From Spirilliplanes yamanashiensis (GTDB lineage: Bacteria; Actinomycetota; Actinomycetes; Mycobacteriales; Micromonosporaceae): a stretch of 64,000 bases of DNA. Shown here piece after piece: positions 1-64,000 of this stretch. Position 1 is the stretch's first letter; every line of letters begins with the position of its first letter. Both the position numbers and the translations under genes were made by a program. The notes beneath the pieces were generated by a model. The model saw nothing but the letters and a program-made list of their open reading frames with translations. It was not told the origin of the DNA and did not search any database. The stretch spans positions 62,001 to 126,000 of the forward strand of contig NZ_BOOY01000027.1 in the NCBI RefSeq assembly GCF_016863475.1. Reading direction: 5' to 3'.

Positions 1-1
1 C

Positions 2-721
2 ACCCGGGAGGCGTGCCGGCGCATCCTCGACGCGGAGGAGGCCGCCGGCCGCCGGTTCGTCATGGTGGGCTTCATGCGCCGCTACGACGCCTCGTACCGG
101 GCGCTGAAGGCGGCGCTGGCCGAGGGCGGGCTGGGCGCGCCGCTGATGGTGCACTGCGCGCACCGCAACGCCACCGTGCCGTCGCTGTACACCAGCGACA
201 TGGCCATCAACGACACGTCGGTGCACGAGATCGACATCGTCCGGTGGCTGCTCGACGAGGAGATCGTCGCCGCCCGGGTGCTGCGGCCCCGGCGCAACAG
301 CCGGGCCGCCCCGCACCTCGTCGACCCGCTCGTCGTGATGCTGGAGATGGCCGGCGGCGCGCTCGTCGACGTGGAGGTCAGCGTCAACATCGGCTACGGC
401 TACGACATCCGCTGCGAGGTCGTCGCCGAGGGCGGCACCGCCGCGCTGGCCGAGGCCGGCGGCGTCGTGGTGCGCAGCGGCGGCCGGTGGGGCGGCGCCG
501 TCCCGGCCGACTGGCGCGAACGCTTCCTGCGCGCCTACGACGTCGAGCTGCAGGACTGGGTCGACGCCGTGGCCGGCGGCACCACCACCGGGCCGACCGC
601 CTGGGACGGCTACGCCGCCACCGTCGTCGCCGACGCCTGCCTGGAGGCGCTGCGCACCGGCGAGCGGGTCGGCGTGTCGCTCGGCGAGCGCCCCGCCCTG
701 TACGGGCTGGTGGCGTCGTGA
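2..721 (+). CDS. Gfo/Idh/MocA oxidoreductase, inositol 2-dehydrogenase-like (5' truncated)
   Basis: C-terminal two thirds of an NAD(P)-dependent sugar/inositol dehydrogenase. The reading frame is open from the window edge, so the N-terminal Rossmann fold with its GxGxxG motif lies outside. Visible are the GFMRRYD segment and the VHEIDIVRWLL stretch typical of IolG-type inositol 2-dehydrogenases, whose histidine belongs to the catalytic region, followed by the beta-sheet C-terminal domain. Its stop overlaps the GTG start of the next gene (GTGA), so the two are translationally coupled and probably act in one pathway with the TIM-barrel isomerase. The exact substrate (myo-inositol, scyllo-inositol or another sugar) cannot be read from this fragment. 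Confidence 0.85.
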   Translation, partial: TREACRRILDAEEAAGRRFVMVGFMRRYDASYRALKAALAEGGLGAPLMVHCAHRNATVPSLYTSDMAINDTSVHEIDIVRWLLDEEIVAARVLRPRRNSRAAPHLVDPLVVMLEMAGGALVDVEVSVNIGYGYDIRCEVVAEGGTAALAEAGGVVVRSGGRWGGAVPADWRERFLRAYDVELQDWVDAVAGGTTTGPTAWDGYAATVVADACLEALRTGERVGVSLGERPALYGLVAS

Positions 722-1590
722 GGATCGCCCTCGACCCGCACATGCTGCGCCACACGCCCCTGCGCGAGCTGCCCGACCTGGTGGCCCGCCTGGGCTACCA
801 GCACATCGAGCTGTCCCCGCGCACCGACTTCCTGCCGTTCTTCCTGCACCCGCGCGCCGACACGGCCGGCGTCGCCGCGTTCCGCACGGCGCTGTCCGCC
901 GCCGGCGTCTCCGTCGCGTCCGTCCTGCCGCTGTACCGGTGGTCCGGACCCGGCGAAGACGAGCGGCAGGCCGCCGTCCGCTACTGGAAGCGCGCTGTCC
1001 GGATCACCGCCGAACTCGGCTGCGACGTCATGAACTCCGAGTTCAACGGCCGGCCGGAGGCGCCGGAGGCCAGCGAGGCCCAGTTCTGGCGCAGCATGGA
1101 GGAGCTGCTGCCCGTGTTCGAGCGCGAGGGCGTGCGGCTCGTCCTCGAACCGCACCCCGACGACTTCTGCGAGGACGGCGTCGCCGCGGTCGACCTGATC
1201 CGGGCGATCGAGTCGCCGCTGGTCACCTTCCTGTACTGCGCCCCGCACACCTTCCACCAGGGCGGCGACGTCGCCGCGATCCTGCGCCACGCCGGCCCGC
1301 TGGTCACCCAGCTGCACCTGGCCGACACCTTCGACCACCGCGCCTCGTCGGGCCTGCGCTACATCGTCAACCCGCCCGGCTCCACCGCCCGCGTGCACCA
1401 GCACCTCGACGTCGGCCAGGGCGAGGTCGACTTCGACACCATGTTCGCCACCCTCGCCGAGATCGGCTTCGACGGCATCGCCACCGTCTGCGTCTTCGCC
1501 TGGGAGGAACGCGCCGAGGACTCCGCCCGGGTCAACCTGGCCCGGGTCCGCGAGCTGGCCACGAAGCACGGCCTTACCCTGGACCCGTGA
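718..1590 (+). CDS. Sugar phosphate isomerase/epimerase (AP endonuclease 2-type TIM barrel)
   Basis: 290-residue xylose-isomerase-like TIM barrel. The family isomerises or epimerises keto sugars with a divalent metal bound by Glu, Asp, His and Glu. Candidate ligands lie in VLEPHPDD, LHLADTFDHR and HQHLDVGQGEVDF. The GTG start overlaps the stop of the upstream Gfo/Idh gene by four bases, and its own stop overlaps the start of the next gene the same way, so three genes form a coupled unit. Dehydrogenase plus isomerase resembles inositol (IolG/IolE/IolI) or keto-sugar catabolism. Substrate not determined. Confidence 0.8.
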   Translation: MRIALDPHMLRHTPLRELPDLVARLGYQHIELSPRTDFLPFFLHPRADTAGVAAFRTALSAAGVSVASVLPLYRWSGPGEDERQAAVRYWKRAVRITAELGCDVMNSEFNGRPEAPEASEAQFWRSMEELLPVFEREGVRLVLEPHPDDFCEDGVAAVDLIRAIESPLVTFLYCAPHTFHQGGDVAAILRHAGPLVTQLHLADTFDHRASSGLRYIVNPPGSTARVHQHLDVGQGEVDFDTMFATLAEIGFDGIATVCVFAWEERAEDSARVNLARVRELATKHGLTLDP

Positions 1591-2021
1591 CGTGGGACCC
1601 GGACGGCGCCGGCGTGCTGCGCCTGCCGTCCGGCATCCTGGTCCGCGGCCGCGCCCTGCGCCGCCCCCTGCCGCCCGGCCCGCCCCCCGAGTTCGGCCTG
1701 TACCTGCTCGGCGCACCCCCGGCACCCGTGCCGTGGCCGTCGGCGTGGCTGCGCTGGCCCGACTTCCGCCTGCCCGCCGACCGCCCGGCCGCCGTCACCG
1801 CCCTGCGCGACCTGCTGCACCGCGCCGCCACCGCACGCACCGAGATCGCCTGCGGCGGCGGCCGCGGCCGCACCGGCACGGCCCTGGCCTGCCTGGCCGT
1901 CCTCGACGGGGTGCCGCCCGGCGAGGCGGTGGCGTGGGTCCGGGCCCGCTACGACCGGCGCGCGGTGGAGACACCGTGGCAGCGGCGCTGGGTCGAGCGC
2001 GCCGTCACTCGAAGAACTTGA
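1587..2021 (+). CDS. Small protein-tyrosine-phosphatase-like protein
   Basis: 144 residues. Carries the Cys-x5-Arg phosphatase signature (Cys89 to Arg95, followed by TGTAL) and, upstream, a WPD-loop match (Trp57-Pro-Asp59) that would supply the general acid. Both essential elements of a cysteine phosphatase are therefore present, although the usual His before the catalytic Cys is replaced by Ala (IAC). Short PTP-like proteins of this kind occur in actinomycetes with unknown substrates. The GTG start overlaps the isomerase stop (GTGA). Its 3' end overlaps the convergent GH43 gene by 17 bp. Whether it acts on phosphotyrosine, a phosphosugar or an inositol phosphate is open. Confidence 0.7.
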   Translation: MTWDPDGAGVLRLPSGILVRGRALRRPLPPGPPPEFGLYLLGAPPAPVPWPSAWLRWPDFRLPADRPAAVTALRDLLHRAATARTEIACGGGRGRTGTALACLAVLDGVPPGEAVAWVRARYDRRAVETPWQRRWVERAVTRRT

Positions 2022-3108
2022 GGCCGAAGCCGGTGTCGGACGTCGCGCCGGGGACGTTCGCGCGCCGGTAGGTGGTGGCGCCCCACCAGCAGAACGTGCC
2101 CGTGTGCCAGTGGCGGTTCGCCCATGAGTACGGCATGCCCTTCGGCACCGCGTGGTAGAGCAGCGGGAAGCGGGGGCCGGCCGGCGGGCTGGTGGCGATG
2201 TCGCCGTCGAGCAGGACGAAGGTGTGGTGGCCGGGGCCGTCGGCGTGGACGGTCGGGGTCCAGCCCGGCATCATCGTGGCGGCGTGGGAGCCGAACAGGC
2301 AGCCGTTCGACTTGTACCAGTCCCACACGTGCGCGGGGTCGCCGCCGGCGCGCAGCCGCAGGTCGGCGACGCAGTACTGGTCGCTCCAGCTGCCGTTGGC
2401 GGAGTAGACGACGTGCAGGCGGCCGTCGGGGTCGCGGATCGGTTCGGGGGCCTCGTTGATGTACGGGTTGCCGACGACGCGTTCCCACGGCTCGCGGGGC
2501 TGGGAGATGACGTGGCGGGCGCCGGTGACGGTGGTGGGGCCGCTCATCCGGGCGACGTACAGGTTCTGCTCGACGTCGGTGTCGCCGGCCCAGCCGGACC
2601 AGACGAACCAGCGCTGGCCGTTGAAGACGAACGGGACGCCGTCGATGGCCCATTTGTCGTCGGGCAGGGCGAGGCGGGTCTCGGCGGTGTAGCCGGTGTC
2701 GGGGGAGGCGGAGCTGATGGCGTACATGCGGTGGGCGGCGCCGCGGCCGGCGGCGAAGTAGATCCAGTACCGGCCGCCGTCGCGGACGATCTCGGGGGCC
2801 CACACCTCGCCGAGGCCGCGGGTGTCGGACCAGACCTGGCGGGCGGGGGCGGCGGCGAGGCCGTCCGGGGTGGACGCCTGGCGCACGTGCAGCGAGTGGT
2901 CGTCGATGGACTGCACGGAGACGTACGTGCCGCCGACCCGGATGACGCTGGGGTCGGCGGCGCGCAGGCCGGTGCGGGCGGTGGTGGCCGGCGGGGCCGC
3001 GGTGGTGGCGGCGGCGTCGGCCGTGGGGGCGGTGGTGACCGCGTGGCCGAGGGCGGCGGCGACGCAGGCGAGGGCGAGGGCGGCGCCGGTGAGGCGGGGG
3101 ACGCGCAT
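2005..3108 (-). CDS. Secreted glycoside hydrolase family 43-like protein
   Basis: 367 residues with a Sec-type signal (about residues 1-33, Ala-rich h-region). The five-bladed propeller of GH43 is suggested by ADPSVIRVGG (candidate base Asp52), VWAPEIVRDGGRYWIYFAA, KWAIDGVPF (pKa-modulating Asp156) and YINEAPE (acid Glu219). GH43 enzymes are usually arabinofuranosidases or xylosidases acting on plant polysaccharides outside the cell. ATG chosen because GAGGAG lies seven bases upstream. First gene read after the isomerase/dehydrogenase pair on the same strand, but with a separate 73-bp leader containing a degenerate LacI-type site, so probably its own transcript. Confidence 0.8.
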   Translation of the reverse strand: MRVPRLTGAALALACVAAALGHAVTTAPTADAAATTAAPPATTARTGLRAADPSVIRVGGTYVSVQSIDDHSLHVRQASTPDGLAAAPARQVWSDTRGLGEVWAPEIVRDGGRYWIYFAAGRGAAHRMYAISSASPDTGYTAETRLALPDDKWAIDGVPFVFNGQRWFVWSGWAGDTDVEQNLYVARMSGPTTVTGARHVISQPREPWERVVGNPYINEAPEPIRDPDGRLHVVYSANGSWSDQYCVADLRLRAGGDPAHVWDWYKSNGCLFGSHAATMMPGWTPTVHADGPGHHTFVLLDGDIATSPPAGPRFPLLYHAVPKGMPYSWANRHWHTGTFCWWGATTYRRANVPGATSDTGFGLKFFE

Positions 3109-3125
3109 GGGATGCTCCTCGGTGG

Positions 3126-3139
3126 GGAGAGCGTTTGCC
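3126..3139. promoter_or_regulatory. Possible degenerate LacI-family operator upstream of the GH43 gene
   Basis: Imperfect inverted repeat centred on CG (GGAGAG-CG-TTTGCC) 18-31 bp upstream of the GH43 start. The central CG and A/T flanks resemble LacI-family sites, but only part of each arm matches. It differs from the perfect palindrome beside the LacI gene, so a different regulator may read it. Confidence 0.25.
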
Positions 3140-3181
3140 GAGCATCCGCGCGCGATGGACCCCTGTCAATGTCCAGTGTGC

Positions 3182-4183
3182 TCAGACGCCGGCGGCGCGG
3201 GCGGCGGCGAGCAGGTTCTCCGCCGCGAGCCGCAGGCCCTCCACCTGGTCGAACTCCCGGTCCTCGTGCTCGATGTTGACGGCCATGCCGGGGTCGACGG
3301 CGGCGAGCGCGCGCAGGAACCGTGCCCAGAAGTCCTGGTCGTGCCCGCGGCCGACGGCGACGAACTCCCACGCGGGGTCCTCGGGCCAGCGGTTGAGGGT
3401 GTTGCGGCCGCCGAGGCCGACGGGGTGCTGGTCGGCGGGCCAGCGGGTGAACCGGTCGTCGAGGACGCCGTACAGCTTGACGTTCTCGGCGTTGATGCGG
3501 GTGTCCTTGGCGGCGGCGTGGAAGACCAGCTCGCCCAGGTGCTCGACGACGGCGACGGGGTCCATGCCCTGCCAGAACAGGTGGCTGGGGTCCAGCTCGG
3601 CGCCGATGTGGGTGGCGCCGGTGCGCTCCACGAGCCGGCGCAGCGTGGCCGGGTTGAACACCAGGTTCTGCGGGTGCATCTCCAGGCACACCTTGACGCC
3701 GGCATCGCGGGCGCGGGCGTCGATGTCGGTCCAGAAGGGGACGGCGACGTCGTTCCACTGGTGGTCGAGCTGGTCGAGGTACTGGCTGTCCCACGGGTTG
3801 ACGACCCACGACACGACGCCGCCGCCGGGCTCGCCGGCGGGCGCGCCGGACATGGTGACGACGCGGTCGACGCCGAGCAGGGCGGCGATCTCGATGGCGC
3901 GGTGCAGGTCGGCGGCGTGCCGGGGGCCGACGGCCGGGTCGGGGTTGAGCGGGTTGCCGTTGACGTTGAGGCCGGTGAGGGCGATGCCGGCCTGGGCGAA
4001 GCGGCCGAGGTAGTCCTCGCGGGCGCCGGCGCTGCCGAGCAGGTCGTCGATCGGCAGGTGCGGGGCGGGGACGAACCCGCCCGCGTTGATCTCCGCGCCG
4101 GTCAGGCCGAGCTCGCCGAGGATCTTCAGGGTCTCGTCCAGGGAGCGGTCGTGCAGGCAGGCGGTGTACGCGCCGAGCTTCAT
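3182..4183 (-). CDS. Sugar phosphate isomerase/epimerase (TIM barrel)
   Basis: 333 residues, AP endonuclease 2-type TIM barrel. It begins MKLGAYTACLHDRSLDETL, with the strand-helix pattern GLTGAEINAGG. Likely metal ligands are Glu in VCLEMHPQN, Asp in IGAELDPSHL, His in VFHAAAKDT and Glu in VNIEHED, the order expected for this family. It lies 19 bp downstream of a Gfo/Idh dehydrogenase on the same strand, and the pair is probably one operon under the LacI palindrome. Dehydrogenase-isomerase pairs of this type act on inositols or 3-keto sugars. No strong Shine-Dalgarno is visible, which fits translation coupled to the upstream gene. Confidence 0.82.
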   Translation of the reverse strand: MKLGAYTACLHDRSLDETLKILGELGLTGAEINAGGFVPAPHLPIDDLLGSAGAREDYLGRFAQAGIALTGLNVNGNPLNPDPAVGPRHAADLHRAIEIAALLGVDRVVTMSGAPAGEPGGGVVSWVVNPWDSQYLDQLDHQWNDVAVPFWTDIDARARDAGVKVCLEMHPQNLVFNPATLRRLVERTGATHIGAELDPSHLFWQGMDPVAVVEHLGELVFHAAAKDTRINAENVKLYGVLDDRFTRWPADQHPVGLGGRNTLNRWPEDPAWEFVAVGRGHDQDFWARFLRALAAVDPGMAVNIEHEDREFDQVEGLRLAAENLLAAARAAGV

Positions 4184-4202
4184 GGGGAGGGGTCCGTTCT
4201 GC

Positions 4203-5360
4203 TCAGAGGGTGACGGGCTTGTCGGTGGCGGCGACGACGGCGTCGAGCACGCGCAGGTTGTGCAGGCCGTGCGCCAGGCTGGGCACGGGCGGCAGGTCGC
4301 CCACGCCGGCGATCTGGTCGAGGAACGCGCGGGCCTGGAAGACGAAGAAGTCGTTCTGGCCGTGCCCGACGGTGGGGAAGTCCATCGGCAGGCCGCCCGC
4401 GACGTACGGGTGCTCGGGCCCGACGCAGATGCGCCGGATGCCGGGCGCCGCGCCGTCGACGACGGTGAACTCGCCCGGCCGGGTCAGGTCGAACGAGGCG
4501 GTGCCGCGCTCGCAGAACAGCTCCAGGCGCAGCGTGTTGGCGTGCCCGTAGGCGATCCTGGACAGCGAGAACGTGCCGGCCGCGCCGCCGCCGTAGGTGG
4601 TGGTGAAGGTGCAGAGGTCCTCGTTCTCGACCGGCACGCGCTCGTCGCTGAGCGCGACGCCGCCCTTGTGGCCGACGGCGACGCCGAGCGGCTTGCGGCG
4701 GGAGGTGACGACGGTGCTCATCGTGGTGCCCTGCACGCCGGTGGTGGGGCCGCAGAAGAACTCGGCCAGGTCGATCATGTGGCTGCCGATGTCGGCGAGC
4801 ACGCCGGAGCCGGGGCCGCCGAGGTAGCGCCAGCTCATCGGCCGCCCGGGGTCGTGGCCGTAGTCGGTCCAGTAGTTGCCGACGACGTGCCGCACGGGGC
4901 CGAGGGTGCGCTCGACCTCCTGCCGGATGGCGTTGATCGCGGGGGAGCGGCGGAACGTGAAGCCGACGGCGGCGACCTGGCCGGGGTGCGCGGCGGCGGC
5001 GTCCACCATGGCCTGGGCGTCGTCCACGCTGGGCGCGAGCGGCTTCTCGCAGAGTACGTGCTTGCCGGCGGCGAGCAGCCCCTCGACGATCTCGCGGTGC
5101 AGCGGGTTGGCGACGACGACGCTGACGGCGTCGACGTCGCCCGCCTCGGCGACGGCCTGCCAGCTGGTCTCGGCGCGGGCGTAGCCGTAGCGGCGGGCGG
5201 TGTCGGCGGCGAAGGGCTCGTGGGTGTCGGCGATCGCGACCAGGCGGGCGGCGGGGCGGGCGGTGTCGTAGACCGTGCCGGCGGCGCGGTAGCCGTTGGC
5301 GTGGGCGCGGCCGGCCATGCCCGCGCCGATCACGGCCACGCCGATGGAGGGTTCGGTCAT
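4203..5360 (-). CDS. Gfo/Idh/MocA family oxidoreductase
   Basis: 385-residue NAD(P)-dependent dehydrogenase. The N-terminal Rossmann fold has VAVIGAGMAGRAH (residues about 8-20). The catalytic-lysine motif CEKPLAPS is near residue 105. The C-terminal domain includes GVLADIGSHMIDLAEFFCG, the usual substrate-binding stretch. ATG chosen: GAGGTG lies upstream and the encoded protein starts MTEPSIGVAVIG. First gene of a minus-strand pair with the isomerase, divergent from the LacI regulator across a perfect palindrome, so likely repressed by LacI and induced by its sugar substrate. Substrate not assigned. Confidence 0.87.
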   Translation of the reverse strand: MTEPSIGVAVIGAGMAGRAHANGYRAAGTVYDTARPAARLVAIADTHEPFAADTARRYGYARAETSWQAVAEAGDVDAVSVVVANPLHREIVEGLLAAGKHVLCEKPLAPSVDDAQAMVDAAAAHPGQVAAVGFTFRRSPAINAIRQEVERTLGPVRHVVGNYWTDYGHDPGRPMSWRYLGGPGSGVLADIGSHMIDLAEFFCGPTTGVQGTTMSTVVTSRRKPLGVAVGHKGGVALSDERVPVENEDLCTFTTTYGGGAAGTFSLSRIAYGHANTLRLELFCERGTASFDLTRPGEFTVVDGAAPGIRRICVGPEHPYVAGGLPMDFPTVGHGQNDFFVFQARAFLDQIAGVGDLPPVPSLAHGLHNLRVLDAVVAATDKPVTL

Positions 5361-5378
5361 CGGGGGTGCACCTCGCTT

Positions 5379-5394
5379 CTTAAAGCGCTTTAAG
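5379..5394. promoter_or_regulatory. LacI-family operator, perfect 16-bp palindrome
   Basis: CTTAAAGC-GCTTTAAG is a perfect palindrome with the central CG typical of LacI/GalR sites. It lies 18 bp upstream of the dehydrogenase start and 59 bp upstream of the LacI start, in the only gap between these divergent genes. It is conspicuously AT-rich in a 75% GC region. A single site could control both directions, giving autoregulation plus control of the dehydrogenase/isomerase operon. Confidence 0.85.
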
Positions 5395-5453
5395 TTCGGG
5401 TAGCATCCGAGTCGATCACGCTGCGTGTCAAGGCCGTGACGGGAGGAGTCGCG

Positions 5454-6443
5454 ATGGGTGCCAGACCGCGCCTCGACGACGTGGCCGCCCGGGTCGGCGT
5501 CTCGACCGCGTCGGTGTCGCTGGTACTGCGCGGCGAGCCCGGGCCCAGCGCCGAGACCCGCCGCCGCGTGCTGGAGGCTGCCGCCGAGCTGGGCTACCGC
5601 GCCGACCGGGCGGCCAGCCTGCTCGCCCGCCGCCGCCGGCACCTGCTCGGGGTGCTGCTCGACGTGCGCAACCCGTTCCACGCCGAGCTGGTCGACGCGA
5701 TCCACGCCGAGGCGGACCGCATAGGGTACGAGGTTGTGCTGTCCACCCTGGCCACCGGCCGCGACGAGGAACGGGCCGTCGCGTCCCTGCTCGACTTCCG
5801 CTGCGAGGCCATGCTGCTGCTCGGCCCCGACCTGCCGTCCGCCCGGCTCGCCGAGCTGGCCGCGCAGGTGGCCGTCGTGGCCGTCGGGCGCCGCGACGAC
5901 GCCGTCGACTCGGTGCGCTCCGCCGACGACGCGGGCGTCGCCGCCGCCCTCGACCACCTGATCGGTCTCGGACACTCCGACATCGCGTTCGTCGACGGCG
6001 GCCGCGGCGCGGTCGCTGCCGCCCGGCGCCGCGGCTACCGCGCCGCGGTGCGCCGCGCGGGCCTGACCGCCCGGGTGGTGCCCGGCGACCACACCGAGCA
6101 GGGCGGCATCCGGGCCGGCCGCGCGCTGCTCGCCGCCGCCGACCGGCCCACCGCGGTCGTCGCCAGCAACGACCGCTGCGCCGTCGGCCTGCAGGACGCG
6201 CTCGTGCGCGCCGGGCTCGACGTCCCCGGCGACGTCTCGATCGTCGGGTACGACGACAGCACGCTCGCCCGGCTCGTCCACGTCGACCTGACCAGCGTCG
6301 ACCAGGACGCCCGGGCGCAGGCCCGGCACGCGGTCGCCGCGGCCGTCGAGCGCCTCGACGGCGGCCGCACCCGGCGGCGCGAGGTGGTGCTCACCCCGCG
6401 CCTGGTGGTGCGCGGCAGCACCGGGCCGGCGGCGGCCCGGTGA
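5454..6443 (+). CDS. LacI-family transcriptional regulator
   Basis: 329 residues. N-terminal helix-turn-helix (RLDDVAARVGVSTASVSLVLRG; recognition helix around STASVSLVL), hinge helix RADRAASLLARRR, then a periplasmic-binding-protein-like sensor domain ending in PRLVVRGSTGP. ATG chosen because GGGAGGAG ends five bases upstream; an in-frame GTG at 5436 lacks such a site. It is divergent from the Gfo/Idh-isomerase operon and almost certainly binds the palindrome between them. The effector is probably the sugar or inositol metabolised by that operon. Its stop overlaps the start of the methyltransferase gene. Confidence 0.92.
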   Translation: MGARPRLDDVAARVGVSTASVSLVLRGEPGPSAETRRRVLEAAAELGYRADRAASLLARRRRHLLGVLLDVRNPFHAELVDAIHAEADRIGYEVVLSTLATGRDEERAVASLLDFRCEAMLLLGPDLPSARLAELAAQVAVVAVGRRDDAVDSVRSADDAGVAAALDHLIGLGHSDIAFVDGGRGAVAAARRRGYRAAVRRAGLTARVVPGDHTEQGGIRAGRALLAAADRPTAVVASNDRCAVGLQDALVRAGLDVPGDVSIVGYDDSTLARLVHVDLTSVDQDARAQARHAVAAAVERLDGGRTRRREVVLTPRLVVRGSTGPAAAR

Positions 6444-7171
6444 GCGGCGTCTTCGGGCCCGTCGCCGGCGAGTACGACGCGGTGCGCCCCGGCTACCCGG
6501 ACGAGCTGCGGGCGGCGATCGTGGCGTACCACGGCGGGGTGCCGGAATCGGTCACCGAGATCGGCGCGGGCACCGGCAAGGGCACCGCGCTGCTGGCCGG
6601 GCTGGGCGCGCCGGTCACCTGCCTGGAGCCCGACCCCGGCATGGCGGCCGTGCTGCGCGCGCGCTTCCCGGCCGCGACGGTGCTCGGCGTCGCGTTCGAG
6701 GACTGGGCGCCGCCGCCCGGCGGGGTGCCGCTGCTGGCCTGCGCGATGGCGTGGCACTGGCTCGACCCGGCCCGGCGCAACCGGCTGGCCCACGCCGCCC
6801 TCGCCCCCGGCGGCACGCTGGCCCTCGTGGCCCACCACTACGGCCACGCCGACCCGGCGCACGGCCGCGCGCTGCTCGCCGCCGTCCACACCGTCGACGC
6901 CACCGTCACCGAGCGCCCCGAGGGCTGGTTCCGCGACGACGTCGCGCGCAGCGGGCTGTTCGCCGACGTCACCACGCACGTCGCGCGCCGGGCGCCGGTG
7001 TTCGAGGCGGAGCGCTACCTGGCGCTGGTGCGCACGTTCGGGCCGTACCGGCGGGCGTCGCCGGAGCAGCGCGCGGCGGTCGAGGCCCGGCTGGTCGGCA
7101 TGCTCGACGGGCTCGGCGGCTCGGTCACCATGGACCTGCGCACCACCCTGGTGCTGGCCCGCCCCGCCTGA
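6440..7171 (+). CDS. Class I SAM-dependent methyltransferase
   Basis: 243 residues. SAM-binding motif I is VTEIGAGTGKGTALL (about residues 38-52), followed by the acidic CLEPDPGM that contacts the ribose. A later AMAWHWLDP segment is typical of the Methyltransf_11/UbiE-like actinobacterial group whose N-terminus reads AxEYDxxRPxYP, here AGEYDAVRPGYP. Substrate unknown. The GTG start overlaps the LacI stop (GTGA), so it is co-transcribed with the regulator, but no functional link to sugar catabolism is evident. It converges on a DUF2625 gene with only 11 bp between stops. Confidence 0.85.
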   Translation: MSGVFGPVAGEYDAVRPGYPDELRAAIVAYHGGVPESVTEIGAGTGKGTALLAGLGAPVTCLEPDPGMAAVLRARFPAATVLGVAFEDWAPPPGGVPLLACAMAWHWLDPARRNRLAHAALAPGGTLALVAHHYGHADPAHGRALLAAVHTVDATVTERPEGWFRDDVARSGLFADVTTHVARRAPVFEAERYLALVRTFGPYRRASPEQRAAVEARLVGMLDGLGGSVTMDLRTTLVLARPA

Positions 7172-7182
7172 GGGCGGCCCGC

Positions 7183-7797
7183 TCAGCCCCGGCCGCCGTG
7201 GTGGGCGACGAGCCCGGTGAGCGGCACCGGCCGGCGCGCCGCCCGGGACAGGTCGGCGCCCTCCACCGTGGACGGCGGCGGGGAGGTGTGCAGGCCCTCG
7301 CCGGGAGACAGCGCGGCGACCTCCTCGGCCCAGCCCGGCCAGCGCAGCGACGCGTAGAACTCGGTCACCGAGCCGGCCAGCATCGCGTACAGCCAGTCGG
7401 CGTAGCCCTGGCCGAGGTCCTCCCAGGCGAGCACGTCGGGCCCGAAGTAGTGCACGGTCGGCGGCGCGTCCGGCCGCGCCTGGGTCCACGCGAACCGCCC
7501 GCCGAGCACGTCGTAGGCGACCGTCAGCAGCTGCGCGGCCGGGTCGGCGGCCTCGGCCACGTCCGGCAGGCCGGCGTGGCCGCCGCCGAGCACCCGCAGC
7601 CAGCCCTGGTCGACGAGCAGCCCGCCGGTGTGGGTGACCAGCGCGCCCAGCCACGACTGCGTGGTCAGGCCCAGCGCCGTGCGGCACCGCTCGGCGCGCC
7701 CGGCGTCGACCGGGAGCACCTGCACCCGGTACGGCGCCGCCGCCACCACCGCGGAGATCTCCGGCCACGCGTCCTGCACGCCGCCAGCATGCACCAT
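7183..7797 (-). CDS. DUF2625 family protein
   Basis: 204 residues. Matches my recollection of the DUF2625 pattern: an early WPEISAVVAAAPYRVQVLP, THTGGLLVDQGWLRVLGGG, a DVLGGRFA block, VHYFGPDVLAWEDLGQGYADWL and FYASLRWPGW. The family is cytosolic with no known biochemical role. It is often found in bacteria with scattered distribution. The ATG overlaps the ROK stop by one base (TGATG), so it is made from the ROK regulator's transcript. No signal peptide or membrane segment. Confidence 0.78.
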   Translation of the reverse strand: MVHAGGVQDAWPEISAVVAAAPYRVQVLPVDAGRAERCRTALGLTTQSWLGALVTHTGGLLVDQGWLRVLGGGHAGLPDVAEAADPAAQLLTVAYDVLGGRFAWTQARPDAPPTVHYFGPDVLAWEDLGQGYADWLYAMLAGSVTEFYASLRWPGWAEEVAALSPGEGLHTSPPPSTVEGADLSRAARRPVPLTGLVAHHGGRG

Positions 7798-8936
7798 CAG
7801 GGTTGCGGGGCCACCGCTGCCGCGCGGGCGTGGTCGAGCGCCAGGTGCAGCGCGCCCTGCAGCGGCGCGCCGGTGCCGAGCGCGCCGTGCGCCAGCCGGG
7901 TGGGGCCGGGGAACAGCCCGCGCAGCGCGTCGCGCACCGGCGGCAGCAGCGCCGGGTGGGTGCCGACCGGCCCGCCGAGCAGGATCAGCTCGGGGTCCAC
8001 CACGGCGGCCACCGAGGCGATGGCCCGGCTGACCGCGCCGGTGAGGTGCGCCAGCGCCGGGTCGGCCGGGCCGCGGTCGAGCACGGCGAGCGCGGCGGCG
8101 ATGTCGTTGGACGGGGCGTCGGACCGGCCGAACCCCGCCGCCGCCAGCTCGCCCGCGAGCGTGACGGGCCCGGCCGCGGGCAGGTAGCCGATCTCGCCGG
8201 CCAGCCCGTGCGCGCCGCGGACGAGCCGGTCGCCCAGGTACAGCCCGACGCCGAGGCCGGCGCCGACGAACACGTACGCGAAGCTCTCCGCCCCGGCGGC
8301 CGCGCCCGCCCGGTGCTCGGCCAGCGTGGCCAGGTTGACGTCGTTGTCGACCAGCACGGGCGCGCCCAGGTCGCCCAGCAGCTCGGCGGGGCTGAGCACG
8401 CCCTCGGGGAACGGGGTGCCCGGCAGCGCGACGATCTCGTGGGTGCGCGGGTCGACGGGGTTGGCGACGGAGACGCCCGCCGCGCGCAGCGGTCCCCGGT
8501 GCGGGCCGACCTCGGCGGTCAGCGCCGCGACCACGGCCCGCGCCGACGCGACGAGGGCGGCGACGTCGCCGGGCGCGGTGGGCGGGCGGCGGTGGTCGGC
8601 CAGCGGGCGCCCGGCCAGGTCGGCGGCGCGGGCGTGCGGGCCGGACTGGTCCAGCTCCAGGGCGAGCACCCAGCCGGCCCGGGCGCCGAGGGAGTGGAAC
8701 GTGCCGACCCGCCCGCGCCGGCCGGTCTCCTGCAGCCCGGTGGCGTCCAGCAGGCCGGCCGCGACCAGGCGTTTCACCGCCTCGGAGACGGTCGGCCGGG
8801 AGTAGCCGGTGGCGTCGGCCAGCTCGGCCCGGGTGGCCCGGCCGCGCCGGATGGTCTCGTCGAGCAGGCGCCGGTCGGTGGCCTCGCGCAGCACCGTCTG
8901 CGGCAGCGGCCGGGCCGCGGTGCGCACCTCGTTCAC
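7797..8936 (-). CDS. ROK-family transcriptional regulator
   Basis: About 379 residues. Winged helix at the N-terminus (RGRATRAELADATGYSRPTVSEAVKRLVAAGLL) followed by a sugar-kinase-fold ROK domain. The domain is degenerate: the ATP-binding DxGxT signature is ELDQSG, and the zinc site CxCGxxGC expected after GEIGY is absent, so it should not be an active kinase. The second in-frame GTG is chosen because AAGGGG sits five bases upstream; the GTG at 8942 directly abuts that site. It is divergent from the DUF1479 gene and probably controls it through the palindrome between them. Confidence 0.85.
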   Translation of the reverse strand: MNEVRTAARPLPQTVLREATDRRLLDETIRRGRATRAELADATGYSRPTVSEAVKRLVAAGLLDATGLQETGRRGRVGTFHSLGARAGWVLALELDQSGPHARAADLAGRPLADHRRPPTAPGDVAALVASARAVVAALTAEVGPHRGPLRAAGVSVANPVDPRTHEIVALPGTPFPEGVLSPAELLGDLGAPVLVDNDVNLATLAEHRAGAAAGAESFAYVFVGAGLGVGLYLGDRLVRGAHGLAGEIGYLPAAGPVTLAGELAAAGFGRSDAPSNDIAAALAVLDRGPADPALAHLTGAVSRAIASVAAVVDPELILLGGPVGTHPALLPPVRDALRGLFPGPTRLAHGALGTGAPLQGALHLALDHARAAAVAPQP

Positions 8937-8988
8937 GGCCACCCCTTGTGATCTTCGACCCGCCCGGCCTACATTACCAATGTTCTAG

Positions 8989-9001
8989 TTAGGTCACCTA
9001 A
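8989..9001. promoter_or_regulatory. Candidate ROK operator, TTAGGT-C-ACCTAA palindrome
   Basis: Perfect 13-bp palindrome (6-bp arms, single C at the centre) in the AT-rich gap between the divergent ROK regulator and DUF1479 genes, 24 bp before the DUF1479 start. TTAG/CTAA ends resemble XylR/NagC-type ROK sites. It is the only strong dyad in this gap. Binding of the adjacent regulator is inferred. Confidence 0.6.
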
Positions 9002-9025
9002 TCAAATCGTTCCGGGAGGTCCCCG

Positions 9026-10267
9026 ATGTCCCACCCCGCCCCCGCCGACGTCCCCGCCGCCATCCGCGAGACCAAGGCCGCGCTGCGCGAGCGCATCGGC
9101 GACGTCGCCGTCGCGTTCAAGGCCGCCGAGGAACTCATGCGCGCCGAGGTCGCCGAGGTCGTCCGGCAGCGCGAGCGGGGCGAGGACGTCTGGCCGGTCG
9201 TCCGCTACGCCGACATCGCCGCCGGCACCGTGCCCGCCGAGCAGGTCGAGGCGGTGCGCCGCCGCGGCTGCGCCGTCGTCAAGGGCACGTTCGGCCGCGA
9301 GCGCGCCGAGGGCTGGGACCGCGAGCTCGTCGACTACCTGGAGCGCAACGACTTCGCCGGGCAGTACCGCTACCTCGACGACGGCATCTTCGGCGGCCTC
9401 GCCGCGGGCAAGCCGTCGATCTTCCCCATCTACTGGTCGAAGCCGCAGATGGAGGCCCGCGAGGACGAGGCCATGGTGAACGTGCGCGGCTTCCTCAACT
9501 CGTTCTGGAAGCACGAGTCCGAGGGCCGCGTCTGGTTCGACCCGACCCGCGACACCGCGTACCCCGACCGGGTCCGCCGCCGCGAGCCCGGCAGCAACTC
9601 GGCCGGCCTGTCGGCGCACACCGACTCCGGCTCGATCGAGCGCTGGCTGCTGCCCGCGTACCAGCAGGTCTTCCGGCACGTCTTCGCCGGCGACCCGGCG
9701 GCGTACGACCCGTGGGACGGCGCCTTCCGCACCGAGGTCCACGAGTACGACTCGACCGTGATGTGCTCGGCGTTCCGCACCTTCCAGGGCTGGACGGCGC
9801 TGTCGGACATGCAGCCCACCGAGGGTGTGCTGCACGTCGTGCCCATCCCGAACGCCATGGCCTACCTGCTGCTGCGCGCCCTGCAGGACGACGTCGCCGA
9901 CGACGACCTGTGCGGCGCCGCCAACGGCCAGGCCCTGCCCATCAGCGCGCGCTGGCACCCGGTGCTGATGCCGGCCCTGACCCCGATCCCGGCGGTCGAG
10001 CCCGGCGACACCGTCTGGTGGCACGGCGACATGATCCACTCGGTCGGGCCGGTGCAGGACCAGCAGGGCTGGGGCAACGTCATGTACATCCCGGCCAGCC
10101 CGTGGTGCGACAAGAACGCGGCGTACGCCCGGGAGTGCGGCGAGGCGTTCATCACGGGCGTCAGCCCGAGCGACTTCGCCGCCGAGGACTACGAGGCCGG
10201 CTGGACCGGCCGCCCGCGGCCGGCCGACCTGAGCCTGACGGGCCTGCAGCAGCTCGGCCTGGCCTGA
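9026..10267 (+). CDS. DUF1479 family protein (YbiU/Gig2-like, 2-oxoglutarate/Fe(II) dioxygenase fold)
   Basis: 413 residues, full length for the family. An HxD motif (His198-Thr-Asp200 in SAHTDSG) and a distal His (His338 in HGDMIHSVGPV) form a plausible 2-His-1-carboxylate iron site on a cupin fold. The conserved GTLPA-type region is seen as SIERWLLPAYQQVF. The family includes E. coli YbiU and the fungal GlcNAc-induced Gig2; the reaction is not established. ATG with GGGAGG six bases upstream. It stands alone, followed by a strong hairpin, and is divergent from a ROK regulator, a class that often senses amino sugars or other sugars. That makes a carbohydrate-linked oxidation attractive but unproven. 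Confidence 0.82.
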   Translation: MSHPAPADVPAAIRETKAALRERIGDVAVAFKAAEELMRAEVAEVVRQRERGEDVWPVVRYADIAAGTVPAEQVEAVRRRGCAVVKGTFGRERAEGWDRELVDYLERNDFAGQYRYLDDGIFGGLAAGKPSIFPIYWSKPQMEAREDEAMVNVRGFLNSFWKHESEGRVWFDPTRDTAYPDRVRRREPGSNSAGLSAHTDSGSIERWLLPAYQQVFRHVFAGDPAAYDPWDGAFRTEVHEYDSTVMCSAFRTFQGWTALSDMQPTEGVLHVVPIPNAMAYLLLRALQDDVADDDLCGAANGQALPISARWHPVLMPALTPIPAVEPGDTVWWHGDMIHSVGPVQDQQGWGNVMYIPASPWCDKNAAYARECGEAFITGVSPSDFAAEDYEAGWTGRPRPADLSLTGLQQLGLA

Positions 10268-10292
10268 CGCCCGAGGCCTGACGCCTGACGTG

Positions 10293-10327
10293 CGCGGGCC
10301 CACCCGGAACAACCGGGTGGGCCCGCG
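10293..10327. terminator. Bidirectional hairpin terminator between convergent genes
   Basis: Perfect 15-bp stem (CGCGGGCCCACCCGG with its complement) closing an AACAA loop, in the gap between the DUF1479 stop and the stop of the small membrane protein on the other strand. No U-tract follows on either side, as is common for actinobacterial terminators. Its symmetry would serve both genes. Confidence 0.85.
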
Positions 10328-10339
10328 TGTCGCGTGTGG

Positions 10340-10486
10340 TCAGGCGGTGATGACCGGCCAGGCGTAGGCGGCCAGCGCGAACGCCGCGCCGAGGATGCCC
10401 AGCGAGACGCGGGGAACGGTGATCGGCAGGGCGGCCAGCACGAGCAGGATGATGGCGATGATGTAGAGCACGGCCTGGGCGGACAT
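10340..10486 (-). CDS. Small two-helix membrane protein (48 aa)
   Basis: Two hydrophobic segments (LYIIAIILLVLAALPITV and LGILGAAFALAAYAWPVI) separated by a short PRVS turn, with almost no soluble part. ATG chosen from the AGGAG nine bases upstream. Such tiny hydrophobic proteins are frequent in actinomycetes and lack assigned functions. No operon partner; it ends at the shared hairpin. Confidence 0.65.
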   Translation of the reverse strand: MSAQAVLYIIAIILLVLAALPITVPRVSLGILGAAFALAAYAWPVITA

Positions 10487-10564
10487 GTGTGATGGCTCCT
10501 CAGTGGTTGAACGGCGGCCGCTCACTACCCATCGAACCGGATCCATGAAACATGATCCAGGTCG

Positions 10565-11743
10565 TCACGCCCCGCTGACGAGCACCAGCTCGTTGCCCTC
10601 GGGGTCGGCGATGCGCACGCGGCCGGCCTGCTCGGCCAGCGGCCGGCCGCCGGCCGCGACCGCCGCGGCCAGGCGCGCCCGGGCGTGGTCCGCCGGCACG
10701 GCGAGCTCGGCGTGGATGCGGTTGCGCTGCCGGCGCCGGTCCGTCTCCGCGGCGTCGAGCTGCTGGAACACCAGCACCGGGTCGAGCCGCCGCGGGTCGT
10801 GGATGTCGGTGGCGCCGGCCCGCCGGTCGGGCGTGTAGCCGAGGGCGGCGGCCCAGAACGCGCGCACGGCGGCGACGTCGGCGGCGTCGAGGAACAGCTG
10901 GGCGAAGCGCGGCAGCTCCGGGTCGGCGACGGCCCCGAGGTCGCGCGCGGCGGCCTGGACGTCCGCGGCGAGGGCGGTGAAGTCCAGCGCGAGGCCGTGG
11001 GCGTCGGCCTCCCACTGGTCCTTGCCGCTGTCGACGACCACGAGCCCGGGCCGCAGGTCGACCAGCAACGGGAAGCCGGCGTCGCCGGCCAGCGCCGCCA
11101 CGGCGGCGGCCAGGTCGCGCTGCTGCGCCGGCGAACCGACGCGGTAGCACGCCATCGCGCTGAACACCGCCTGCCAGTCGGCGGTCGCGGGGTCCTCGCC
11201 GAGCGCCCCGCCCGGCACCAGGTCGACCTCGTTGCCGTCGGGGTCGCCGTGCCGCACGCCGTACGGCCCCGACGGCGCGCCCGGGCGCACCCGCTCGACC
11301 ACCGCGGCGGGCCGCACCACGTCGAGGTGGACGCGGTGGCGCAGCGGCCGCGGCTGGTCCGACGCCCGGATCCGCAGCGCGGGGTCGCGCCGCAGCGGGT
11401 CGGTCAGCCCGGCGCCGTCCGGCCCGGGCGCGTAGCCGAGCACCGGCTGCCAGAACCGCCGCACCGCGGCCGGGTCGGCGGACTCGACGACGACGCTCAG
11501 CTGCTGCAGCGCGGCCGGGTCCGCGGCCAGCCCGGCGTCCCGCGCGGCCGCCGACACCGCCGCGGCGTGCCTGGGCGCGTCGAGGCGCACCCGCACGCCG
11601 GACGCGCGCAGGTCGACCGCGGCGGTGCCGGTCAGCTGCCCGATGCGCCCGGCCAGCGCGGCGCCCGCGGTCAGGGACGGCGCGGCGAACCACGCCGTCG
11701 CCACGCCGTCGAGGACCCGCCAGTCCGTTCCGGTCTCCGTCAT
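10565..11743 (-). CDS. Duplicated PCD-like plus VOC (glyoxalase-fold) protein
   Basis: 392 residues built as two similar halves. Each half starts with a region resembling pterin-4a-carbinolamine dehydratase (about residues 1-75 and 185-265). Both contain AAARDLG/AAARDAG-type helices and then a linker of the DAADVAAVRAFWAAALGY type. Each half continues into a glyoxalase/bleomycin-resistance (VOC) domain ending DPDGNEVDLVPG and DPEGNELVLVSG. The PCD part is degraded: the first copy lacks the usual paired histidines. VOC metal-site residues are also incomplete. The role could be binding or isomerising a small molecule; no substrate can be named. ATG chosen because a -10-like TACAGT lies seven bases upstream, suggesting a leaderless mRNA. 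Confidence 0.75.
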   Translation of the reverse strand: MTETGTDWRVLDGVATAWFAAPSLTAGAALAGRIGQLTGTAAVDLRASGVRVRLDAPRHAAAVSAAARDAGLAADPAALQQLSVVVESADPAAVRRFWQPVLGYAPGPDGAGLTDPLRRDPALRIRASDQPRPLRHRVHLDVVRPAAVVERVRPGAPSGPYGVRHGDPDGNEVDLVPGGALGEDPATADWQAVFSAMACYRVGSPAQQRDLAAAVAALAGDAGFPLLVDLRPGLVVVDSGKDQWEADAHGLALDFTALAADVQAAARDLGAVADPELPRFAQLFLDAADVAAVRAFWAAALGYTPDRRAGATDIHDPRRLDPVLVFQQLDAAETDRRRQRNRIHAELAVPADHARARLAAAVAAGGRPLAEQAGRVRIADPEGNELVLVSGA

Positions 11744-11750
11744 ACCCGGC

Positions 11751-11779
11751 ACTGTAGAGCCGGCCGGGCGGCGGTCAGG
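11751..11779 (-). promoter_or_regulatory. Candidate leaderless promoter for the duplicated VOC gene
   Basis: On the minus strand, CTGACC and TACAGT are separated by exactly 17 bp. The -10 box ends seven bases before the ATG, the spacing expected when the transcript starts at the initiation codon. The -35 box overlaps the stop codon of the upstream SDR gene. No Shine-Dalgarno precedes the ATG. Confidence 0.5.
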
Positions 11780-12536
11780 CGACGGAGAAGCCGCCGTCGA
11801 GGGCGAGTTCCGCGCCGTTGACCATGCCGGCGGCGTCCGAGCACAGCCACACCACCGCCGCGGCCACCTCGGCCGGCGCCCCGAAGCGCCCCGTCGGGAT
11901 GCGGGCCAGCATCGGCGCCGCCTTGGCCTGCTCGCCCCACACCTGCTGACCCATCTCGGTCAGCACGACGGTGGGGCAGACGGAGTTGGCGCGCACCCCG
12001 CGCGGGCCCAGCTCCAGGGCCAGCACCTTGGTGGCCATCTGCAGGGCGGCCTTGCTGGCGCAGTACGCGTAGTGCTCGGTGAGGGCGCGCAGCCCGGCCA
12101 GCGACGAGACGTTGACGATGCTGCCGCCGCCGGCGTCGGCCATCCGGGCGCCGAGGCGGGCGGCCAGCAGGGCGGGGGCCCGCAGGTTGACGGCCATGGT
12201 GGTGTCCCACTCGGCGAGGGTCTGGTCGTGGGCGAGGGCCGGGAAGGTGATGCCGGCGTTGTTGACGAGGATGTCCAGGCCGCCGAGGGCGTCCCAGGCC
12301 TCGCCGGCGAGGCGCTCGACCGCGGCCGGGTCGGCGAGGTCGGCGGTGAGGGTGGTGGTGCGGGCGCCGTGGGCGGCCGCGATGGCCTGGGCGCGTTCGG
12401 TCAGCAGGGCGGCGTCGCGGCCGTGCAGGACGACGGCGGCGCCCGCGGCGGCCAGGGCGTCGGCGACGGCGGCGCCGATGCCGCGGGAGGCGCCGGTGAC
12501 GAGGGCGCGGCGGCCGGACAGGTCAGGTGCGGGCAC
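11775..12536 (-). CDS. SDR oxidoreductase, D-threitol dehydrogenase/L-xylulose reductase-like
   Basis: 253-residue classical short-chain dehydrogenase. Contains the TGASRGIG cofactor motif, NNAG, catalytic Ser in NVSSLAG and Tyr-x3-Lys in YCASKAAL. The CPTVVLTEMGQQVW segment resembles L-xylulose reductase and D-threitol dehydrogenase (DthD). The GTG start overlaps the SorC regulator stop by 14 bp, so it is co-transcribed with that regulator and divergent from the EltD-type dehydrogenase. Within a tetritol locus it would oxidise D-threitol to D-erythrulose; this is inferred from position and motif, and a different polyol is possible. Confidence 0.8.
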   Translation of the reverse strand: MPAPDLSGRRALVTGASRGIGAAVADALAAAGAAVVLHGRDAALLTERAQAIAAAHGARTTTLTADLADPAAVERLAGEAWDALGGLDILVNNAGITFPALAHDQTLAEWDTTMAVNLRAPALLAARLGARMADAGGGSIVNVSSLAGLRALTEHYAYCASKAALQMATKVLALELGPRGVRANSVCPTVVLTEMGQQVWGEQAKAAPMLARIPTGRFGAPAEVAAAVVWLCSDAAGMVNGAELALDGGFSVA

Positions 12537-13515
12537 CGGTCACTCCGAGGGTCAGCAGGGCCTGTGCGGTGGGCACGTCGGTGACGAGCTGGTTGAAGTA
12601 GCCGGCGCGGGCGCCGGCCGCGATGGCGGCGACCTTCTCCGGGCCGCCCGCGACGGCGATGCCGACCGGGATGCGGCGCAGCAGCTCCGGGCTGGTGGCG
12701 ATGAGGCGGTCGTCGCCGGGGAACGGGACGTCGTTGCCGTCGCGGTCGAAGAAGTGGTTGCAGATGTCGCCGACGGCGGTGGCGACGGCGTGGATCGGCA
12801 CGAACGCCGGGATGGAGCGGCGGGTGGCGGGCGGGGCGCCGACGCCCAGCAGGGCGCAGCGGGCCTGCTCCCACAGGTGGGTGACGCGGCGGACGCTGTC
12901 GTCCTCGAGCAGGCGGCCGTGCAGGTCGGGGCCGGGCAGCGCCGGGGCGTACAGGAAGGTGGGGGAGCCGCCGATCTTCGCGGCGACCATGCGGGTGATC
13001 TCGTTGGTCTGGTACCAGGCGTTGGGGTCGTCCTGGCCGCCGACGGTGGGGGTGACCCGCACCCCGGGCAGGGCGGGCAGGCTGGCCTGGGCGACCTCGA
13101 AGACGGTCCGTCCCGAGGAGACGATGAGCACGTCGCCGTGGGTGAGGCCGGCCTGGGCGAGGGCGGCGGCGGCCGCGGGGGCCAGGGCGGCGCCCGGGGT
13201 GGCGGCGGCGACGGCGGGCACGGTGGACAGGTGCACGGCGGTCAGGCCGAGGGCCTCGGCGACGCGCCCGGCCAGCGCGGCGGTGTCGGTCTCGACGGGC
13301 TCGATGACCTCGATCTTGACGATGCCGAGGCGGCGCGCCTCGGACAGCAGCCGGCTGACGGTGGCCCGGCTGGTGCCGAGCCGGTCGGCGATCTCCGCCT
13401 GGGTGGCGTCCTCCACGTAGTACAGCGTCGCGGCCGTGTAGAGCAGCTGCGGGGAGAACCGGGGGCCCTCGCTGGGCAGGGCCAGGCGGTCGCGCATGAG
13501 ATCAAGACTATCCAC
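12523..13515 (-). CDS. SorC/DeoR-type sugar-binding transcriptional regulator
   Basis: 330 residues. The N-terminal HTH (DATQAEIADRLGTSRATVSRLLSEARRLGIVKIEV) is followed by a SorC effector domain with the NagB/RpiA-like fold (VGGQ, GVGAPP, FFDRDGNDV and VAGGPEKVAAI segments). SorC proteins bind phosphorylated sugars and commonly control polyol or sugar operons. GTG start chosen because AGGAAGG lies about nine bases upstream; the ATG at 13497 has no ribosome binding site. It is divergent from the polyol transport/catabolism operon with a strong inverted repeat between them. Confidence 0.9.
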   Translation of the reverse strand: MDSLDLMRDRLALPSEGPRFSPQLLYTAATLYYVEDATQAEIADRLGTSRATVSRLLSEARRLGIVKIEVIEPVETDTAALAGRVAEALGLTAVHLSTVPAVAAATPGAALAPAAAAALAQAGLTHGDVLIVSSGRTVFEVAQASLPALPGVRVTPTVGGQDDPNAWYQTNEITRMVAAKIGGSPTFLYAPALPGPDLHGRLLEDDSVRRVTHLWEQARCALLGVGAPPATRRSIPAFVPIHAVATAVGDICNHFFDRDGNDVPFPGDDRLIATSPELLRRIPVGIAVAGGPEKVAAIAAGARAGYFNQLVTDVPTAQALLTLGVTGART

Positions 13516-13555
13516 GGGCGCACCCCTTCCTGGCCCGGCACTCTACCGTGCGGGT

Positions 13556-13580
13556 GAAGATCCGTTCGGAACGGATTTTC
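13556..13580. promoter_or_regulatory. Probable SorC-regulator operator, 25-bp inverted repeat
   Basis: Core arms ATCCGTT and AACGGAT surround CGG. The symmetry extends to GAA/TTC at both ends with a single mismatch, giving 25 bp. It sits 41 bp upstream of the regulator's GTG and 21 bp upstream of the -35 box of the divergent polyol operon. This placement suits repression or activation of both directions by the adjacent SorC protein. Confidence 0.75.
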
Positions 13581-13600
13581 AGATACCTGCACTAGTGTTC

Positions 13601-13629
13601 TGGACAGATGTTCAGTCCCTCCATAGAGT
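13601..13629 (+). promoter_or_regulatory. Candidate sigma70-type promoter of the polyol operon
   Basis: TGGACA and TAGAGT separated by 17 bp, 57 bp upstream of the EltD-like start codon. An imperfect dyad CTGGAC/GTTCAG overlaps the -35 box. The preceding 25-bp inverted repeat is placed where a regulator could contact polymerase. Confidence 0.55.
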
Positions 13630-13685
13630 GACGGCAGTTACAGCGGTGAGTCAACGGCGTTACGCCGAACCCCCTGGAGGACTCA

Positions 13686-14762
13686 GTGCCGGAAACCATG
13701 CAGGCCGTCGTGTGTCACGGACCCCGCGACTACCGCCTGGAAGAAATCCCCAAGCCCGTCGCCGGCCCCGGCGAGGCGCTCGTCCGCGTCGAGGCGGTCG
13801 GCATCTGCGCCAGCGACCTCAAGTGCTACCTGGGCGCCGCCAAGTTCTGGGGCGACGAGAACCGGCCCGCGTGGGCCGAGACCGAGGTGGTGCCCGGCCA
13901 CGAGTTCGCCGGCACCATCGAGCAGATCGACGACGAGGCGGCCGCGCGCTGGGGCGTGGCGGTCGGCGACCGCGTCGTCAGCGAGCAGATCGTCCCGTGC
14001 TGGAAGTGCCGCTACTGCCTCAGCGGCAACTACCACATGTGCGCCCCGCACGACCTGTACGGCTTCAAGCGCCGCACCCCGGGGGCGATGGCGTCCTACA
14101 TGGTCTATCCGGCCGAGGCGCTCGTCCACAAGGTGAGCCGCGACCTGCCGCCCGCGCACGCCGCGTTCACCGAGCCGCTGTCGTGCTCGCTGCACGCCGT
14201 CGACCGCGCGGACATCCGGTTCGGCGACACCGTCGTCGTCGCCGGGTGCGGCCCGATCGGCCTCGGCATGGTCGCCGGCGCCGCCGCCAAGAGCCCCGCC
14301 CGCGTCATCGCGCTCGACGTCGCCGACGCCAAGCTGGAGCTGGCGAAGCTGTGCGGCGCCGACGTCACCCTCAACATCGCCCGGACCGACGTGGTGCAGG
14401 CCGTCAAGGACCTCACCGACGGCTACGGCGCCGACGTCTACCTCGAGGGCACCGGCCACCCGTCGGCCGTGCCGCAGGGCCTGAACCTGCTGCGCAAGCT
14501 CGGCACCTTCGTCGAGTACAGCGTCTTCAAGGACCCGGTCAGCGTCGACTGGAGCATCATCAGCGACGACAAGGAGCTCGACGTGCGCGGCGCGCACCTC
14601 GGGCCGGACTGCTGGCCGGCGGCCATCCGGATGATCGAGTCCGGGAAGCTGCCGATGGACCAGATCTGCACGCACCAGCTGCCCCTGGAGGACTTCCAGC
14701 AGGGCCTCGATCTGGTCGCCGAGGGCACCAAGTCGATCAAGGTGACCCTCATCCCCGCCTGA
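13686..14762 (+). CDS. eltD: Zinc-dependent erythritol/L-threitol dehydrogenase-like enzyme
   Basis: 358-residue medium-chain dehydrogenase. Catalytic zinc site: Cys41 in GICASDLKCY plus His72-Glu73 in PGHEFAG. Structural zinc: Cys105, Cys108, Cys111 and Cys119. NAD-binding GCGPIGLG. The segments AAKFWGDENRPAW, YGFKRRTPGAMASYM and EYSVFKDPVSVDWSIISDD are, as I recall, characteristic of EltD of mycobacteria, which oxidises erythritol or L-threitol to L-erythrulose. GTG start with GGAGG five bases upstream. First gene of the operon with an ABC importer, Dak-type kinase and RpiB-type isomerase. The symbol rests on sequence resemblance and context; related polyols are not excluded. Confidence 0.75.
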   Translation: MPETMQAVVCHGPRDYRLEEIPKPVAGPGEALVRVEAVGICASDLKCYLGAAKFWGDENRPAWAETEVVPGHEFAGTIEQIDDEAAARWGVAVGDRVVSEQIVPCWKCRYCLSGNYHMCAPHDLYGFKRRTPGAMASYMVYPAEALVHKVSRDLPPAHAAFTEPLSCSLHAVDRADIRFGDTVVVAGCGPIGLGMVAGAAAKSPARVIALDVADAKLELAKLCGADVTLNIARTDVVQAVKDLTDGYGADVYLEGTGHPSAVPQGLNLLRKLGTFVEYSVFKDPVSVDWSIISDDKELDVRGAHLGPDCWPAAIRMIESGKLPMDQICTHQLPLEDFQQGLDLVAEGTKSIKVTLIPA

Positions 14763-14790
14763 GCACCTCCTCCCTCCCCAGGAGACCCTC

Positions 14791-16172
<1,382 letters not shown>

Positions 16173-16176
<4 letters not shown>

Positions 16177-17120
16177 CGACCACCGCCCCCTCGCGCCAGG
16201 CGCCGCCCGCCGGGCCCGCCCAGCACGGCACGCCCCCGGTCGTGCCGCGCTGGCGGCGCCGGCTGCGGCCGTACCTGCTGTCGGTGCCGGCGGTCGCGAT
16301 CATCATCGGCATCCTGTACCCGTTCTTCCTGGGCGTGTACTACGCGTTCCTCAACTACTCCGCGGTCAACCCCAACCCGGTGCTGGTCGGCTTCGACAAC
16401 TTCCGCAGCGTGCTGTCGGACCCGGAGTTCTGGACCAGCGTGCGGGTCACCGCCACCTACGCGTTCGTGGCCACCGGCCTGGAGACCGTGCTCGGCATCG
16501 GCATCGCGCTGCTGCTGAACCGCTCCAGCATCGTCGGCCGGATCTTCGAGAAGGTGCTGATCCTGCCGCTGATGATCGCGCCGGTCATCGCCGCGGTCAT
16601 CTGGAAGCTCATGTTCAACCCCCAGTTCGGGGTGCTCAACCACGTGCTCGGCCTCGGCTCCACGTTCGACTGGCTCAGCCGCGACCGGGCGCTCTGGTCG
16701 ACGATCCTGGTCGACCTGTGGATCTACACGCCGTTCGTGGCGATCCTCGTGCTGGCCGGGCTGCGCTCGCTGCCGAAGGAGCCGTTCGAGGCGTCCGAGG
16801 TGGACGGCGCCGGCTGGTTCTACATGTTCCGCCGGCTCATGCTGCCGATGATGTGGCCGTACATTTTGGTCGCCGTCATCTTCCGGCTGATGGACTGCCT
16901 GAAGATCTTCGACATCGTGTACGTGCTCACCGCCGGCGGCCCCGGCGACGCGACCCGCACGCTGCAGGTCGGCGCGTTCGAGGACTCCATCACCAACCTC
17001 AACTACTCGCGCGGTTCCACGTACATGTTCCTGCTCTGGATCCTCGTGTTCGCGGTCGCGCGGTACCTGGTGAGCGTGCTCGGCAAGGCGCAGCGCCGGG
17101 CCGCCGGGGCGGAGGGGTAG
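16173..17120 (+). CDS. ABC transporter permease (MalF/UgpA type)
   Basis: 315 residues, six predicted membrane helices (first at about residues 36-56, SVPAVAIIIGILYPFFLG). The cytoplasmic EAA loop is EASEVDGAGWFYMFRRLMLPMM, ending in the Pro/Leu-rich signature. The N-terminal cytosolic tail is Pro-rich. GTG start overlaps the binding-protein stop (GTGA). It pairs with the next permease to form the translocation channel for the polyol. PGGPGDATRTL and DSITNLNYSRGST are typical of CUT1-type importers. Confidence 0.9.
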
Positions 17121-17122
17121 TC

Positions 17123-17989
17123 ATGGCCACCGAGATCAAGCCCGGCCGCAAGCGGCTGACCCTCGGCAGCGTCGGCGCGGACCTGCTGCTCGTCTTCTGG
17201 TTCGTGTTCTCGCTGTTCCCGATCGCCTGGATGGTGCTGCTGGCGCTCAAGACCGACACCGAGCAGACCACCACCTACTTCGCCTTCAGCCCGACGTTCG
17301 ACAACTTCGGCACCGTGATGAGCCAGCGCGGCACCGACCTGACCAGCGTCGACTTCGCCGGCGCCCTGGTCAGCAGCGTGCTCAACTGCGGCGGCGCGGT
17401 GCTGGTGAGCCTGCTCATCGGCATCCCCGCCGCGTACGCCGCCGGCCGGTGGAAGTACCGCGGCAGCGAGGACCTGATGTTCCAGATGCTGTCGTTCCGG
17501 TTCGCGCCGGAGCTGATGGTCGTCGTCCCGCTGTTCGTCATCTACAACCAGACCGGCCTGTTCGACACCACGTACGGCATGATCTGGGTCCTGCAGCTGG
17601 TCACCATGCCGCTGGTGGTGTGGATCCTGCGCTCGTACTTCCAGGACCTGTCGGCCGAACTGGAGCAGGCGGCGCTGCTCGACGGCTACACCCGGCGGCG
17701 CGCGTTCGTCATGGTGGCGCTGCCGCTGGTGCGCCCCGGCATCGCCGCCGCGGCCCTGCTGGCGTTCATCTTCGCCTGGAACAACTACGTCTTCCCGCTG
17801 ATCCTCACCGACAGCAACGCCACCACGGTCACCGTCGCGGTCACCAAGTTTCTCGGCGGCGGCGGGCAGGCCTACTACAACCTCACGGCGGCGGCTGCGC
17901 TCATCGGCGCCCTGCCACCGCTGCTGCTCGCCCTCACCATCCAGCGCTACCTGGTGCGGGGCCTGTCGTTCGGGGCGGTGAAGGCCTGA
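17123..17989 (+). CDS. ABC transporter permease (MalG/UgpE type)
   Basis: 288 residues, six membrane helices beginning with DLLLVFWFVFSLFPIAWMV. The EAA loop is EQAALLDGYTRRRAFVMVALPLVRPG, followed by the conserved FAWNNYVFPLIL segment. ATG chosen because GGAGGGG lies six bases upstream, overlapping the end of the first permease gene. Its stop overlaps the ATP-binding gene start by one base (TGATG). Second half of the membrane channel. Confidence 0.9.
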   Translation: MATEIKPGRKRLTLGSVGADLLLVFWFVFSLFPIAWMVLLALKTDTEQTTTYFAFSPTFDNFGTVMSQRGTDLTSVDFAGALVSSVLNCGGAVLVSLLIGIPAAYAAGRWKYRGSEDLMFQMLSFRFAPELMVVVPLFVIYNQTGLFDTTYGMIWVLQLVTMPLVVWILRSYFQDLSAELEQAALLDGYTRRRAFVMVALPLVRPGIAAAALLAFIFAWNNYVFPLILTDSNATTVTVAVTKFLGGGGQAYYNLTAAAALIGALPPLLLALTIQRYLVRGLSFGAVKA

Positions 17990-19158
17990 TGGCCACGCTG
18001 GAGATCACCGGGGTGACGACGCGCTACGGCAAGGTCGTCGGCGTCGAGGACCTGGACCTGTCGGTCGGCGACGGCGAGTTCTTCGTCGTGCTCGGGCCGT
18101 CCGGCGCGGGCAAGACCACGACGCTCAAGAGCGTGGCCGGGCTCGTCGACATCGACGCCGGCCGGGTGGCCATCGCCGGGCGCGACCTGACCGGCGTGGA
18201 GCCGTACCACCGCAACGTGGCGATGGCGTTCGAGAGCTACGCGCTGTACCCGCAGAAGACCGTCTTCGAGAACCTGGCGTCGCCGCTGCGCTCCGGGCGC
18301 ACCGGCAGCTACTCGAAGGCCGACCAGGAGCGGCGCATCGAGCTGGTCACCACCACGCTCGGCATCAACCACCTGCTCCAGCGGTTCCCCCGCGAGCTGT
18401 CCAACGGCCAGCGGCAGCGGGTCGCGCTGGGCCGGGTGCTGGTGCGCCCCGCCGACGTGTACCTGCTGGACGAGCCGCTGAGCCACCTCGACGCCAAGCT
18501 GCGGGCGGCCATGCGCGCCGAGCTCAAGCAGCTCGGCGAGGAGTCCAACACCACCGCCCTGTACGTGACCCACGACTACCAGGAGGCGCTCGACCTGGGC
18601 GAGCGGATCGCCGTGCTGCGGCACGGCCGGCTCGTGCAGGTCGGCACGCCCGAGCAGATCTGGCGCGAGCCCGCCGACACGTTCGTCGCCAAGGCGCTCG
18701 GCCAGCCCGAGATCAACCTGCTCGACGCCGTCGTCGACGACGGCAGCCTGGTCGGCGCCGGCGCCGGCGGCGCGGTCGCGGTGCCGGTGCCCGCCGGGCT
18801 CGACCTGGCGGCGGGGGAGCGGGTCCGGCTCGGCATCCGGCCGCGCGACATCGACCGCGCCGGCCCGGACGACCGCCCCGCCCCGGGGCACCTCGCGGTC
18901 CGCGGCCGGGTGCACCTCGCCGAGCGGCTCGGCCGGCTCGTCGAGCTGGCCGTCCACGTCGGCGACACCGAACTGATCATGGTGGCGTCCAGCGACCACG
19001 CCGCCGAGGAGGGCGACCTGGTCGACCTGCACGTCGACCTGGCCGACGTGCACGTCTTCGCCGCCGGCGCGCCCGGCGAGGACACCCCGCGGCTCGGCGG
19101 GGGCGTCCCGCGGCAGCGCCGCCCCGCCGAGGAACCCGCCACCGGGAGGGCCCGATGA
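17989..19158 (+). CDS. ABC transporter ATP-binding protein 1 (polyol importer), atypical Q-loop
   Basis: 389 residues. Walker A GPSGAGKTT (residues 36-44), signature LSNGQRQ (Asn replaces Gly in the usual LSGGQ), Walker B VYLLDEP, and H-loop VTHDYQEAL. Both D-loop and H-loop are intact, but the Q-loop reads AFESYALYP with Glu82 in place of the conserved Gln. The C-terminal part is an OB-fold (TOBE-like) domain. It is the first of two different ATPases encoded in tandem, which suggests a heterodimer as in the rhizobial glycerol importer GlpS/GlpT, rather than a shared MsiK-type ATPase. Confidence 0.88.
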   Translation: MATLEITGVTTRYGKVVGVEDLDLSVGDGEFFVVLGPSGAGKTTTLKSVAGLVDIDAGRVAIAGRDLTGVEPYHRNVAMAFESYALYPQKTVFENLASPLRSGRTGSYSKADQERRIELVTTTLGINHLLQRFPRELSNGQRQRVALGRVLVRPADVYLLDEPLSHLDAKLRAAMRAELKQLGEESNTTALYVTHDYQEALDLGERIAVLRHGRLVQVGTPEQIWREPADTFVAKALGQPEINLLDAVVDDGSLVGAGAGGAVAVPVPAGLDLAAGERVRLGIRPRDIDRAGPDDRPAPGHLAVRGRVHLAERLGRLVELAVHVGDTELIMVASSDHAAEEGDLVDLHVDLADVHVFAAGAPGEDTPRLGGGVPRQRRPAEEPATGRAR

Positions 19159-20264
19159 CCACGACCACCGCCGAGCCGGCCTCGCTCACCCTGGAGAACC
19201 TGCGCAAGACGTACGTGGCGCGCGGGCGGGAGCCGTTCGAGGCCGTCAAGGGCATGGACCTGAAGATCCGGCCGGGCGAGCTGATCGCCCTGCTCGGGCC
19301 GTCCGGCTGCGGCAAGACCACCACGCTGCGGATGATCGCCGGGCTGGAGACCGTCACCGCCGGCAACATCAAGATCGGCGACCGGGTGGTGCAGGACCTG
19401 CCGCCGGGCAAGCGGGACATCGGCGTCGGCTTCGAGAGCTACGCGCTGTACCCGCCGCTCAGCGTCCGGGAGAACCTGGCGTACGGGCTCAAGGCGCGCG
19501 GCGTCAAGGGCGCCCGCGAGATGGTCGGGCGCATCGCCGAGCGGCTGGAGATGACCGAGCTGCTGGAGCTGCGCCCGGCGAGCCTGTCCAGCGGCCAGAA
19601 GCAGCGGGTCGCCCTGGCCCGGGCGCTCATCCGCAACCCGCGGGTGCTGCTGCTCGACGAGCCGCTGTCGCACCTGGACGCCGCCCAGCGCCAGCGGGTG
19701 CGCCGCGAGCTGAAGGTGTTGCAGCGCGAGTTCGGCTACACCACGATCGTCGTCACGCACGACCAGCTGGAGGCGCTGAGCCTGGCCGACCGGATGGCCG
19801 TGATGAACGCGGGCGTCGTCGAGCAGTTCGGCACCCCCGACGAGATCTACGACAACCCGGCCAACGTGTTCGTCGCCGACTTCGTCGGCGAGCCGAAGAT
19901 CAACCTGTTCGAGGGCACGGTCGAGCGGCGCGGCGGCGACGTGCACGTGCGCGTCGGCCGGGAGGGCACGCTGCGCACCGCGGTCGGCGACGCCGACGAC
20001 GGCCGCCCGGTCACCGTGGGCCTGCGCCCGCAGGACGCCCGCCCCGCCGCCGACGACGAGGCCGGCGTGCCCGCCGAGGTCGCCGTCTACGAGGACTTCA
20101 TGGAGTTCGGGCTCGCCACCGTCGAGGTGGCCGGCGTGGACGGCCGGATCGTCGTGCAGACCCCGCACGGCGTGCACTGGCGCCGCGGCGACATCCGGCG
20201 CATCGCGGCCCGGCCCGACCGGGTCTACCTGTTCGACACCGACAGCGGGGGGCGGATCCGATGA
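19155..20264 (+). CDS. ABC transporter ATP-binding protein 2 (polyol importer), atypical Q-loop
   Basis: 369 residues. Walker A GPSGCGKTT (48-56), signature LSSGQKQRVALAR, Walker B VLLLDEPLSHLD, H-loop VTHDQLEALSLADR, and a C-terminal TOBE-type domain. As in its neighbour, the Q-loop Gln is replaced by Glu (Glu94 in GFESYALYPPL). The ATG overlaps the previous stop (ATGA) and its own stop overlaps the kinase start the same way. The two ATPases differ enough to be ancient paralogues, consistent with an asymmetric nucleotide-binding dimer. Confidence 0.88.
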   Translation: MTTTTAEPASLTLENLRKTYVARGREPFEAVKGMDLKIRPGELIALLGPSGCGKTTTLRMIAGLETVTAGNIKIGDRVVQDLPPGKRDIGVGFESYALYPPLSVRENLAYGLKARGVKGAREMVGRIAERLEMTELLELRPASLSSGQKQRVALARALIRNPRVLLLDEPLSHLDAAQRQRVRRELKVLQREFGYTTIVVTHDQLEALSLADRMAVMNAGVVEQFGTPDEIYDNPANVFVADFVGEPKINLFEGTVERRGGDVHVRVGREGTLRTAVGDADDGRPVTVGLRPQDARPAADDEAGVPAEVAVYEDFMEFGLATVEVAGVDGRIVVQTPHGVHWRRGDIRRIAARPDRVYLFDTDSGGRIR

Positions 20265-22009
20265 CCTACGTCTACAACAGCGAACGCGCCTTCAAGGACG
20301 ACACGATCGACGGCCTGTGCGCGGCGTACGGCCGCTACCTGCGCCGGGTGCCCGGCACGTCGGCGGTGGCGTCGGTGAGCGCGCCCGAGCCCGGCCGGGT
20401 GTCGACCATCGTCGGCGGCGGCTCCGGCCACTACCCGTCGTTCGCCGGCCTGGTCGGGCCCGGTCTCGCCGACGCGGCCGTCTGCGGCGACGTCTTCACC
20501 AGCCCGTCCGCCGAGCAGGCGCACCGCACCATCCGGGCCGTCGACGGCGGCGCCGGGGTGCTCATGCTGTTCGGCAACTACGCCGGCGACGTCATGCACT
20601 TCGGGCTCGCCGCCGACCTGGCCCGCGCGCAGCAGGGCATCGACGCCCGCATCGTGCTGGTCACCGACGACATCGCCTCCGCGCCGCCCGAGCGGGCCGG
20701 CGAGCGGCGCGGCATCGCGGGCGACTTCTTCGTCTTCCGCGCCGCCGCGTCCGCCGCGCACCGCGGCGACAGCCTCGACGAGGTGGAGCGGGCCGCCCGG
20801 CACTGCAACGACGCCACCCGCACCATCGGCGTGGCGTTCGACGGGCTCACCGTGCCCGGCCGCGACGAGCCGCTGTTCACCGTCGAACCGGCCACGATGG
20901 TGCTCGGCCTCGGCATCCACGGCGAGCCCGGCATCCAGACCATGCCGCTGCTGCCCGCCGACGACCTGGGCCGGCTGCTCGTGGCCCGGCTGCTCGCCGA
21001 GCGCCCGCCCGCCGCCGACCGGGCCCGCGTGCTCGTCAACGGCCTGGGCCGGGTCAAGTACGAGGAGCTGTTCATCCTGTACCGGGCGGTCGCGGCCGCC
21101 CTGCACGAGGCCGGGGTGCGGCTGACCGAGCCGGAGATCGGCGAGTTCGTCACCTCCCTGGACATGGGCGGCTGCTCGGTGACGCTGGTGTGGACCGACG
21201 ACGAGCTGGAGGAGCTGCTGTCGGCGCCGTGCGCCGCCCCGGGCTACAACCGGCCCGGGCCGGTGCCCGGCTTGGACGGCGCGCCGCGGCCGTTCGGGCC
21301 GCACGCCGCCGAGGTCGGCGCCGAGCTGCCCGTCGTGCCCGCCGGCGAGCTGGCCCCGTCCGGGCGCACCGCCCGCGCCGTCCTGGCGGCCATGGGCGAG
21401 CGCCTGCACGAGCTGGAGAAGCACCTCGGCGACCTGGACGCGGTGGCCGCCGACGGCGACCACGGCACCACGATGACCCGCGGCATGGACGCCGCCCTGC
21501 ACGCCGCCGACCGGGCCGGGCCCGACGCGGCGGCGGTGCTGCGCGCCGCCGGGATGGCGTTCGCCGACGCCGCCGGCGGGGCGTCCGGCGCGCTGTGGGG
21601 CAGCGGCCTGACCACCGTCGGCGCCCTGCTCGGCGCCGCCGGCGACGACCGCCCCGGCGCGGTCTACCTGGCCGGCGCGTTCGAGGCCGCCCGGGAGGCG
21701 GTGATCCGGCTCGGCGGCAGCGTGCCCGGCGACAAGACCATGGTGGACGCGCTGGACGCGTTCGTCCGCGAGTTCCGCACCGCCGCCGACGGCGGCGCCC
21801 GCGTCACCGACGCCTGGTCCGCGGCGGCCGCCGCCGCCCGGGCCGCCGCCGAGGCGACGAAGGACATGCGCGCCCGCCGCGGGCGCGCCGCCCGCCTCGC
21901 CGACCGCAGCGTCGGCACCCTCGACCCCGGCGCGGTCTCCCTCGCCGAGTCCCTCACCGCCGCCGGCGCCGCCCTGCGCCAGGCCTCCACCCTCGGGACA
22001 CCCTCATGA
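20261..22009 (+). CDS. Dak-family kinase (DhaK-DhaL fusion), erythrulose kinase-like
   Basis: 582 residues, single-chain ATP-dependent kinase. The N-terminal DhaK domain has GGGSGHYPSFAGLVG and the substrate-binding His220 in GIHGEPG, which forms a hemiaminal with the ketose carbonyl. The C-terminal DhaL domain has ADGDHGTTMTRG with Mg-binding aspartates and the later GASGALWG and GDKTMVDALD motifs. Classical substrate is dihydroxyacetone, but beside EltD-, DthD- and RpiB-like genes the mycobacterial D- or L-erythrulose kinases (DerK/LerK) are the better precedents. Coupled by ATGA overlaps on both sides. Confidence 0.85.
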   Translation: MTYVYNSERAFKDDTIDGLCAAYGRYLRRVPGTSAVASVSAPEPGRVSTIVGGGSGHYPSFAGLVGPGLADAAVCGDVFTSPSAEQAHRTIRAVDGGAGVLMLFGNYAGDVMHFGLAADLARAQQGIDARIVLVTDDIASAPPERAGERRGIAGDFFVFRAAASAAHRGDSLDEVERAARHCNDATRTIGVAFDGLTVPGRDEPLFTVEPATMVLGLGIHGEPGIQTMPLLPADDLGRLLVARLLAERPPAADRARVLVNGLGRVKYEELFILYRAVAAALHEAGVRLTEPEIGEFVTSLDMGGCSVTLVWTDDELEELLSAPCAAPGYNRPGPVPGLDGAPRPFGPHAAEVGAELPVVPAGELAPSGRTARAVLAAMGERLHELEKHLGDLDAVAADGDHGTTMTRGMDAALHAADRAGPDAAAVLRAAGMAFADAAGGASGALWGSGLTTVGALLGAAGDDRPGAVYLAGAFEAAREAVIRLGGSVPGDKTMVDALDAFVREFRTAADGGARVTDAWSAAAAAARAAAEATKDMRARRGRAARLADRSVGTLDPGAVSLAESLTAAGAALRQASTLGTPS

Positions 22010-22470
22010 CCCTGCGCATCGTGGTCGGCGCCGACGAGGCCGGCCTCGCCCTCAAGGACTCCCTGGCCGAGCTGCTGCGCGCCGACGACCGCGTGTCCGT
22101 GGTCGACGACGTGGGCGTGCACGACGCCGCCGACCACACCGCCTACCCGAACGTGGCCCTCGACGCGGCGCAGGCCGTCGCCGCCGGCCGCGCCGACCGG
22201 GCGCTGCTGGTGTGCGGCACCGGCATCGGCATGGCCGTCGCCGCCAACAAGGTCACCGGTGTGCGGGCCACCGTCGCGCACGACAGCTACTCCGTGGAGC
22301 GGTCCGTGCTGTCGAACAACTGCCAGGTCCTCGCCCTCGGCGCCCGCGTCGTCGGCCCCGAGCTGGCCAAGCACCTGGTGCACGAGTGGCTGGGCCTCAC
22401 CTTCGACGAGAGCTCCGCGTCCGCCGAGAAGGTCGAGGTGATCAGCCGCTACGAGGCGGCGGACACCTGA
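22006..22470 (+). CDS. RpiB/LacAB-type isomerase, candidate D-erythrulose 4-phosphate isomerase
   Basis: 154 residues, full length for RpiB. It opens IVVGADEAGLALKDSL and has the catalytic-Cys loop VCGTGIGMAVAANKVTGVRA plus the phosphate-binding region SNNCQVLALGARVVG. In mycobacterial tetritol catabolism an RpiB homologue (EryI) converts D-erythrulose 4-phosphate to D-erythrose 4-phosphate. Last gene of the operon, fused by an ATGA overlap to the kinase, so that role is the most economical. Ribose 5-phosphate isomerase activity is the alternative. Confidence 0.85.
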   Translation: MTLRIVVGADEAGLALKDSLAELLRADDRVSVVDDVGVHDAADHTAYPNVALDAAQAVAAGRADRALLVCGTGIGMAVAANKVTGVRATVAHDSYSVERSVLSNNCQVLALGARVVGPELAKHLVHEWLGLTFDESSASAEKVEVISRYEAADT

Positions 22471-22488
22471 CCCCCGCGGCCGTAGGGT
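22460..22488 (+). promoter_or_regulatory. Candidate leaderless promoter for the alpha/beta hydrolase gene
   Basis: CGGACA and TAGGGT are spaced by 17 bp, and the -10 box ends seven bases before the hydrolase ATG. The -35 box overlaps the end of the isomerase gene. Suggests transcription starting at the ATG, independent of the polyol operon; a G-rich run before the ATG could also act as a weak ribosome site. Confidence 0.4.
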
Positions 22489-22495
22489 CGGGGGC

Positions 22496-23371
22496 ATGAC
22501 GACGAAGCAGACGAAGACCCTCGCCGTTGACGGCGCCGACCTGGTGTACGACGTCCGCGGGCCGCTGCCCCCGGCCGGCGGCAGCCCCGTGCTGCTCATG
22601 GTCGGCCAGCCGATGTCGGCGGAGGGCTTCGACGCGCTCGCCGCCGAGTTCACCGACCGCACGGTCGTCACGTACGACCCGCGCGGGCTGGGCCGCAGCG
22701 TGCGCACCGACGGCCGGACCGACAACACCCCGCAGCAGCAGGCCGCCGACCTGCACCGGCTCATCGCCGAGCTGGACGCCGGCCCCGTCGACGTGTTCGC
22801 CAGCAGCGGCGGCGCCGTCACCGCCCTGGAGCTGGTCGCCACCCACCCCGGCGACGTGGCCACGCTCGTGGCGCACGAGCCGCCGATCAACGCGGTGCTG
22901 CCCGACGCCGGGGCCGCCGAGCGCGCCCGGGGCCTGTTCCACGAGGCGTACCAGGCGAAGGGTCGCGGGGCGGGCATGGCCGCGTTCATCACGATGACGT
23001 CCTGGCAGGGCGAGTTCACCGACGACTACTTCGCCCAGCCGGCGCCCGACCCGGCGATGTTCGGCATGCCGGCCGACGACGACGGCACCCGCGACGACCC
23101 GCTGCTGTCGACGGCGTCCTGGGCCGTCACCGACTACCGCCCCGACCCGGCCGCGCTCGCCGCGTCCGGCACCCGCATCGTGATCGCGGTCGGCGAGGAG
23201 TCGGCCGGCACGTACACCGCCCGCACGGCGCTGGGCACGGCGGCGCTGCTCGGCCAGGAGGCCACGGTGTTCCCCAGCCACCACGGCGGCTTCCTCGGCG
23301 GCGAGTTCGGCTACGCGGGCAAGCCGCCGGAGTTCGCGGCGAAGCTGCGCGAGGTGCTGGCCGCGGGCTGA
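22496..23371 (+). CDS. Alpha/beta hydrolase
   Basis: 291 residues. Typical cap-less core: LLMVGQPMSAEGFDAL, then YDPRGLGRS, and the nucleophile elbow FASSGGAVTALEL (Ser of SSGG). The catalytic His is probably in FPSHHGGF near the C-terminus. The V-L-MVGQPM oxyanion stretch differs from the usual HG. Substrate unknown. Separated by 25 bp from the polyol operon, probably with its own promoter. The last 61 bp overlap the convergent radical SAM gene, so the two transcripts are complementary at their ends. Confidence 0.85.
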   Translation: MTTKQTKTLAVDGADLVYDVRGPLPPAGGSPVLLMVGQPMSAEGFDALAAEFTDRTVVTYDPRGLGRSVRTDGRTDNTPQQQAADLHRLIAELDAGPVDVFASSGGAVTALELVATHPGDVATLVAHEPPINAVLPDAGAAERARGLFHEAYQAKGRGAGMAAFITMTSWQGEFTDDYFAQPAPDPAMFGMPADDDGTRDDPLLSTASWAVTDYRPDPAALAASGTRIVIAVGEESAGTYTARTALGTAALLGQEATVFPSHHGGFLGGEFGYAGKPPEFAAKLREVLAAG

Positions 23372-24273
23372 GCGGCCTCGGCCAGGCGGGACAGCGCGTC
23401 GGCCACGTTGACGATCCCGGTTCGGGGCAGGACGGCCACGAGGCGGCGCAGCGGTTCGCCGTCCCAGGCGTCGAGCAGCTCCGGCAGCGGGCGGTCGTGC
23501 AGGTTGCCGAGGGCGTACCGGCGGGGGAAGCCGTACCGGACCGGCGAGACCGTGCCGTCGGTCTCGACGACCAGGGGGTCGGGCAGGGCGCCGGGGGCGC
23601 GCAGCTCGGCCGGGGCCGCCGCGTCGACGTGGATGGCCAGGCCCGGGTGCCGGGCGCGCAGCCGGTCGGCCTCGGCGCGGGCGACCAGCAGCTCGACGGC
23701 GTCCGGTGTGGAGTGCGGCAGCTGGACGGCGGCGGCGCCGGACTGTTCCAGGGGGTGGACGTGCAGCAGGCCCGCGCCCTGGTCCGCCGCGAACGCCGCC
23801 GCCCACTCCAGCTGGTCGACGTTGTGCTGGGTCAGCGTCAGCACCAGCGCGAACGGCAGGCCCGCGCGGCGCAGCACGCCGAGGCCGGCGCGCATCCGGG
23901 CGAAGGCGCCGGCGCGGCCGCGCAGCGCGTCGTGGGCGGCGGGGGTGCCGTCGAGGGAGACGGCGACCGCGTCGAGCAGGGGCGCCGCCGCCCGGAAGCG
24001 CCGGGTGCCGAGCAGCAGGCCGTTGGTCACCATGCTGGTGGTCATGCCGGCCAGCCGGGCTGCCGCGAGGACCCGCGGCAGCCCGGGGTAGAGCAGCGGC
24101 TCGCCGCCCGACACGGCCAGTGCGGTGTACCCGCGTGCCGCCGCGCCCGCCACCGCCGCGGTCAGCAGCCCGGGCGTGAGCTCGTCTCGGACGCCCGGAC
24201 CGGATGCGGAGTAGCAGTGCCGGCACGACAGGTTGCACCGCCGGGTCGGGTGGATCTGCAGCGCCGCGGGCAC
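23311..24273 (-). CDS. Radical SAM protein (SPASM-like C-terminus without cysteines)
   Basis: 320 residues. Iron-sulfur motif CNLSCRHC (Cx3Cx2C) at residues about 13-20 after HPTRR. Next come the SAM-binding GGEPLLYPGL and VSLDGTPAAHDALRG, as in peptide-modifying and heme/PQQ-type radical SAM enzymes. The C-terminal part (ETDGTVSPVRYGFPRRYALGNL) has the layout of a SPASM/twitch domain but no cysteine, so no auxiliary cluster is expected there. GTG start, seven bases after the stop of a 108-aa gene on the same strand, so co-transcribed. Possible peptide maturase for that small protein; other roles cannot be excluded. Confidence 0.82.
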   Translation of the reverse strand: MPAALQIHPTRRCNLSCRHCYSASGPGVRDELTPGLLTAAVAGAAARGYTALAVSGGEPLLYPGLPRVLAAARLAGMTTSMVTNGLLLGTRRFRAAAPLLDAVAVSLDGTPAAHDALRGRAGAFARMRAGLGVLRRAGLPFALVLTLTQHNVDQLEWAAAFAADQGAGLLHVHPLEQSGAAAVQLPHSTPDAVELLVARAEADRLRARHPGLAIHVDAAAPAELRAPGALPDPLVVETDGTVSPVRYGFPRRYALGNLHDRPLPELLDAWDGEPLRRLVAVLPRTGIVNVADALSRLAEAAQPAASTSRSFAANSGGLPA

Positions 24274-24280
24274 GGCAGGG

Positions 24281-24607
24281 TCACCGCGGCCCGGCGAGGT
24301 TCTCGGCGAGCCGGATGCGGCCGAGCAGCAGGTCCGGCTCGATGATGCCGTACGGGAACCAGTCGAGGTCGAACCGGACGCCGTGCTTGCGGCCCAGCCC
24401 GAGCACCCGCGCGGTGGCGGCGCCGGACCACTCGTCGTCGTCGGCCCGGCCCGCGAACACGAACTGCACGCCGGCGCCGCGCCGGGTCAGCTCCAGCGGC
24501 TGCGCGCCGTCGAGCGCCGCCACCAGGTCGGCGGCGAACTCGGCCGTGATGCCGTCCTGCTCGCTGAGCCGGGCGATCAGTGCCTCGGAACCTCGTGCCT
24601 CTGCCAT
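24281..24607 (-). CDS. 108-aa protein of unknown function, partner of radical SAM gene
   Basis: Not recognised. Start ATG fits GGGAGG six bases upstream. The N-terminal helix (SEALIARLSEQDGITAEFAADL) loosely resembles leader regions of the nitrile-hydratase-related peptide family. The C-terminal half (VQFVFAGRADDDEWSG, FDLDWFPYGIIEPDLLLGRIRLAENL) is mixed alpha/beta and acidic-aromatic. No cysteines, signal peptide or membrane segment. Seven bases separate it from the radical SAM gene downstream. It may be a substrate, a substrate-binding chaperone (RRE-like) or simply a neighbour. Confidence 0.7.
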   Translation of the reverse strand: MAEARGSEALIARLSEQDGITAEFAADLVAALDGAQPLELTRRGAGVQFVFAGRADDDEWSGAATARVLGLGRKHGVRFDLDWFPYGIIEPDLLLGRIRLAENLAGPR

Positions 24608-24690
24608 CGGTACCTCCCTGCACGGTTGTCGTGACACAGGGGAGGAGGGGCGGCCGCGGGCGGCCGATACGCCGCTGCCGCCTACCCGAC

Positions 24691-25350
24691 TCAGGCGAGC
24701 GCGGCGGCGGGGTCGGCGGAGCCCGCGACGATCAGCACCGAAGCGCCGGCGGCGAGCGGGGCGAGCAGCCAGGTGACGGGCTGCTCGTGGCTGTCCGCGC
24801 CGACGCGCACCACGTCGCCCGGCCCGAAGCCGCGCTGCGCCGCGATCTCGGCGGCCAGCGCGCCCCACTGCCGGTACGTGACGCCGTCGGGGCCGGCCGC
24901 CGCCCCGGCGGGCAGGTTGACCGCGGGCGGCCGGGCCGCCGCGAACGCGCGCACCTCGTCGTCGAACGAGCGGTAGCCGTCGGCCGCGCCGAACAGCGCG
25001 AACGGGTGCTCGGCCACGGGCGGCTGCTCCAGCCAGCTGGTGGCGCGCGCGGCGGCCACGAACGACACGTCCACCGGCGGCGGGGTGGCCAGCCCGGCGG
25101 TGGCCCAGCCCTGGTACGACACCTGCACGCCCGCGGCCCACGCGCCCAGCAGCACGGCGGCGGTCTGCCAGTGCGGCGGCGCGAGCACGGCGGCGGTGGC
25201 GTCCGGGCCCAGCCCGCAGCCGTCGGTGAGCAGGGCGGCCGTGGCGGCCGCGGCGTCGCCCAGCTCGGCCGCGGTCAGCTCGACGCGCTCGCCGGCGTCG
25301 TCGTCGACCCAGGTGAGCAGCGGGGCGCGGTGCGCGGCGACGTCGGTCAC
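24691..25350 (-). CDS. TIGR03089 family protein (partial adenylation-fold)
   Basis: 219 residues. Recognised as TIGR03089: an actinobacterial protein resembling only the N-terminal part of AMP-binding enzymes. It shows an early RVELTAAELGDAAAATAALL, PHWQTAAVLLGAWAAGVQV, a central FALFGAADGYRSFDDEV and a C-terminal GDVVRV plus LLAPLAAGASVLI. The catalytic adenylation motifs of the large C-terminal region are absent, so ligase activity is unlikely. The GTG start overlaps the FGGY kinase stop (GTGA), making one transcription unit; why these are coupled is unclear. Confidence 0.75.
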   Translation of the reverse strand: MTDVAAHRAPLLTWVDDDAGERVELTAAELGDAAAATAALLTDGCGLGPDATAAVLAPPHWQTAAVLLGAWAAGVQVSYQGWATAGLATPPPVDVSFVAAARATSWLEQPPVAEHPFALFGAADGYRSFDDEVRAFAAARPPAVNLPAGAAAGPDGVTYRQWGALAAEIAAQRGFGPGDVVRVGADSHEQPVTWLLAPLAAGASVLIVAGSADPAAALA

Positions 25351-26840
25351 GGGGTCTGCTCCTGCAGGTCGGCCAGGCGGTGCACCTGGGTGCGCGTCGC
25401 CGGGTACAGCTCGGTGAACGTGTCGTACAACGCGTCGTAGACGGCCGCGGTGGCCGGGTCGGGGCGCACGGTGCCCGCCTGGGTGGTCCAGTCGGTCTCC
25501 GGTGCGACCGCGCCGGTGCCGACGGCGGCGAGCAGCGCCCCGCCGTAGCTGGCGCCGACCGCCTGCGCGGGCAGCAGCTGCTCGCGGCCGGTGACGTCGC
25601 TGACGATCTGCGTCCACAGCCCGCCCTGGGTGCCGCCGCCGACGGCCACGATGCGCCGGGCGGGCTCGCCCGCGGCCTCGTCGAGGCAGGACAGGATCTG
25701 CCGGATGGCCAGGGCGGTGCCCTCCAGCGCCGCCCGGTACAGGTGGCCGCGCCCGTGCCGCAGGGTCAGGCCGGCGATCACGCCGCGGGCGCGCGGGTCG
25801 TACAGCGGGGTCCGCTCGCCCGCGAAGTACGGCAGCATCACCAGGCCGTCGGCGCCCGCCGGCACCGCCGCGGCCTCGCGCACGAGCTGCTCGTACGGCG
25901 CCCCGCCGGTGACGTCGCGCAGCCAGCCGGTGAGGCTGCCCGAGGTGGAGGTGCCGGCCGCCAGGGTGAGCTGCCCGCGCTCGACGCCCGCGGTGGCCCA
26001 CACGCCGGGGTGCACCCGCAGGCCGGCCAGCACCTGCACGAGGAAGACGGTGGAGCCGTACATCAGCATGAGGTCGCCGGGGCGGCGCACCCCGACGCTG
26101 TACGCCTCGGCCCAGGCGTCGACGGTGCCGGCGACGACCGGGGTGCCGGGCCGGAGGCCGGTCTCGGCGGCCGCGGCGGCGTGCACCGCGCCCGCCACCT
26201 CGCCGGGCCAGGCCAGCTCGGGCAGGGGCAGGTCGCCGGTGATGCCGGCCGCGACGTCGCGGGCCCAGTCCATGGTCCGCAGGTCGTAGAGCGGGTCGCA
26301 CTGGCTGGCGGTCTGGTGGTCCAGCACGTAGGCGCCGGTGAGCTTCGCGACCGCGTACGAGCTGCAGCTGAACCAGCGGGTGGTGGCGGCCCACACGTCC
26401 GGCTCGTGGCGGCGCAGCCACAGCAGCTTCGGGCCGACGGCCTGGCTGGACAGCGCCTTGCCGCCGCGCTCGACGATGGCGTCGGCGCCGAGCCGATCGG
26501 TCAGCTCGGTGATCTCGGCGGTGGCGCGGCTGTCGATGCCGTACAGGATGGCGGGGCGCAGCGGCCGCAGCGCGTCGTCGCAGGCGACGAGGCACGGGCC
26601 GACGCCGCTGACGCACATCCCGGCGATGCGGTCGGCGCCGACGCGGCCGGTCAGCTCGCGGCTGAGCGCGGCGACGTCGCCCCACCAGACGGCCTCGGCG
26701 TCCACCTCGGCCCACCCGGGGCGCGGCAGGTCCATGCCGTGCGGGCGCGCGGCCTGGGCCACGACGGCGCCCGTGGCGTCGGTCACGATCCCTTTGCTGC
26801 TGGCCGTGCCGAGGTCGATGCCGAGGAACAGGTCGGGCAC
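25347..26840 (-). CDS. FGGY-family carbohydrate kinase (xylulokinase-like)
   Basis: About 497 residues. N-terminal ATP-binding motif FLGIDLGTASSKGIVTD, catalytic Asp in GTVDAWAEAYSVG, and the C-terminal FGGY signature region GADGLVMLPYFAGERTPLYDP. The adenosine motif IVAVGGGTQGGLWTQIVSDVTG is also present. The usual second FGGY pattern is replaced by ALEGTALAIRQIL, within family variation. Start: the second in-frame GTG is preferred because GAGG stands at good spacing upstream; the GTG at 26846 overlaps that site. Substrate probably a pentulose, hexulose or polyol; no transporter is adjacent, so it is not assignable. Confidence 0.85.
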   Translation of the reverse strand: MPDLFLGIDLGTASSKGIVTDATGAVVAQAARPHGMDLPRPGWAEVDAEAVWWGDVAALSRELTGRVGADRIAGMCVSGVGPCLVACDDALRPLRPAILYGIDSRATAEITELTDRLGADAIVERGGKALSSQAVGPKLLWLRRHEPDVWAATTRWFSCSSYAVAKLTGAYVLDHQTASQCDPLYDLRTMDWARDVAAGITGDLPLPELAWPGEVAGAVHAAAAAETGLRPGTPVVAGTVDAWAEAYSVGVRRPGDLMLMYGSTVFLVQVLAGLRVHPGVWATAGVERGQLTLAAGTSTSGSLTGWLRDVTGGAPYEQLVREAAAVPAGADGLVMLPYFAGERTPLYDPRARGVIAGLTLRHGRGHLYRAALEGTALAIRQILSCLDEAAGEPARRIVAVGGGTQGGLWTQIVSDVTGREQLLPAQAVGASYGGALLAAVGTGAVAPETDWTTQAGTVRPDPATAAVYDALYDTFTELYPATRTQVHRLADLQEQTP

Positions 26841-26908
26841 GGCCACCTCGCGGGGAGCGGAGCTGCAACGAGCGTCATCACTATATCCACGGACGGTGGC
26901 CGCGCGGG

Positions 26909-27193
26909 TCAGGCGGCGAGGTGCAGCGCGGTCAGCTCGCGGGCCTCGGCGGCGTGCCGGGCCAGCTGGTGCACGGTGCGCGGGCCGGCCACGCCGTCGT
27001 CGGCCAGGCCGGCGTGGCGCTGGAACCGGCGCAGCGCCGGGGCCAGGTCACCGTCGGCGCCGACGGCGATGCCGAGGTCGGCCAGCAGGCGGCGCACCGA
27101 CGCCTCGTCGGCGGGCGGGGCGGCCGTGGCGTCCCAGCCGATCATGCCGCCGAGGGCCGCCCCGACGGTGCTGAGCATCCCGTGCATGGTCAT
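26909..27193 (-). CDS. Small peptidoglycan-binding-domain protein
   Basis: 94 residues. Contains one PG_binding_1-type three-helix domain (SVRRLLADLGIAVGADGDLAPALRRFQRHAGLADDGVAGPRTVHQLARH, a compact match to the LQ..LGY..GxDGxFGPxT pattern with truncated N-term). No clear signal peptide: the N-terminus MTMHGMLSTVGAALGGMIGW is mildly hydrophobic. ATG with GGGAGG upstream. Possibly a cell-wall-associated protein, but export is uncertain. Confidence 0.65.
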   Translation of the reverse strand: MTMHGMLSTVGAALGGMIGWDATAAPPADEASVRRLLADLGIAVGADGDLAPALRRFQRHAGLADDGVAGPRTVHQLARHAAEARELTALHLAA

Positions 27194-27329
27194 CGCTGCC
27201 TCCCGGGCCGTCGTCGTCGAGATGTCCAGCGTGCGCTCGCGCGCTGCGCGGGACATCTGTCCACGGTCGGGTTCGCCGGGAACAGGTCGGCCGATCGGCC
27301 GACGGGGGAGACCCTGAAGGGAATGCGAC

Positions 27330-27740
27330 CTAGAACTCGGTGGCGCGGGCGGCGTGCTCCGGGCAGGCCACGTCGATCGCCAGCTTGATCAGCTCGCGGG
27401 CGGTGGCGTGGTCGGTGGCCTCGGCGTCGGCCGTGTTCAGCGACCGGGTGGTCGCGACCAGGTCGTCGGCGGGGTCGCCGCCGGCCAGCCCGGTGCAGAT
27501 GCCGGTGGCGAGGGCGGCGATCTCGTCGTCGGTGCGGTTCGCGGCCACGTCGGGCAGCGCCTCGCGGACGGTGGTGACGAACTCGCGGCCGTCGGTGACG
27601 GGCGGCGCGCTGGGCGAGTCGGACAGCACCGGCGCGGCGGTGGCCGGCGGCGGTCCGGGCGGCGGGTCCTCGCCGCAGCCGCTCGTCGTCAGCACCGTCA
27701 GCACCGCCAGCACCGCGGGCATCAGCCATCGCGCGCGCAT
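27330..27740 (-). CDS. DUF732-type lipoprotein
   Basis: 136 residues. Lipobox near residues 18-22 (TTSGCG) after a hydrophobic stretch WLMPAVLAVLTVLT, then a Pro/Ala-rich linker. The globular part (GREFVTTVREALPDVAANRTDDEIAALATGICTGLAGG through VACPEHA) has the FL..LR... start, two Cys and helical layout of DUF732, common in mycobacteria and other actinobacteria. ATG chosen: GGGGAGG is four bases upstream. Extracytoplasmic, function unknown. Confidence 0.72.
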   Translation of the reverse strand: MRARWLMPAVLAVLTVLTTSGCGEDPPPGPPPATAAPVLSDSPSAPPVTDGREFVTTVREALPDVAANRTDDEIAALATGICTGLAGGDPADDLVATTRSLNTADAEATDHATARELIKLAIDVACPEHAARATEF

Positions 27741-27828
27741 CACGCCTCCCCGGGTCCGGATCACGGCGGCAGCGTAGTGGGCGGGCGGGGACGGGGCGGC
27801 GGCGGCGCACCGCCCCGTCCGGGTGACG

Positions 27829-28260
27829 TCAGACGAGGTTCAGGTCGACGACGATGTTGCCGCGGGTGGCGCTGGAGTACGGGCACACCTCGTGAGCGGC
27901 TTCGAGGGCCTTGGTGGCGGCGTCGCGGTCGGCGGCGTTGGGCAGTGCGACGTCGAGCGCGACGGTGAGGCCGAACGCCGGGCCGAGCTGGCCGATGCCG
28001 ACGGCGGCGGTGACGGTGGAGCCCTCGACGTCGACGCCGAGCTTGCGGCCCACGATCTTCAGCGCGCTGTGGAAGCACGCCGCGTAGCCCGCCGCGAACA
28101 GCTGCTCGGGGTTGGTGAGCTCGCCGCCCGGCCCGCCCATCTCCTTCGGCACCGCGAGGTTGAGGTCGATGACGTCGTCGTCGCTGGTGACCGATCCGCT
28201 GCGGCCGTCGCCGTAGGCGGTGGCGCGGGCGGTGTAGATGACGTCGGGCTTGGTGGGCAC
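27829..28260 (-). CDS. ohr: Organic hydroperoxide resistance protein, Ohr/OsmC family
   Basis: 143 residues. Reduces organic and fatty-acid hydroperoxides with a dithiol pair. The two redox cysteines are Cys62 in AACFHSAL and Cys126 in EVCPYSSAT, the Ohr positions and spacing. The N-terminal strand DVIYTARATAYGDGRSG and LNLAVPKEMGG are typical. GTG start. No OhrR regulator adjacent. Stands alone, 56 bp after a PLP enzyme gene. Confidence 0.92.
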   Translation of the reverse strand: MPTKPDVIYTARATAYGDGRSGSVTSDDDVIDLNLAVPKEMGGPGGELTNPEQLFAAGYAACFHSALKIVGRKLGVDVEGSTVTAAVGIGQLGPAFGLTVALDVALPNAADRDAATKALEAAHEVCPYSSATRGNIVVDLNLV

Positions 28261-28316
28261 GGGCGGCTCCGTTCGGTCGGTGACGCGGTTTGTTGCCGTG
28301 TCAACGATAGGCCGCC

Positions 28317-29210
28317 TCAGGCCAGCTCGGCCACCGACGGGTGCCCGAACAGCCCCGGCAGGCCCCCGGTGTGCAGCAGCACCGTGCGCCCCAGCCCGCC
28401 GGCGCGGGCGCGGGCGCGGGCGGCGAGCCCGGCCAGGGCCCGGCCGGTGTAGACGGGGTCGAGCAGCAGGCCCTCGGTGCGGGCGGCGAGCCGCACGGCG
28501 CGCGCCACCTCGCCGGTGAGGGTGCCGTACCCGGCGCCGACCCGGCCGGTGTCGATGTCCAGGGACCCGGCGTCGGCGCCGGCCAGGCGCGCCACGGTGG
28601 TGTGCGGGTCCGGCACGGCGCCCACGTCCACCCCGATGACCCGCTCGGCGCCGAGCCCGCGGACCAGGCCCGCCATCGTGGCCCCGGAGCCGACCGCCAC
28701 CACCACGTGCGACAGGTCGGGCAGCTGGTCGAGCAGCTCGGCGGCGCAGGCGACGTAGCCCTGCACCGCCGCGGGGGAGGAGCCGCCGAACGGGATGACG
28801 TGCGGCACGCCGCCGCGCTCGCGCACCGCCGCGGCCTGCCGGCCCACCTCGCGCAGCGGGTCGTCGGCCCACACGACGGTGGCGCCGAGCAGGTGGTCGA
28901 GCAGCACGTTGCCGCGCGCGTCGTTCGGCGGGCGGCCGCGCAGCACCAGCACGGCGTCGAGGCCGAGCCGGGCCGCGGCGGCCGCGGTCAGCCGCGCGTG
29001 GTTGCTCTGCGGCGCGCCGGTGGTCAGCAGCGTCGTGGCGCCCGCCGCGACCGCCTCGGCGCAGGTGTGCTCCAGCTTGCGCACCTTGTTGCCGCCGGCG
29101 CCCAGCCCGATCAGGTCGTCCCGTTTGACGAACAGTTCCGGCAGGCCGAGCGCCCCGGCGAGCCGGGGCGCGGTCTCCAGCGGCGTCGGGTACGTGCCGA
29201 ACGGGATCAC
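28317..29210 (-). CDS. PLP-dependent ACC deaminase/D-cysteine desulfhydrase family protein
   Basis: 297 residues, fold-type II PLP enzyme. Lys42 in GAGGNKVRKLEH forms the internal aldimine. GAPQSNHARL binds the PLP ring/phosphate and VVAVGSGATMAGLVRGL is the Gly-rich phosphate loop. Members act as D-cysteine desulfhydrase or ACC deaminase; which one cannot be read. GTG start, five bases from the stop of the P-loop kinase gene. So it is the last gene of the sugar-import operon, which is an odd partner for a sugar pathway. Confidence 0.83.
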   Translation of the reverse strand: MIPFGTYPTPLETAPRLAGALGLPELFVKRDDLIGLGAGGNKVRKLEHTCAEAVAAGATTLLTTGAPQSNHARLTAAAAARLGLDAVLVLRGRPPNDARGNVLLDHLLGATVVWADDPLREVGRQAAAVRERGGVPHVIPFGGSSPAAVQGYVACAAELLDQLPDLSHVVVAVGSGATMAGLVRGLGAERVIGVDVGAVPDPHTTVARLAGADAGSLDIDTGRVGAGYGTLTGEVARAVRLAARTEGLLLDPVYTGRALAGLAARARARAGGLGRTVLLHTGGLPGLFGHPSVAELA

Positions 29211-29214
29211 CCGT

Positions 29215-29892
29215 TCAGACTACGGCGGAATCGGGCCGCGGGAGCACCGCGGCGTCGACGATCAGGTCGGCGGCGTCGCGGGTGGCGCCGACCAGGTCGG
29301 CGTTGTGCTGGTCGGTGCCGGTGGCCCAGGCGACGGCCGCGTCGCGGTCCTTGCCGAAGCGCTCGTGCCGGCCGACGAGGCGGCGCAGCCGTTCGGCGTC
29401 GTCCAGCTCGACGTACCAGACCTCGGTGAGCGCCGCGCGGACCTGCCGCCACGCCGGGTCGGGCAGCAGCAGGTAGTTCGCCTCGGTGACGATGAGCCGG
29501 GCCGCGCGCGGCACCGGGATCGACGCCGCGATCGGCTGCTCGATGACCCGCTCGAAGCCCGGCGCGTAGATCAGCTCGTCGGCGTCGTCGTGCAGGCGGC
29601 GCAGCAGCGCCGCGTAGCCCAGCGGGTCGAAGGTGTCCGGCGCGCCCTTGCGGGCCCGGCGGCCGAGCCGGTCCAGCTCGACGTCGGCCAGGTGGTAGCC
29701 GTCGCCGGGCACGTGCGCCACCCACTGCCCCGGGACCAGCCCGGCCGGCGGGTGCGGCGCCAGCGCCTCGACCAGCTTCTCGGCGAGCGTGCTCTTGCCC
29801 GCGCCGGGCGCCCCCGTGACGCCGAGGACGGCGCGGCGCCCGCCGTCCGCCAGGCCGCGGGCGCGCGCCACGAGGTCGGCGAAGCCCGTCAT
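29215..29892 (-). CDS. P-loop nucleoside/sugar kinase (FrcK/uridine-kinase-like)
   Basis: 225 residues. Walker A GVTGAPGAGKST (about residues 24-35). DGYHLADVELDRLGRR carries the catalytic aspartate as in pantothenate/uridine-kinase-like proteins, followed by DTFDPLGYAALLRRL and EANYLLL. Resembles FrcK, encoded with the fructose importer FrcBCA in rhizobia. Here it follows an FrcBCA-like importer and a ketose epimerase, so phosphorylation of fructose, psicose or tagatose is a reasonable guess. The ATG overlaps the epimerase stop by four bases. Confidence 0.82.
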   Translation of the reverse strand: MTGFADLVARARGLADGGRRAVLGVTGAPGAGKSTLAEKLVEALAPHPPAGLVPGQWVAHVPGDGYHLADVELDRLGRRARKGAPDTFDPLGYAALLRRLHDDADELIYAPGFERVIEQPIAASIPVPRAARLIVTEANYLLLPDPAWRQVRAALTEVWYVELDDAERLRRLVGRHERFGKDRDAAVAWATGTDQHNADLVGATRDAADLIVDAAVLPRPDSAVV

Positions 29893-30752
29893 GCCGGTAC
29901 GGCGCTCAGGTGGTTCGCCATGAAGGCGCGGGCGTGCCGGGCCAGGTCAGCGCCGTCACTCCACAGGTTGCGCCAGATGGCCAGGTCGTTGGACAGCCCC
30001 TGGGCGACCACCGCGGACGAGAACGACTCGAACGTGATCGGGCCGGTGTAGCGGATGTCGTGCAGGGCGTGGAAGAACGACGTGAAGTCGAGGTGCCCGG
30101 AGCCGAGGTAGCCGCGGTGGTTCTCGCCGATGTGGACGTAGCCGAGCCGGTCGCCGACCAGGTGCACAGGGCGCACGAGGTCGTCCTCCTCGATGTTCAT
30201 GTGGTACGTGTCGAGGTGGATCGTGACGTTGTCCTCGCCGATGTCGTCGGCCAGGCGCAGGGCGTCGGCGGCGGTGTTGATGACGTTGGTCTCGTAGCGG
30301 TTGCAGATCTCCAGGCCGAGCGTCATGCCCTTGCCCTGCGCCTCCTTCGCCAGGCCGCTGAGCACGCTGACGACGTTGGCCCGCCCGGCGGCCGACAGTG
30401 GCCGGTCGTACTTGCCGAGCGCGCTGTAGAGGGCGCCGGTGAAGTGCCGGCCGCCGATCTCGGCGGTGATGGCGAGGGAGTCGTGCAGCAGGGTCTCGCC
30501 GCGGGCGACGACGGCGGTGTCCTCGCTGGACACGTCGGCGTCGAAGGCCAGCCCGCGGGAGCAGGCGACCTGCAGGCCGGCGGCCTCCAGCTGGGCCCTT
30601 GTGGCGGCCACGTCGAGGTTGAGCGAGTCGTGCAGGGAGAACTCGAGCAGGTCGAAGCCGGCGGCGGCGGTCTGCTCGACGGCGTGCGTGACGGAGGCGG
30701 GGGAGGTGTCGCCGGCCCAGACGAGGGCGTGGACGCCGAGGGGATTGGTCAT
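29889..30752 (-). CDS. D-tagatose/D-psicose 3-epimerase family protein
   Basis: 287-residue TIM barrel, length of the DTE family. Metal-ligand candidates Glu148 (GLEICNRYETN), Asp181 (IHLDTYHMNIEE), His207 (YVHIGENHRG) and Glu242 (TFESFSS) have the same mutual spacing as I recall for the Mn-binding residues of Agrobacterium D-psicose 3-epimerase. It therefore probably interconverts ketohexoses at C3. ATG lies 11 bp after the ATPase stop. Together with the P-loop kinase it makes a short catabolic branch, epimerise then phosphorylate, attached to the importer. Confidence 0.85.
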   Translation of the reverse strand: MTNPLGVHALVWAGDTSPASVTHAVEQTAAAGFDLLEFSLHDSLNLDVAATRAQLEAAGLQVACSRGLAFDADVSSEDTAVVARGETLLHDSLAITAEIGGRHFTGALYSALGKYDRPLSAAGRANVVSVLSGLAKEAQGKGMTLGLEICNRYETNVINTAADALRLADDIGEDNVTIHLDTYHMNIEEDDLVRPVHLVGDRLGYVHIGENHRGYLGSGHLDFTSFFHALHDIRYTGPITFESFSSAVVAQGLSNDLAIWRNLWSDGADLARHARAFMANHLSAVPA

Positions 30753-30763
30753 GGGGTGTCCTT

Positions 30764-31540
30764 TCAGGCGCTCTTAGCGCCGGTGATCAGGGCGACGATC
30801 TCCTCGCCGGTCGTCTCGGCGGTGCGGCGGCCGCCGACGCAGCGGCCGGCGCGCATCACCCACACGTGGTTGCTGAGCCGCATGACCTGCGCGAAGTTGT
30901 GGCTGATGAGCAGCACGGCGTGGCCCTCGTCGCGCAGCCGCAGGATGAGCTCCTCGACGCGGGCGGTCTCCTGCACGCCGAGCGCGGCCGTGGGCTCGTC
31001 CATGATGACGAGCTTGGAGCTGAACCCGGCGGCCCGGCAGATGGCCACGGCCTGGCGCTGGCCGCCGGACAGCCGCCGCACCCGGCTCTTGACCGCGGGC
31101 ACGTTGACGGCGAGCCCGGCCACCATCTCCTGCGCCTTGCGCTGCATGCCGCGCCGGTCGAGCAGGGCGAACGGGCCGAACCGGTGCACCAGCTCGCGGT
31201 TGAGGAACAGGTTCTGCCACACGGTGAGGTCCTCGACCAGCGCCAGGTTCTGGTGCACGGTCTCGATGCCGGCCTCGCGGGCCTCCTCCGGGTTGCGGAA
31301 GTGGACCTCGCGGCCGTCGAGCGAGATGGTGCCCGCGTCGGGCCGGTGGATGCCGGAGATGCAGCGCACCAGCGTGGACTTGCCGGCGCCGTTGTCGCCG
31401 ACCAGCGCGGTGATCTCGCCGCGCTTGAGGTGCAGCGACACGTCGACGAGGGCGCGCACGCTGCCGAAGGAGAGGGAGACGTCGTCGACGGTGACGAGCG
31501 TGTCGATCGCGGTGCCGGAGGTGGCGGGGCTGGTCGTCAT
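30764..31540 (-). CDS. Sugar ABC transporter ATP-binding protein (single-domain, FrcA type)
   Basis: 258 residues, one ABC domain instead of the fused pair of RbsA. Walker A GDNGAGKST, signature RLSGGQRQAV, Walker B LVIMDEPTAALG, H-loop ISHNFAQVMRL. Unlike the importer elsewhere in the window, the Q-loop Gln is present (TVHQNLALV). Forms a homodimer beneath the permease dimer. ATG overlaps the permease stop (ATGA). Confidence 0.92.
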   Translation of the reverse strand: MTTSPATSGTAIDTLVTVDDVSLSFGSVRALVDVSLHLKRGEITALVGDNGAGKSTLVRCISGIHRPDAGTISLDGREVHFRNPEEAREAGIETVHQNLALVEDLTVWQNLFLNRELVHRFGPFALLDRRGMQRKAQEMVAGLAVNVPAVKSRVRRLSGGQRQAVAICRAAGFSSKLVIMDEPTAALGVQETARVEELILRLRDEGHAVLLISHNFAQVMRLSNHVWVMRAGRCVGGRRTAETTGEEIVALITGAKSA

Positions 31541-32517
31541 CGCTGGAACCTCGTCAGGAAGGCGGCCAGCACCACGACGATGCCGACGGCGACGGGCTGG
31601 TAGAACTGCGAGACGCCGAGCAGCGTCAGGCCGTTGGTGAGCGCGGTGAGCAGCAGGGCGCCGATCACCGGGCCGGTGATGGTGGCGCGGCCGCCCATCA
31701 GGCTCACGCCGCCGAGCACGACGGCCGCGACGCTGTTGAGCAGGAAGGACGTGTTGCTGGCGGGCTCGGCGGCGCCGACCCGGGCGATGAGCAGGATGGC
31801 GCCGAGGCCGGCGAGCGTCCCGCTGATGACGTAGACCGCGATCTTGACGCGGGCGGTGCTGATGCCGGTGGCGGTGGCGGCCTCGGACGAGCCGCCGGTG
31901 GCCAGCACGTGGGTGCCGAACCGGGTGCGGAACAGCACCACGTGGGCGATGACCGCGACGACGGCGGCGATGATCGCCGACCAGCCGAGGATGCCGACGC
32001 CGCCCGCGGACAGCCGCAGCAGGAAGGCGTTGATGACGGTGACGGGCTTGCCGTCGGACAGCACCAGCGCGGCGCCGGAGGCGAACGACAGCGCGCCCAG
32101 CGTCACGATGAAGTCGGTGATCTTGCCCTTGGCGATGACGGCGCCGTTGATCGCGCCGATCAGCAGGCCGGCCACGACCGCGGCGAGCATGCAGGCCGCG
32201 AGGGGCCAGCCGGCGGCGAACGTCTGGCCGAACACCACCGCGGCGAAGGTCATGATGGACGCGACGGACAGGTCGATGCCGCCGGTGGCGATGACGAAGG
32301 TCTGCCCGACCGCGAGGATCGTCAGGATGGCGGCGGCCACCAGCATGGACTGGATGTTGCCGCTGCTGAGGAACGTCGGGTCGGCGATGCCGAAGACGAT
32401 CACCAGCAGCACCAGGCCGACGAGGGCGGCCCACTCGGCCCAGAAGCCGACGTCCTTGAGGCGGTGGCTGAACGGTTCGGTGTCGCGCTTGGCCGCGACG
32501 GTGGCGGTGGTGGTCAC
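31537..32517 (-). CDS. Sugar ABC transporter permease (RbsC/FrcC type)
   Basis: 326 residues with about ten membrane helices. Conserved CUT2 permease segments are IATGGIDLSVASIMTFAAVVFG, TDFIVTLGALSFASGAALV, TGGSSEAATATGISTARVK and AVVLGGVSLMGGRATITGPVIGAL. GTG start overlaps the binding-protein stop by four bases. Transports an unphosphorylated monosaccharide supplied by the upstream lipoprotein. Confidence 0.92.
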   Translation of the reverse strand: MTTTATVAAKRDTEPFSHRLKDVGFWAEWAALVGLVLLVIVFGIADPTFLSSGNIQSMLVAAAILTILAVGQTFVIATGGIDLSVASIMTFAAVVFGQTFAAGWPLAACMLAAVVAGLLIGAINGAVIAKGKITDFIVTLGALSFASGAALVLSDGKPVTVINAFLLRLSAGGVGILGWSAIIAAVVAVIAHVVLFRTRFGTHVLATGGSSEAATATGISTARVKIAVYVISGTLAGLGAILLIARVGAAEPASNTSFLLNSVAAVVLGGVSLMGGRATITGPVIGALLLTALTNGLTLLGVSQFYQPVAVGIVVVLAAFLTRFQR

Positions 32518-33542
32518 GACAGCAGCGCCTTGAACGGGTCGGCGTACTCGCCGAACGGCTTCGGCGTGGCGGCGATGGCGGCGTCGGCGTTCTCCTTGGT
32601 GACGACCTCGACCGGCGCCTCGACGTTGGCCGGCAGCTGGGCGCCCTTGGCGGCGGCCTGGCAGGCCTCCATGCCCATCTGGCCGATCGCCCACGGGTAC
32701 TGGGCCACGACGGCGTCGACCTGGCCGGCCTTGACCGCCTCGAGGGCGTCCTTGATGCCGTCCACGCTGATGATCTTGATCTGGCCGGTCTTGCCGGCGC
32801 TGGCGACCGCGCGGGCGACGCCCAGGCCCATGTCGTCGTTGGCGACGAAGAAGCCCTTCAGGTCCGGCTGCGCGCGCATGATGTTGGTGGCCTGGGTCAG
32901 CGCCTCCTGGCGCTCCCAGTTGGCCGCGACGGTCTGCACGAGCTCCAGCTTGCCGGTGGTGGCCTGGGTGAAGCCCTCGATCCGGGCGCCGCTGGTGACG
33001 TCGCCGGCGATGCCGCCGATGGCGGCGACCTTGCCGCCGTCCGGCAGCAGGGTGAGCATCTGCTCGCCGGCCTTGCTGCCCGCCGAGACGTTGTTGGTGC
33101 CGATGTACGTGGCCGGGCTGGCGTTCGCGGCCTTGGCGGCGGCGGCCTCGACCGGGCTGTCGATGTTGACGATCGTCTTCTTCTTGGCGGCCAGCTGCGC
33201 CAGGCCCTGCACCAGGTTGGTGCCGGAGATCGGGTTGACGATGTAGCAGGAGTAGTCCTGCCCGGCGAGGCCGGAGAGCTTGTCCGCCTGGCCGGTGGTG
33301 TCGGTGATCGAGGCGGCGGCCTGCACGGTGGTCTGCACCCCGGCGGTCTTCGCCTGCTCCTCGATGCCCTGCTGCATCGACTGGAAGAACGGGTTGTCGA
33401 GGCCCTTGATGACGGCCGCGACCTTGGCGGTGCCGCCCTCGGTCGCGGTGCCGCCGCCGGCCTCCTCGCCGGAGCCGCAGGCCGTCGTCAGGAGAAGCAG
33501 CGCGGCGGTCGTGCCGCCGATGAGCGCTGAGCGGGGTGCCAT
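32514..33542 (-). CDS. Sugar ABC transporter substrate-binding lipoprotein (RbsB/FrcB type)
   Basis: 342 residues. Lipobox LTTAC with lipid-modified Cys22, then a Gly/Glu-rich linker and a family-2 periplasmic sugar-binding fold (VIKGLDNPFFQSMQQGIEEQA, IVNPISGTNL, FVANDDMGLGVARAV, VDGIKDALEAVKAG). ATG chosen because GGAAGGA lies about nine bases upstream and the signal peptide starts there; an upstream in-frame ATG at 33575 lies inside the control region. First gene of the importer operon, divergent from a ROK regulator. Confidence 0.92.
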   Translation of the reverse strand: MAPRSALIGGTTAALLLLTTACGSGEEAGGGTATEGGTAKVAAVIKGLDNPFFQSMQQGIEEQAKTAGVQTTVQAAASITDTTGQADKLSGLAGQDYSCYIVNPISGTNLVQGLAQLAAKKKTIVNIDSPVEAAAAKAANASPATYIGTNNVSAGSKAGEQMLTLLPDGGKVAAIGGIAGDVTSGARIEGFTQATTGKLELVQTVAANWERQEALTQATNIMRAQPDLKGFFVANDDMGLGVARAVASAGKTGQIKIISVDGIKDALEAVKAGQVDAVVAQYPWAIGQMGMEACQAAAKGAQLPANVEAPVEVVTKENADAAIAATPKPFGEYADPFKALLS

Positions 33543-33585
33543 GGGGGAGGTCCTTCCGGATGAAGTCGAACGCATGACGCGGGAG

Positions 33586-33603
33586 TTACGACTGATTACA
33601 GTC
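33586..33603. promoter_or_regulatory. Candidate ROK operator, importer side
   Basis: Contains the octamer TTACGACT overlapping an inverted repeat GACTG-ATTA-CAGTC. The octamer recurs in inverted orientation (AGTCGTAA) in the second site next to the regulator gene, 63 bp away. Two related sites facing each divergent gene suit a looping or dual-site repressor. Confidence 0.55.
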
Positions 33604-33642
33604 CCGACTTCTGACGGATGTCAAGCAAAAGTTCTGGGGCTT

Positions 33643-33668
33643 TCGTATTGCGCCTAGTCGTAATACGA
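33643..33668. promoter_or_regulatory. Candidate ROK operator overlapping the regulator's own promoter
   Basis: Inverted repeat with 7-bp arms TCGTATT and AATACGA, 12-nt spacer, including AGTCGTAA shared with the importer-side site. The right arm covers a -10-like TACGAT that ends seven bases before the ROK GTG, so occupancy would block the regulator's probably leaderless transcript. Confidence 0.6.
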
Positions 33669-33676
33669 TCCTTGCC

Positions 33677-34864
33677 GTGACGACCAGCCCCACCGCATCC
33701 GGCGGCGTCGGAGACGTGCTCGGCATGTTCCGCACCCAGTCGAGCCTCACCCGGGCCGACGTGATGGAGCAGACCGGACTGTCCCGCTCGACCGTCAACC
33801 AGCGCCTCGACGCCCTGCTCGCGGCCGGGCTCGTCGTGCCCAGCGGCGAGGGCACCCCCACCGGCGGCAGACCCGCCAGCCGCTTCACCTTCAACCGCTC
33901 CCGCGGCGTGCTGCTCGTCGCCGACATCGGCGCCACCGGCATGCGCACCGCCCTGTGCGACCTGCGCGGCACCGTCTGCCACGAGTCCGAGCGCACGATC
34001 GACGTCGCCGACGGGCCGCAGAGCGTGCTGACCGCCGCCCAGGAGATGTTCGCCGCGCTGCTGCGCACCGCCGGGCGCACCCCCGCCGAGGTGTACGGGG
34101 TCGGCATCGACGTGCCCGGGCCCGTCGACTTCGGCACCGGCCAGGTCGTCAGCCCGCCCATCATGAGCGGCTGGGACCGCTACGACATCCCCGGCTGGTT
34201 CGCCGCCCACTACGACTGCCCCGTGCTCGTCGACAAGGACGTCAACGCGATGGCCTTCGGCGAGCAGCGCACCGTGCACCCCGACGTGCCGCACCTGCTC
34301 ATGGTCAAGGCCGGCACCGGCGTCGGCGCCGGGCTCATCCTCGACGGGCACGTGCACCGCGGCGCCGACGGCGCGGCCGGCGACATCGGCCACATCCCGG
34401 TGCACGTCGCCGACGCCGACGACGAACCGGTCTGCCGGTGCGGCAACACCGGCTGCGTCGAGGCGTACGCGGGGGGCTGGGCGCTCGTGCGCGACCTGCG
34501 CGCCGCCGGGCTCGACGTCACCACCGTCGACGACGCCGTCACCCTCATCCGCACCGGCAACGTCACCGCCGTCCGGCTCGCCCGCCGCGCGGGGCGCATC
34601 CTCGGCGGCGCCATCGCCGACTCGGTGAGCCTGTTCAACCCCCGCGTCGTCGTCGTGACCGGCCAGCTCGTGCGCATCGAGGAGCAGCTGTTCGCCGGCA
34701 TCCGCGAGATGGTCTACAAGCGCTCGCTGCCGCTGGCCACCCGGAACCTGCAGATCGTCCCCACCCGGCTGGAGGCCCGCGCCGGGCTGGTCGGGCTGGC
34801 CCTGCTGCTGGCCGACGGCATCTTCGCCCCCGCCCGCGTCGAGCAGCTGATGCTCGCCGGCTGA
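33677..34864 (+). CDS. ROK-family transcriptional regulator with intact sugar-kinase domain
   Basis: 395 residues. N-terminal winged helix (LTRADVMEQTGLSRSTVNQRLDALLAAGLVV) then a ROK domain with DIGATGMRTALCD (phosphate-binding DxGxT), DVPGPVDFGTG, and the zinc site CRCGNTGCVE. Unlike the ROK protein at the left of the window, the signature residues are complete, so it can bind and perhaps phosphorylate a sugar. Divergent from the importer operon and likely its repressor. GTG start without a Shine-Dalgarno; a -10-like TACGAT seven bases upstream suggests a leaderless mRNA. Confidence 0.9.
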   Translation: MTTSPTASGGVGDVLGMFRTQSSLTRADVMEQTGLSRSTVNQRLDALLAAGLVVPSGEGTPTGGRPASRFTFNRSRGVLLVADIGATGMRTALCDLRGTVCHESERTIDVADGPQSVLTAAQEMFAALLRTAGRTPAEVYGVGIDVPGPVDFGTGQVVSPPIMSGWDRYDIPGWFAAHYDCPVLVDKDVNAMAFGEQRTVHPDVPHLLMVKAGTGVGAGLILDGHVHRGADGAAGDIGHIPVHVADADDEPVCRCGNTGCVEAYAGGWALVRDLRAAGLDVTTVDDAVTLIRTGNVTAVRLARRAGRILGGAIADSVSLFNPRVVVVTGQLVRIEEQLFAGIREMVYKRSLPLATRNLQIVPTRLEARAGLVGLALLLADGIFAPARVEQLMLAG

Positions 34865-34893
34865 ACCGACGCACGTCGTTACGCGGCGCCGGA

Positions 34894-34911
34894 GCCGGGT
34901 ACGCACCCGGC
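34894..34911 (+). promoter_or_regulatory. Hairpin immediately abutting a start codon
   Basis: GCCGGGT-ACGC-ACCCGGC forms a perfect 7-bp stem with a 4-nt loop, ending one base before the ATG of the DUF1059 gene. It would sequester any ribosome site, or act as a terminator for the upstream ROK gene (stop 30 bp upstream). Confidence 0.55.
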
Positions 34912-35088
34912 ATGGCCCTGACGATTCGCTGTAGCGACTTCAACAACGACTGCCCGGCCCAGTTCACCGCGGCCGACCGCGACGAACTGCTGCGCCACGT
35001 CGAGCTGCACACCCGCGAGGCCCACCAGCCGATGGAGTGGACCCCGGAGCTGGCCGAGGTGGTCAAGACCAAGATCCAGCAGAACTGA
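34912..35088 (+). CDS. DUF1059 small protein (58 aa)
   Basis: Begins MALTIRCSDFNNDCPAQFTA. The paired Cys (Cys7, Cys14) and the closing HVELHTREAHQPMEWTPEL give a Cys2-His2-like set, and the length fits the DUF1059 family of predicted small metal-binding proteins. Cytosolic. No classical ribosome site: a hairpin abuts the start codon. Function unknown. Confidence 0.78.
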   Translation: MALTIRCSDFNNDCPAQFTAADRDELLRHVELHTREAHQPMEWTPELAEVVKTKIQQN

Positions 35089-35097
35089 TCTTGACCT

Positions 35098-35120
35098 CAT
35101 GCCGCACGATACGCGGCATG
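35098..35120. promoter_or_regulatory. Inverted repeat containing the start codon of the TPM-domain gene
   Basis: Arms CATGCCGC and GCGGCATG separated by ACGATAC; the right arm ends with the ATG itself. Could be a repressor site over a leaderless start or an mRNA hairpin that occludes initiation. A later in-frame ATG (35133) would escape it. Confidence 0.5.
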
Positions 35121-36023
35121 AGACACCGTTCGATGTCCGCCGCCGTGCTCGCGGCGGTGGCGCTGACGCTCGCCGTGGCCGTTCCCGCCGCGGCGGCGCC
35201 CGCCTACCCGCGCGCCCAGGGGCGGTGCGTCGACCAGGCCGGGGTGCTGGGCGGCGCACTCTGCGCCCGGGTCACCGCGATCCTGCTGCGCGACGAGAAG
35301 GCCACCACCGACGAGATCGCCGTCGCCGTCGTGCCCAGCACCGGCGAGGCGGCCATCGAGGCGTGGAGCACCGGGCTGTTCAACGCCTGGGGCGTCGGCA
35401 AGCGCGACCGGGACAACGGCGTGCTGCTCGTGGTGGCCGTCGACGACCGGCGGGTGCGCCTGGAGACCGGGCGCGGCCTGGCCCGGCGGCTGCCCGACGC
35501 GGAGGCGGCCCGGATCGTCGACGACGTGGTCACCCCGGCGTTCCGGCGCGGCGACCGCGCGGCCGGCATCCTCGCCGGGCTCGACGAGGTGCGCCGGGCG
35601 CTGGGCCACGACGTGCCGCGCGCCGCCCGCCTGACGGCGCTGGCCGCGCAGGCCCAGGCCCCCACCGTGGCGCCGGTATCGGACCCCGTACCCGCCGCTG
35701 ACGTCGACGGTCTGGTGGGCGGCGACTACGACGACGAGCCGTTCGACAGCGGCGGCTCCGACTCCTTCGGCGGCGCCGTGCTGCTGGTGTTCCTCGGCGT
35801 GGGTGCGCTGCTGCTGATCCTCGTGGCCGCGGGCCGGGGCGGCGGCGGCTCCGGCCCGCACCGGCACGACGGCACCGCGATCGCCCCCACGTGGTCGCCC
35901 GTGCACCACAGCACGTTCACCGGCTCCAGCGGCGGCGGGTCCAGCGGTTCCGACAGCTCCGGCTCCGGGTCGAGCTTCGGTGGCGGCGGCTCCGACGGCG
36001 GCGGGGCGTCCGGCAGCTGGTGA
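35118..36023 (+). CDS. TPM-domain membrane protein with Gly/Ser-rich tail (YgcG-like)
   Basis: 301 residues. Signal peptide (about 1-27, AVLAAVALTLAVAVPAAAAP). An extracytoplasmic TPM domain covers about 30-180: VDQAGVLGG, EIAVAVVPSTGEAAIEAWSTGLFNAWGVG, DNGVLLVVAVDDRRVRLETG and DDVVTPAFRRGD. One membrane helix follows at about 215-235 (AVLLVFLGVGALLLILVAAG). The cytosolic tail is Gly/Ser-rich and ends GGGASGSW, the standard ending of this family. TPM proteins are linked to membrane or photosystem maintenance and sometimes show acid phosphatase activity; the bacterial role is unclear. No good ribosome site precedes the ATG. Confidence 0.85.
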   Translation: MRHRSMSAAVLAAVALTLAVAVPAAAAPAYPRAQGRCVDQAGVLGGALCARVTAILLRDEKATTDEIAVAVVPSTGEAAIEAWSTGLFNAWGVGKRDRDNGVLLVVAVDDRRVRLETGRGLARRLPDAEAARIVDDVVTPAFRRGDRAAGILAGLDEVRRALGHDVPRAARLTALAAQAQAPTVAPVSDPVPAADVDGLVGGDYDDEPFDSGGSDSFGGAVLLVFLGVGALLLILVAAGRGGGGSGPHRHDGTAIAPTWSPVHHSTFTGSSGGGSSGSDSSGSGSSFGGGGSDGGGASGSW

Positions 36024-36028
36024 GGCGG

Positions 36029-36703
36029 TCAGTGGCAGCTCGCGCCGAGGCCCAGGCGCAGCGCGGCCAGCCCGGCGGGCGAGCGCGGCTTGCCGGCGGC
36101 CCGGCGCAGGTCGGCGTGGATGCCCGCCGGCAGCTCGCCGGCCAGCTGCTGCAGCGCCGGGAACAGGTCCAGCACCTGCCGGTTGCTGAGCGCCCCGACG
36201 CCGATGAACAGGCCGTTGACGGCGCGCGGGATCATCGTCAGCTCGCGGCACACGTGCCGGCGCCACGCCGCGTCGGCGACGTTCGTGGCCAGCTCGCGGG
36301 CGATCCGGTGGCTGAGCGAGCGGGTCGGGTCGCCGCCGTTCTGCGGGTGCGCCGGGGCGGCCCGCCGGGCCGGGTGCACCGGCACGCCCAGCCGCTTCGC
36401 CAGCTCGCGCAGGCTGATCGCGTCGTGCCAGGCGCCGCAGTCGCCGCACAGCGGGTGGTACTCGTCGGTGTCGACGACCGCCGTGGCGCCGCGGCACAGG
36501 CCGGACTTGCCGGCCGCCGTGCAGACCGGGTCGACGGTGATGTCGACCAGGCGGCCCTCGGCGTCGAAGCGGCCGACGCCGAAGAAGCTGATCGGTGTCG
36601 CGTAGAACTCCGCCCAGGCGGCCAGCTCGCTGGCGTAGCCGTCGGTGTCCACATCGACGAGGGCGTGGTCGTCGCTGGCGTAGAGCTGGATGAGCCGGAA
36701 CAT
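36029..36703 (-). CDS. Hypothetical protein with a CxxC pair (224 aa)
   Basis: Not recognised. N-terminal half is beta-rich with ISFFGVGRFDAEGRLVDITVDPVC; then Cys pairs in VCTAAGKSGLC and HPLCGDCGAW could hold a zinc. The C-terminal half is helical (RSLSHRIARELATNVADAAWRRHVCRELTMI, LDLFPALQQLAGEL). No signal peptide or membrane helix. ATG chosen: GGGGAG five bases upstream. Convergent with the TPM gene, five bases between stops. Confidence 0.65.
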   Translation of the reverse strand: MFRLIQLYASDDHALVDVDTDGYASELAAWAEFYATPISFFGVGRFDAEGRLVDITVDPVCTAAGKSGLCRGATAVVDTDEYHPLCGDCGAWHDAISLRELAKRLGVPVHPARRAAPAHPQNGGDPTRSLSHRIARELATNVADAAWRRHVCRELTMIPRAVNGLFIGVGALSNRQVLDLFPALQQLAGELPAGIHADLRRAAGKPRSPAGLAALRLGLGASCH

Positions 36704-36849
36704 CCGCACTCCCCGGAGGTCGAGCCCGGCCGCACCGTCCGCGGCCGCGTCTGTCGACAGGGCATACGGGTGGGGGCCGCCGAAGGGTTCACCGGTTGTT
36801 CGGCTCGCTCGGGATGATCGATGTGTTCTGCGGCTTTTGGTCGTGACGC

Positions 36850-37095
36850 TCAGTGCCGAAAAGGGCCGGACAGCCCCGCCGCCGTGGCCGAGCGGGCACG
36901 CCGGCCGGCCAGCCGGAACTCGTCGAAGGTGAGGGCGTGGAAGCCGTACGCGGCGGCGCTCAGCACCGCGAACGCGGGCAGCGCCACCGCCGCCTGCCGC
37001 ACGTCCAGTCCGGACGCCCCGGCCGACGCCAGGACGGCCACCAGGATGACCGCCGCGGCGGCCACGGACTCGACGAGCCGGGTCGTGTGTCTCAT
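36850..37095 (-). CDS. Small membrane protein (81 aa)
   Basis: Two predicted membrane helices (ESVAAAAVILVAVLASAGA and AAVALPAFAVLSAAAYGFHAL), an Arg-rich C-terminal tail (RLAGRRARSATA). Not recognised as a family. Faces the MFS gene on the same strand with a 58-bp gap that includes no obvious dyad; weak ribosome site. Confidence 0.5.
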   Translation of the reverse strand: MRHTTRLVESVAAAAVILVAVLASAGASGLDVRQAAVALPAFAVLSAAAYGFHALTFDEFRLAGRRARSATAAGLSGPFRH

Positions 37096-37153
37096 GGCGT
37101 TGAATCTGCCGAACGGCGGCCGGGAAAGCTTCCGTCCCGGGACGGAACCCGTC

Positions 37154-38353
37154 CTATGACTTTTGGTGGAGGCCGGCCGCCGGCGCGCCGATCCAGCGGT
37201 GGAGCAGGGCGGCCGCCAGCAGGCCCGCCGCGGCCATCGTCAGCGCCGCCGCGGCCAGCGACACCGCGGCGGTGACCGCGCCGATGAGCAGCGGCCCGCC
37301 GCCGTTGCCGAGGTCGGCGCACAGCCGCCAGACGCCGAGGAACTGCGCCCGGCCGGCCGCGGGGGAGACGTCGGCGCCGAGGGTGAGGATGAGCCCGGCG
37401 CTGAGGCCGTTGCCGAGGCCCATCAGCGCGGCGGCCACCGCCAGCCCGGTGACGCCGCCCGCGAGCGGCAGCACGGCGTGCGACGCCCCGAGCAGCGCCA
37501 TCGCCGGGACGGCGGCCCACCGCCGGCCGCGCCGGTCCATCAGCCGTCCGGCCGGGTAGAACAGCAGCATGTCGACGGCGCCGGACAGCCCGTAGACGAG
37601 GCTCAGCGTGGCGGGGTCCAGTCCCAGCTGGGCGCCCCACAGCGGCAGGATCGTCTGCCGGGACGCCCGCAGCGCCCCCACCAGCAGGATGCCCAGGCCG
37701 AGCGTGCGCAGGGTGCGGGCGTGCGCGCGGGCCACGGCGAACACCCCGGGCCGGTCGCCGCCCGGGGCGGGCGGCCGGTCGTGCGGCACGGGCGGCAGCA
37801 GCCGCAGCAGCACGGCCGACACGGCCACGCAGGCCATCGCCACCAGGTACGCGCCGCGCAGCCCGATCGCGTGCATGGCCGCGGCGCCGAGGAACGGCCC
37901 CGCGAACGTGCCGATCCGGGAGACGCCGCCGAGGGTGGACATCGCCCGGGCCCGCAGGTCCGGGCGCACCGCCTCGGTCAGGTAGGCGTGCCGGGCGACG
38001 CCCCACGCCGCCCCGCACACGCCGAGCAGGAACACCGCGGCGCCGAGCAGCGGCACCGACCCGGCGAGCAGGCAGCCGAGCAGGGCGGGCAGGGCCAGCC
38101 CGGTGGCGCCCAGCATGACGGGCTGCTCGCCGGTCCGGGCGATGAGCGCCCCGGCGGGCAGCGCGCCCGCGAGCTGGCCCAGCCCGAGCAGGCCCACCAC
38201 CGCCGCGGCCACCGCCGGGGACGCGCCCAGCCCGGTGGCCGACAGGACGATCACCGGCGCGACCGCCCCGGTGCCCACGCAGAACACGCCCGCCGGCAGG
38301 TACACCGGGGCGCCCAGGTCGCGCAGGGTCAGGCCCTCGGCGGTCGATGCCAT
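37154..38353 (-). CDS. MFS transporter
   Basis: 399 residues, 12 predicted helices. Central loop after helix 6 is VPHDRPPAPGGDRPGVFAVA, and the helix 2-3 loop ARTGEQPVMLG and helix 8-9 loop RLMDRRGRRWAAVP carry the MFS motif A remnants. Resembles drug/metabolite exporters of actinomycetes; substrate unknown. ATG has no strong ribosome site. No regulator beside it; divergent from a small protein gene. Confidence 0.85.
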   Translation of the reverse strand: MASTAEGLTLRDLGAPVYLPAGVFCVGTGAVAPVIVLSATGLGASPAVAAAVVGLLGLGQLAGALPAGALIARTGEQPVMLGATGLALPALLGCLLAGSVPLLGAAVFLLGVCGAAWGVARHAYLTEAVRPDLRARAMSTLGGVSRIGTFAGPFLGAAAMHAIGLRGAYLVAMACVAVSAVLLRLLPPVPHDRPPAPGGDRPGVFAVARAHARTLRTLGLGILLVGALRASRQTILPLWGAQLGLDPATLSLVYGLSGAVDMLLFYPAGRLMDRRGRRWAAVPAMALLGASHAVLPLAGGVTGLAVAAALMGLGNGLSAGLILTLGADVSPAAGRAQFLGVWRLCADLGNGGGPLLIGAVTAAVSLAAAALTMAAAGLLAAALLHRWIGAPAAGLHQKS

Positions 38354-38469
38354 CAGGGCACCGTATCGGCCGCGCCCTCATCACCCGCACGGTGGAACCC
38401 GCCCGGTCCGTCCGCCCCGGCCCGGTGCGGCCCCTAACGTCGGATTCGATACCGGCGTGAGAGGACGAC

Positions 38470-38760
38470 GTGCCCATGACGCTCCAGATCCCCGCCCTGC
38501 ACCACGAGGCCCTCGACGAGCGCCTGGCCGCCCGGATCGAGCAGCGCCTGATGGCCCTGGCCGACGAACTCGAGCACGCCGACGTGGTGGCGTACGGCTC
38601 CGACCGGGGCCTCGCGACCCGCGGGGGCGTCGTGCGGATGACCATCGCCGACATGGCCGCCGTGGCGGCCGAGGCGGCGGCGGAGGCGGCGCTGGAGGCG
38701 ACCGCGACGATCGTGCGCATCCCGGTGGCGCCGGTGCCGGCCCGCCCCGACGACTTCTGA
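38470..38760 (+). CDS. Small hypothetical protein, Ala/Glu-rich helical (96 aa)
   Basis: Not recognised. Acidic, mostly helical (EALDERLAARIEQRLMALADELEHA, then AADMAAVAAEAAAEAALEATATIV), with a GSDRGLATRGGVVRM turn. GTG taken from GAGGA five bases upstream; the ATG at 38476 is an alternative giving 94 aa. Converges on the response regulator gene, three bases between stops. Confidence 0.55.
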   Translation: MPMTLQIPALHHEALDERLAARIEQRLMALADELEHADVVAYGSDRGLATRGGVVRMTIADMAAVAAEAAAEAALEATATIVRIPVAPVPARPDDF

Positions 38761-38763
38761 GCC

Positions 38764-39414
38764 CTACCGCCGCAGACCGGCCTCGCGGGCCAGGATGATC
38801 GCCTGCGCCCGGTCGGCGACCTGCAACTTGGCGAACACGTTCGACACGTGGTTGCGCACCGTCTTGAGGCTCAGGCCCAGCCGCTCGGCGATCTGCGGGT
38901 TCGTCAGGTGCTGGGCGAGCAGCCCGAGGATCTCCCGCTCCCGGGCGGTCAGCTCGGGAAACGCCGGCTCCGCCCGGCTCAGCCCGGCGAAGTAGCCGGT
39001 CAGCCGCGCCGCGATGGCAGGGCCGAAGATGGCCTCGCCGTCGGCCACCACCCGCACCGAGCGGATGATCTCGGCCCGCCGCGCCCCCTTCAGCAGGTAA
39101 CCGCGGGCGCCCGCGCGCAGCGCCGCGAACACCGAGTCGTCGTCGTCCGCCATGCTCAGCACCAGCACCCGCACGTGCGGGCTGACCCGCACGATCCGCT
39201 CGGTGGCGGCCACCCCGCCCATGCCGGGCATCGTCAGGTCGAGCAGCACGACGTCGGGCTGCTGCGCCTCCACGGCGACGATCGCCTCCTCGCCGGACGC
39301 GGCCTCGCCGCACACCTCGATGCCGGCGCCGGTGGCGAGCAGCGCGCGCAGGCCCGCCCGGAACGGCGCGTGGTCGTCGACGAGGAGCACCCGGATCGCC
39401 TCCACCCGCGTCAT
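38764..39414 (-). CDS. NarL/FixJ-family response regulator
   Basis: 216 residues. Receiver domain with phospho-acceptor Asp59 (VVLLDLTMPGM), conserved acidic pair DD in VLLVDDH, Thr/Ser switch in VLVLSMADDD and Lys in YLLKGARR. LuxR-type HTH is at about 150-207 (ELTAREREILGLLAQHLTNPQIAERLGLSLKTVRNHVSNVFAKL). ATG overlaps the histidine-kinase stop (ATGA), so the pair is one system; the output genes are unknown. Confidence 0.93.
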   Translation of the reverse strand: MTRVEAIRVLLVDDHAPFRAGLRALLATGAGIEVCGEAASGEEAIVAVEAQQPDVVLLDLTMPGMGGVAATERIVRVSPHVRVLVLSMADDDDSVFAALRAGARGYLLKGARRAEIIRSVRVVADGEAIFGPAIAARLTGYFAGLSRAEPAFPELTAREREILGLLAQHLTNPQIAERLGLSLKTVRNHVSNVFAKLQVADRAQAIILAREAGLRR

Positions 39415-41405
39415 CCTTCCATCACCGCCGGCAGGTCCGCGCGGATCTCCGTGCCGCCGCCGGGGCGCGCCGCGAGGGTCAGCTCGCCGCCCAGCTCGGC
39501 GGCGCGCTCGCGCATGGACGGCAGCCCCACGCCGTCGCGCCGGTCCGCGGGCAGGCCGCGCCCGTCGTCGGCGACCGTCAGGACCAGCCGGCCGCCGGCC
39601 ACCGCGAACGTCACCGCGACGCGGCCGGCCGCCGCGTGCCGGCGGGCGTTGGTGACGGCCTCGACGGCGATCCGGTACGCGGCCACCTCCGTCGCCGCGG
39701 GCAGCTCCGGCAGCTCCCCGGCCGCCTCGACCCGCACCGCCGGGCCGCCGCCGGGCCAGCCCGCCAGGTGGGTGCGCACCGCCGCGACCAGCCCGATGGT
39801 GTCCAGCGCGGCCGGCCGCAGCCCGTCCACCAGGCGGCGCACGTCGGCCACGGCGGTGCGGGCGTCGGCCACCACCTCGTCCAGCAGGCGCCGCGCGGCG
39901 GCCGGCTCGGGCGTCTCCTGCGCGGCCTCGGCGCGCATCGTCAGCCCGGCCAGCGTCGGCCCCAGCCCGTCGTGCAGGTCCCGGCGCAGCCGCCGGCGCT
40001 CCTCCTCGCGCGCCACGACGAGCTGCTCACGCGAGCGGCGCAGGTCGGCGGTGAGCCGGGCGGCGTGCGCGGCCCCGGCGATCGGGCGGGCCAGGTCGGC
40101 GAGGGTGCGCCGGTCGCGGCCGCCCAGCTCCCGCTCGCCCGGCCGCGGCCCGACCAGCAGCCGGCCGACGGTCTCCGCCGCGACGACCAGCGGCACCTCC
40201 TCGACCCGCCCCGGGCGCTGTCCGGTGCCGTAGGACGGGCCGCCCGCGACCTCGATGCCCACGTACGACAGCTGCAGCGCCTCCCGCAGCGTCGCCGCCG
40301 CCGTGGCCAGCACCGCCCCGGGCTCGCGGACGGTGTCGAGGCGCTCGCCGAGCCGGCGCAGCACCGCGTACGGGTTGTCGCGCTCGCCGTACAGCCACAG
40401 GTTGACCCGGCGCTGGAGCCGGTGCCGGGCCGGCGCGAACAGCACCGCGGCGACCGCCGCCCCGGCCAGCGACCCGGGCAGGCCGCCCACCTCCACGGCC
40501 CCCAGCACCGCCACCACCGCCAGGTAGCTGCCGCCCACCACCACCGACAGCGCGCCGAACACGGCGGTGCGGCCGATCAGCACGTCGATGTCGAACAGCC
40601 GGTGCCGCAGGATCGCCACCCCGACCGCGACCGGCACCAGCGTGGTGGCGGCCGCGCCCGCCACGTCCCACGGCCCGTCGGGCGCGGGCCACACCCGGCC
40701 GGGCCGGTCGTCGAGCAGGCCCGCCGCCAGCCGGCCCAGGACGACCGCGGCGGTGAGCGCCAGCGCGTACGCCACCCAGCGGGCCTGCTGGCGCCGCACC
40801 CCCCGCGCGCGGTGCGCGGCCACCAGCACGGCGGCGCCGCCGGCCACGAACACCGCCCCGGCCGCCAGCGTGAACGCCACCCCGGCGGCGTCGGCGACCG
40901 GCTGCAGACCGGCCACCCCGAGCGGGTTCGGCACGCGGCTCGTCGCCACCTGGTCGTTCGGGCCGGGCCGCAGCGCCCCGGTCAGTGCCGCCACCGCGGC
41001 CAGGACACCGAACACGATCGCCGCCGGCCGCCAGCGCGGCGACGGCAGCCGGCCGTCGGGGAAGAACACCGGGGCGAGGGCGATCCCCGCGTTCGCGGGC
41101 ACCCACAGCCAGGTCTGCGGCCAGGCCAGCGCCGCCACGCCGGTGCGCACGGCGGCCTGGCCGCCCGCCTCCAGCGCCGCGAAGCAGGCGGCCGAGCCGA
41201 GCAGCAGCACCCCCACCGGGTGGCCGGGCCGGTGCCGCAGCACCAGGCCGCCGACGGCCGCGCACGCCGCCACCGACAGCAGGTGGCCGAGCCCGGCCGG
41301 CGGCGCCCCGTTGCCCAGCGCGAGCGTCCCCCCGGCCGCGGCCAGCAGGACGGTCACGCCGGCCACCACCGGTCCCGCCACCGGCCCCGCCACCGTCGCG
41401 CGCAT
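39411..41405 (-). CDS. Sensor histidine kinase (HisKA_3), multipass membrane
   Basis: 664 residues. N-terminal region has about eight membrane helices (first AGPVVAGVTVLLAAAGGTLAL), then a GAF-like stretch (about 350-470). The dimerisation/phosphoacceptor helix is EEERRRLRRDLHDGLGPTLAGLTM with the acceptor His, and the HATPase_c domain has EAVTNARRHA (N box) and VADDGRGLPADRRDGVGLPSMRERAAELGG (G boxes). ATG taken at the GAGGAG four bases upstream, nine bases after the upstream membrane-protein gene. The signal is likely a membrane stress or small hydrophobic compound; unknown. Confidence 0.9.
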   Translation of the reverse strand: MRATVAGPVAGPVVAGVTVLLAAAGGTLALGNGAPPAGLGHLLSVAACAAVGGLVLRHRPGHPVGVLLLGSAACFAALEAGGQAAVRTGVAALAWPQTWLWVPANAGIALAPVFFPDGRLPSPRWRPAAIVFGVLAAVAALTGALRPGPNDQVATSRVPNPLGVAGLQPVADAAGVAFTLAAGAVFVAGGAAVLVAAHRARGVRRQQARWVAYALALTAAVVLGRLAAGLLDDRPGRVWPAPDGPWDVAGAAATTLVPVAVGVAILRHRLFDIDVLIGRTAVFGALSVVVGGSYLAVVAVLGAVEVGGLPGSLAGAAVAAVLFAPARHRLQRRVNLWLYGERDNPYAVLRRLGERLDTVREPGAVLATAAATLREALQLSYVGIEVAGGPSYGTGQRPGRVEEVPLVVAAETVGRLLVGPRPGERELGGRDRRTLADLARPIAGAAHAARLTADLRRSREQLVVAREEERRRLRRDLHDGLGPTLAGLTMRAEAAQETPEPAAARRLLDEVVADARTAVADVRRLVDGLRPAALDTIGLVAAVRTHLAGWPGGGPAVRVEAAGELPELPAATEVAAYRIAVEAVTNARRHAAAGRVAVTFAVAGGRLVLTVADDGRGLPADRRDGVGLPSMRERAAELGGELTLAARPGGGTEIRADLPAVMEG

Positions 41406-41413
41406 GCGTCTCC

Positions 41414-42094
41414 TCAGTTCGTCCGCGGCCGTGCCGCGAAGACCACCCCGGCCAGGATGACCCACAGCCCGGCCGGGACGAGCGCGATGTACTGCACCGG
41501 GTAGAGCTGCGTCGCGCCGACGAGCGCCGCCAGCGCCGCGCTGGTCCCGGCGAACCAGCGGCCCACCGCGCCGTGCCGGAAACCGGCCACCGCGACGGCG
41601 CCCGCGGCCAGGCCACCGCCCGCCCACACCCACGCCAGGGTGTCGTAGACCGCCAGCTGCGCCACGATGGCGTCCGGGTCGGCGCCGGCGTCCAGCGCCC
41701 AGAACAGCTCGGTGGCGATCCCGCCGCCGACCAGCACCAGCACGGCGACCGCGCCCACGCCCGCCGCCGCCAGGCCGGGCAGCAGGCTGGCGGCCGGCAC
41801 GTGCGCGGCGAGCGAGCGGCGCAGGCCCGCGGCGAAGACGGCCAGGCACAGCGCGGTGACGGCGCAGACGACCTGGTACGCCCACACGTACCCGCCGCGC
41901 CCGGCCAGCGTGGCGGCGAGCGCCGCGTTGTCGCCGAGCAGCCCCTCGGCGGGGGCGGTCAGCTCGGCGCACGCGAACAGGCCGGCCAGCCCGGTCAGGC
42001 CCCCGGCCGCGCCGGTCAGGGCCCAGGCCCGGGGCGGCCGGGTCACCGGCGCGGTGTGCGGGGCGGGGACGGGGACGGTGGTCGAGGGCTGCAT
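41414..42094 (-). CDS. Multipass membrane protein (DUF998-like), co-transcribed with two-component system
   Basis: 226 residues. Six to seven hydrophobic segments (ALTGAAGGLTGLAGLFACAEL, YVWAYQVVCAVTALCLAVFAAG, GLAAAGVGAVAVLVLVGGG and others), short Pro-rich N-terminus. GGGAG six bases before the ATG. First gene of the operon with the histidine kinase and response regulator, so it may be the sensed or regulated membrane component. Resembles poorly characterised DUF998-type proteins; assignment tentative. Confidence 0.65.
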   Translation of the reverse strand: MQPSTTVPVPAPHTAPVTRPPRAWALTGAAGGLTGLAGLFACAELTAPAEGLLGDNAALAATLAGRGGYVWAYQVVCAVTALCLAVFAAGLRRSLAAHVPAASLLPGLAAAGVGAVAVLVLVGGGIATELFWALDAGADPDAIVAQLAVYDTLAWVWAGGGLAAGAVAVAGFRHGAVGRWFAGTSAALAALVGATQLYPVQYIALVPAGLWVILAGVVFAARPRTN

Positions 42095-42545
42095 GGCTTC
42101 TCCCTGGTGTGCCGGACGATGCCCCCACACCGTGTCGGCCGGGCGTCCCGGTCCGCGCGGGGCAGCCGTCCCGGCCGGCCGGGAATCCGCCGGGACCGGG
42201 CAGTGACCAAGATCCCTCCGTCGCTTTTCTGGCCCCCCTTCAACCATTCGCCCGGGGCAATGATCCGGCTGACCTGCGGCGACGCGGCAATGCCGCCGAA
42301 ATGGCGTGGCGCGCCGGGCGCCGGACATCTCCCCGTCACCGGGCCGCAATTTCACCGCGCCCGATGACTGCCTAATGTGTACGGTGCATCGCGCCCGGTG
42401 ACGGGCGCGGTCGGGGGTGGGCGGTCGCCGGGACAGGGCGACCGGTCGCCGGGGAGCGCCGTATGGGGCGGCGGCCCGCCCGAGTGGTGCGGTGCGCCCC
42501 CGGCCGGGGACAGGCCGGAGCGGCGCGGGATGGGGAGATCGCTGC
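42095..42545. promoter_or_regulatory. Divergent control region, 451 bp, with dyads and direct repeats
   Basis: No convincing gene. Notable elements: a weak promoter candidate reading right (TTCACC, 16-bp gap, TAATGT at 42373-42378), and a hairpin GCGCCCG-GTGA-CGGGCGC at 42391-42408 in the leader. There is also a perfect 12-bp palindrome GCGACCGGTCGC at 42438-42449 and a direct repeat GGTCGCCGGG (42423-42432 and 42444-42453), separated by 21 bp start to start. The region from 42210 to 42385 is less GC-rich than its surroundings. This leader sits before the glycan synthase operon, so 5' UTR control is plausible. Confidence 0.5.
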
Positions 42546-43868
42546 ATGTCCGTCGTCATCGTCGTGTTGTCCGTGCTCGTCGGGGGCATCGCCACCGTCA
42601 CCCTGTGGTGGACGGTGCACGCCTGGCGCACCCCCGAGACGCTGGCGGGCACCCGGTTCGCGGAGCCCGACCGGCACCACGAGCTGTCGTTCTCGCTGCT
42701 GCTGCCCGCCCGGCACGAGGAGGGCGTGCTCGCCCACACCGTCACCCGCATGCTGGAGTCGACCCACACCGAGTACGAGATCGTCGTCATCGTCGGCCAC
42801 GACGACCCGGGCACCTCGGCGGTCGCCGAGCGGCTGGCCCGGCAGCGCCCCGACCGGGTGCGGGTCGTCGTCGACCACCACCCGGTGAAGAACAAGCCGC
42901 GGGCGCTGAACACCGCGCTGCCCACCTGCCGCGGGCAGATCGTCGGCGTCTTCGACGCCGAGGACGTGGTGCACCCGGAATTGCTGCACCACGTCGACCA
43001 CGCATTCTCGACCACCGGCGCGGACGTGGTCCAGGGCGGCGTCCAGCTGATCAATTACCATTCCAGCTGGTACAGCCTGCGCAATTGCCTGGAGTACTTC
43101 TTCTATTTCCGCAGCAGGCTGCACCTGCACGCCGAGAAGGGCTTCATCCCGCTCGGCGGCAACACCGTCTTCGTGCGCACCGACGTGCTGCGCGCCGCCG
43201 GCGGCTGGGACGGCGACTGCCTCGCCGAGGACTGCGACCTGGGCGTGCGCCTGAGCAGCCGGGGCAAGAAGGTCGTCGTCGCGTACGACTCGATGATCGT
43301 CACCCGGGAGGAGACGCCCGACTCGCTCGGCGCGCTCGTCAAGCAGCGCACCCGGTGGAACCAGGGCTTCCTGCAGGTGCTCGCGAAGGGCGACTGGAAG
43401 CAGCTGCCGACCGTGTGGGGCCGGGCGCTGGCGCTGTACACGCTGTCCGGGCCGTTCCTGCAGGCGTTCAGCGGGGTCGTCACGCCGCTCGGCCTGGTGC
43501 TGGCGCTGACGTTCGACCTGCCCGCCGCGGTCGCGCTGGTCACCTTCCTGCCGTTCATCCCCACCCTGGCGACGCTGCTGTTCGAGCTGGTCGGCCTGCA
43601 CGACTTCGGCGTGCAGTACGGGCTGCGCATCAAGCTGCGGCACTACGTGCTGCTCGCCGTCGGCGCGCCCGTCTACACGCTGGTGCTGTCGTACGCGGCG
43701 GTGCGCGCGGTGGTGCGCCACCTGCGCGGCCGCAACGACTGGGAGCTCACCCGGCACATCGGCGCGCACCTGGGCGACGCCGCCGTGCCCGCAGCGGCCG
43801 TTGTGCCCGCCGTCGGGCGCGCCGCCGTCGTGCCCGCGCCGCGCGATAGCACGGAGGTCGCCGCGTGA
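42546..43868 (+). CDS. Cellulose-synthase-like glycosyltransferase family 2, processive
   Basis: 440 residues. One N-terminal membrane helix (VVIVVLSVLVGGIATVTLWW), then the GT2 catalytic domain with VFDAEDVVH (D-x-D), LAEDCDLGVRL (catalytic Asp region) and QRTRWNQGF (QxxRW, binds the growing chain). About three C-terminal helices follow. That is the CesA/BcsA/CslA architecture without a PilZ domain, so c-di-GMP control through PilZ is not expected. Shorter than Streptomyces CslA. GTG start of the next gene overlaps its stop (GTGA). Beta-glucan or other hexose polymer; sugar not determinable. Confidence 0.86.
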   Translation: MSVVIVVLSVLVGGIATVTLWWTVHAWRTPETLAGTRFAEPDRHHELSFSLLLPARHEEGVLAHTVTRMLESTHTEYEIVVIVGHDDPGTSAVAERLARQRPDRVRVVVDHHPVKNKPRALNTALPTCRGQIVGVFDAEDVVHPELLHHVDHAFSTTGADVVQGGVQLINYHSSWYSLRNCLEYFFYFRSRLHLHAEKGFIPLGGNTVFVRTDVLRAAGGWDGDCLAEDCDLGVRLSSRGKKVVVAYDSMIVTREETPDSLGALVKQRTRWNQGFLQVLAKGDWKQLPTVWGRALALYTLSGPFLQAFSGVVTPLGLVLALTFDLPAAVALVTFLPFIPTLATLLFELVGLHDFGVQYGLRIKLRHYVLLAVGAPVYTLVLSYAAVRAVVRHLRGRNDWELTRHIGAHLGDAAVPAAAVVPAVGRAAVVPAPRDSTEVAA

Positions 43869-45655
43869 CCGCGACGGACGAGACCGTGGTGCTGCGCACC
43901 CCCGCCGCCGACGAGACGGCCGTGCTGACCGCCCCGGCCGCGGCCGACACCGCCGTGCTGCGCGCGCCCGGGCCCGACGAGACGGTCGTGCTGCGCACGC
44001 CCGGGCCGGACGAGACCGTCGTGCTGCGCGTCGCGCAGACGCCCGCCCCGGCGGTGCGCCGGCCGGTGGGGGAGCGGCTGCTGCTCGCCGGGCTGCTCGC
44101 CGTCGTCGCCCTCGTGCAGGGCTGGAACATCCTCGACTACCCGCAGGTCAGCGACGACGAGGGCACCTACCTCGCGCAGGGCTGGGCCGTCGCCACCGGC
44201 AACGGCCTCGCCCACTACACCTACTGGTACGACCACCCGCCGTTCGCGTGGATGCAGCTCGCCGCGCTGCGCTGGATCCCGGCGGCGCTGCTGCCCGGCG
44301 AGCTGGCCGTCGCCTCGGCCCGGTTCGTCATGCTGCTGGTCGCCGTGCTCAGCGCGGCGCTGCTGTTCGTGCTGGCCCGCCGGCACGGCCTGCGCCCGTG
44401 GACGGCCGCCCTCGCCGTCGTGCTGTTCGCGCTGTCGCCGCTGGCCGTCACCATGCAGCGGCAGATCTACCTGGACAACTTCGCGGTGCTGTGGATGCTG
44501 GCGGCGTTCGTGCTGGCCCGCTCGCCGCAGCGCAACCTGTGGCACCACGCCGCCGCGGGCATCTGCGCGGCGCTGGCGGTGCTGTCGAAGGAGACCATCG
44601 CCATCGTGCTGCCGGCGCTGCTCGTCGCGCTGTGGCAGGGCAGCCACCGCAGCACCCGCAAGTTCACGCTCACCGCGTTCTTCTGCACGGTCGTCCCGCT
44701 GATCGCGCTGTACCCGCTGTACGCGCTGCTCAACGGCGAGCTGTTCCCGGGCGACGACCACGTGTCGCTGCTCGGCGCGCTGCTGTTCCAGGTGGCGGAC
44801 CGGGCCGGCACCGGCAGCTTCCTCGACCCGGCCGACGGCGCGTACCAGCTGCTGCACTCGTGGCTGTACCACGACCCGGTCATCGTGCTCGCCGGCGCGG
44901 CGGCCGTGCTGGTGGCGCTGGCCAGCCGCCGCCTGCGGGCCCCCGCGGTGGCCGGGGTCATCCTCATCGCGATGGCGCTGCGCCCCGGCGGCTACCTGCC
45001 CGCCATGTACGTCATCCAGGCGCTGCCGTTCTTCGCGCTGTGCCTCGCCGGGCTCGCCGGCCTGGCCGCCGCGTGGGCCGGCGGGCGGCGCCGCCCGCCG
45101 CTGGAGCGGCCGTGGTGGCTGCGGCTGAGCCCGCCGTCGCGGCTGCGGCTGCGCCTCGGCGCGCCCGCGTGGCTGTCCGCCGCCGTCGACCGGGTGGCGG
45201 CCCGGCCGTGGTCGCGCCGCCTGGCCGAGACGGCCGTCGTCGTGCTGGCCGTCGCGGCGGCCGCGCCGTGGTGGGCCGACGGGCACGTCCGCGCCGCCAC
45301 CGCGTCCGCCAACGACGGCTACGCCGACGCCGTCGCCTGGATCGAGCGGGAGATCCCGGACCGGGCGAACACCCGGATCCTCGTCGACGACGCGATCTGG
45401 GTCGACCTCGTCGAGGCGGGCTTCACCCCCGGCACCGGGGTCATCTGGTTCTACAAGGCTGACCTCGACCCGGCCGTCACGTCGACGCTGCCCAACGGCT
45501 GGCGCGACGTCGACTGGGTCGTCACCAGCCCCATCGTGCGACAGGAGGAGGGCACGTTGCCCACAGTGGACGCGGCCGTGGCGAACTCGGTCCCCCGGGC
45601 GGTCTTCGGCGCCGGGGACGACCGCATCGAGGTGCGCCGGGTGACGGCCCCGTGA
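43865..45655 (+). CDS. GT39/PMT-like integral membrane glycosyltransferase with N-terminal repeats
   Basis: 596 residues. The cytosolic N-terminus (residues 5-59) is five 11-residue DETVVLRTP-type repeats. Then about ten helices. QVSDDEGTYLAQGWAVATG matches the DDE-type catalytic loop of GT39 (protein mannosyltransferase) family members, and YWYDHPPFAWMQLAALRW is the next periplasmic loop. C-terminal extracytoplasmic region 460-596. Transfers sugar from polyprenyl phosphate to a protein or glycan. Coupled on both sides by GTGA overlaps between the GT2 synthase and the copper oxidase, so the three proteins probably act in one envelope complex. Confidence 0.8.
   Translation: MTATDETVVLRTPAADETAVLTAPAAADTAVLRAPGPDETVVLRTPGPDETVVLRVAQTPAPAVRRPVGERLLLAGLLAVVALVQGWNILDYPQVSDDEGTYLAQGWAVATGNGLAHYTYWYDHPPFAWMQLAALRWIPAALLPGELAVASARFVMLLVAVLSAALLFVLARRHGLRPWTAALAVVLFALSPLAVTMQRQIYLDNFAVLWMLAAFVLARSPQRNLWHHAAAGICAALAVLSKETIAIVLPALLVALWQGSHRSTRKFTLTAFFCTVVPLIALYPLYALLNGELFPGDDHVSLLGALLFQVADRAGTGSFLDPADGAYQLLHSWLYHDPVIVLAGAAAVLVALASRRLRAPAVAGVILIAMALRPGGYLPAMYVIQALPFFALCLAGLAGLAAAWAGGRRRPPLERPWWLRLSPPSRLRLRLGAPAWLSAAVDRVAARPWSRRLAETAVVVLAVAAAAPWWADGHVRAATASANDGYADAVAWIEREIPDRANTRILVDDAIWVDLVEAGFTPGTGVIWFYKADLDPAVTSTLPNGWRDVDWVVTSPIVRQEEGTLPTVDAAVANSVPRAVFGAGDDRIEVRRVTAP
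43877..44041 (+). repeat. Five tandem 33-bp coding repeats (11 residues each)
   Basis: Encodes five copies of consensus D-E-T-V-V-L-R-T-P-x-x at residues 5-15, 16-26, 27-37, 38-48 and 49-59 of the GT39-like protein. Each keeps one Thr (7, 18, 29, 40, 51) with acidic residues before it and Leu three residues after. The third is most diverged (ADTAVLRAP). Confidence 0.85.
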
Positions 45656-48093
45656 GCCGCCCCGGCCGCTGGGCCCTCGGCTCGCCCGCCCGCCCGCCGC
45701 GCCCCCGCGGCCACCGGCGGCCCGGCCGCGCGCGCCGCCGGCTGGCCCTCGCGCTGGCGTTCCTCGTCGTCGTGCCGCTCGGCCTGCTCGGCCAGCAGGC
45801 CGCGTTCGCCGCCGGCAACCTGCTCGACAACCCCGGCCTGGAGATCCTCGACGGCGACCTGCCGCGCTGCTGGGCCGCCCGCGGCTGGGGCGACAACACC
45901 GGCAGCACCGAGGTGGTCGGCGACGCGTACACCGGCCGGCACGCCGTGCGGGTGACGCTCACCGCCCGCACCGACGGCGACCGCAAGCTCATCGCCGTCG
46001 AGAACGCCGACTGCGCCCCCGCCGTGACGCCGGGCCGCCAGTACGACCTGTCCGTCCGGTACCGCTCCAGCACGCCCGACGCGGCGGTCACCGTGTTCCG
46101 GCACGACACCGCCACCGGCTGGCAGTACTGGACCGACCTGATGACGGTGCCGGTCAGCGGCGACTGGGCGGCGCTGGAGGTGCGCACCCCCGAGGTGCCG
46201 CCGGGCACCGACCGGATCAGCTGGGGCGTGTCGGTGTACGGCGTCGGCTCGGTCACCACCGACGACTACGCCATGGTCGACGCCACCCCGGAGGAGCCCG
46301 AGCCGGTGTGCGCCGCCGGCGCCGCCTGCGTCGCCGGGTCGTGGGAGGTGCTGCCGTACCCGTCGCCCGTGCGCGGCGTGCACAGCGTGCTGCTGCACAA
46401 CGGCAAGGTGCTGCTCATCGCCGGCTCCGGCAACTCGCCGGAGATGTTCGAGGCGGGCGACTTCCGCAGCACCGTGTTCGACCCGGTGGCCGGCACCTTC
46501 ACCGACGTGCCCACCCCGGAGGACCTGTTCTGCGCCGGGCACGTGCAGCTCGCCGACGGCCGGGTGCTGGTGGTCAGCGGCAACAAGGGCTACCCCGACC
46601 CGCAGCAGGGCGCCGACTACCAGGGCCTGAAGGCGTCGTACATCTTCGACCCGGCCACCAACCGCTACACCCCGACCAACGACCCGCAGGACGGCCACTG
46701 GTACCCGTCGGCCACGATCCTCGGCAACGGCGACGTCATCAGCCTCGGCGGCCTCGGCGAGGACAGCCGCGGCACGGTCATCGCCGAGTACTTCGACGCG
46801 GCGCAGGAGCGCTGGCTCAGCCGGGCCGAGACGAAGCAGACGTGGTCGTTCTGGGGCCTGTACCCGGCGATGATCCTGCTGCAGGACGGGCGGCTGTTCT
46901 ACACCGGCAGCCACACGTTCGGCGACAACCTGCCCGGCGGCGGCGCGAAGCTGTACGACTACGAGACGCAGACGATCGTGGACGTGCCGGGCCTGCAGGA
47001 CAAGAACCAGCGCGACCAGTCGGCCAGCGTGCTGCTGCCGCCCGCGCAGGACCAGCGGGTGCTCACCATGGGCGGCGGCAACAACCAGAATGCCATCCCG
47101 GCCAACCGGCTCACCGACCTCATCGACCTGAAGGCGCCGCAGCCGCGCTACACGCCCGGGCCGCTGCTGCCGCAGGGCACCCGCACCGGCGGCGTCCCGC
47201 AGACCGGGGCCGAGGGCAAGATGTACGTCTCGGCGGTGATCCTGCCCGACGGCAAGGTGTTCGAGACCGGCGGCGCGGTGTTCAACCGGGCGGAACCGGT
47301 GTTCGAGGCGTCCATGTTCGACCCGGCCACCGACACCTACCAGGCGGGCATGGCCACCGACCCGGTGCCGCGCGGCTACCACTCGTCGTCGATCCTGCTG
47401 CCAGACGGGCGGGTGCTGTCCGTGGGCGACAACCCCGGCAACGGTTCGTTCGAGCTGCGGCTGTCGCTGTACTCGCCGCCGTACCTGCACCGGGGCGCCC
47501 GGCCGCGGATCACCGGCGTCGCCGCGCAGCAGTGGGCGTGGGGCGCGCCGCAGCGGGTCACGGTGGACCGCCCGGTCGCCCGGGCGCAGCTGATCCGGCC
47601 CGCCGCGGTGACCCACTCGTCCGACCCGAACCAGCGCTCGGTGGACCTGCCGCTGACCGTCGTGGACGACACCACCGTCGACCTGCACCTGACGGCCAAC
47701 CCGAACATCGCCCCGCCCGGCTGGTACATGCTCACCGTCACCGACGCGGCGGGCGTGCCGTCGGTGGCCCGCTGGGTGCAGGTGGGCGCGGTCACGCCGC
47801 GGGCGGCGCCGCGGGTGCACGACTTCGCCGCCACCCCGGGCGCGCGGGCGGCCGCGCGGGTGCCCGTGCCGAAGGGCGCGGCGGTGGCCGGCGGGTTCGA
47901 CGGCTGCGACCGCGACTACGGCGACCCGGGCCAGTGCGTGCCGCGCCGGCTGCCCGCCGAGGTCACCGACGCGTGCGCGTGGCTGCGCGAGCGCGACTAC
48001 CTGCCGCTCACCGTGCGCGGCCGCGACGCGCTGGGCCTCGACCGTGACCGGGACGGGCGGGCGTGCGCCCGCGGCGGTCCCCGGCGGCGCTGA
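45652..48093 (+). CDS. Copper-radical oxidase, GlxA/galactose-oxidase-like, secreted
   Basis: 813 residues. Arg-rich N-terminus then a hydrophobic segment (about 31-52, signal peptide or anchor). A carbohydrate-binding-like jelly-roll domain covers about 55-210, followed by a Kelch propeller and a DUF1929-type C-terminal domain. Expected copper-site residues by comparison with galactose oxidase are Cys294 (DLFCAGH) cross-linking Tyr351 (GHWYPSA), axial Tyr576 and His577 (RGYHSSS), and His655 (VTHSSDP). An excalibur-like calcium-binding tail DRDRDGRAC ends the protein. GTG overlaps the GT39 stop. GlxA in Streptomyces works with CslA on a hyphal-tip glycan, so a similar role is inferred. Confidence 0.85.
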   Translation: MSRPGRWALGSPARPPRPRGHRRPGRARRRLALALAFLVVVPLGLLGQQAAFAAGNLLDNPGLEILDGDLPRCWAARGWGDNTGSTEVVGDAYTGRHAVRVTLTARTDGDRKLIAVENADCAPAVTPGRQYDLSVRYRSSTPDAAVTVFRHDTATGWQYWTDLMTVPVSGDWAALEVRTPEVPPGTDRISWGVSVYGVGSVTTDDYAMVDATPEEPEPVCAAGAACVAGSWEVLPYPSPVRGVHSVLLHNGKVLLIAGSGNSPEMFEAGDFRSTVFDPVAGTFTDVPTPEDLFCAGHVQLADGRVLVVSGNKGYPDPQQGADYQGLKASYIFDPATNRYTPTNDPQDGHWYPSATILGNGDVISLGGLGEDSRGTVIAEYFDAAQERWLSRAETKQTWSFWGLYPAMILLQDGRLFYTGSHTFGDNLPGGGAKLYDYETQTIVDVPGLQDKNQRDQSASVLLPPAQDQRVLTMGGGNNQNAIPANRLTDLIDLKAPQPRYTPGPLLPQGTRTGGVPQTGAEGKMYVSAVILPDGKVFETGGAVFNRAEPVFEASMFDPATDTYQAGMATDPVPRGYHSSSILLPDGRVLSVGDNPGNGSFELRLSLYSPPYLHRGARPRITGVAAQQWAWGAPQRVTVDRPVARAQLIRPAAVTHSSDPNQRSVDLPLTVVDDTTVDLHLTANPNIAPPGWYMLTVTDAAGVPSVARWVQVGAVTPRAAPRVHDFAATPGARAAARVPVPKGAAVAGGFDGCDRDYGDPGQCVPRRLPAEVTDACAWLRERDYLPLTVRGRDALGLDRDRDGRACARGGPRRR

Positions 48094-48123
48094 ACCGGAC
48101 ACCGGGTGACAGGATTCGCATCG

Positions 48124-48705
48124 ATGAACTGGAAGGCAGTTTCCTGGCACACCCCGACCCTGTCGTGGCCCCGCGCGACCCCCGCCCGCCGCCTGCTCAT
48201 GGCGGCGCGGGGGCCGCGGCTGCCCGGGGAGGCCGCCGACGCCGAGCTGTGCCGCCTCGCGGCGGTGCACGCGGCGCGGCGCGCCGGCGGCAGGCTCGGT
48301 GACACCCTGGCGGTCGCGGAGAAGCTGCTCGCCGACCCGGCCGCCCACCCCGTCGTGCTGACGTTCCTGGAGAACCTGCAGCACCTCGTCTCGCACGACG
48401 ACGCCGCATTCACCGGCGAGCGCGGCGTCGTGGCGGGCCTCGGGCAGCGCTCCGCGGCGGCGTGGTCGGCGCTGCACGCGTACTGGCGCGCGGTCGAGGT
48501 GTGGTGCCGGCGCACCGGCGTCCCGCTGGACTCGGCGGCCGACCTGCTCGCGGTCCGCAACGACCGCATGCGCACCCTGCTGTGGACGACGAATCGCACC
48601 CTGCCGGCGGGCCGGCGCATCGGCCACTCGCACGCGGTGCGCTACGAGCGGGCGGGCGGCCCGCCGCTGGCGGGTCAGCCGCGGGCGGCGGCCGCGGGCG
48701 GCTGA
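48124..48705 (+). CDS. Hypothetical protein (193 aa), convergent with macro-KAP gene
   Basis: Not recognised. Largely helical: AELCRLAAVHAARRAGGRLGDTLAVAEKLLAD, HPVVLTFLENLQHLVSHDDAAF, SAAAWSALHAYWRAVEVWCRRTG, and a basic C-terminal GRRIGHSHAVRYERAGG. No signal peptide. ATG taken because an upstream GTG at 48106 lies in a spacer; weak AGGA upstream. Its last 31 bp overlap the convergent macro-KAP gene. It lies 30 bp after the copper oxidase gene, so may belong to that operon. Confidence 0.6.
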   Translation: MNWKAVSWHTPTLSWPRATPARRLLMAARGPRLPGEAADAELCRLAAVHAARRAGGRLGDTLAVAEKLLADPAAHPVVLTFLENLQHLVSHDDAAFTGERGVVAGLGQRSAAAWSALHAYWRAVEVWCRRTGVPLDSAADLLAVRNDRMRTLLWTTNRTLPAGRRIGHSHAVRYERAGGPPLAGQPRAAAAGG

Positions 48706-51700
48706 CCGGCCGCCGGCCCGGCCCGCCGGCCGGGCGGCGGCGCGGCGGCGGGCAGCAGCGAGCCGGGCAGCGGGAACGGCAGCAGGTTCACCGCGGGCGA
48801 CGAGCGCAGCTCGGTGAGCTGCCGCCAGGCCACGTACGGGTTGACGCCGAACGTCTGGCGGACCCGGGCGAGCTGGTCCAGGCACCCGCCGCCGGTGGCG
48901 CGCAGCGCGGCGCCCAGCCGGTCGGCGGCCGCGTCGGTGCCCACGTCGAACAGCTCCAGCAGCGTGCGGCAGTAGTAGAAGTAGCCGAGCAGCTCGACCG
49001 TGAGGCGGGACAGCTCCCGGCGCTGCGGCAGGTCCTGGGCGTCGGCGCCGAGCAGCGGGGGCAGCCGGTCGAACGGCTGCAGCCAGTGCGGGTCGCGGAA
49101 ACAGGGGCCCGCCCCGCGCAGGCCGGCGCCGTCGCAGGTGTCCAGGTCGCGCAGGCAGCGCAGCACCTCGGACACGTCGGGCTCGACGACGATGGGCCGG
49201 ATCGCCGAGCTGATCGCCGTGATCTTGCCGGCCAGGTCGCGGTGCACCACCTCCCGCGCGACGGCGGCCAGGTCGCGGGCGGCCCCGGCGCCCGCGGCCG
49301 GACCGGTCCCGCCGGCCGGGGCGAGCATCCGGTCGGCGGCGCGCAGCAGGTCGCGGGGCAGCCCGCCGGACTGGCAGTAGGCCAGGGACAGGAACGGCAG
49401 CGGCACGTCGATGACCCGCTTGTCCAGCATGGACAGCGCCTGGTGGTGGTCGAGCAGCGGGGCGCGCAGGATCTCGTCGAAGGCGCTGTCGAAGACGTCG
49501 CGGAACGGCAGCCCGCGCCGCTCGAAGCGGGCGATGGCGTCCTCCGACATCGACAGCAGGAAGCAGACGCCCCGGGCGTCGAGGATGCCCTTGATCTCGT
49601 TGAGGAACGCGCGCGCCTCCTCGGGAGACTCGATCTTGTCGAGTTCGTCGATCGTCACCAGGGCCGGGCCGCGCGCCGGGAGCAGGTGCTTGATGCCCTC
49701 GACGATGTCCGGCACGCCGAGCGGCAGCTCGGCCTCCGTGGTGCTGCCGGTCAGCGCCGCCTCCGCCGCCACCGGCAGCCACGGCCCGGCGGCGAGCTTG
49801 GCGGTGGTGGTCCAGCCGGACACCACCGACGTCTGGTAGCGCAGCCGGGCCAGGGCGCGGGCCGCCGTCCGGCTGTGCTCGTCCAGCGGCGGCGCGGCGG
49901 ACGTGCGGGCCTCGGCGGCGACGAGCCGGTGCCAGCGCACCCCGGTGGCGGCCGCGGCGCTGCCCGCGGCCGCGAGCAGCCCGCCCGCCACCAGCGGGAC
50001 GGTGAGCGCCGCCGCGCCCGGCACCAGCAGCAGCGCGGCCCCGCACAGCGCCGCGCCGAGCTGGGCGGTGGCCACGCCCGCGACGGTGCTGGCGTCCCGG
50101 CCGGCTGCGGCCAGCAGGGCGAGGCGGTCGGTGTCGGCGAGGCTCTCGTCGTCCTGCGGGGGCCGGCCCAGCAGCCACCGCCCGGCGCGCCGCGCGCTGT
50201 GCAGCAGCACGGACGTGCCGAGGGCGGCCACCAGCAGCGCCGTGCCGGCCGCCGCGGGCGCGGCGAGCACCCCGGCGCCGGCCAGCAGCGCCACCGCGCC
50301 GCACGCGGCGGCCGCCAGCAGCACCCGCACGGGGCCGGGCAGGCGCCAGCCCAGCCGCTTGCGGGCCAGCAGCAGGCCGTCCGCGCCGGCCGCGGCGGCG
50401 CGTTCGGCGTGCCGCTGCACCAGCAGCACGGCGAGCGCGGCCACCGCCCCGGCGAGCAGGACGGCCCCGGTGGTGCCCGGGCGGTGCGCGGCGGCGACGC
50501 CGGGCGCGGCCGTGGCGAGCACCACCACCCCGGTCACCAGCACCAGCAGCGGGGCCAGCACCATGCCGGCGAGCCCGGCGGCCCGCACGTGCGCGGCGCG
50601 CGGCGGCGGGGCGAGGGGTTCGGCGGGCGCCGACGGGTCGCGCCGGATGACGTCCTGGCACACCTTGCCGTACAGCCACAGCAGGAACTCGCGCGGCGCG
50701 TACCCGGTCGGCGCGGGCGCCTCGATGACCAGCCCGCCGCCGGTCCACTCGTGGGTGGCCATCGTCAGCAGGGTGCTCTTGCCGCAGCCGCGCGGACCGG
50801 CGACGCCGAGGCTGGCCCGGGTCTCCGCGGACGCCGCCGCCAGCACCGCGAGCAGGTCCCGGTGCGCGTCGGTGTGCACGATCTCGGTCAGCTCGGGCGG
50901 CCGGCGCAGGCCCCGGGTGTCGGCCGGCGGCAGCGGGCGGCGGTCGTGGGCGCGCAGCCCGTCGCGGCTGCGGTCGACGGCCTTGCGGGTCCGCCGGTTG
51001 ATCTCGGCGCGCAGCAGCGGCAGCAGCGCGTTGCGCACCACAGCCTGGCGGGCCTGGTCCTCGGTCACCGCGCGGCGCACTTGCAGGTCGCGCCAGCGCG
51101 GGCTGGCGTCGAGGCGGGCGCCGATCTCGGTGCTCAGGTCCGCCAGCAGCCGCTGGTCGCGGCCCTTCGTGCCAGGCAGGCCCGGCGCGGCCGGCCCGGC
51201 GCCGGACTGCAGCGCGCTGCGGTCCAGCTCCAGCATCTGCACGAGCTGGGCGCGCAGTTCCTCGGCCTCGGCGTCGAGGGCGCGCAGCGGCGCGAGCTCG
51301 CTGCCGCACGAGCGCCACAGCTCGTCGTCGTCGACGTCGACCAGCCGCCGCCGCTCGGCCTCCGGCATCCCGATCCGGTCCGCCTGGGCGACGACCGCGT
51401 CGTCGCGCACGGCCTCGTCGCGGGCGGCGGAGAACAGCTCGTGGTACGACCAGGCGTGCTCGACGGCGCGGGCCGACACCTCGTCGCGCACGATGAAGAC
51501 GAGCCACCGCGGCCCGGCGGGCAGGCGCCGCAGCGCGGTCAGCGCGGCCGGCAGCTCGGCCACCGCCACGTCCGCCGCCGCCAGCCCCACCACCCCCGCG
51601 CCGAGCAGCGGCAGGCCGAGCGCGTGCAGGTGGTGCCGCGCCGCGAGCCGCACGGCGGCCCCGGTCGAGCGGGCGACGGCGTCCAGGCTGGCCGTCGCGT

Positions 51701-52016
51701 CGCCCCGGGAGCCGCGGGCCGTGTCGTGCGGCGTCGCCACCAGCACGTGCCGCAGCGCCGGCCGGTCGGCGCCGCGGGCCGGCACGTCGAGGATCAGCGG
51801 GCGGTCGGGCGTCACCGACCGCAGGGCCGGCACCGCCATGCCCAGGTGGGCGAAGGCCGCCGTGCCCAGCAGGCCGAGCGTGGCGGCGCCGGTGGACACG
51901 ACCAGGGCGTCGAGGTCCAGCTCCCACGGCGTGCTCGTGACGGCGATCTCGACGGCGGCGCCGTGCGCCGTGCCGAGCGTCCGGCGGCCGGTCGCGGGGG
52001 GTGCCGTGACGGTCAT
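48675..52016 (-). CDS. Macro-domain/KAP-type P-loop membrane NTPase (1113 aa)
   Basis: N-terminal region (about 10-165) matches a macro domain: VVSTG near residue 40 and HALGLPLLGAGVVGL at 131-145, close to the ADP-ribose-phosphate loop. A helical linker (200-370) follows. The P-loop domain has Walker A GPRGCGKST (407-415) and Walker B ALVTIDELDKIE (785-796). Between them lies a ~370-residue insertion with hydrophobic segments at 481-500, 513-533, 563-605 and 652-690. Membrane helices inside the P-loop domain are the hallmark of KAP NTPases. C-terminal 320 residues helical with several Cys. Function unknown; combinations of sensor and KAP domains occur in conflict/defence systems. No strong ribosome site at the ATG. 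Confidence 0.75.
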   Translation of the reverse strand: MTVTAPPATGRRTLGTAHGAAVEIAVTSTPWELDLDALVVSTGAATLGLLGTAAFAHLGMAVPALRSVTPDRPLILDVPARGADRPALRHVLVATPHDTARGSRGDATASLDAVARSTGAAVRLAARHHLHALGLPLLGAGVVGLAAADVAVAELPAALTALRRLPAGPRWLVFIVRDEVSARAVEHAWSYHELFSAARDEAVRDDAVVAQADRIGMPEAERRRLVDVDDDELWRSCGSELAPLRALDAEAEELRAQLVQMLELDRSALQSGAGPAAPGLPGTKGRDQRLLADLSTEIGARLDASPRWRDLQVRRAVTEDQARQAVVRNALLPLLRAEINRRTRKAVDRSRDGLRAHDRRPLPPADTRGLRRPPELTEIVHTDAHRDLLAVLAAASAETRASLGVAGPRGCGKSTLLTMATHEWTGGGLVIEAPAPTGYAPREFLLWLYGKVCQDVIRRDPSAPAEPLAPPPRAAHVRAAGLAGMVLAPLLVLVTGVVVLATAAPGVAAAHRPGTTGAVLLAGAVAALAVLLVQRHAERAAAAGADGLLLARKRLGWRLPGPVRVLLAAAACGAVALLAGAGVLAAPAAAGTALLVAALGTSVLLHSARRAGRWLLGRPPQDDESLADTDRLALLAAAGRDASTVAGVATAQLGAALCGAALLLVPGAAALTVPLVAGGLLAAAGSAAAATGVRWHRLVAAEARTSAAPPLDEHSRTAARALARLRYQTSVVSGWTTTAKLAAGPWLPVAAEAALTGSTTEAELPLGVPDIVEGIKHLLPARGPALVTIDELDKIESPEEARAFLNEIKGILDARGVCFLLSMSEDAIARFERRGLPFRDVFDSAFDEILRAPLLDHHQALSMLDKRVIDVPLPFLSLAYCQSGGLPRDLLRAADRMLAPAGGTGPAAGAGAARDLAAVAREVVHRDLAGKITAISSAIRPIVVEPDVSEVLRCLRDLDTCDGAGLRGAGPCFRDPHWLQPFDRLPPLLGADAQDLPQRRELSRLTVELLGYFYYCRTLLELFDVGTDAAADRLGAALRATGGGCLDQLARVRQTFGVNPYVAWRQLTELRSSPAVNLLPFPLPGSLLPAAAPPPGRRAGPAAGQPPAAAARG

Positions 52017-52161
52017 GTGCCCAGGATGCGGCGGGTGCGGGCCGGCGGCGGCGCTCGGTCGCGGACTCGACAGCGCGCGAGGGTACCGGCCGCCGCGGCG
52101 ACGGCGGGAGGGAATCGGCGGAACGGCAAAGATCGCCCGGGCGGCCGCCGATGATGGCGGT

Positions 52162-53001
52162 ATGTCCGCTGACGGGGGAAGGGTGCGCGGGACCGTGCCC
52201 GCCGGGGTGCAGCACGTCACGCCCGTGCTCATGTACCACTCGGTGTCGTCGGTGCCGCAGGGCCCGATGCGCCACCTCGCCGTGCCGCCGCGGCTGCTCG
52301 GCGAGCAGCTCCAGGCCCTCGCCGGCGCCGGGTACCGGCTGGTCGGGCTCACCGAGCTGCTCGACCTGCTCGCCGCCGGGGACACCCGGCCCACCGTCGG
52401 CGTCACCTTCGACGACGGCTACGCCGACTTCCTGACCGCCGGGGTGCCCGCCCTGGACGCCGCCGGCGCCCGCGCCACCCTGTACGCCTCCGTCGGCCAC
52501 CTCGGCATGCCCGCCGAGTGGCTGGGCCGCTGGGCGCCCGACTTCGGCCGCCTGCTGACCTGGGACGAGCTGGCCGACGTGTCGGCCGCCGGGGTCGAGA
52601 TCGGCAGCCACAGCACCTACCACCACCCGCTCGACGTGCTGCCGCCCGCGCAGCTGCGCGCGGAGATCCGCGACAGCCGCGACGAGCTGCAGCAGCGCCT
52701 CCAGCTGCCGGTGCCGTCGTTCGCCTACCCGCACGGCTACCACGGCCGCCGGGTGCGGGCCCTGGTCGCCGACGCCGGGCACGACAACGCCACCGAGGTC
52801 GGGCGGCGGCTCTACCGCAGCGGCGACGACGTGTACGCCATCCCGCGCCTGCAGCCCACCTGCGACCACTCCGGCGCCGACCTGCTCGCCCTGGTGCGCT
52901 CCGGCGAGGGCCGGCTGGTCCCGGCCGTCAAGCGGGTGCTCCAGCCGGGCTGGCGGCTCGCACGCAAGGCCGCCCGCGCGGCCGGACGGGACCTGACGTG
53001 A
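52162..53001 (+). CDS. Polysaccharide deacetylase (NodB-like)
   Basis: 279 residues, no signal peptide evident. NodB motif 1 TFDDGYADF (Asp84, Asp85 base and metal ligand), motif 2 SHSTYHH (His150, His154 metal ligands), and later motif FAYPHGYHG. The opening VLMYHSV is typical of this CE4 subfamily. Removes N- or O-acetyl groups from a glycan such as a GlcNAc polymer. ATG chosen, although in-frame GTGs at 52183 and 52195 have a better purine run. First gene of an operon with a GH26 hydrolase and an acyltransferase-fold protein. Confidence 0.85.
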   Translation: MSADGGRVRGTVPAGVQHVTPVLMYHSVSSVPQGPMRHLAVPPRLLGEQLQALAGAGYRLVGLTELLDLLAAGDTRPTVGVTFDDGYADFLTAGVPALDAAGARATLYASVGHLGMPAEWLGRWAPDFGRLLTWDELADVSAAGVEIGSHSTYHHPLDVLPPAQLRAEIRDSRDELQQRLQLPVPSFAYPHGYHGRRVRALVADAGHDNATEVGRRLYRSGDDVYAIPRLQPTCDHSGADLLALVRSGEGRLVPAVKRVLQPGWRLARKAARAAGRDLT

Positions 53002-54038
53002 GCGAGCTGCGGATGCGCCGGCGGCAGCTGCTCGGCCTCGTCGCCGCCGGGCTGCTGCCCGCCGCCTGCGCGGGCAACGCCGGCAACGGCACGGACGGCC
53101 CGTCGCCGGTCGGGCTGAGCACCAGCGAGAGCCCCGCGCCGTCGCTGAGCGGGGCCGCGCCGCTGCCCGCGCAGTTCGCGTTCCCGTGGGCCGGCAAGGG
53201 CGTCGTGCCCGCCACGCCCGGCGAGACGATGCTGGGCTCGTACCTCGGGCTGTCGGGCCGCAGCCTGGCCGCGGCGCTGAAGCTGCGCAGGCAGCAGCTC
53301 GGCCGCGACCAGCGGATCCTGCACTCCTTCTACGCCTGGACCGACGACCTGCCGCGCTCGTTCCCGGAGCTGCCGGCCGGCGCGGTGCCGATGGTGTCGT
53401 GGCGCGGCACCGACTACCGCCACATCAACGACGGCTCCAGCGACTGGATCATCGAGCGGGCCGCGAAGGGCTTCAAGAAGTACGGCAAGCCGGTGCTGCT
53501 GCGCTGGGCGTGGGAGATGAACGGCGACTGGTACGCCTGGGGCGGGCCGAAGAACGGCAACGACCTGGACGGCTTCAAGTCCGCCTGGAAGCGGCTGTGG
53601 CGCATCTTCCGCGACACCGGCGCGGACAAGGTGGCGTTCGTGTGGGGCCCGAACTGGAACTCGCGCCCCGGCACCCCCGCCAACGACATGGTCAACTACT
53701 ACCCGGGGGACCGTTACGTGGACTGGGTGGGCGTGTCCGGCTACCCGCTGAACAAGCAGAAGCCCGAGGAGCTGTACGGCGGCATCTACCGGCAGTTCTC
53801 GGCGCGCAAGCCGATCATGCTGGCGGAGACGGCCGGCATCGACCACGGCCCCGGCACCAAGGCCGCGTGGACGACCGCGCTGCAGGCCTGGGTCAAGGAG
53901 CACCCGGCGGTGTGCGCGCAGGTCTGGTTCGACACCGACACGCACCCGTTCTCGGAGGAGAACTTCCGCATCGACAGCAGCCCGGACGTGCTGACGGCCT
54001 ACCGGGCCCTGGCCCGCGACCCGCGGTTCGCCGGATGA
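52998..54038 (+). CDS. GH26-type glycoside hydrolase, lipoprotein
   Basis: 346 residues. Arg-rich n-region, hydrophobic LLGLVAAGLLPAAC, lipid-modified Cys24, then a Pro/Ser linker. The TIM-barrel catalytic domain has LLRWAWEMNGDWYAWGG (acid/base Glu173) and IMLAETAG (nucleophile Glu277), the GH26 order. GH26 enzymes are mannanases or lichenases; in the context of a deacetylase and of GT2 glycan genes nearby it could trim a self-made polymer, as CslZ-type endoglucanases do in Streptomyces. GTG overlaps the deacetylase stop. Confidence 0.85.
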   Translation: MSELRMRRRQLLGLVAAGLLPAACAGNAGNGTDGPSPVGLSTSESPAPSLSGAAPLPAQFAFPWAGKGVVPATPGETMLGSYLGLSGRSLAAALKLRRQQLGRDQRILHSFYAWTDDLPRSFPELPAGAVPMVSWRGTDYRHINDGSSDWIIERAAKGFKKYGKPVLLRWAWEMNGDWYAWGGPKNGNDLDGFKSAWKRLWRIFRDTGADKVAFVWGPNWNSRPGTPANDMVNYYPGDRYVDWVGVSGYPLNKQKPEELYGGIYRQFSARKPIMLAETAGIDHGPGTKAAWTTALQAWVKEHPAVCAQVWFDTDTHPFSEENFRIDSSPDVLTAYRALARDPRFAG

Positions 54039-55249
54039 GCCGCCGGCTGAGCACCCGGGACGCGTCCTGGCTGGGCGTCGCGTCGGGCAAGGTCGTCGGG
54101 CCGCTGGCCGGCATCACGGTCGACGGGGTCCGGCGGGCGCTGATCGACCTGCACGCGCACCGGCCGGAGAGCCGGGTGGTGTGCCGCCTGGACGCCGCCG
54201 CGCGGCGCTGGCGGCCGATGTCGCGCCGGGAGTTCGCGGCCTGGGCGCACCGGCTGGTTTTGGACGTCGGCGTCGACGACGCGGACGCGGTCACCGCGCA
54301 GCTGCTGCGCGAGCCGCTGGGCGAGCGGCCGGTGCTGTTCGCCGCGGGCGGCCCGTACGCGGGGATCGCGATGAGCCACGCCACCGGCGACGCCCGCCTC
54401 GGCGACGCCCTGTTCGCCGAGATCCTCGCGGCCGCCACCGGCGGGCGCACCGCCTGGCACCCGTACCCGCGCCCCGCCCGGCTGCCGCTGGCCCGGGCGA
54501 TCGGCCACCAGCTGGTCACCAAGCCCGGCCGGCTGCCGCGCGCCCTGCGGGTCGCCCGCGCGCCGCGCGCCACCGGCGGCGCCGGGGCCTGGACGCCCGC
54601 CGTCGCGCACCACGCCGCCCGGTCCGCGCCCGGCATGATCGCCGAGCTGCGGCGCTGGCGCGACGCGCACGCGCCCGGCATCTCCGTCGGCTCGGTGCTG
54701 TTCTCCGTCGTGCACGCCGCCGTCGAGCGGGTGCTCGGCCCGCCGGACCCGCCGGGCCTGGTGGTGCTGGTCGACGCCCGCCGCTACCTGCCGGCCGGCG
54801 CCGCCGTCGAGGGCAACTTCGCCTGGGGCGAGCACCTGCGCCCGCGCGACCCCAACGACCCGCGGGCGGTGCACGCCGAGATGCGCGACCTGCTGGGCTC
54901 GCGCCGCGCCCTGACGCTGCTGGCCCTGCACAACGCCCGGGCCGCGGTGCGCCGCGACGCCGCGGTCGAGCCGCAGGGCCGCGCCACCGACCCGCGCCCG
55001 CACCTGACCGTGACGTACCTGGGCCGGGCGGACGCGTACGCGCCGCTGGACTGGGCGGACCCGGAGAAGCGCCGGCTCGTCGACGTGGTGACGCCGGGCG
55101 GCCCGCAGGCCGTCACGGTGGCGCTGGAGGAGCTGGGCGGCGCCCTGCACGTGACGACGACGTACCACGCGAACGTGTTCGACCCGGCGGCCGTCGCCGC
55201 GGTCACCGAGGCCGTCGCGGGCGACCCCGTCGAGCTGCTGAGCATGTGA
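54035..55249 (+). CDS. Condensation-fold (CoA/acyl-dependent) acyltransferase-like protein
   Basis: 404 residues. Central HxxxD motif His115-Ala-Thr-Gly-Asp119 (MSHATGDARLG) as in the condensation/BAHD/WS-DGAT superfamily, where His deprotonates the acceptor. Second half has VVLVDARRYLPAGAAVEGNFAWGEHL, the counterpart of the DFGWG region. It may acylate the sugar exposed after deacetylation, or another alcohol/amine. ATG overlaps the GH26 stop (ATGA). The protein ends the operon before a strong hairpin. Substrate not assignable. Confidence 0.7.
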   Translation: MSRRLSTRDASWLGVASGKVVGPLAGITVDGVRRALIDLHAHRPESRVVCRLDAAARRWRPMSRREFAAWAHRLVLDVGVDDADAVTAQLLREPLGERPVLFAAGGPYAGIAMSHATGDARLGDALFAEILAAATGGRTAWHPYPRPARLPLARAIGHQLVTKPGRLPRALRVARAPRATGGAGAWTPAVAHHAARSAPGMIAELRRWRDAHAPGISVGSVLFSVVHAAVERVLGPPDPPGLVVLVDARRYLPAGAAVEGNFAWGEHLRPRDPNDPRAVHAEMRDLLGSRRALTLLALHNARAAVRRDAAVEPQGRATDPRPHLTVTYLGRADAYAPLDWADPEKRRLVDVVTPGGPQAVTVALEELGGALHVTTTYHANVFDPAAVAAVTEAVAGDPVELLSM

Positions 55250-55253
55250 CGAA

Positions 55254-55288
55254 GCGGGGTGCGCGGCCCCTCCTGCCGCGCACCCCGC
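55254..55288. terminator. Bidirectional hairpin terminator
   Basis: Perfect 13-bp stem GCGGGGTGCGCGG with its complement around a 9-nt CCCCTCCTG loop, between convergent stops at 55249 and 55311. No U-tract. Serves the acyltransferase operon and the polysaccharide-assembly operon. Confidence 0.85.
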
Positions 55289-55310
55289 CGTCGACCTGCC
55301 CGCCGGGTGG

Positions 55311-56141
55311 TCAGACCGCCCGGCGCAGCAGTGTCGTCCGGAACGGCGCCGCTTCGCCGGCCCGGTAGAGGTCGATCCTGATCCGGTCGTTCGCCGGCAC
55401 CAGCAGGGTGCGGGTCCACGTGCCGGCGGTGACGTCGATGGTGCGGTCCTCGGCGACGACGCCGTCGGAGCCGGCGACGGTGAGCCGGTACGGGCCGGAC
55501 GCCTCCACCAGCCCGGTCACGGTCACCGCCACGGGGCGCAGGTTGTTCACGCCGGCCCGGCCGGTCTCCTCGACGCTGAGCGCGGTCACCGGCGTCGCGG
55601 TGCTCTGCCGCACGCTGTCGAAGGACAGCCACGCCGCGCCGCCCAGCACCGCGGCGGCCAGCACCAGCGGCAGCGCCTTGAGCAGGAAGCGGCCGGGGCC
55701 GACGGTGGTCTCCGGGCCGCCCGTGGCGACGGCGACGCCGCCGCCGAGCGGGGTGTCCCCGGTGCCCGCCGCCGACTCCGCGACCACCTTCGCCTCGTCC
55801 GGCGAGAAGCGCTGCCGGAACGCGGCGCCGACGAGCGCCACCAGGGTCGTGCCGGCCAGCAGCCACGCCCACGAGGCGCGGGTGAGCCCGGCGCCGGTGG
55901 CGTGCAGGGCCAGGCCGCCGAGCACGACCAGGGCCAGGCTGAGCGCGGGGCCGAGCACCGCCCGCTCGACGCCCGTGACGGTGCGGCGGCGGACGATCAG
56001 GTCGGTCAGCGCCAGGCCGGGCAGCAGGAAGGCGAGCAGCAGGCCGCCGGCGACGACGAGCGGGCCGGGGCCGTAGAGCACCGCGGCGGCCGAGCCGAGC
56101 GCGAGCACGGCCAGGGCGAGGCGGGAGGCGAGGCGGTTCAT
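55311..56141 (-). CDS. DUF1616-like membrane protein with extracytoplasmic domain
   Basis: 276 residues. N-terminal helices LALAVLALGSAAAVLYGPG, VVAGGLLLAFLLPGLALTDLIV, VERAVLGPALSLALVVLGGLALH and WLLAGTTLVALVGAAF; then a cytosolic loop rich in Gly/Thr; another helix (LLKALPLVLAAAVLGGAAWL); and a beta-rich domain (VTALSVEETGRAGVNNLRPVAVTVTG onward). PGLALTDLI is reminiscent of DUF1616 family openings. Start overlaps the upstream gene stop. Last gene of the polysaccharide operon; likely envelope glycan assembly, exact role unknown. Confidence 0.65.
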   Translation of the reverse strand: MNRLASRLALAVLALGSAAAVLYGPGPLVVAGGLLLAFLLPGLALTDLIVRRRTVTGVERAVLGPALSLALVVLGGLALHATGAGLTRASWAWLLAGTTLVALVGAAFRQRFSPDEAKVVAESAAGTGDTPLGGGVAVATGGPETTVGPGRFLLKALPLVLAAAVLGGAAWLSFDSVRQSTATPVTALSVEETGRAGVNNLRPVAVTVTGLVEASGPYRLTVAGSDGVVAEDRTIDVTAGTWTRTLLVPANDRIRIDLYRAGEAAPFRTTLLRRAV

Positions 56142-58075
56142 CGGTTCCCCATCCGGTAGATGCGGACGTTGCCGTTGTCGTAGACCCGGTCGGCGGTCTC
56201 CACCCGGTCGAACTTCGCCAGGTCGGCGGCCGGGATCGGCGAGGTCCAGCGGCCGGCCTTCGGGTCGTTCTCGAAGTACGCGCCGGACGCCGGGACCTGG
56301 GTCGCCATCCGGCGGTCCACCCAGAGGTAGTCGATCGCCAGGTCGGCAGCGAGCTGCCGGTCCTGAGGCGTCCAGACCGGCCCCTCGTACAGCGGGGCGG
56401 CCTCGCGCACCGGGTCCTGCCGGCCGTAGGTGGAGCCGAGCGCCACGCCGGTGATGTCGCCGCCGAGCCGGTGGCCCGGGTCCGCGGCCAGCCACTGCGC
56501 CGCGGTGACGCTGGAGTCGTCGACCGAGCGCTCGAAGCCGGCGGCCAGGTACGGGCCGGGCAGCAGGCCGTAGACGGGCGGCCAGCCGCCGGCGCGGGCC
56601 CCGGCGAGCAGCAGCGTCGCGATCGCGGTGCCGGCCAGCATCCCGGCGACGAACCGGCGCCCGGCCGGCTCGGTGGCGGGCGTGCGCTCCCGGACGGTCC
56701 CGGCGACCCGGACCAGGGCCAGGGCCGCGACGATCGAGATCGGCACGTAGGTGAAGGTCGACAGGCGGCCCGCGATCTCCGGGCCGGAGGCGCCGAGGAA
56801 CCGGACGCCGTTGCCGAGGAAGAACACGACCGAGCCGGCCAGCGCGGCCCACAGCCAGACGTCCTTCGGCTGCTTGCGGCCGGTCCAGGCGCTCTTCAGG
56901 ATCACCAGGAACAGCAGGCCCAGGGCGAGCAGGCCGAGGCCCTGCACGGCCAGCTGCCACAGCTGCACCGACGCGACGGGGGCGGCGCCCGCGTCCTTGT
57001 CGGCCATCAGCAGGTGCACGGTCTCGGCGATCCGGTCGACCGGGGCGCTCAGGTAGCCGATGACGTCGCGGGCCACGAACCAGATCCAGGCGGCCACCAC
57101 GGCGAACGCGGCGAGCGGGCCGAGCAGCGCCGACCAGCGCCGCGGCTTCGCGACGGCCAGCTCGGTGACGGCCAGCAGGGCCAGCGTGCCGATCAGCATG
57201 AACGCGGTGACGTGGTGCGCGACGGTGGTGACGGCGGTGGTGACGACGCCCAGCAGCGCGAAGCGCCAGCCGCCGCCGGTGCGCCAGCGCCGGTACGCCC
57301 ACACGGTGAACATGAGGAACGGCAGCGCGGCGGTCTGGTACAGGTACATCGAGTTGAAGAACAGGTAGTGCAGCGCGGTGGCGTACACGACGCAGGTCAG
57401 GCCGGCCACGGCGGCGGTGGCGCCCGCCCGCTGGACGGTGACGAACAGCGCGCCGACGAAGACCAGGTGCGCGATGCCGGCGACGGTCAGGCCGGCGGCG
57501 GTGACGGACAGGCCGGTCAGCGACGACACCGCCGCGCCCATCTCGGCCAGGCCGGGGAAGTTCACGGCCGGCGGCAGCGCCGGGTTGGGCTCGAACAGCC
57601 GCCCGGTCTCCATGATCAGCGTGGTGCCGAGCCAGTGCTGCAGCTCGTCGGGGAACCGGAACTGGTCCGGGCTGTAGATCCACTTGGTGACGTACTGGGT
57701 GATCGCCAGGCCCATCACCAGCACGAACGCCTCGGCGGCGCCGGCCAGCCGGCGCGACAGCAGCCGCGCGGCGACCGGGCTGAACACCACGACCTGGCCG
57801 AGCCAGTAGATGACCATGGCGCTGCCGCGCTGGTCGCGGCCGGCGTCGTAGGCCAGGGCGACGAGCAGCGCGCCCACGGCGGACAGCGCCAGGACGGCCG
57901 GGGCCAGGCCGAGGTCGGGGCCCCGGAACATGCGGCGCAGCCGGTCGGCGCGGCTCTCGGGCTGCGGCGGGGTCGCCGGGCGCAGCGTGACGTGGGGCGC
58001 AGTCTTCTGCGCCGGCAGGGTGATGGTGTCCGAGCCGCCCGGTTGGGGGGAGGCTGGCCGGATGGCGATCACCAT
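56138..58075 (-). CDS. Polytopic GT-C-type membrane protein
   Basis: 645 residues, 10-12 membrane helices, ending in a soluble domain (about 560-645). The first extracytoplasmic loop YSPDQFRFPDELQHWLGTTLIME holds acidic residues where GT-C enzymes keep their catalytic D/E, so it may be a polyprenyl-phosphate-dependent glycosyltransferase. ATG with GGAGG five bases upstream, overlapping the flippase stop by seven bases. No close family name recognised. Confidence 0.7.
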   Translation of the reverse strand: MVIAIRPASPQPGGSDTITLPAQKTAPHVTLRPATPPQPESRADRLRRMFRGPDLGLAPAVLALSAVGALLVALAYDAGRDQRGSAMVIYWLGQVVVFSPVAARLLSRRLAGAAEAFVLVMGLAITQYVTKWIYSPDQFRFPDELQHWLGTTLIMETGRLFEPNPALPPAVNFPGLAEMGAAVSSLTGLSVTAAGLTVAGIAHLVFVGALFVTVQRAGATAAVAGLTCVVYATALHYLFFNSMYLYQTAALPFLMFTVWAYRRWRTGGGWRFALLGVVTTAVTTVAHHVTAFMLIGTLALLAVTELAVAKPRRWSALLGPLAAFAVVAAWIWFVARDVIGYLSAPVDRIAETVHLLMADKDAGAAPVASVQLWQLAVQGLGLLALGLLFLVILKSAWTGRKQPKDVWLWAALAGSVVFFLGNGVRFLGASGPEIAGRLSTFTYVPISIVAALALVRVAGTVRERTPATEPAGRRFVAGMLAGTAIATLLLAGARAGGWPPVYGLLPGPYLAAGFERSVDDSSVTAAQWLAADPGHRLGGDITGVALGSTYGRQDPVREAAPLYEGPVWTPQDRQLAADLAIDYLWVDRRMATQVPASGAYFENDPKAGRWTSPIPAADLAKFDRVETADRVYDNGNVRIYRMGNR

Positions 58076-59529
58076 GTCGACCTCCGCGAACTCGTGAGGG
58101 CCTCGGCGCGGGGGGTGGCGGCCCGGGGGTGCGGGACGCCGATGCGGCGAGGGGGTTCGGTGGTGCTGTCGGCGGTGCTGTCGGCGGTGCCGGCGGTGGT
58201 GCTGTCGGCGGTGCCGGCGGGGCGGGGGACCGGCGCCGGTGCGGCCGGCGCCGGCGCGGCCACGGCGGCCCTGATGCGGGTGACCAGGCCGGGCAGCAGC
58301 GCGAGTCCCAGGCACGCCTGGGCGAGCAGGTGGGCGGCCGCGGGGGCGGCCAGGCCCTGGTGGGGCAGGTTGAACCAGGTGGCGCCGAGGAACGCGGCGG
58401 CGGCGGCCGACTGCAGCGCCACCATCCGCCACATCCGCTTCTCCATCGCGGCGAAGCCGGCGTACAGCACGATCACCCCGGTGAACGGCAGCGCCAGGCC
58501 GATCAGCCGCAGCGGCGTGGTGCCGGACGCGGCGTACTCGGCCCCGAGCACCCACAGCAGCGGCTCGGCCGCCGCGGCCAGGACGATCCCGCCGCCGCCG
58601 GCCACCACGGCGACCATGACGGCCGTGCGCCGCAGCTGGCCGGCGAGCCGGGTGCGGTCGCCGCGGGCCTCGGCCGTGCTGGCCTCCGCCACGAACGAGG
58701 TGACCGTCTGCCACAGCATCGTGGTCACCGACACCCCGATCACCCAGGGCAGGTAGAAGTACGCCCCGGTCACGGCGCCGGCCACGTGGGTGACCAGCAG
58801 CGGCGGCAGGAACGCCACCACGTTCGTGACGATCCCGTTGACGTACTCGGCCGACGCGAACCGCAGCACCTCGCGCAGCCGCAGCGGCCCCGCGCCCCGG
58901 CGGGCCCGGACGTGCGCCGGGACCAGCCGGATCATGATCCAGGCGTTCCAGAGCAGCATCACCGTGACCACCGGCAGCACCCACGCCAGCAGCAGGCCGT
59001 CCCCGGCGACCGCCTCCGCGGTCCCGACGGCCAGCGCCGGCAGCAGGGCCAGCTTCCCGGCCGCCGACACCACGTTCTTGACCGGCACGGCCGCCGCGCG
59101 CCCCAGGGCGGTGAGCACGCCGTCCTGGATGAGGAAGATCGCGGTGGCGACCACCCCGACGCCGAATAGCCAGCGCGACCGCGTGTCGGTGCCGAGCATC
59201 AGGCTGCCGTCCAGGCCGAGGGCCAGGTAGCCCGCGGTCAGGCCGGCGGCCGTCAGCGCCGAGGCGGCGTAGCCGCCGAGCACCAGCCGGGCCGACCGGG
59301 CGCCGGCGCCGGGCAGGAACCGGCCGTACATGCTGTGCAGGTTGAGCTGGGCGACCGCCGCGAGCAGGGTGATCGACGCGACCCCCGCGGAGATCCGGCC
59401 CACCGCCGCCGGCTCGAAGAACCGGGCGGCGGCGATCCAGAACCCGAACGTCAGCACCGCGCTGAGCACGGTCGACGTCATGAGCGACAGGGCCGTGCCG
59501 ACCACGCTGCCGCGGCGGTGCCGGCTCAC
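58069..59529 (-). CDS. Polysaccharide flippase (Wzx/MOP-type)
   Basis: 486 residues with about 12-14 membrane helices (first AVLTFGFWIAAARFF; typical VGRISAGVASITLLAAVAQLNL). Moves undecaprenyl-linked oligosaccharide across the membrane. The cytosolic C-terminal tail is low complexity: Pro/Ala-rich then imperfect AGTADSTT repeats (about residues 444-463). GTG start overlaps the upstream glycosyltransferase stop (four bases). Part of a minus-strand operon with three GT2 genes, so it fits a lipid-linked polysaccharide pathway. Confidence 0.82.
   Translation of the reverse strand: MSRHRRGSVVGTALSLMTSTVLSAVLTFGFWIAAARFFEPAAVGRISAGVASITLLAAVAQLNLHSMYGRFLPGAGARSARLVLGGYAASALTAAGLTAGYLALGLDGSLMLGTDTRSRWLFGVGVVATAIFLIQDGVLTALGRAAAVPVKNVVSAAGKLALLPALAVGTAEAVAGDGLLLAWVLPVVTVMLLWNAWIMIRLVPAHVRARRGAGPLRLREVLRFASAEYVNGIVTNVVAFLPPLLVTHVAGAVTGAYFYLPWVIGVSVTTMLWQTVTSFVAEASTAEARGDRTRLAGQLRRTAVMVAVVAGGGGIVLAAAAEPLLWVLGAEYAASGTTPLRLIGLALPFTGVIVLYAGFAAMEKRMWRMVALQSAAAAAFLGATWFNLPHQGLAAPAAAHLLAQACLGLALLPGLVTRIRAAVAAPAPAAPAPVPRPAGTADSTTAGTADSTADSTTEPPRRIGVPHPRAATPRAEALTSSRRSTW
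58160..58220 (-). repeat. Short coding tandem repeat in flippase C-terminus
   Basis: 24-bp unit GGTGGTGCTGTCGGCGGTGCC... (plus strand) present about 2.5 times; translated on the minus strand as AGTADSTT repeats. Likely length-variable by slippage. Confidence 0.7.
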
Positions 59530-60884
59530 CGGGCGGGCTTCGCCCGCGCGGCCGCCTTCGCGGCCCGGCGGCCCCGCAGGTAGGCGCGCGGTCCGCGGAG
59601 CATGCCGCGGCGGTTCGCGCCGAGCAGCTCGCGGGGGAAGTCGGCCTGCAGCGTGCTGACCCGCAGGCTGTCGCTGCCGGTCAGGTCCCGCAGGGCCGTC
59701 GGGGCGAGCGCCAGCAGCTTGAAGATCAGGCTGGGCTTCTTCAGCAGCAGGCTGGTGTACGCGGCGGTGAGCCCGCAGCCGTACCCGACCATCTGCTTGT
59801 GCAGGCCGGCCATGTCGCGGCGGTGGTAGTGCCAGGTCACCGCGGTGGGCTGGTAGACGATCGTCCCGCCGCCGAGCAGCACCTGGGTGAACGCCAGGGT
59901 GTCCTCGGAGCCCATCGCCGGGGTGCCCGCGCCGAGCGCGACGTCCCAGCCGCCGATCTTCTCGATGACGCCGGGGCGGAACGTCATGTTCGCGCCGGTG
60001 CCGAACGGCGGCAGCGGGTACAGCGGGCTCTGGATGTGCGCGGTGGCCGGGCTGAAGGTGTCCGGGCGGAACCCGCGTCCCTTGCTGTGGCCGCCGAACT
60101 GCTCGAACCAGACCTGCGCCCGGGTCTCCAGCTCGGCCGGCACGATGACGCCGGAGACGACGTCGGCCTCGGGGTGGTCGGCCAGCGCCCGGGCGACCTC
60201 GGCGAGCCAGTGCGGGTCGGCGACCTCGTCGTCGTCGATCCAGGCGAGGATCTCGCCGGGCGCGGCGGCGACGGCCGCGTTGCGGGCGAACGACAGGCCC
60301 GGCTGCGGCTCGCGCAGGTAGCGCACGGGGCCGCGGCGGGCCGCGGCGTGCACGACCTCGCTGGTGGCCTCGGTGGTCGGCGCGTTGTCGACCACGAGCA
60401 CGGAGAACCGCGGGTACTCCTGGCGCAGCAGGCTGTCCAGGCAGCGGGCGAGGTCGCCGGGCCGCTCCCGGGTGCAGATCACCACGGTGATCGGCGGGGC
60501 GTCGGCCAGGACCTCGCGCCGGCGGGCGAGGAAGGCGCTCTCGGTGGCGGGCGTCTGGGCCTCGGTGGTGACCCTGTCCAGGCCGGCCGCGGCGAGCCGC
60601 TCGGCCAGGGCGTCGCCGACCTCGGCCTCGGCGGCCGCGATCAGGTCGGCACCGGTGAGGCCGGTGGCGGGCACGTCCAGCAGGGTGGCCCCGAGGGGCT
60701 CGCTGAACCAGCGGAACAGGATCCAGGCCTGCTCGACCCGGCGGCCGTCGCCGGCCACGGCCGGGATCGACGGGACAGCACCGGTGAGCTCGATGTCTCG
60801 GACTACGGCGGGCAGCACCTCAAGAGACATTACCGGCTCAGTCGGGGTGAAAGCGGTGATTCGGGCATCCCCAGTCATCGTCAT
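59526..60884 (-). CDS. Glycosyltransferase family 2
   Basis: 452 residues. An N-terminal domain of about 130 residues (VMSLEVLPAVVRDIELTG and following) precedes the catalytic core: TVVICTRERPGDLARCLDSLL (nucleotide binding), WIDDDEVADPHWL (metal-binding DxD) and GSEDTLAFTQVLLGG. The C-terminus is basic and Ala/Arg-rich. Start ATG from GGTGG four bases upstream, overlapping the previous stop. Adds a sugar to the polysaccharide repeat unit. Confidence 0.85.
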   Translation of the reverse strand: MTMTGDARITAFTPTEPVMSLEVLPAVVRDIELTGAVPSIPAVAGDGRRVEQAWILFRWFSEPLGATLLDVPATGLTGADLIAAAEAEVGDALAERLAAAGLDRVTTEAQTPATESAFLARRREVLADAPPITVVICTRERPGDLARCLDSLLRQEYPRFSVLVVDNAPTTEATSEVVHAAARRGPVRYLREPQPGLSFARNAAVAAAPGEILAWIDDDEVADPHWLAEVARALADHPEADVVSGVIVPAELETRAQVWFEQFGGHSKGRGFRPDTFSPATAHIQSPLYPLPPFGTGANMTFRPGVIEKIGGWDVALGAGTPAMGSEDTLAFTQVLLGGGTIVYQPTAVTWHYHRRDMAGLHKQMVGYGCGLTAAYTSLLLKKPSLIFKLLALAPTALRDLTGSDSLRVSTLQADFPRELLGANRRGMLRGPRAYLRGRRAAKAAARAKPAR

Positions 60885-61849
60885 CGGGCCACCCCCGGCG
60901 TGAGCGCCCGGCGCTGCGGGCGGGCCGACGCGGCGACCTGGACGGCCGCGCCGAAGCCGGCCGCCGCGACGCCGACCAGCACGGCGCCGGCGCGCAGCGC
61001 GTGCCGGACGCCCCGGCCCCGGCCGGCGTCGGCCAGCTCGCGCACGACCGCCCTCGGCAGGGTCCTGCGCAGGTAGTCGCGCTCCGAGCCCAGGTCGTCG
61101 GCGTCGGCGTTGAGCGCCTGCATCTGCACCTTGCCGCGCCCCTCGGCGTAGCAGCGCCGCAGGAAGAAGCGCATGTTGTCCCGGCCCGCCGGCACCGCGT
61201 GGGCGATGACGGCGTCCGGCACGAACATCCAGTGGCCGCCGTCGCGGGCCATGCGGATGCACAGCTCGGTGTCCTCGGGGCGGTTGCGGTTGCCGTCCTT
61301 GCCGAAGCCGGTCAGGAAGCCGCCCACCGCCAGGAACCGCGAGCGGCGCACCACCATGCTGGCGGACCACACGTTGCGGATCCGGGCGGTCTCGGTGGGC
61401 ATGCCGGTGTACGTGCCGCCGACGGCCCACAGGAACTCGTCCGGCCACCAGGCCGGCCGCGCCCGCAGCCAGTTGGGGTTGATGCCGCCGCCGGTGCCGA
61501 CCACGTTCTCGTCGGCGAACGGCGCGACCAGGCGGCTGAGCCACTCCGGGTCGGCGATCGCGTCGTCGTCCAGGAAGGCGATGATCTCGGTGGTGGTGTG
61601 GAAGGCGCCCGTGTTGCGGTTGCCCGACACGCCCTTGGTGTAGCGGTTCTCCAGCACGGTGATCCCGCTGATCTCCCGCCGGATCCGCGAGTACAGCTTC
61701 GGGTTGTGGTCGACGACCACGACGATCTCGGCCGGCTGCAGCGTCTGCGCCCGGGCCGAGGCGATCGCGGCCACCAGCAGGCTCCAGCGCTCGTCGGAGT
61801 GGCAGGGGATCACCACGGACACGGCGGGGGTCTGGGGGGTCTGCGGCAT
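60881..61849 (-). CDS. Glycosyltransferase family 2
   Basis: 322 residues. SVVIPCHSDERWSLLVAAIASARAQTLQP begins the GT-A fold; AFLDDDAIADPEWLSRLV is the DxD metal site; GNRNRPEDTELCIRMAR supplies the acidic catalytic residue. C-terminal hydrophobic segment (AGAVLVGVAAAGFGAAVQVAAS) may anchor it. ATG five bases after the upstream gene's stop. Similar to but distinct from its two GT2 neighbours. Confidence 0.85.
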   Translation of the reverse strand: MPQTPQTPAVSVVIPCHSDERWSLLVAAIASARAQTLQPAEIVVVVDHNPKLYSRIRREISGITVLENRYTKGVSGNRNTGAFHTTTEIIAFLDDDAIADPEWLSRLVAPFADENVVGTGGGINPNWLRARPAWWPDEFLWAVGGTYTGMPTETARIRNVWSASMVVRRSRFLAVGGFLTGFGKDGNRNRPEDTELCIRMARDGGHWMFVPDAVIAHAVPAGRDNMRFFLRRCYAEGRGKVQMQALNADADDLGSERDYLRRTLPRAVVRELADAGRGRGVRHALRAGAVLVGVAAAGFGAAVQVAASARPQRRALTPGVAR

Positions 61850-61854
61850 GAGGG

Positions 61855-62877
61855 TCAGCGCTCCTCGGCGGTCACGGGGGCGAGCTCGGTGGCGCGCTCC
61901 GCGGGGGCGGGGGTCCGCACGGCGCGGTTGAGGTGCGCGGGCCGCGGGTCGACCTGGTGGTCGGCGGCCAGCCGCGGCGCGGGGGCCGGCACGATCGCGG
62001 CGACGGCGGCGGCCGCGGCGGCGGAGGTGGCGGCGGAGGTGGCGGTGGAGGCGGCGTGCTCGACGGCGGCCGGGCGGGTCTGGACGCCGCCGCGGCGGGC
62101 CCGGCGCCGGGCCCGGCGGGCCAGGAACCACTCGCTCATGATCGTGCGGAGCACCCGGGTGCCGTCCCGGAAGGTGTTGAGGTTGCTCTCGCCGAAGATC
62201 CGCTCGTGCTCGATGCTCGGGACCTCGGCGACCTTGAGGCCCTGCGCCGCGGCGCGGATGTTGATCATCGTCTCGATCTCGAAGCCGTCGCCCCAGAGCT
62301 TGGAGCCGTCGGCCGGCTGCGGCAGCGACGTCGCCGGCAGCTGCAGGCTCGGCACCACGCGGGCCCAGAAGGCGTTGTAGCCGTAGCAGAGGTCGGTGAA
62401 GCGGGTCCCGAACAGGACGTTGACCGTCAGGTTCAGCCCGTCGTTGCCCAGCTTGCGCAGCGGGGTGATGTCGTGGCTGTGGCCGCCCTCGCCGAAGCGC
62501 GAGCCCTTGACGAAGTCGGCGCCGGCCAGCAGGGCGGCGATGAACTGGGGAATCTCGGCCGGGTCGGTCGAGCCGTCGGCGTCGATCATCACGATGATGT
62601 CGCCGGTGCACGCGGCGAATCCGCAGGCCAGCGCGTTGCCCTTCCCCTTACGGGTCTGCTGCACGATCTTGACGTCCGGCCGCAGCTCCCGCGCCACCTC
62701 GACGGTGCGGTCGACGGAGCCGCCGTCGACCACGATCACCTCGGTGATGTCGGCGGGCAGCTTGGCGAAGACGTGCGGCAGGTTGCGTTCCTCGTTGAGG
62801 GCCGGGATGACAACACTTACGGTGGGTGACGGACGGCCGTTACCCGGCGTGTTGGTCTCGGACGAGAAAGCCTGCAT
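61855..62877 (-). CDS. Glycosyltransferase family 2, dolichol-phosphate-mannose-synthase-like
   Basis: 340 residues. VSVVIPALNEERNLPHVF, IVVDGGSVDRTVEVA, MIDADGSTDPAEIPQFI and GDGFEIETMINIRAAAQG match DPMS/GT2 enzymes that charge polyprenyl phosphate with a sugar. The C-terminal 80 residues are Ala/Arg-rich and low complexity. AAGGGA precedes the ATG. First gene of the six-gene minus-strand operon; a polyprenyl-phosphate sugar made here could feed the GT-C-like protein of the same operon. Confidence 0.87.
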   Translation of the reverse strand: MQAFSSETNTPGNGRPSPTVSVVIPALNEERNLPHVFAKLPADITEVIVVDGGSVDRTVEVARELRPDVKIVQQTRKGKGNALACGFAACTGDIIVMIDADGSTDPAEIPQFIAALLAGADFVKGSRFGEGGHSHDITPLRKLGNDGLNLTVNVLFGTRFTDLCYGYNAFWARVVPSLQLPATSLPQPADGSKLWGDGFEIETMINIRAAAQGLKVAEVPSIEHERIFGESNLNTFRDGTRVLRTIMSEWFLARRARRRARRGGVQTRPAAVEHAASTATSAATSAAAAAAVAAIVPAPAPRLAADHQVDPRPAHLNRAVRTPAPAERATELAPVTAEER

Positions 62878-63386
62878 GTCGTTCCCTTCTTCATGCTGCG
62901 GATGCGACCTAATCGGCGTATTCCGGGGAGAGAAGCGCATCTCGCTCGCTCTGCATCTAAAGCTAGGGACGCCGCTACACAGGGTCAACTGACCGAAAGT
63001 GCTGCCCGGTTCGACGCCGGCGGACCACTGATGCGCGGCCGTTTGAGCAGCGGAAACTCTCCTGAGTCACATTGGTCCCACGAGAGGTAATTAACACGCT
63101 GCGTTACATCGGGAAGTACGACGGCACCGGCGAAAGGGCTCGCGGGCGGCGGTGGCGGGCAAAGCACGCAGAGTGCGTGTGATTGGCTGCAATTCCGGAT
63201 CGATCGGGCTGGCCTGTGGCTCACATCACAGAGCGTGGTTATACGCTGCGTAATGTTCACCATCCGGTTGAGTCAGCCCGGAGCGGCGATCGGCAAATGC
63301 GTCGGCGGCCCGATACGTTGAGGGCCCGGCAATTCCCGCCGCCATTTCGCCGGCGGTGGCAGGACGAACACGGTGGGTGATCGCTG
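62878..63386. promoter_or_regulatory. Divergent intergenic control region, 509 bp, lower GC
   Basis: No gene found. Notable: inverted repeat GGTCA-AC-TGACC at 62983-62994; two copies of ACGCTGCGT (63096-63104 and 63243-63251), followed by TTACAT and AATGT respectively; an AT-rich GGTAATTAAC just before the first copy; and a CRP-like dyad TGTG...CACA around 63214-63230 (TGTGGCTCACATCACAG). AT content rises over 62990-63300, the only such long stretch on the right side of the window. Candidate multi-input promoter of the polysaccharide operon. Confidence 0.5.
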
Positions 63387-63539
63387 ATGGCGAAGGATGC
63401 GCTGTGTGTCTGCGGGCACCCGCGCGGGGCTCACGAGCACTGGCGCCGCGGCACCGACTGCGCGCTCTGCGGGCCCCAGGTCTGCCACCGCTACCGCCGG
63501 CGCACCTGGTGGCGCCGCGGACCGTCCACCGCCCGCTGA
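63387..63539 (+). CDS. 50-aa cysteine/histidine-rich putative zinc-binding protein
   Basis: Begins MAKDALCVCGHPRGAH. Cys7 and Cys9, with His11, His16 and His18, then Cys25-Ala-Leu-Cys28 and Cys33 form a compact zinc-ribbon-like set: CxCGHPRxxHxH ... RRGTDCALCGPQVCHRY. Small actinobacterial proteins with the same cysteine spacing are common. Start ATG; the upstream ribosome site is weak. Converges on the truncated gene at the right edge (four bases between stops). Confidence 0.68.
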   Translation: MAKDALCVCGHPRGAHEHWRRGTDCALCGPQVCHRYRRRTWWRRGPSTAR

Positions 63540-63543
63540 CGGG

Positions 63544-64000
63544 TCAGTAGGTCAGGGCCGGGAAATCCCGGCGGGCCCGCTCGAACTGCGCCCGGTCGAA
63601 GCCCGTGCCGAAGGCGGCCGCCGCCCGCCCGCTCAGGTCCTGGCCGGCGGCGGCGCTGGTGAAGTGCACGTACTCGCCCGCGGTCATCCGGCGGGTGTAG
63701 GCGGCGTACGCGCCGCCGCCGTACTCGCGCCGCGGGAAGTGCTCGGCGGTCAGCTCGAAGAAGCGGCGCATGACGTCCGGGCGGCCGCCGCCGTCGCGCC
63801 ACAGCGGCAGGAACCAGTCGCGGAACCAGGCGGACGGGCCGGCGCCGGGGGGCAGCGCGTCGCGGCCGGCGCCGAAGTCGGCCCGCACCCGCTCGGCGTC
63901 GGCCTGCCGGCCGGTGTTGACGTAGAAGTCGTACACGCAGAACTCGGCCCACTTGCTGTCGCCCCACACGGTGAACGCGGGGCTGTCGAGCACGCCCTGG
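63544..64000 (-). CDS. C-terminal part of an unidentified protein (truncated at window end)
   Basis: Frame open to the window edge, at least 151 residues. VWGDSKWAEFCVYDFYVNTGRQADAERVRADFG and WFRDWFLPLWRDGGGRPDVMRRFFELTAEHFPRREYGGGAYAAYTRRM suggest a mixed helical/aromatic protein; EYVHFTSAAAGQDLSGRAAAAFG resembles the C-terminal part of secreted metallopeptidase-like or basic-secretory-type proteins. Not identified with confidence; N-terminus and any signal peptide lie outside the window. Confidence 0.6.
   Translation of the reverse strand, partial: QGVLDSPAFTVWGDSKWAEFCVYDFYVNTGRQADAERVRADFGAGRDALPPGAGPSAWFRDWFLPLWRDGGGRPDVMRRFFELTAEHFPRREYGGGAYAAYTRRMTAGEYVHFTSAAAGQDLSGRAAAAFGTGFDRAQFERARRDFPALTY

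What the first reader, a model, noticed from the sequence alone, without database searches (positions are those of the whole stretch)
48675..52016. Macro-domain fused to a KAP-type membrane NTPase
A predicted ADP-ribose-binding macro domain precedes a P-loop whose Walker A (407-415) and Walker B (785-796) are separated by 370 residues with membrane segments, the KAP hallmark. The combination suggests sensing of ADP-ribose or NAD-derived signals coupled to a membrane NTPase, as in bacterial conflict systems. I know of no characterised example of this architecture, which I cannot verify here.
Basis: partly seen in the sequence, partly recalled or inferred. Interest (0 to 1): 0.6.

Follow-up and report, generated by a model that had tools for sequence, protein, structure and literature searches.

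The report
Fast-evolving macro-domain membrane NTPase family
An actinobacterium carries a single large protein that joins an unusual ADP-ribose-type binding fold (a macro domain) to a KAP-like energy-using membrane module; relatives keep the pairing with a second kind of KAP module, can look like single-gene insertions and change fastest in the macro part, which suggests a sensor of attack or stress, although nobody has tested it.

Summary
The architecture is real. Window 48675-52016 is one minus-strand gene (1113 aa): an N-terminal macro domain (residues ~8-196), a helical linker, and a KAP-type P-loop NTPase with six hydrophobic segments between Walker A (407-415) and Walker B (785-796). The macro fold is firmly shown (profile E 5.6e-13; AlphaFold pLDDT 91; Z ~21 to Af1521). 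"ADP-ribose-binding" is not shown: both Asn of the NAAN motif are lost in 9 of 9 first-set members but present in 28 of 28 ordinary macro domains. Other positions are kept instead (Pro30-Trp31 in 29 of 29).

The same macro subfamily is fused to two distinct KAP-type NTPases: the query's (4 of 354 genomes of its family) and a PifA/QatA-like one (34 of 346 genomes of another family have the macro domain; 19 of 20 loci fetched for a check are unbroken fusions). One such locus has an empty site in 3 of 3 non-carriers read. There the gene diverges faster than its flanks, the macro domain most of all. No defence neighbourhood was found.

Best reading: a single-gene, ligand-sensing membrane NTPase of conflict type, working like TM-macro ThsA plus a KAP engine. 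New variant of a known kind; function untested.

The parts
48675..52016 (-). Whole gene: macro domain - helical linker - KAP-type NTPase - helical C-terminal region, 1113 aa plus stop; start codon inferred
   Evidence: two relatives align along the whole length at 46% and 44% identity
51429..51995 (-). Macro domain, residues 8-196
   Evidence: profile vs PDB E 5.6e-13; AlphaFold pLDDT 90.8; VIA Z 20.8, rmsd 2.0, 167 aligned to Af1521 1hjz
51924..51938 (-). TSTPW, residues 27-31: Pro30 and Trp31 invariant in 29 of 29 family members; replaces the GDIT stretch of ordinary macro domains
51888..51899 (-). VSTG, residues 40-43: position of the NAAN motif; both Asn absent
   Evidence: 9 of 9 family vs N,N in 28 of 28 ordinary macro domains; 29-member set V25 I2 L2 and G28 E1
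51726..51728 (-). His97, kept in 23 of 29 family members
51585..51611 (-). PLLGAGVVG, residues 136-144: phosphate-binding loop 2 of macro domains, retained
50823..51428 (-). Helical linker, residues 197-398
   Evidence: AlphaFold secondary structure
50772..50798 (-). Walker A GPRGCGKST, residues 407-415
49938..50573 (-). Six hydrophobic (putative membrane) segments, residues 482-693, inserted between Walker A and B
   Evidence: helices in the model but low pLDDT there
49734..49826 (-). Predicted beta-hairpin, residues 731-761, low confidence; contains the invariant residue W735
49629..49664 (-). Walker B ALVTIDELDKIE, residues 785-796; IDELDKIE invariant in 14 of 14
49473..49526 (-). FERRGLPFRDVFDSAFDE, residues 831-848: family signature downstream of Walker B
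49341..49370 (-). SGGLPRDLLR, residues 883-892: conserved motif, sensor-like (inference)
48804..49271 (-). Helical C-terminal region, residues 916-1071, no Pfam match seen

Best explanation
A stand-alone, membrane-anchored, ligand-regulated NTPase of the biological-conflict kind. The macro domain is a non-hydrolytic sensor (inferred): it keeps the macro fold and phosphate loop but has lost the Asn pair used for ADP-ribose handling and carries its own conserved set (Thr27, Pro30-Trp31, Ser41, Gly43, Gly48, His97, Gly141, Gly144), so it probably binds a nucleotide-type ligand other than plain ADP-ribose, or a modified protein. Ligand binding (inferred) switches the KAP P-loop engine, which sits in the membrane through its inserted helices, into an assembled state that disturbs or signals at the membrane: abortive-infection style, as proposed for TM-macro ThsA. 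Shown: architecture, fold, motif loss and retention, recurrence with two KAP types; in class-B relatives, an empty site and fast macro divergence. Inferred: the ligand, NTP hydrolysis, membrane insertion, assembly and the anti-phage or stress role.
For: Macro fold. KAP match 14 of 14 with inserted hydrophobic segments. The macro subfamily, found with a profile of three query-type domains (E 1.6e-21 to 1.7e-26 for four of the five further domains, 1.4e-5 for the fifth), is fused to a second KAP type that matches the PADLOC defence models QatA and PifA at E 4.4e-13 to 1.5e-22 (best match to each model) in 4 of 4. Conserved positions differ from those of ordinary macro domains. At one class-B locus no gene is called between the flanks in 3 of 3 regions read from genomes without it, and no remnant is found there; a carrier's macro-KAP is 72% and 67% identical to those of two relatives whose flanking proteins are 89-99% identical. 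The macro domain is the most divergent part in two genera (60% identity vs 82-92% for the Walker regions; dN/dS 0.60 and 0.55 vs 0.28 and 0.29 for the KAP core). Query-type KAPs also occur without a macro domain (13 of 13 frames of L002-L017 other than the two fusions have no match to the macro profile at E <= 10), fused to NACHT, and on Streptomyces/Nonomuraea plasmid records (15; one is 11.85 Mb and may be a chromosome). KAP proteins are reported in anti-phage defence: Tmn (PMC11846954, passage), QatA (PMC12424860, passage), KAP in place of STAND (PMC8195603, section). ThsA is a known membrane+macro effector (PMC11204291, abstract, one section and passages).
Against: No defence-gene neighbourhood: the four query-type loci share no neighbour, and PADLOC on 72 neighbours gives scattered matches with generic names, no system. 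PADLOC does not recognise query-type proteins: 0 families for three relatives, only E 0.0072 to PDC-S01 for the query. Class-B copies sit at one stable place in 7 loci of one genus and 4 of 6 of another, so not every copy is in a fast-turnover island. Macro dN/dS stays below 1, and the C-terminal part comes close to it in one genus (0.52 vs 0.60), compatible with relaxed constraint. In the second genus the gene is hardly more divergent than its nearest flank (79.6% vs 81.6%). The divergence and empty-site evidence comes from class B, not from the query's own gene.
Confidence: 0.42

Rival explanations
1. Membrane scaffold or housekeeping stress NTPase: the KAP module organises membrane proteins, much as Kidins220 does in animals (recalled), and the degenerate macro domain is only a protein-interaction surface.
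For: No defence neighbours; stable place within genera; loss of ADP-ribose residues; dN/dS below 1.
Against: Patchy: 4 of 354 genomes for the query type, 34 of 346 for the other; empty site; conserved positions in a fast-evolving domain; PifA/QatA similarity of the class-B NTPase.
Confidence: 0.25
2. Receiver of a TIR-made ADP-ribose derivative (Thoeris-like): a TIR protein encoded elsewhere makes the signal, the macro domain binds it, the KAP membrane part is the effector.
For: [quoted passage not shown] the window's genome has 6 TIR_2 matches and 30 of 34 carriers have at least one.
Against: No TIR among the 25 Pfam families shown (of 94) for the 72 neighbours of the query-type loci; TIR is also in 11 of 17 non-carriers; 4 of 34 carriers have none at this threshold; the NAAN Asn pair is missing and the adenine-Asp column holds Asp in only 2 of 9, whereas ThsA uses Asp83 and Asn114 for ADPR (that these columns correspond to ThsA's residues is inferred).
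Confidence: 0.15
3. Active ADP-ribosyl hydrolase coupled to a membrane NTPase, an antitoxin-like reverser of ADP-ribosylation.
For: Macro fold.
Against: Both Asn of the NAAN motif absent in 9 of 9 and, in the wider set, 29 of 29; no ADP-ribosyltransferase or sirtuin among the 25 Pfam families shown (of 94) for the neighbours.
Confidence: 0.05
4. A part of the surrounding polysaccharide or cell-surface cluster (PMT-like glycosyltransferase, galactose-oxidase-like protein, deacetylase, GH26).
For: It lies inside such a cluster in the window.
Against: The other three query-type loci share none of these neighbours; the gene is on the opposite strand to the genes on either side.
Confidence: 0.05

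Closest known systems
TM-macro ThsA effector of Thoeris (PMC11204291)
   Same: Macro domain joined to membrane segments; nucleotide sensing proposed to drive membrane clustering and cell death
   Different: ThsA is described as a TM plus macro protein acting with TIR-domain ThsB, and uses Asp83 and Asn114 for ADPR; here a large KAP NTPase is added, no TIR partner was seen nearby, and the corresponding columns (inferred) mostly lack those residues
KAP NTPases of phage defence: Tmn (PMC11846954), PifA (recalled), QatA of qatABCD (PMC12424860)
   Same: P-loop NTPase of the KAP family; Tmn is described as a KAP-family NTPase with two unusual transmembrane domains
   Different: No macro domain is mentioned in the passages read; the query's KAP belongs to a divergent branch with six inserted hydrophobic segments that PADLOC's models do not recognise
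KAP or STAND NTPases with exchangeable N-terminal effector domains (PMC8195603, PMC10907252)
   Same: Modular exchange of the domain in front of the NTPase; KAP reported as displacing STAND in conflict systems
   Different: Macro as the N-terminal partner is not mentioned in the passages read; effector-adaptor genes, lectin domains or DGR were not searched for here
Ordinary macro domains (MacroD, macroH2A, YmdB, TTHA0132)
   Same: Fold and loop-2 phosphate motif
   Different: NAAN motif lost, Pro-Trp motif gained, fused to a membrane NTPase

Membership tests
Macro domain (PF01661 fold) | Macro alpha/beta fold with ADP-ribose cleft | tested here: met
   Profile E 5.6e-13; AlphaFold pLDDT 90.8; VIA Z about 21. 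The single-sequence Pfam match is below the curated cut-off
Macro domain, ADP-ribosyl hydrolase or ADP-ribose reader of the NAAN type | Asn pair of NAAN, adenine-contacting Asp | tested here: not met
   Asn pair 0 of 9 vs 28 of 28 ordinary; Asp-equivalent column: Asp in 2 of 9 (Ser in the query) vs 27 of 28
KAP P-loop NTPase (PF07693) | Match to the KAP model above the curated cut-off | tested here: met
   Query 24.9 vs 20 bits; of the three other macro-bearing relatives of its type L007 passes, L006 and L068 do not; 14 of 14 at E <= 0.1
KAP P-loop NTPase (PF07693) | Transmembrane segments inserted between Walker A and Walker B | tested here: met
   Six hydrophobic segments, residues 482-693; hydropathy only. 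The founding paper was not held; the criterion is recalled and from its title as cited in PMC11846954
KAP P-loop NTPase (PF07693) | Profile similarity to the canonical KAPs of the class-B relatives | tested here: inconclusive
   hhalign A5 vs A6 aligns only 26 columns around Walker A, probability 10%
Thoeris, TM-macro type | ThsA TM-macro encoded beside ThsB TIR gene(s) | tested here: not met
   No shared neighbour among the four query-type loci; no TIR or Thoeris entry in the PADLOC tally (17 families, all shown) or in the 25 of 94 Pfam families shown for 72 neighbours
qatABCD | QatA with QatB, QatC (QueC-like) and QatD in one operon | tested here: not met
   No Qat component in the PADLOC tally of neighbours; the query itself does not match QatA
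Anti-phage defence system | Protection from phage in a host | not testable with these tools
   Needs phage challenge
Anti-phage defence system | Location among defence genes | tested here: not met
   for the four query-type loci; class-B loci were compared for shared neighbours only

The most novel reading that the evidence does not exclude
A new class of bacterial immune receptor: a single membrane protein in which a re-tooled macro domain (Pro-Trp cleft, no NAAN) reads an infection-made nucleotide or a modified phage or host protein and directly gates a KAP membrane NTPase, the same sensor having been coupled on separate occasions to two unrelated-looking KAP engines; in effect a nucleotide-gated counterpart of NLRs.
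Probability: 0.28. Interest if true: 0.82.

Novelty: new variant of a known kind. Interest (0 to 1): 0.58.

Why it matters
Macro domains and KAP NTPases are each known in bacterial conflicts, but their fusion was not found in the literature searched. If it works as proposed, ADP-ribose-type signalling would be wired straight into a membrane NTPase in one polypeptide. Its macro domain is present in 34 of 346 sampled genomes of one actinobacterial family, and the conserved Pro-Trp motif gives a directly testable question: what does this domain bind?

Tried and rejected
Rejected: reading the + strand (no protein sense); Pfam alone as a verdict on the macro domain (sub-threshold; settled by profile and structure); the polysaccharide cluster as functional context (not shared); a phage home for the query type (no match in 50,697 phage records; none of 142 candidate stretches confirmed in viral contigs).

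That is not evidence that the KAP fold is absent. A profile of all 14 query-type members against solved structures gave, besides macro matches, only matches to other ATPases around Walker A.

Dropped or partial: of the 34 carrier genomes, regions were fetched for 19 and for three (G592, G458 with two copies, G528); one search also held one genome, giving its 20 loci. L127 carries the macro domain in a frame that ends without the KAP part (496 aa), and L064 is likewise split over two frames; both are described, not mended. L065 and L067 dropped out of the neighbour comparison because the gene caller failed on them (23 of 25 loci used). Three low-scoring hits (at most 40.5 bits) look like ordinary macro domains and were not counted. 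The 28 ordinary macro domains are 28 of the 56 matches outside the window's genome, picked up by the family's own profile, not a random sample. For the empty site, four genomes without the gene were searched and regions of three read (G404 was not). Papers: PMC11204291 (abstract, outline, one section, passages); PMC9503650 and PMC8195603 (one section each, passages); PMC7159879, PMC10853773, PMC10907252, PMC11846954, PMC12424860 (passages only); PMC7824862 (term search, no occurrence); others only as listings, among them PMC7267882, which met the terms and was not opened. The founding KAP paper (Genome Biol 2004) was not held, so its criteria are recalled. PifA as a phage-exclusion protein, Kidins220 and the Micromonosporaceae placing of two named genera rest on recall.
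Full report
What is there. The gene occupies 48675-52016 on the minus strand and encodes 1113 residues. Six hydrophobic segments lie between them. Pfam finds KAP_NTPase above its cut-off and Macro below it.

The macro domain. A single-sequence search gave only a hint (2dx6, E 0.045). A profile of nine N-terminal domains (A4) hits TTHA0132 at 5.6e-13, PARP14 macro domains at 8.7e-11, YmdB, macroH2A and others. Of 78 sequences at E <= 1 the 60 shown are macro domain proteins, fusions carrying one, viral polyproteins with one, or designed hydrolases aligned to the same region (the content of the last two groups is recalled). AlphaFold2 on that alignment gives pLDDT 90.8 and pTM 0.87. Foldseek and VIA-align place it among macro domains; for example Af1521 1hjz has Z 20.8, rmsd 2.0, 167 aligned.

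Its cleft is re-tooled. Aligned with 28 ordinary actinobacterial macro domains found by the same profile, the family lacks both Asn of NAAN (0 of 9 vs 28 of 28). The column of the adenine-contacting Asp holds Asp in 2 of 9 vs 27 of 28. The family has Pro-Trp at 30-31 in 9 of 9, where none of the 28 has it. Over 29 family members the most conserved positions are Trp31 (29/29), His97 (23/29), Trp189 (21 of 27 with a residue there), Pro30 (29/29) and Pro136 (28/29), followed by Pro73, Asp36 and others, with Ser41, Gly43, Gly48, Gly141 and Gly144 among the first twenty. Mean conservation of the loop-1/PW set is 2.44 and of loop 2 is 2.19, against 1.53 for the rest; 5 and 24 of 187 circular shifts reach these values, so the second is not remarkable. 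Which of these positions line the cleft is judged from the alignment with known macro motifs, not from coordinates. I infer a functional cleft with changed ligand preference and no hydrolase activity.

The NTPase. Fourteen aligned members of the query's NTPase type, the query included, all match Pfam KAP at E <= 0.1, and IDELDKIE is invariant. The type also occurs with other N-terminal regions (13 frames without any match to the macro profile) and fused behind a NACHT domain (L071, L072). The full-length model has mean pLDDT 72.4, with the membrane part poorly resolved. The canonical KAP NTPases of class B (below) barely align with it by profile (26 columns around Walker A, probability 10%), so the query's branch is divergent.

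Recurrence. Query-type fusions (class A) are in 4 of 354 genomes of the window's family, each in a different genus. Two are, by matching coordinates, Paractinoplanes rishiriensis and Asanoa ishikariensis, which makes the family Micromonosporaceae (recalled placing). A profile of three class-A macro domains found the same domain in front of a different, canonical KAP (class B) in 4 of 298 genomes of an order-wide sample besides the window's own genome (one of them with two copies, one of these split over two frames). Class B has the macro domain in 34 of 346 genomes of one family (f15) and, at high score, in 2 of 201 of another (f8). In a class-wide sample of 394 genomes only the window's own genome scores above 41 bits. 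All 20 class-B loci fetched carry the macro domain, and 19 of 20 have an unbroken fusion. The class-B NTPases match PADLOC QatA and PifA models at E 4.4e-13 to 1.5e-22 (best match to each) in 4 of 4; three class-A relatives match nothing there at E <= 0.01.

Genomic behaviour. The four class-A loci share no neighbour at E 1e-4. PADLOC on 72 neighbours gives scattered generic matches (17 families, 1-3 members each), and the commonest Pfam families are glycosyltransferases, methyltransferases, regulators and metabolic enzymes (25 of 94 families shown). Class-B loci: 7 loci of genus g76 share their neighbourhood, and so do 4 of 6 of genus g83; between these groups only broad families recur at differing positions (a 12-locus and a 6-locus cluster). 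At the shared g83 place the gene sits between a 90-aa gene and a permease gene beside uppS-recO-era-like genes (names inferred from sequence). In three regions read from genomes without it (one of the same genus, two of others) no gene is called between the flanks; in L151 and L152 the 90-aa gene and the permease gene adjoin, in L153 the 90-aa gene was not called and 348 bases lie between the next gene and the permease gene. A tblastn with a carrier's protein finds no remnant in these intervals. Against the reference carrier L063 the macro-KAP proteins of L131 and L136 are 72% and 67% identical, while their flanking proteins are 89-99% identical; L127 is closer (92.8%). The gene next to it in L063 and L127 (84%, one pair) is also fast. 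In genus g76 the contrast is weak: 79.6% for the gene, 81.6% for one adjacent gene, 84-96% for the other flanks with three or more comparisons. By domain, the macro part is the most divergent in both genera (59.9% and 60.2% mean identity; Walker regions 82-92%, region after Walker B 65% and 73%), with dN/dS 0.60 and 0.55 against 0.28 and 0.29 for the KAP core and 0.52 and 0.35 for the C-terminal part. That is weaker constraint or diversification, not proof of positive selection.

Interpretation. A fast-evolving input domain with conserved motif positions, an NTPase engine with membrane segments, single-gene organisation, patchy occurrence and an empty site fit a conflict receptor. Published parallels are TM-macro ThsA, whose macro domain binds ADPR and IAD and oligomerises to cluster its membrane parts (PMC11204291), the KAP-family Tmn system (PMC11846954), QatA (PMC12424860) and KAP replacing STAND in counter-invader systems (PMC8195603). 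The absence of defence neighbours, the stable position within genera and the lack of any functional test keep confidence moderate.

Novelty. No paper held both 'KAP NTPase' and 'macro domain' or 'KAP family' and 'macro domain'. Two broader searches returned five and two papers; in the four of these that were opened the passages do not describe the fusion, and one of the five was not opened. Coverage is limited to open-licence PMC papers, so the architecture may be listed in places not searched, such as domain databases or supplements.

Noticed in passing
L071:6706-9975, L072:5350-9795: Query-type KAP NTPase fused behind a NACHT NTPase in one protein: two P-loop engines plus hydrophobic segments (NACHT E 8e-9 and 6e-14). 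Open frames of 1440-1532 aa at query-type matches in five further genomes of the family (G083, G118, G129, G266, G359) suggest it recurs; their domains were not checked.
   Followed up: partly
window 48199-48705 (+): A predicted 168-aa gene running towards the macro-KAP gene and overlapping its 3' end by 31 bases; no Pfam family. Two class-B loci (L063, L066) also have a gene that overlaps the macro-KAP 3' end from the other strand.
   Followed up: partly
window 42546-62739: The gene sits inside a cell-surface polysaccharide-type region: PMT-like glycosyltransferase, galactose-oxidase-like protein, polysaccharide deacetylase, GH26, with glycosyltransferase families commonest among the neighbours tallied.
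   Followed up: no
L127, L064; also genomes G1011, G1194, G1145, G1198, G1216: Some macro-KAP copies have split, short or stop-containing frames, which may mean decay or assembly error.
   Followed up: no
L008:855-3494: A Streptomyces lilacinus relative lacks the macro domain and begins where the linker starts; the frame just upstream looks like a surface protein (inferred from sequence).
   Followed up: partly
Streptomyces and Nonomuraea plasmid records, 15: Relatives of the query-type KAP's C-terminal half lie on actinobacterial plasmid records (one of 11.85 Mb, perhaps a chromosome), mostly annotated hypothetical, some 'P-loop NTPase fold protein'; none covers 80% of the query.
   Followed up: no
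L007:8389-9687: The Asanoa copy lies next to what looks like selA: one of the 72 neighbours matches SelA at 2.1e-105; that it is this gene is inferred from its sequence.
   Followed up: no
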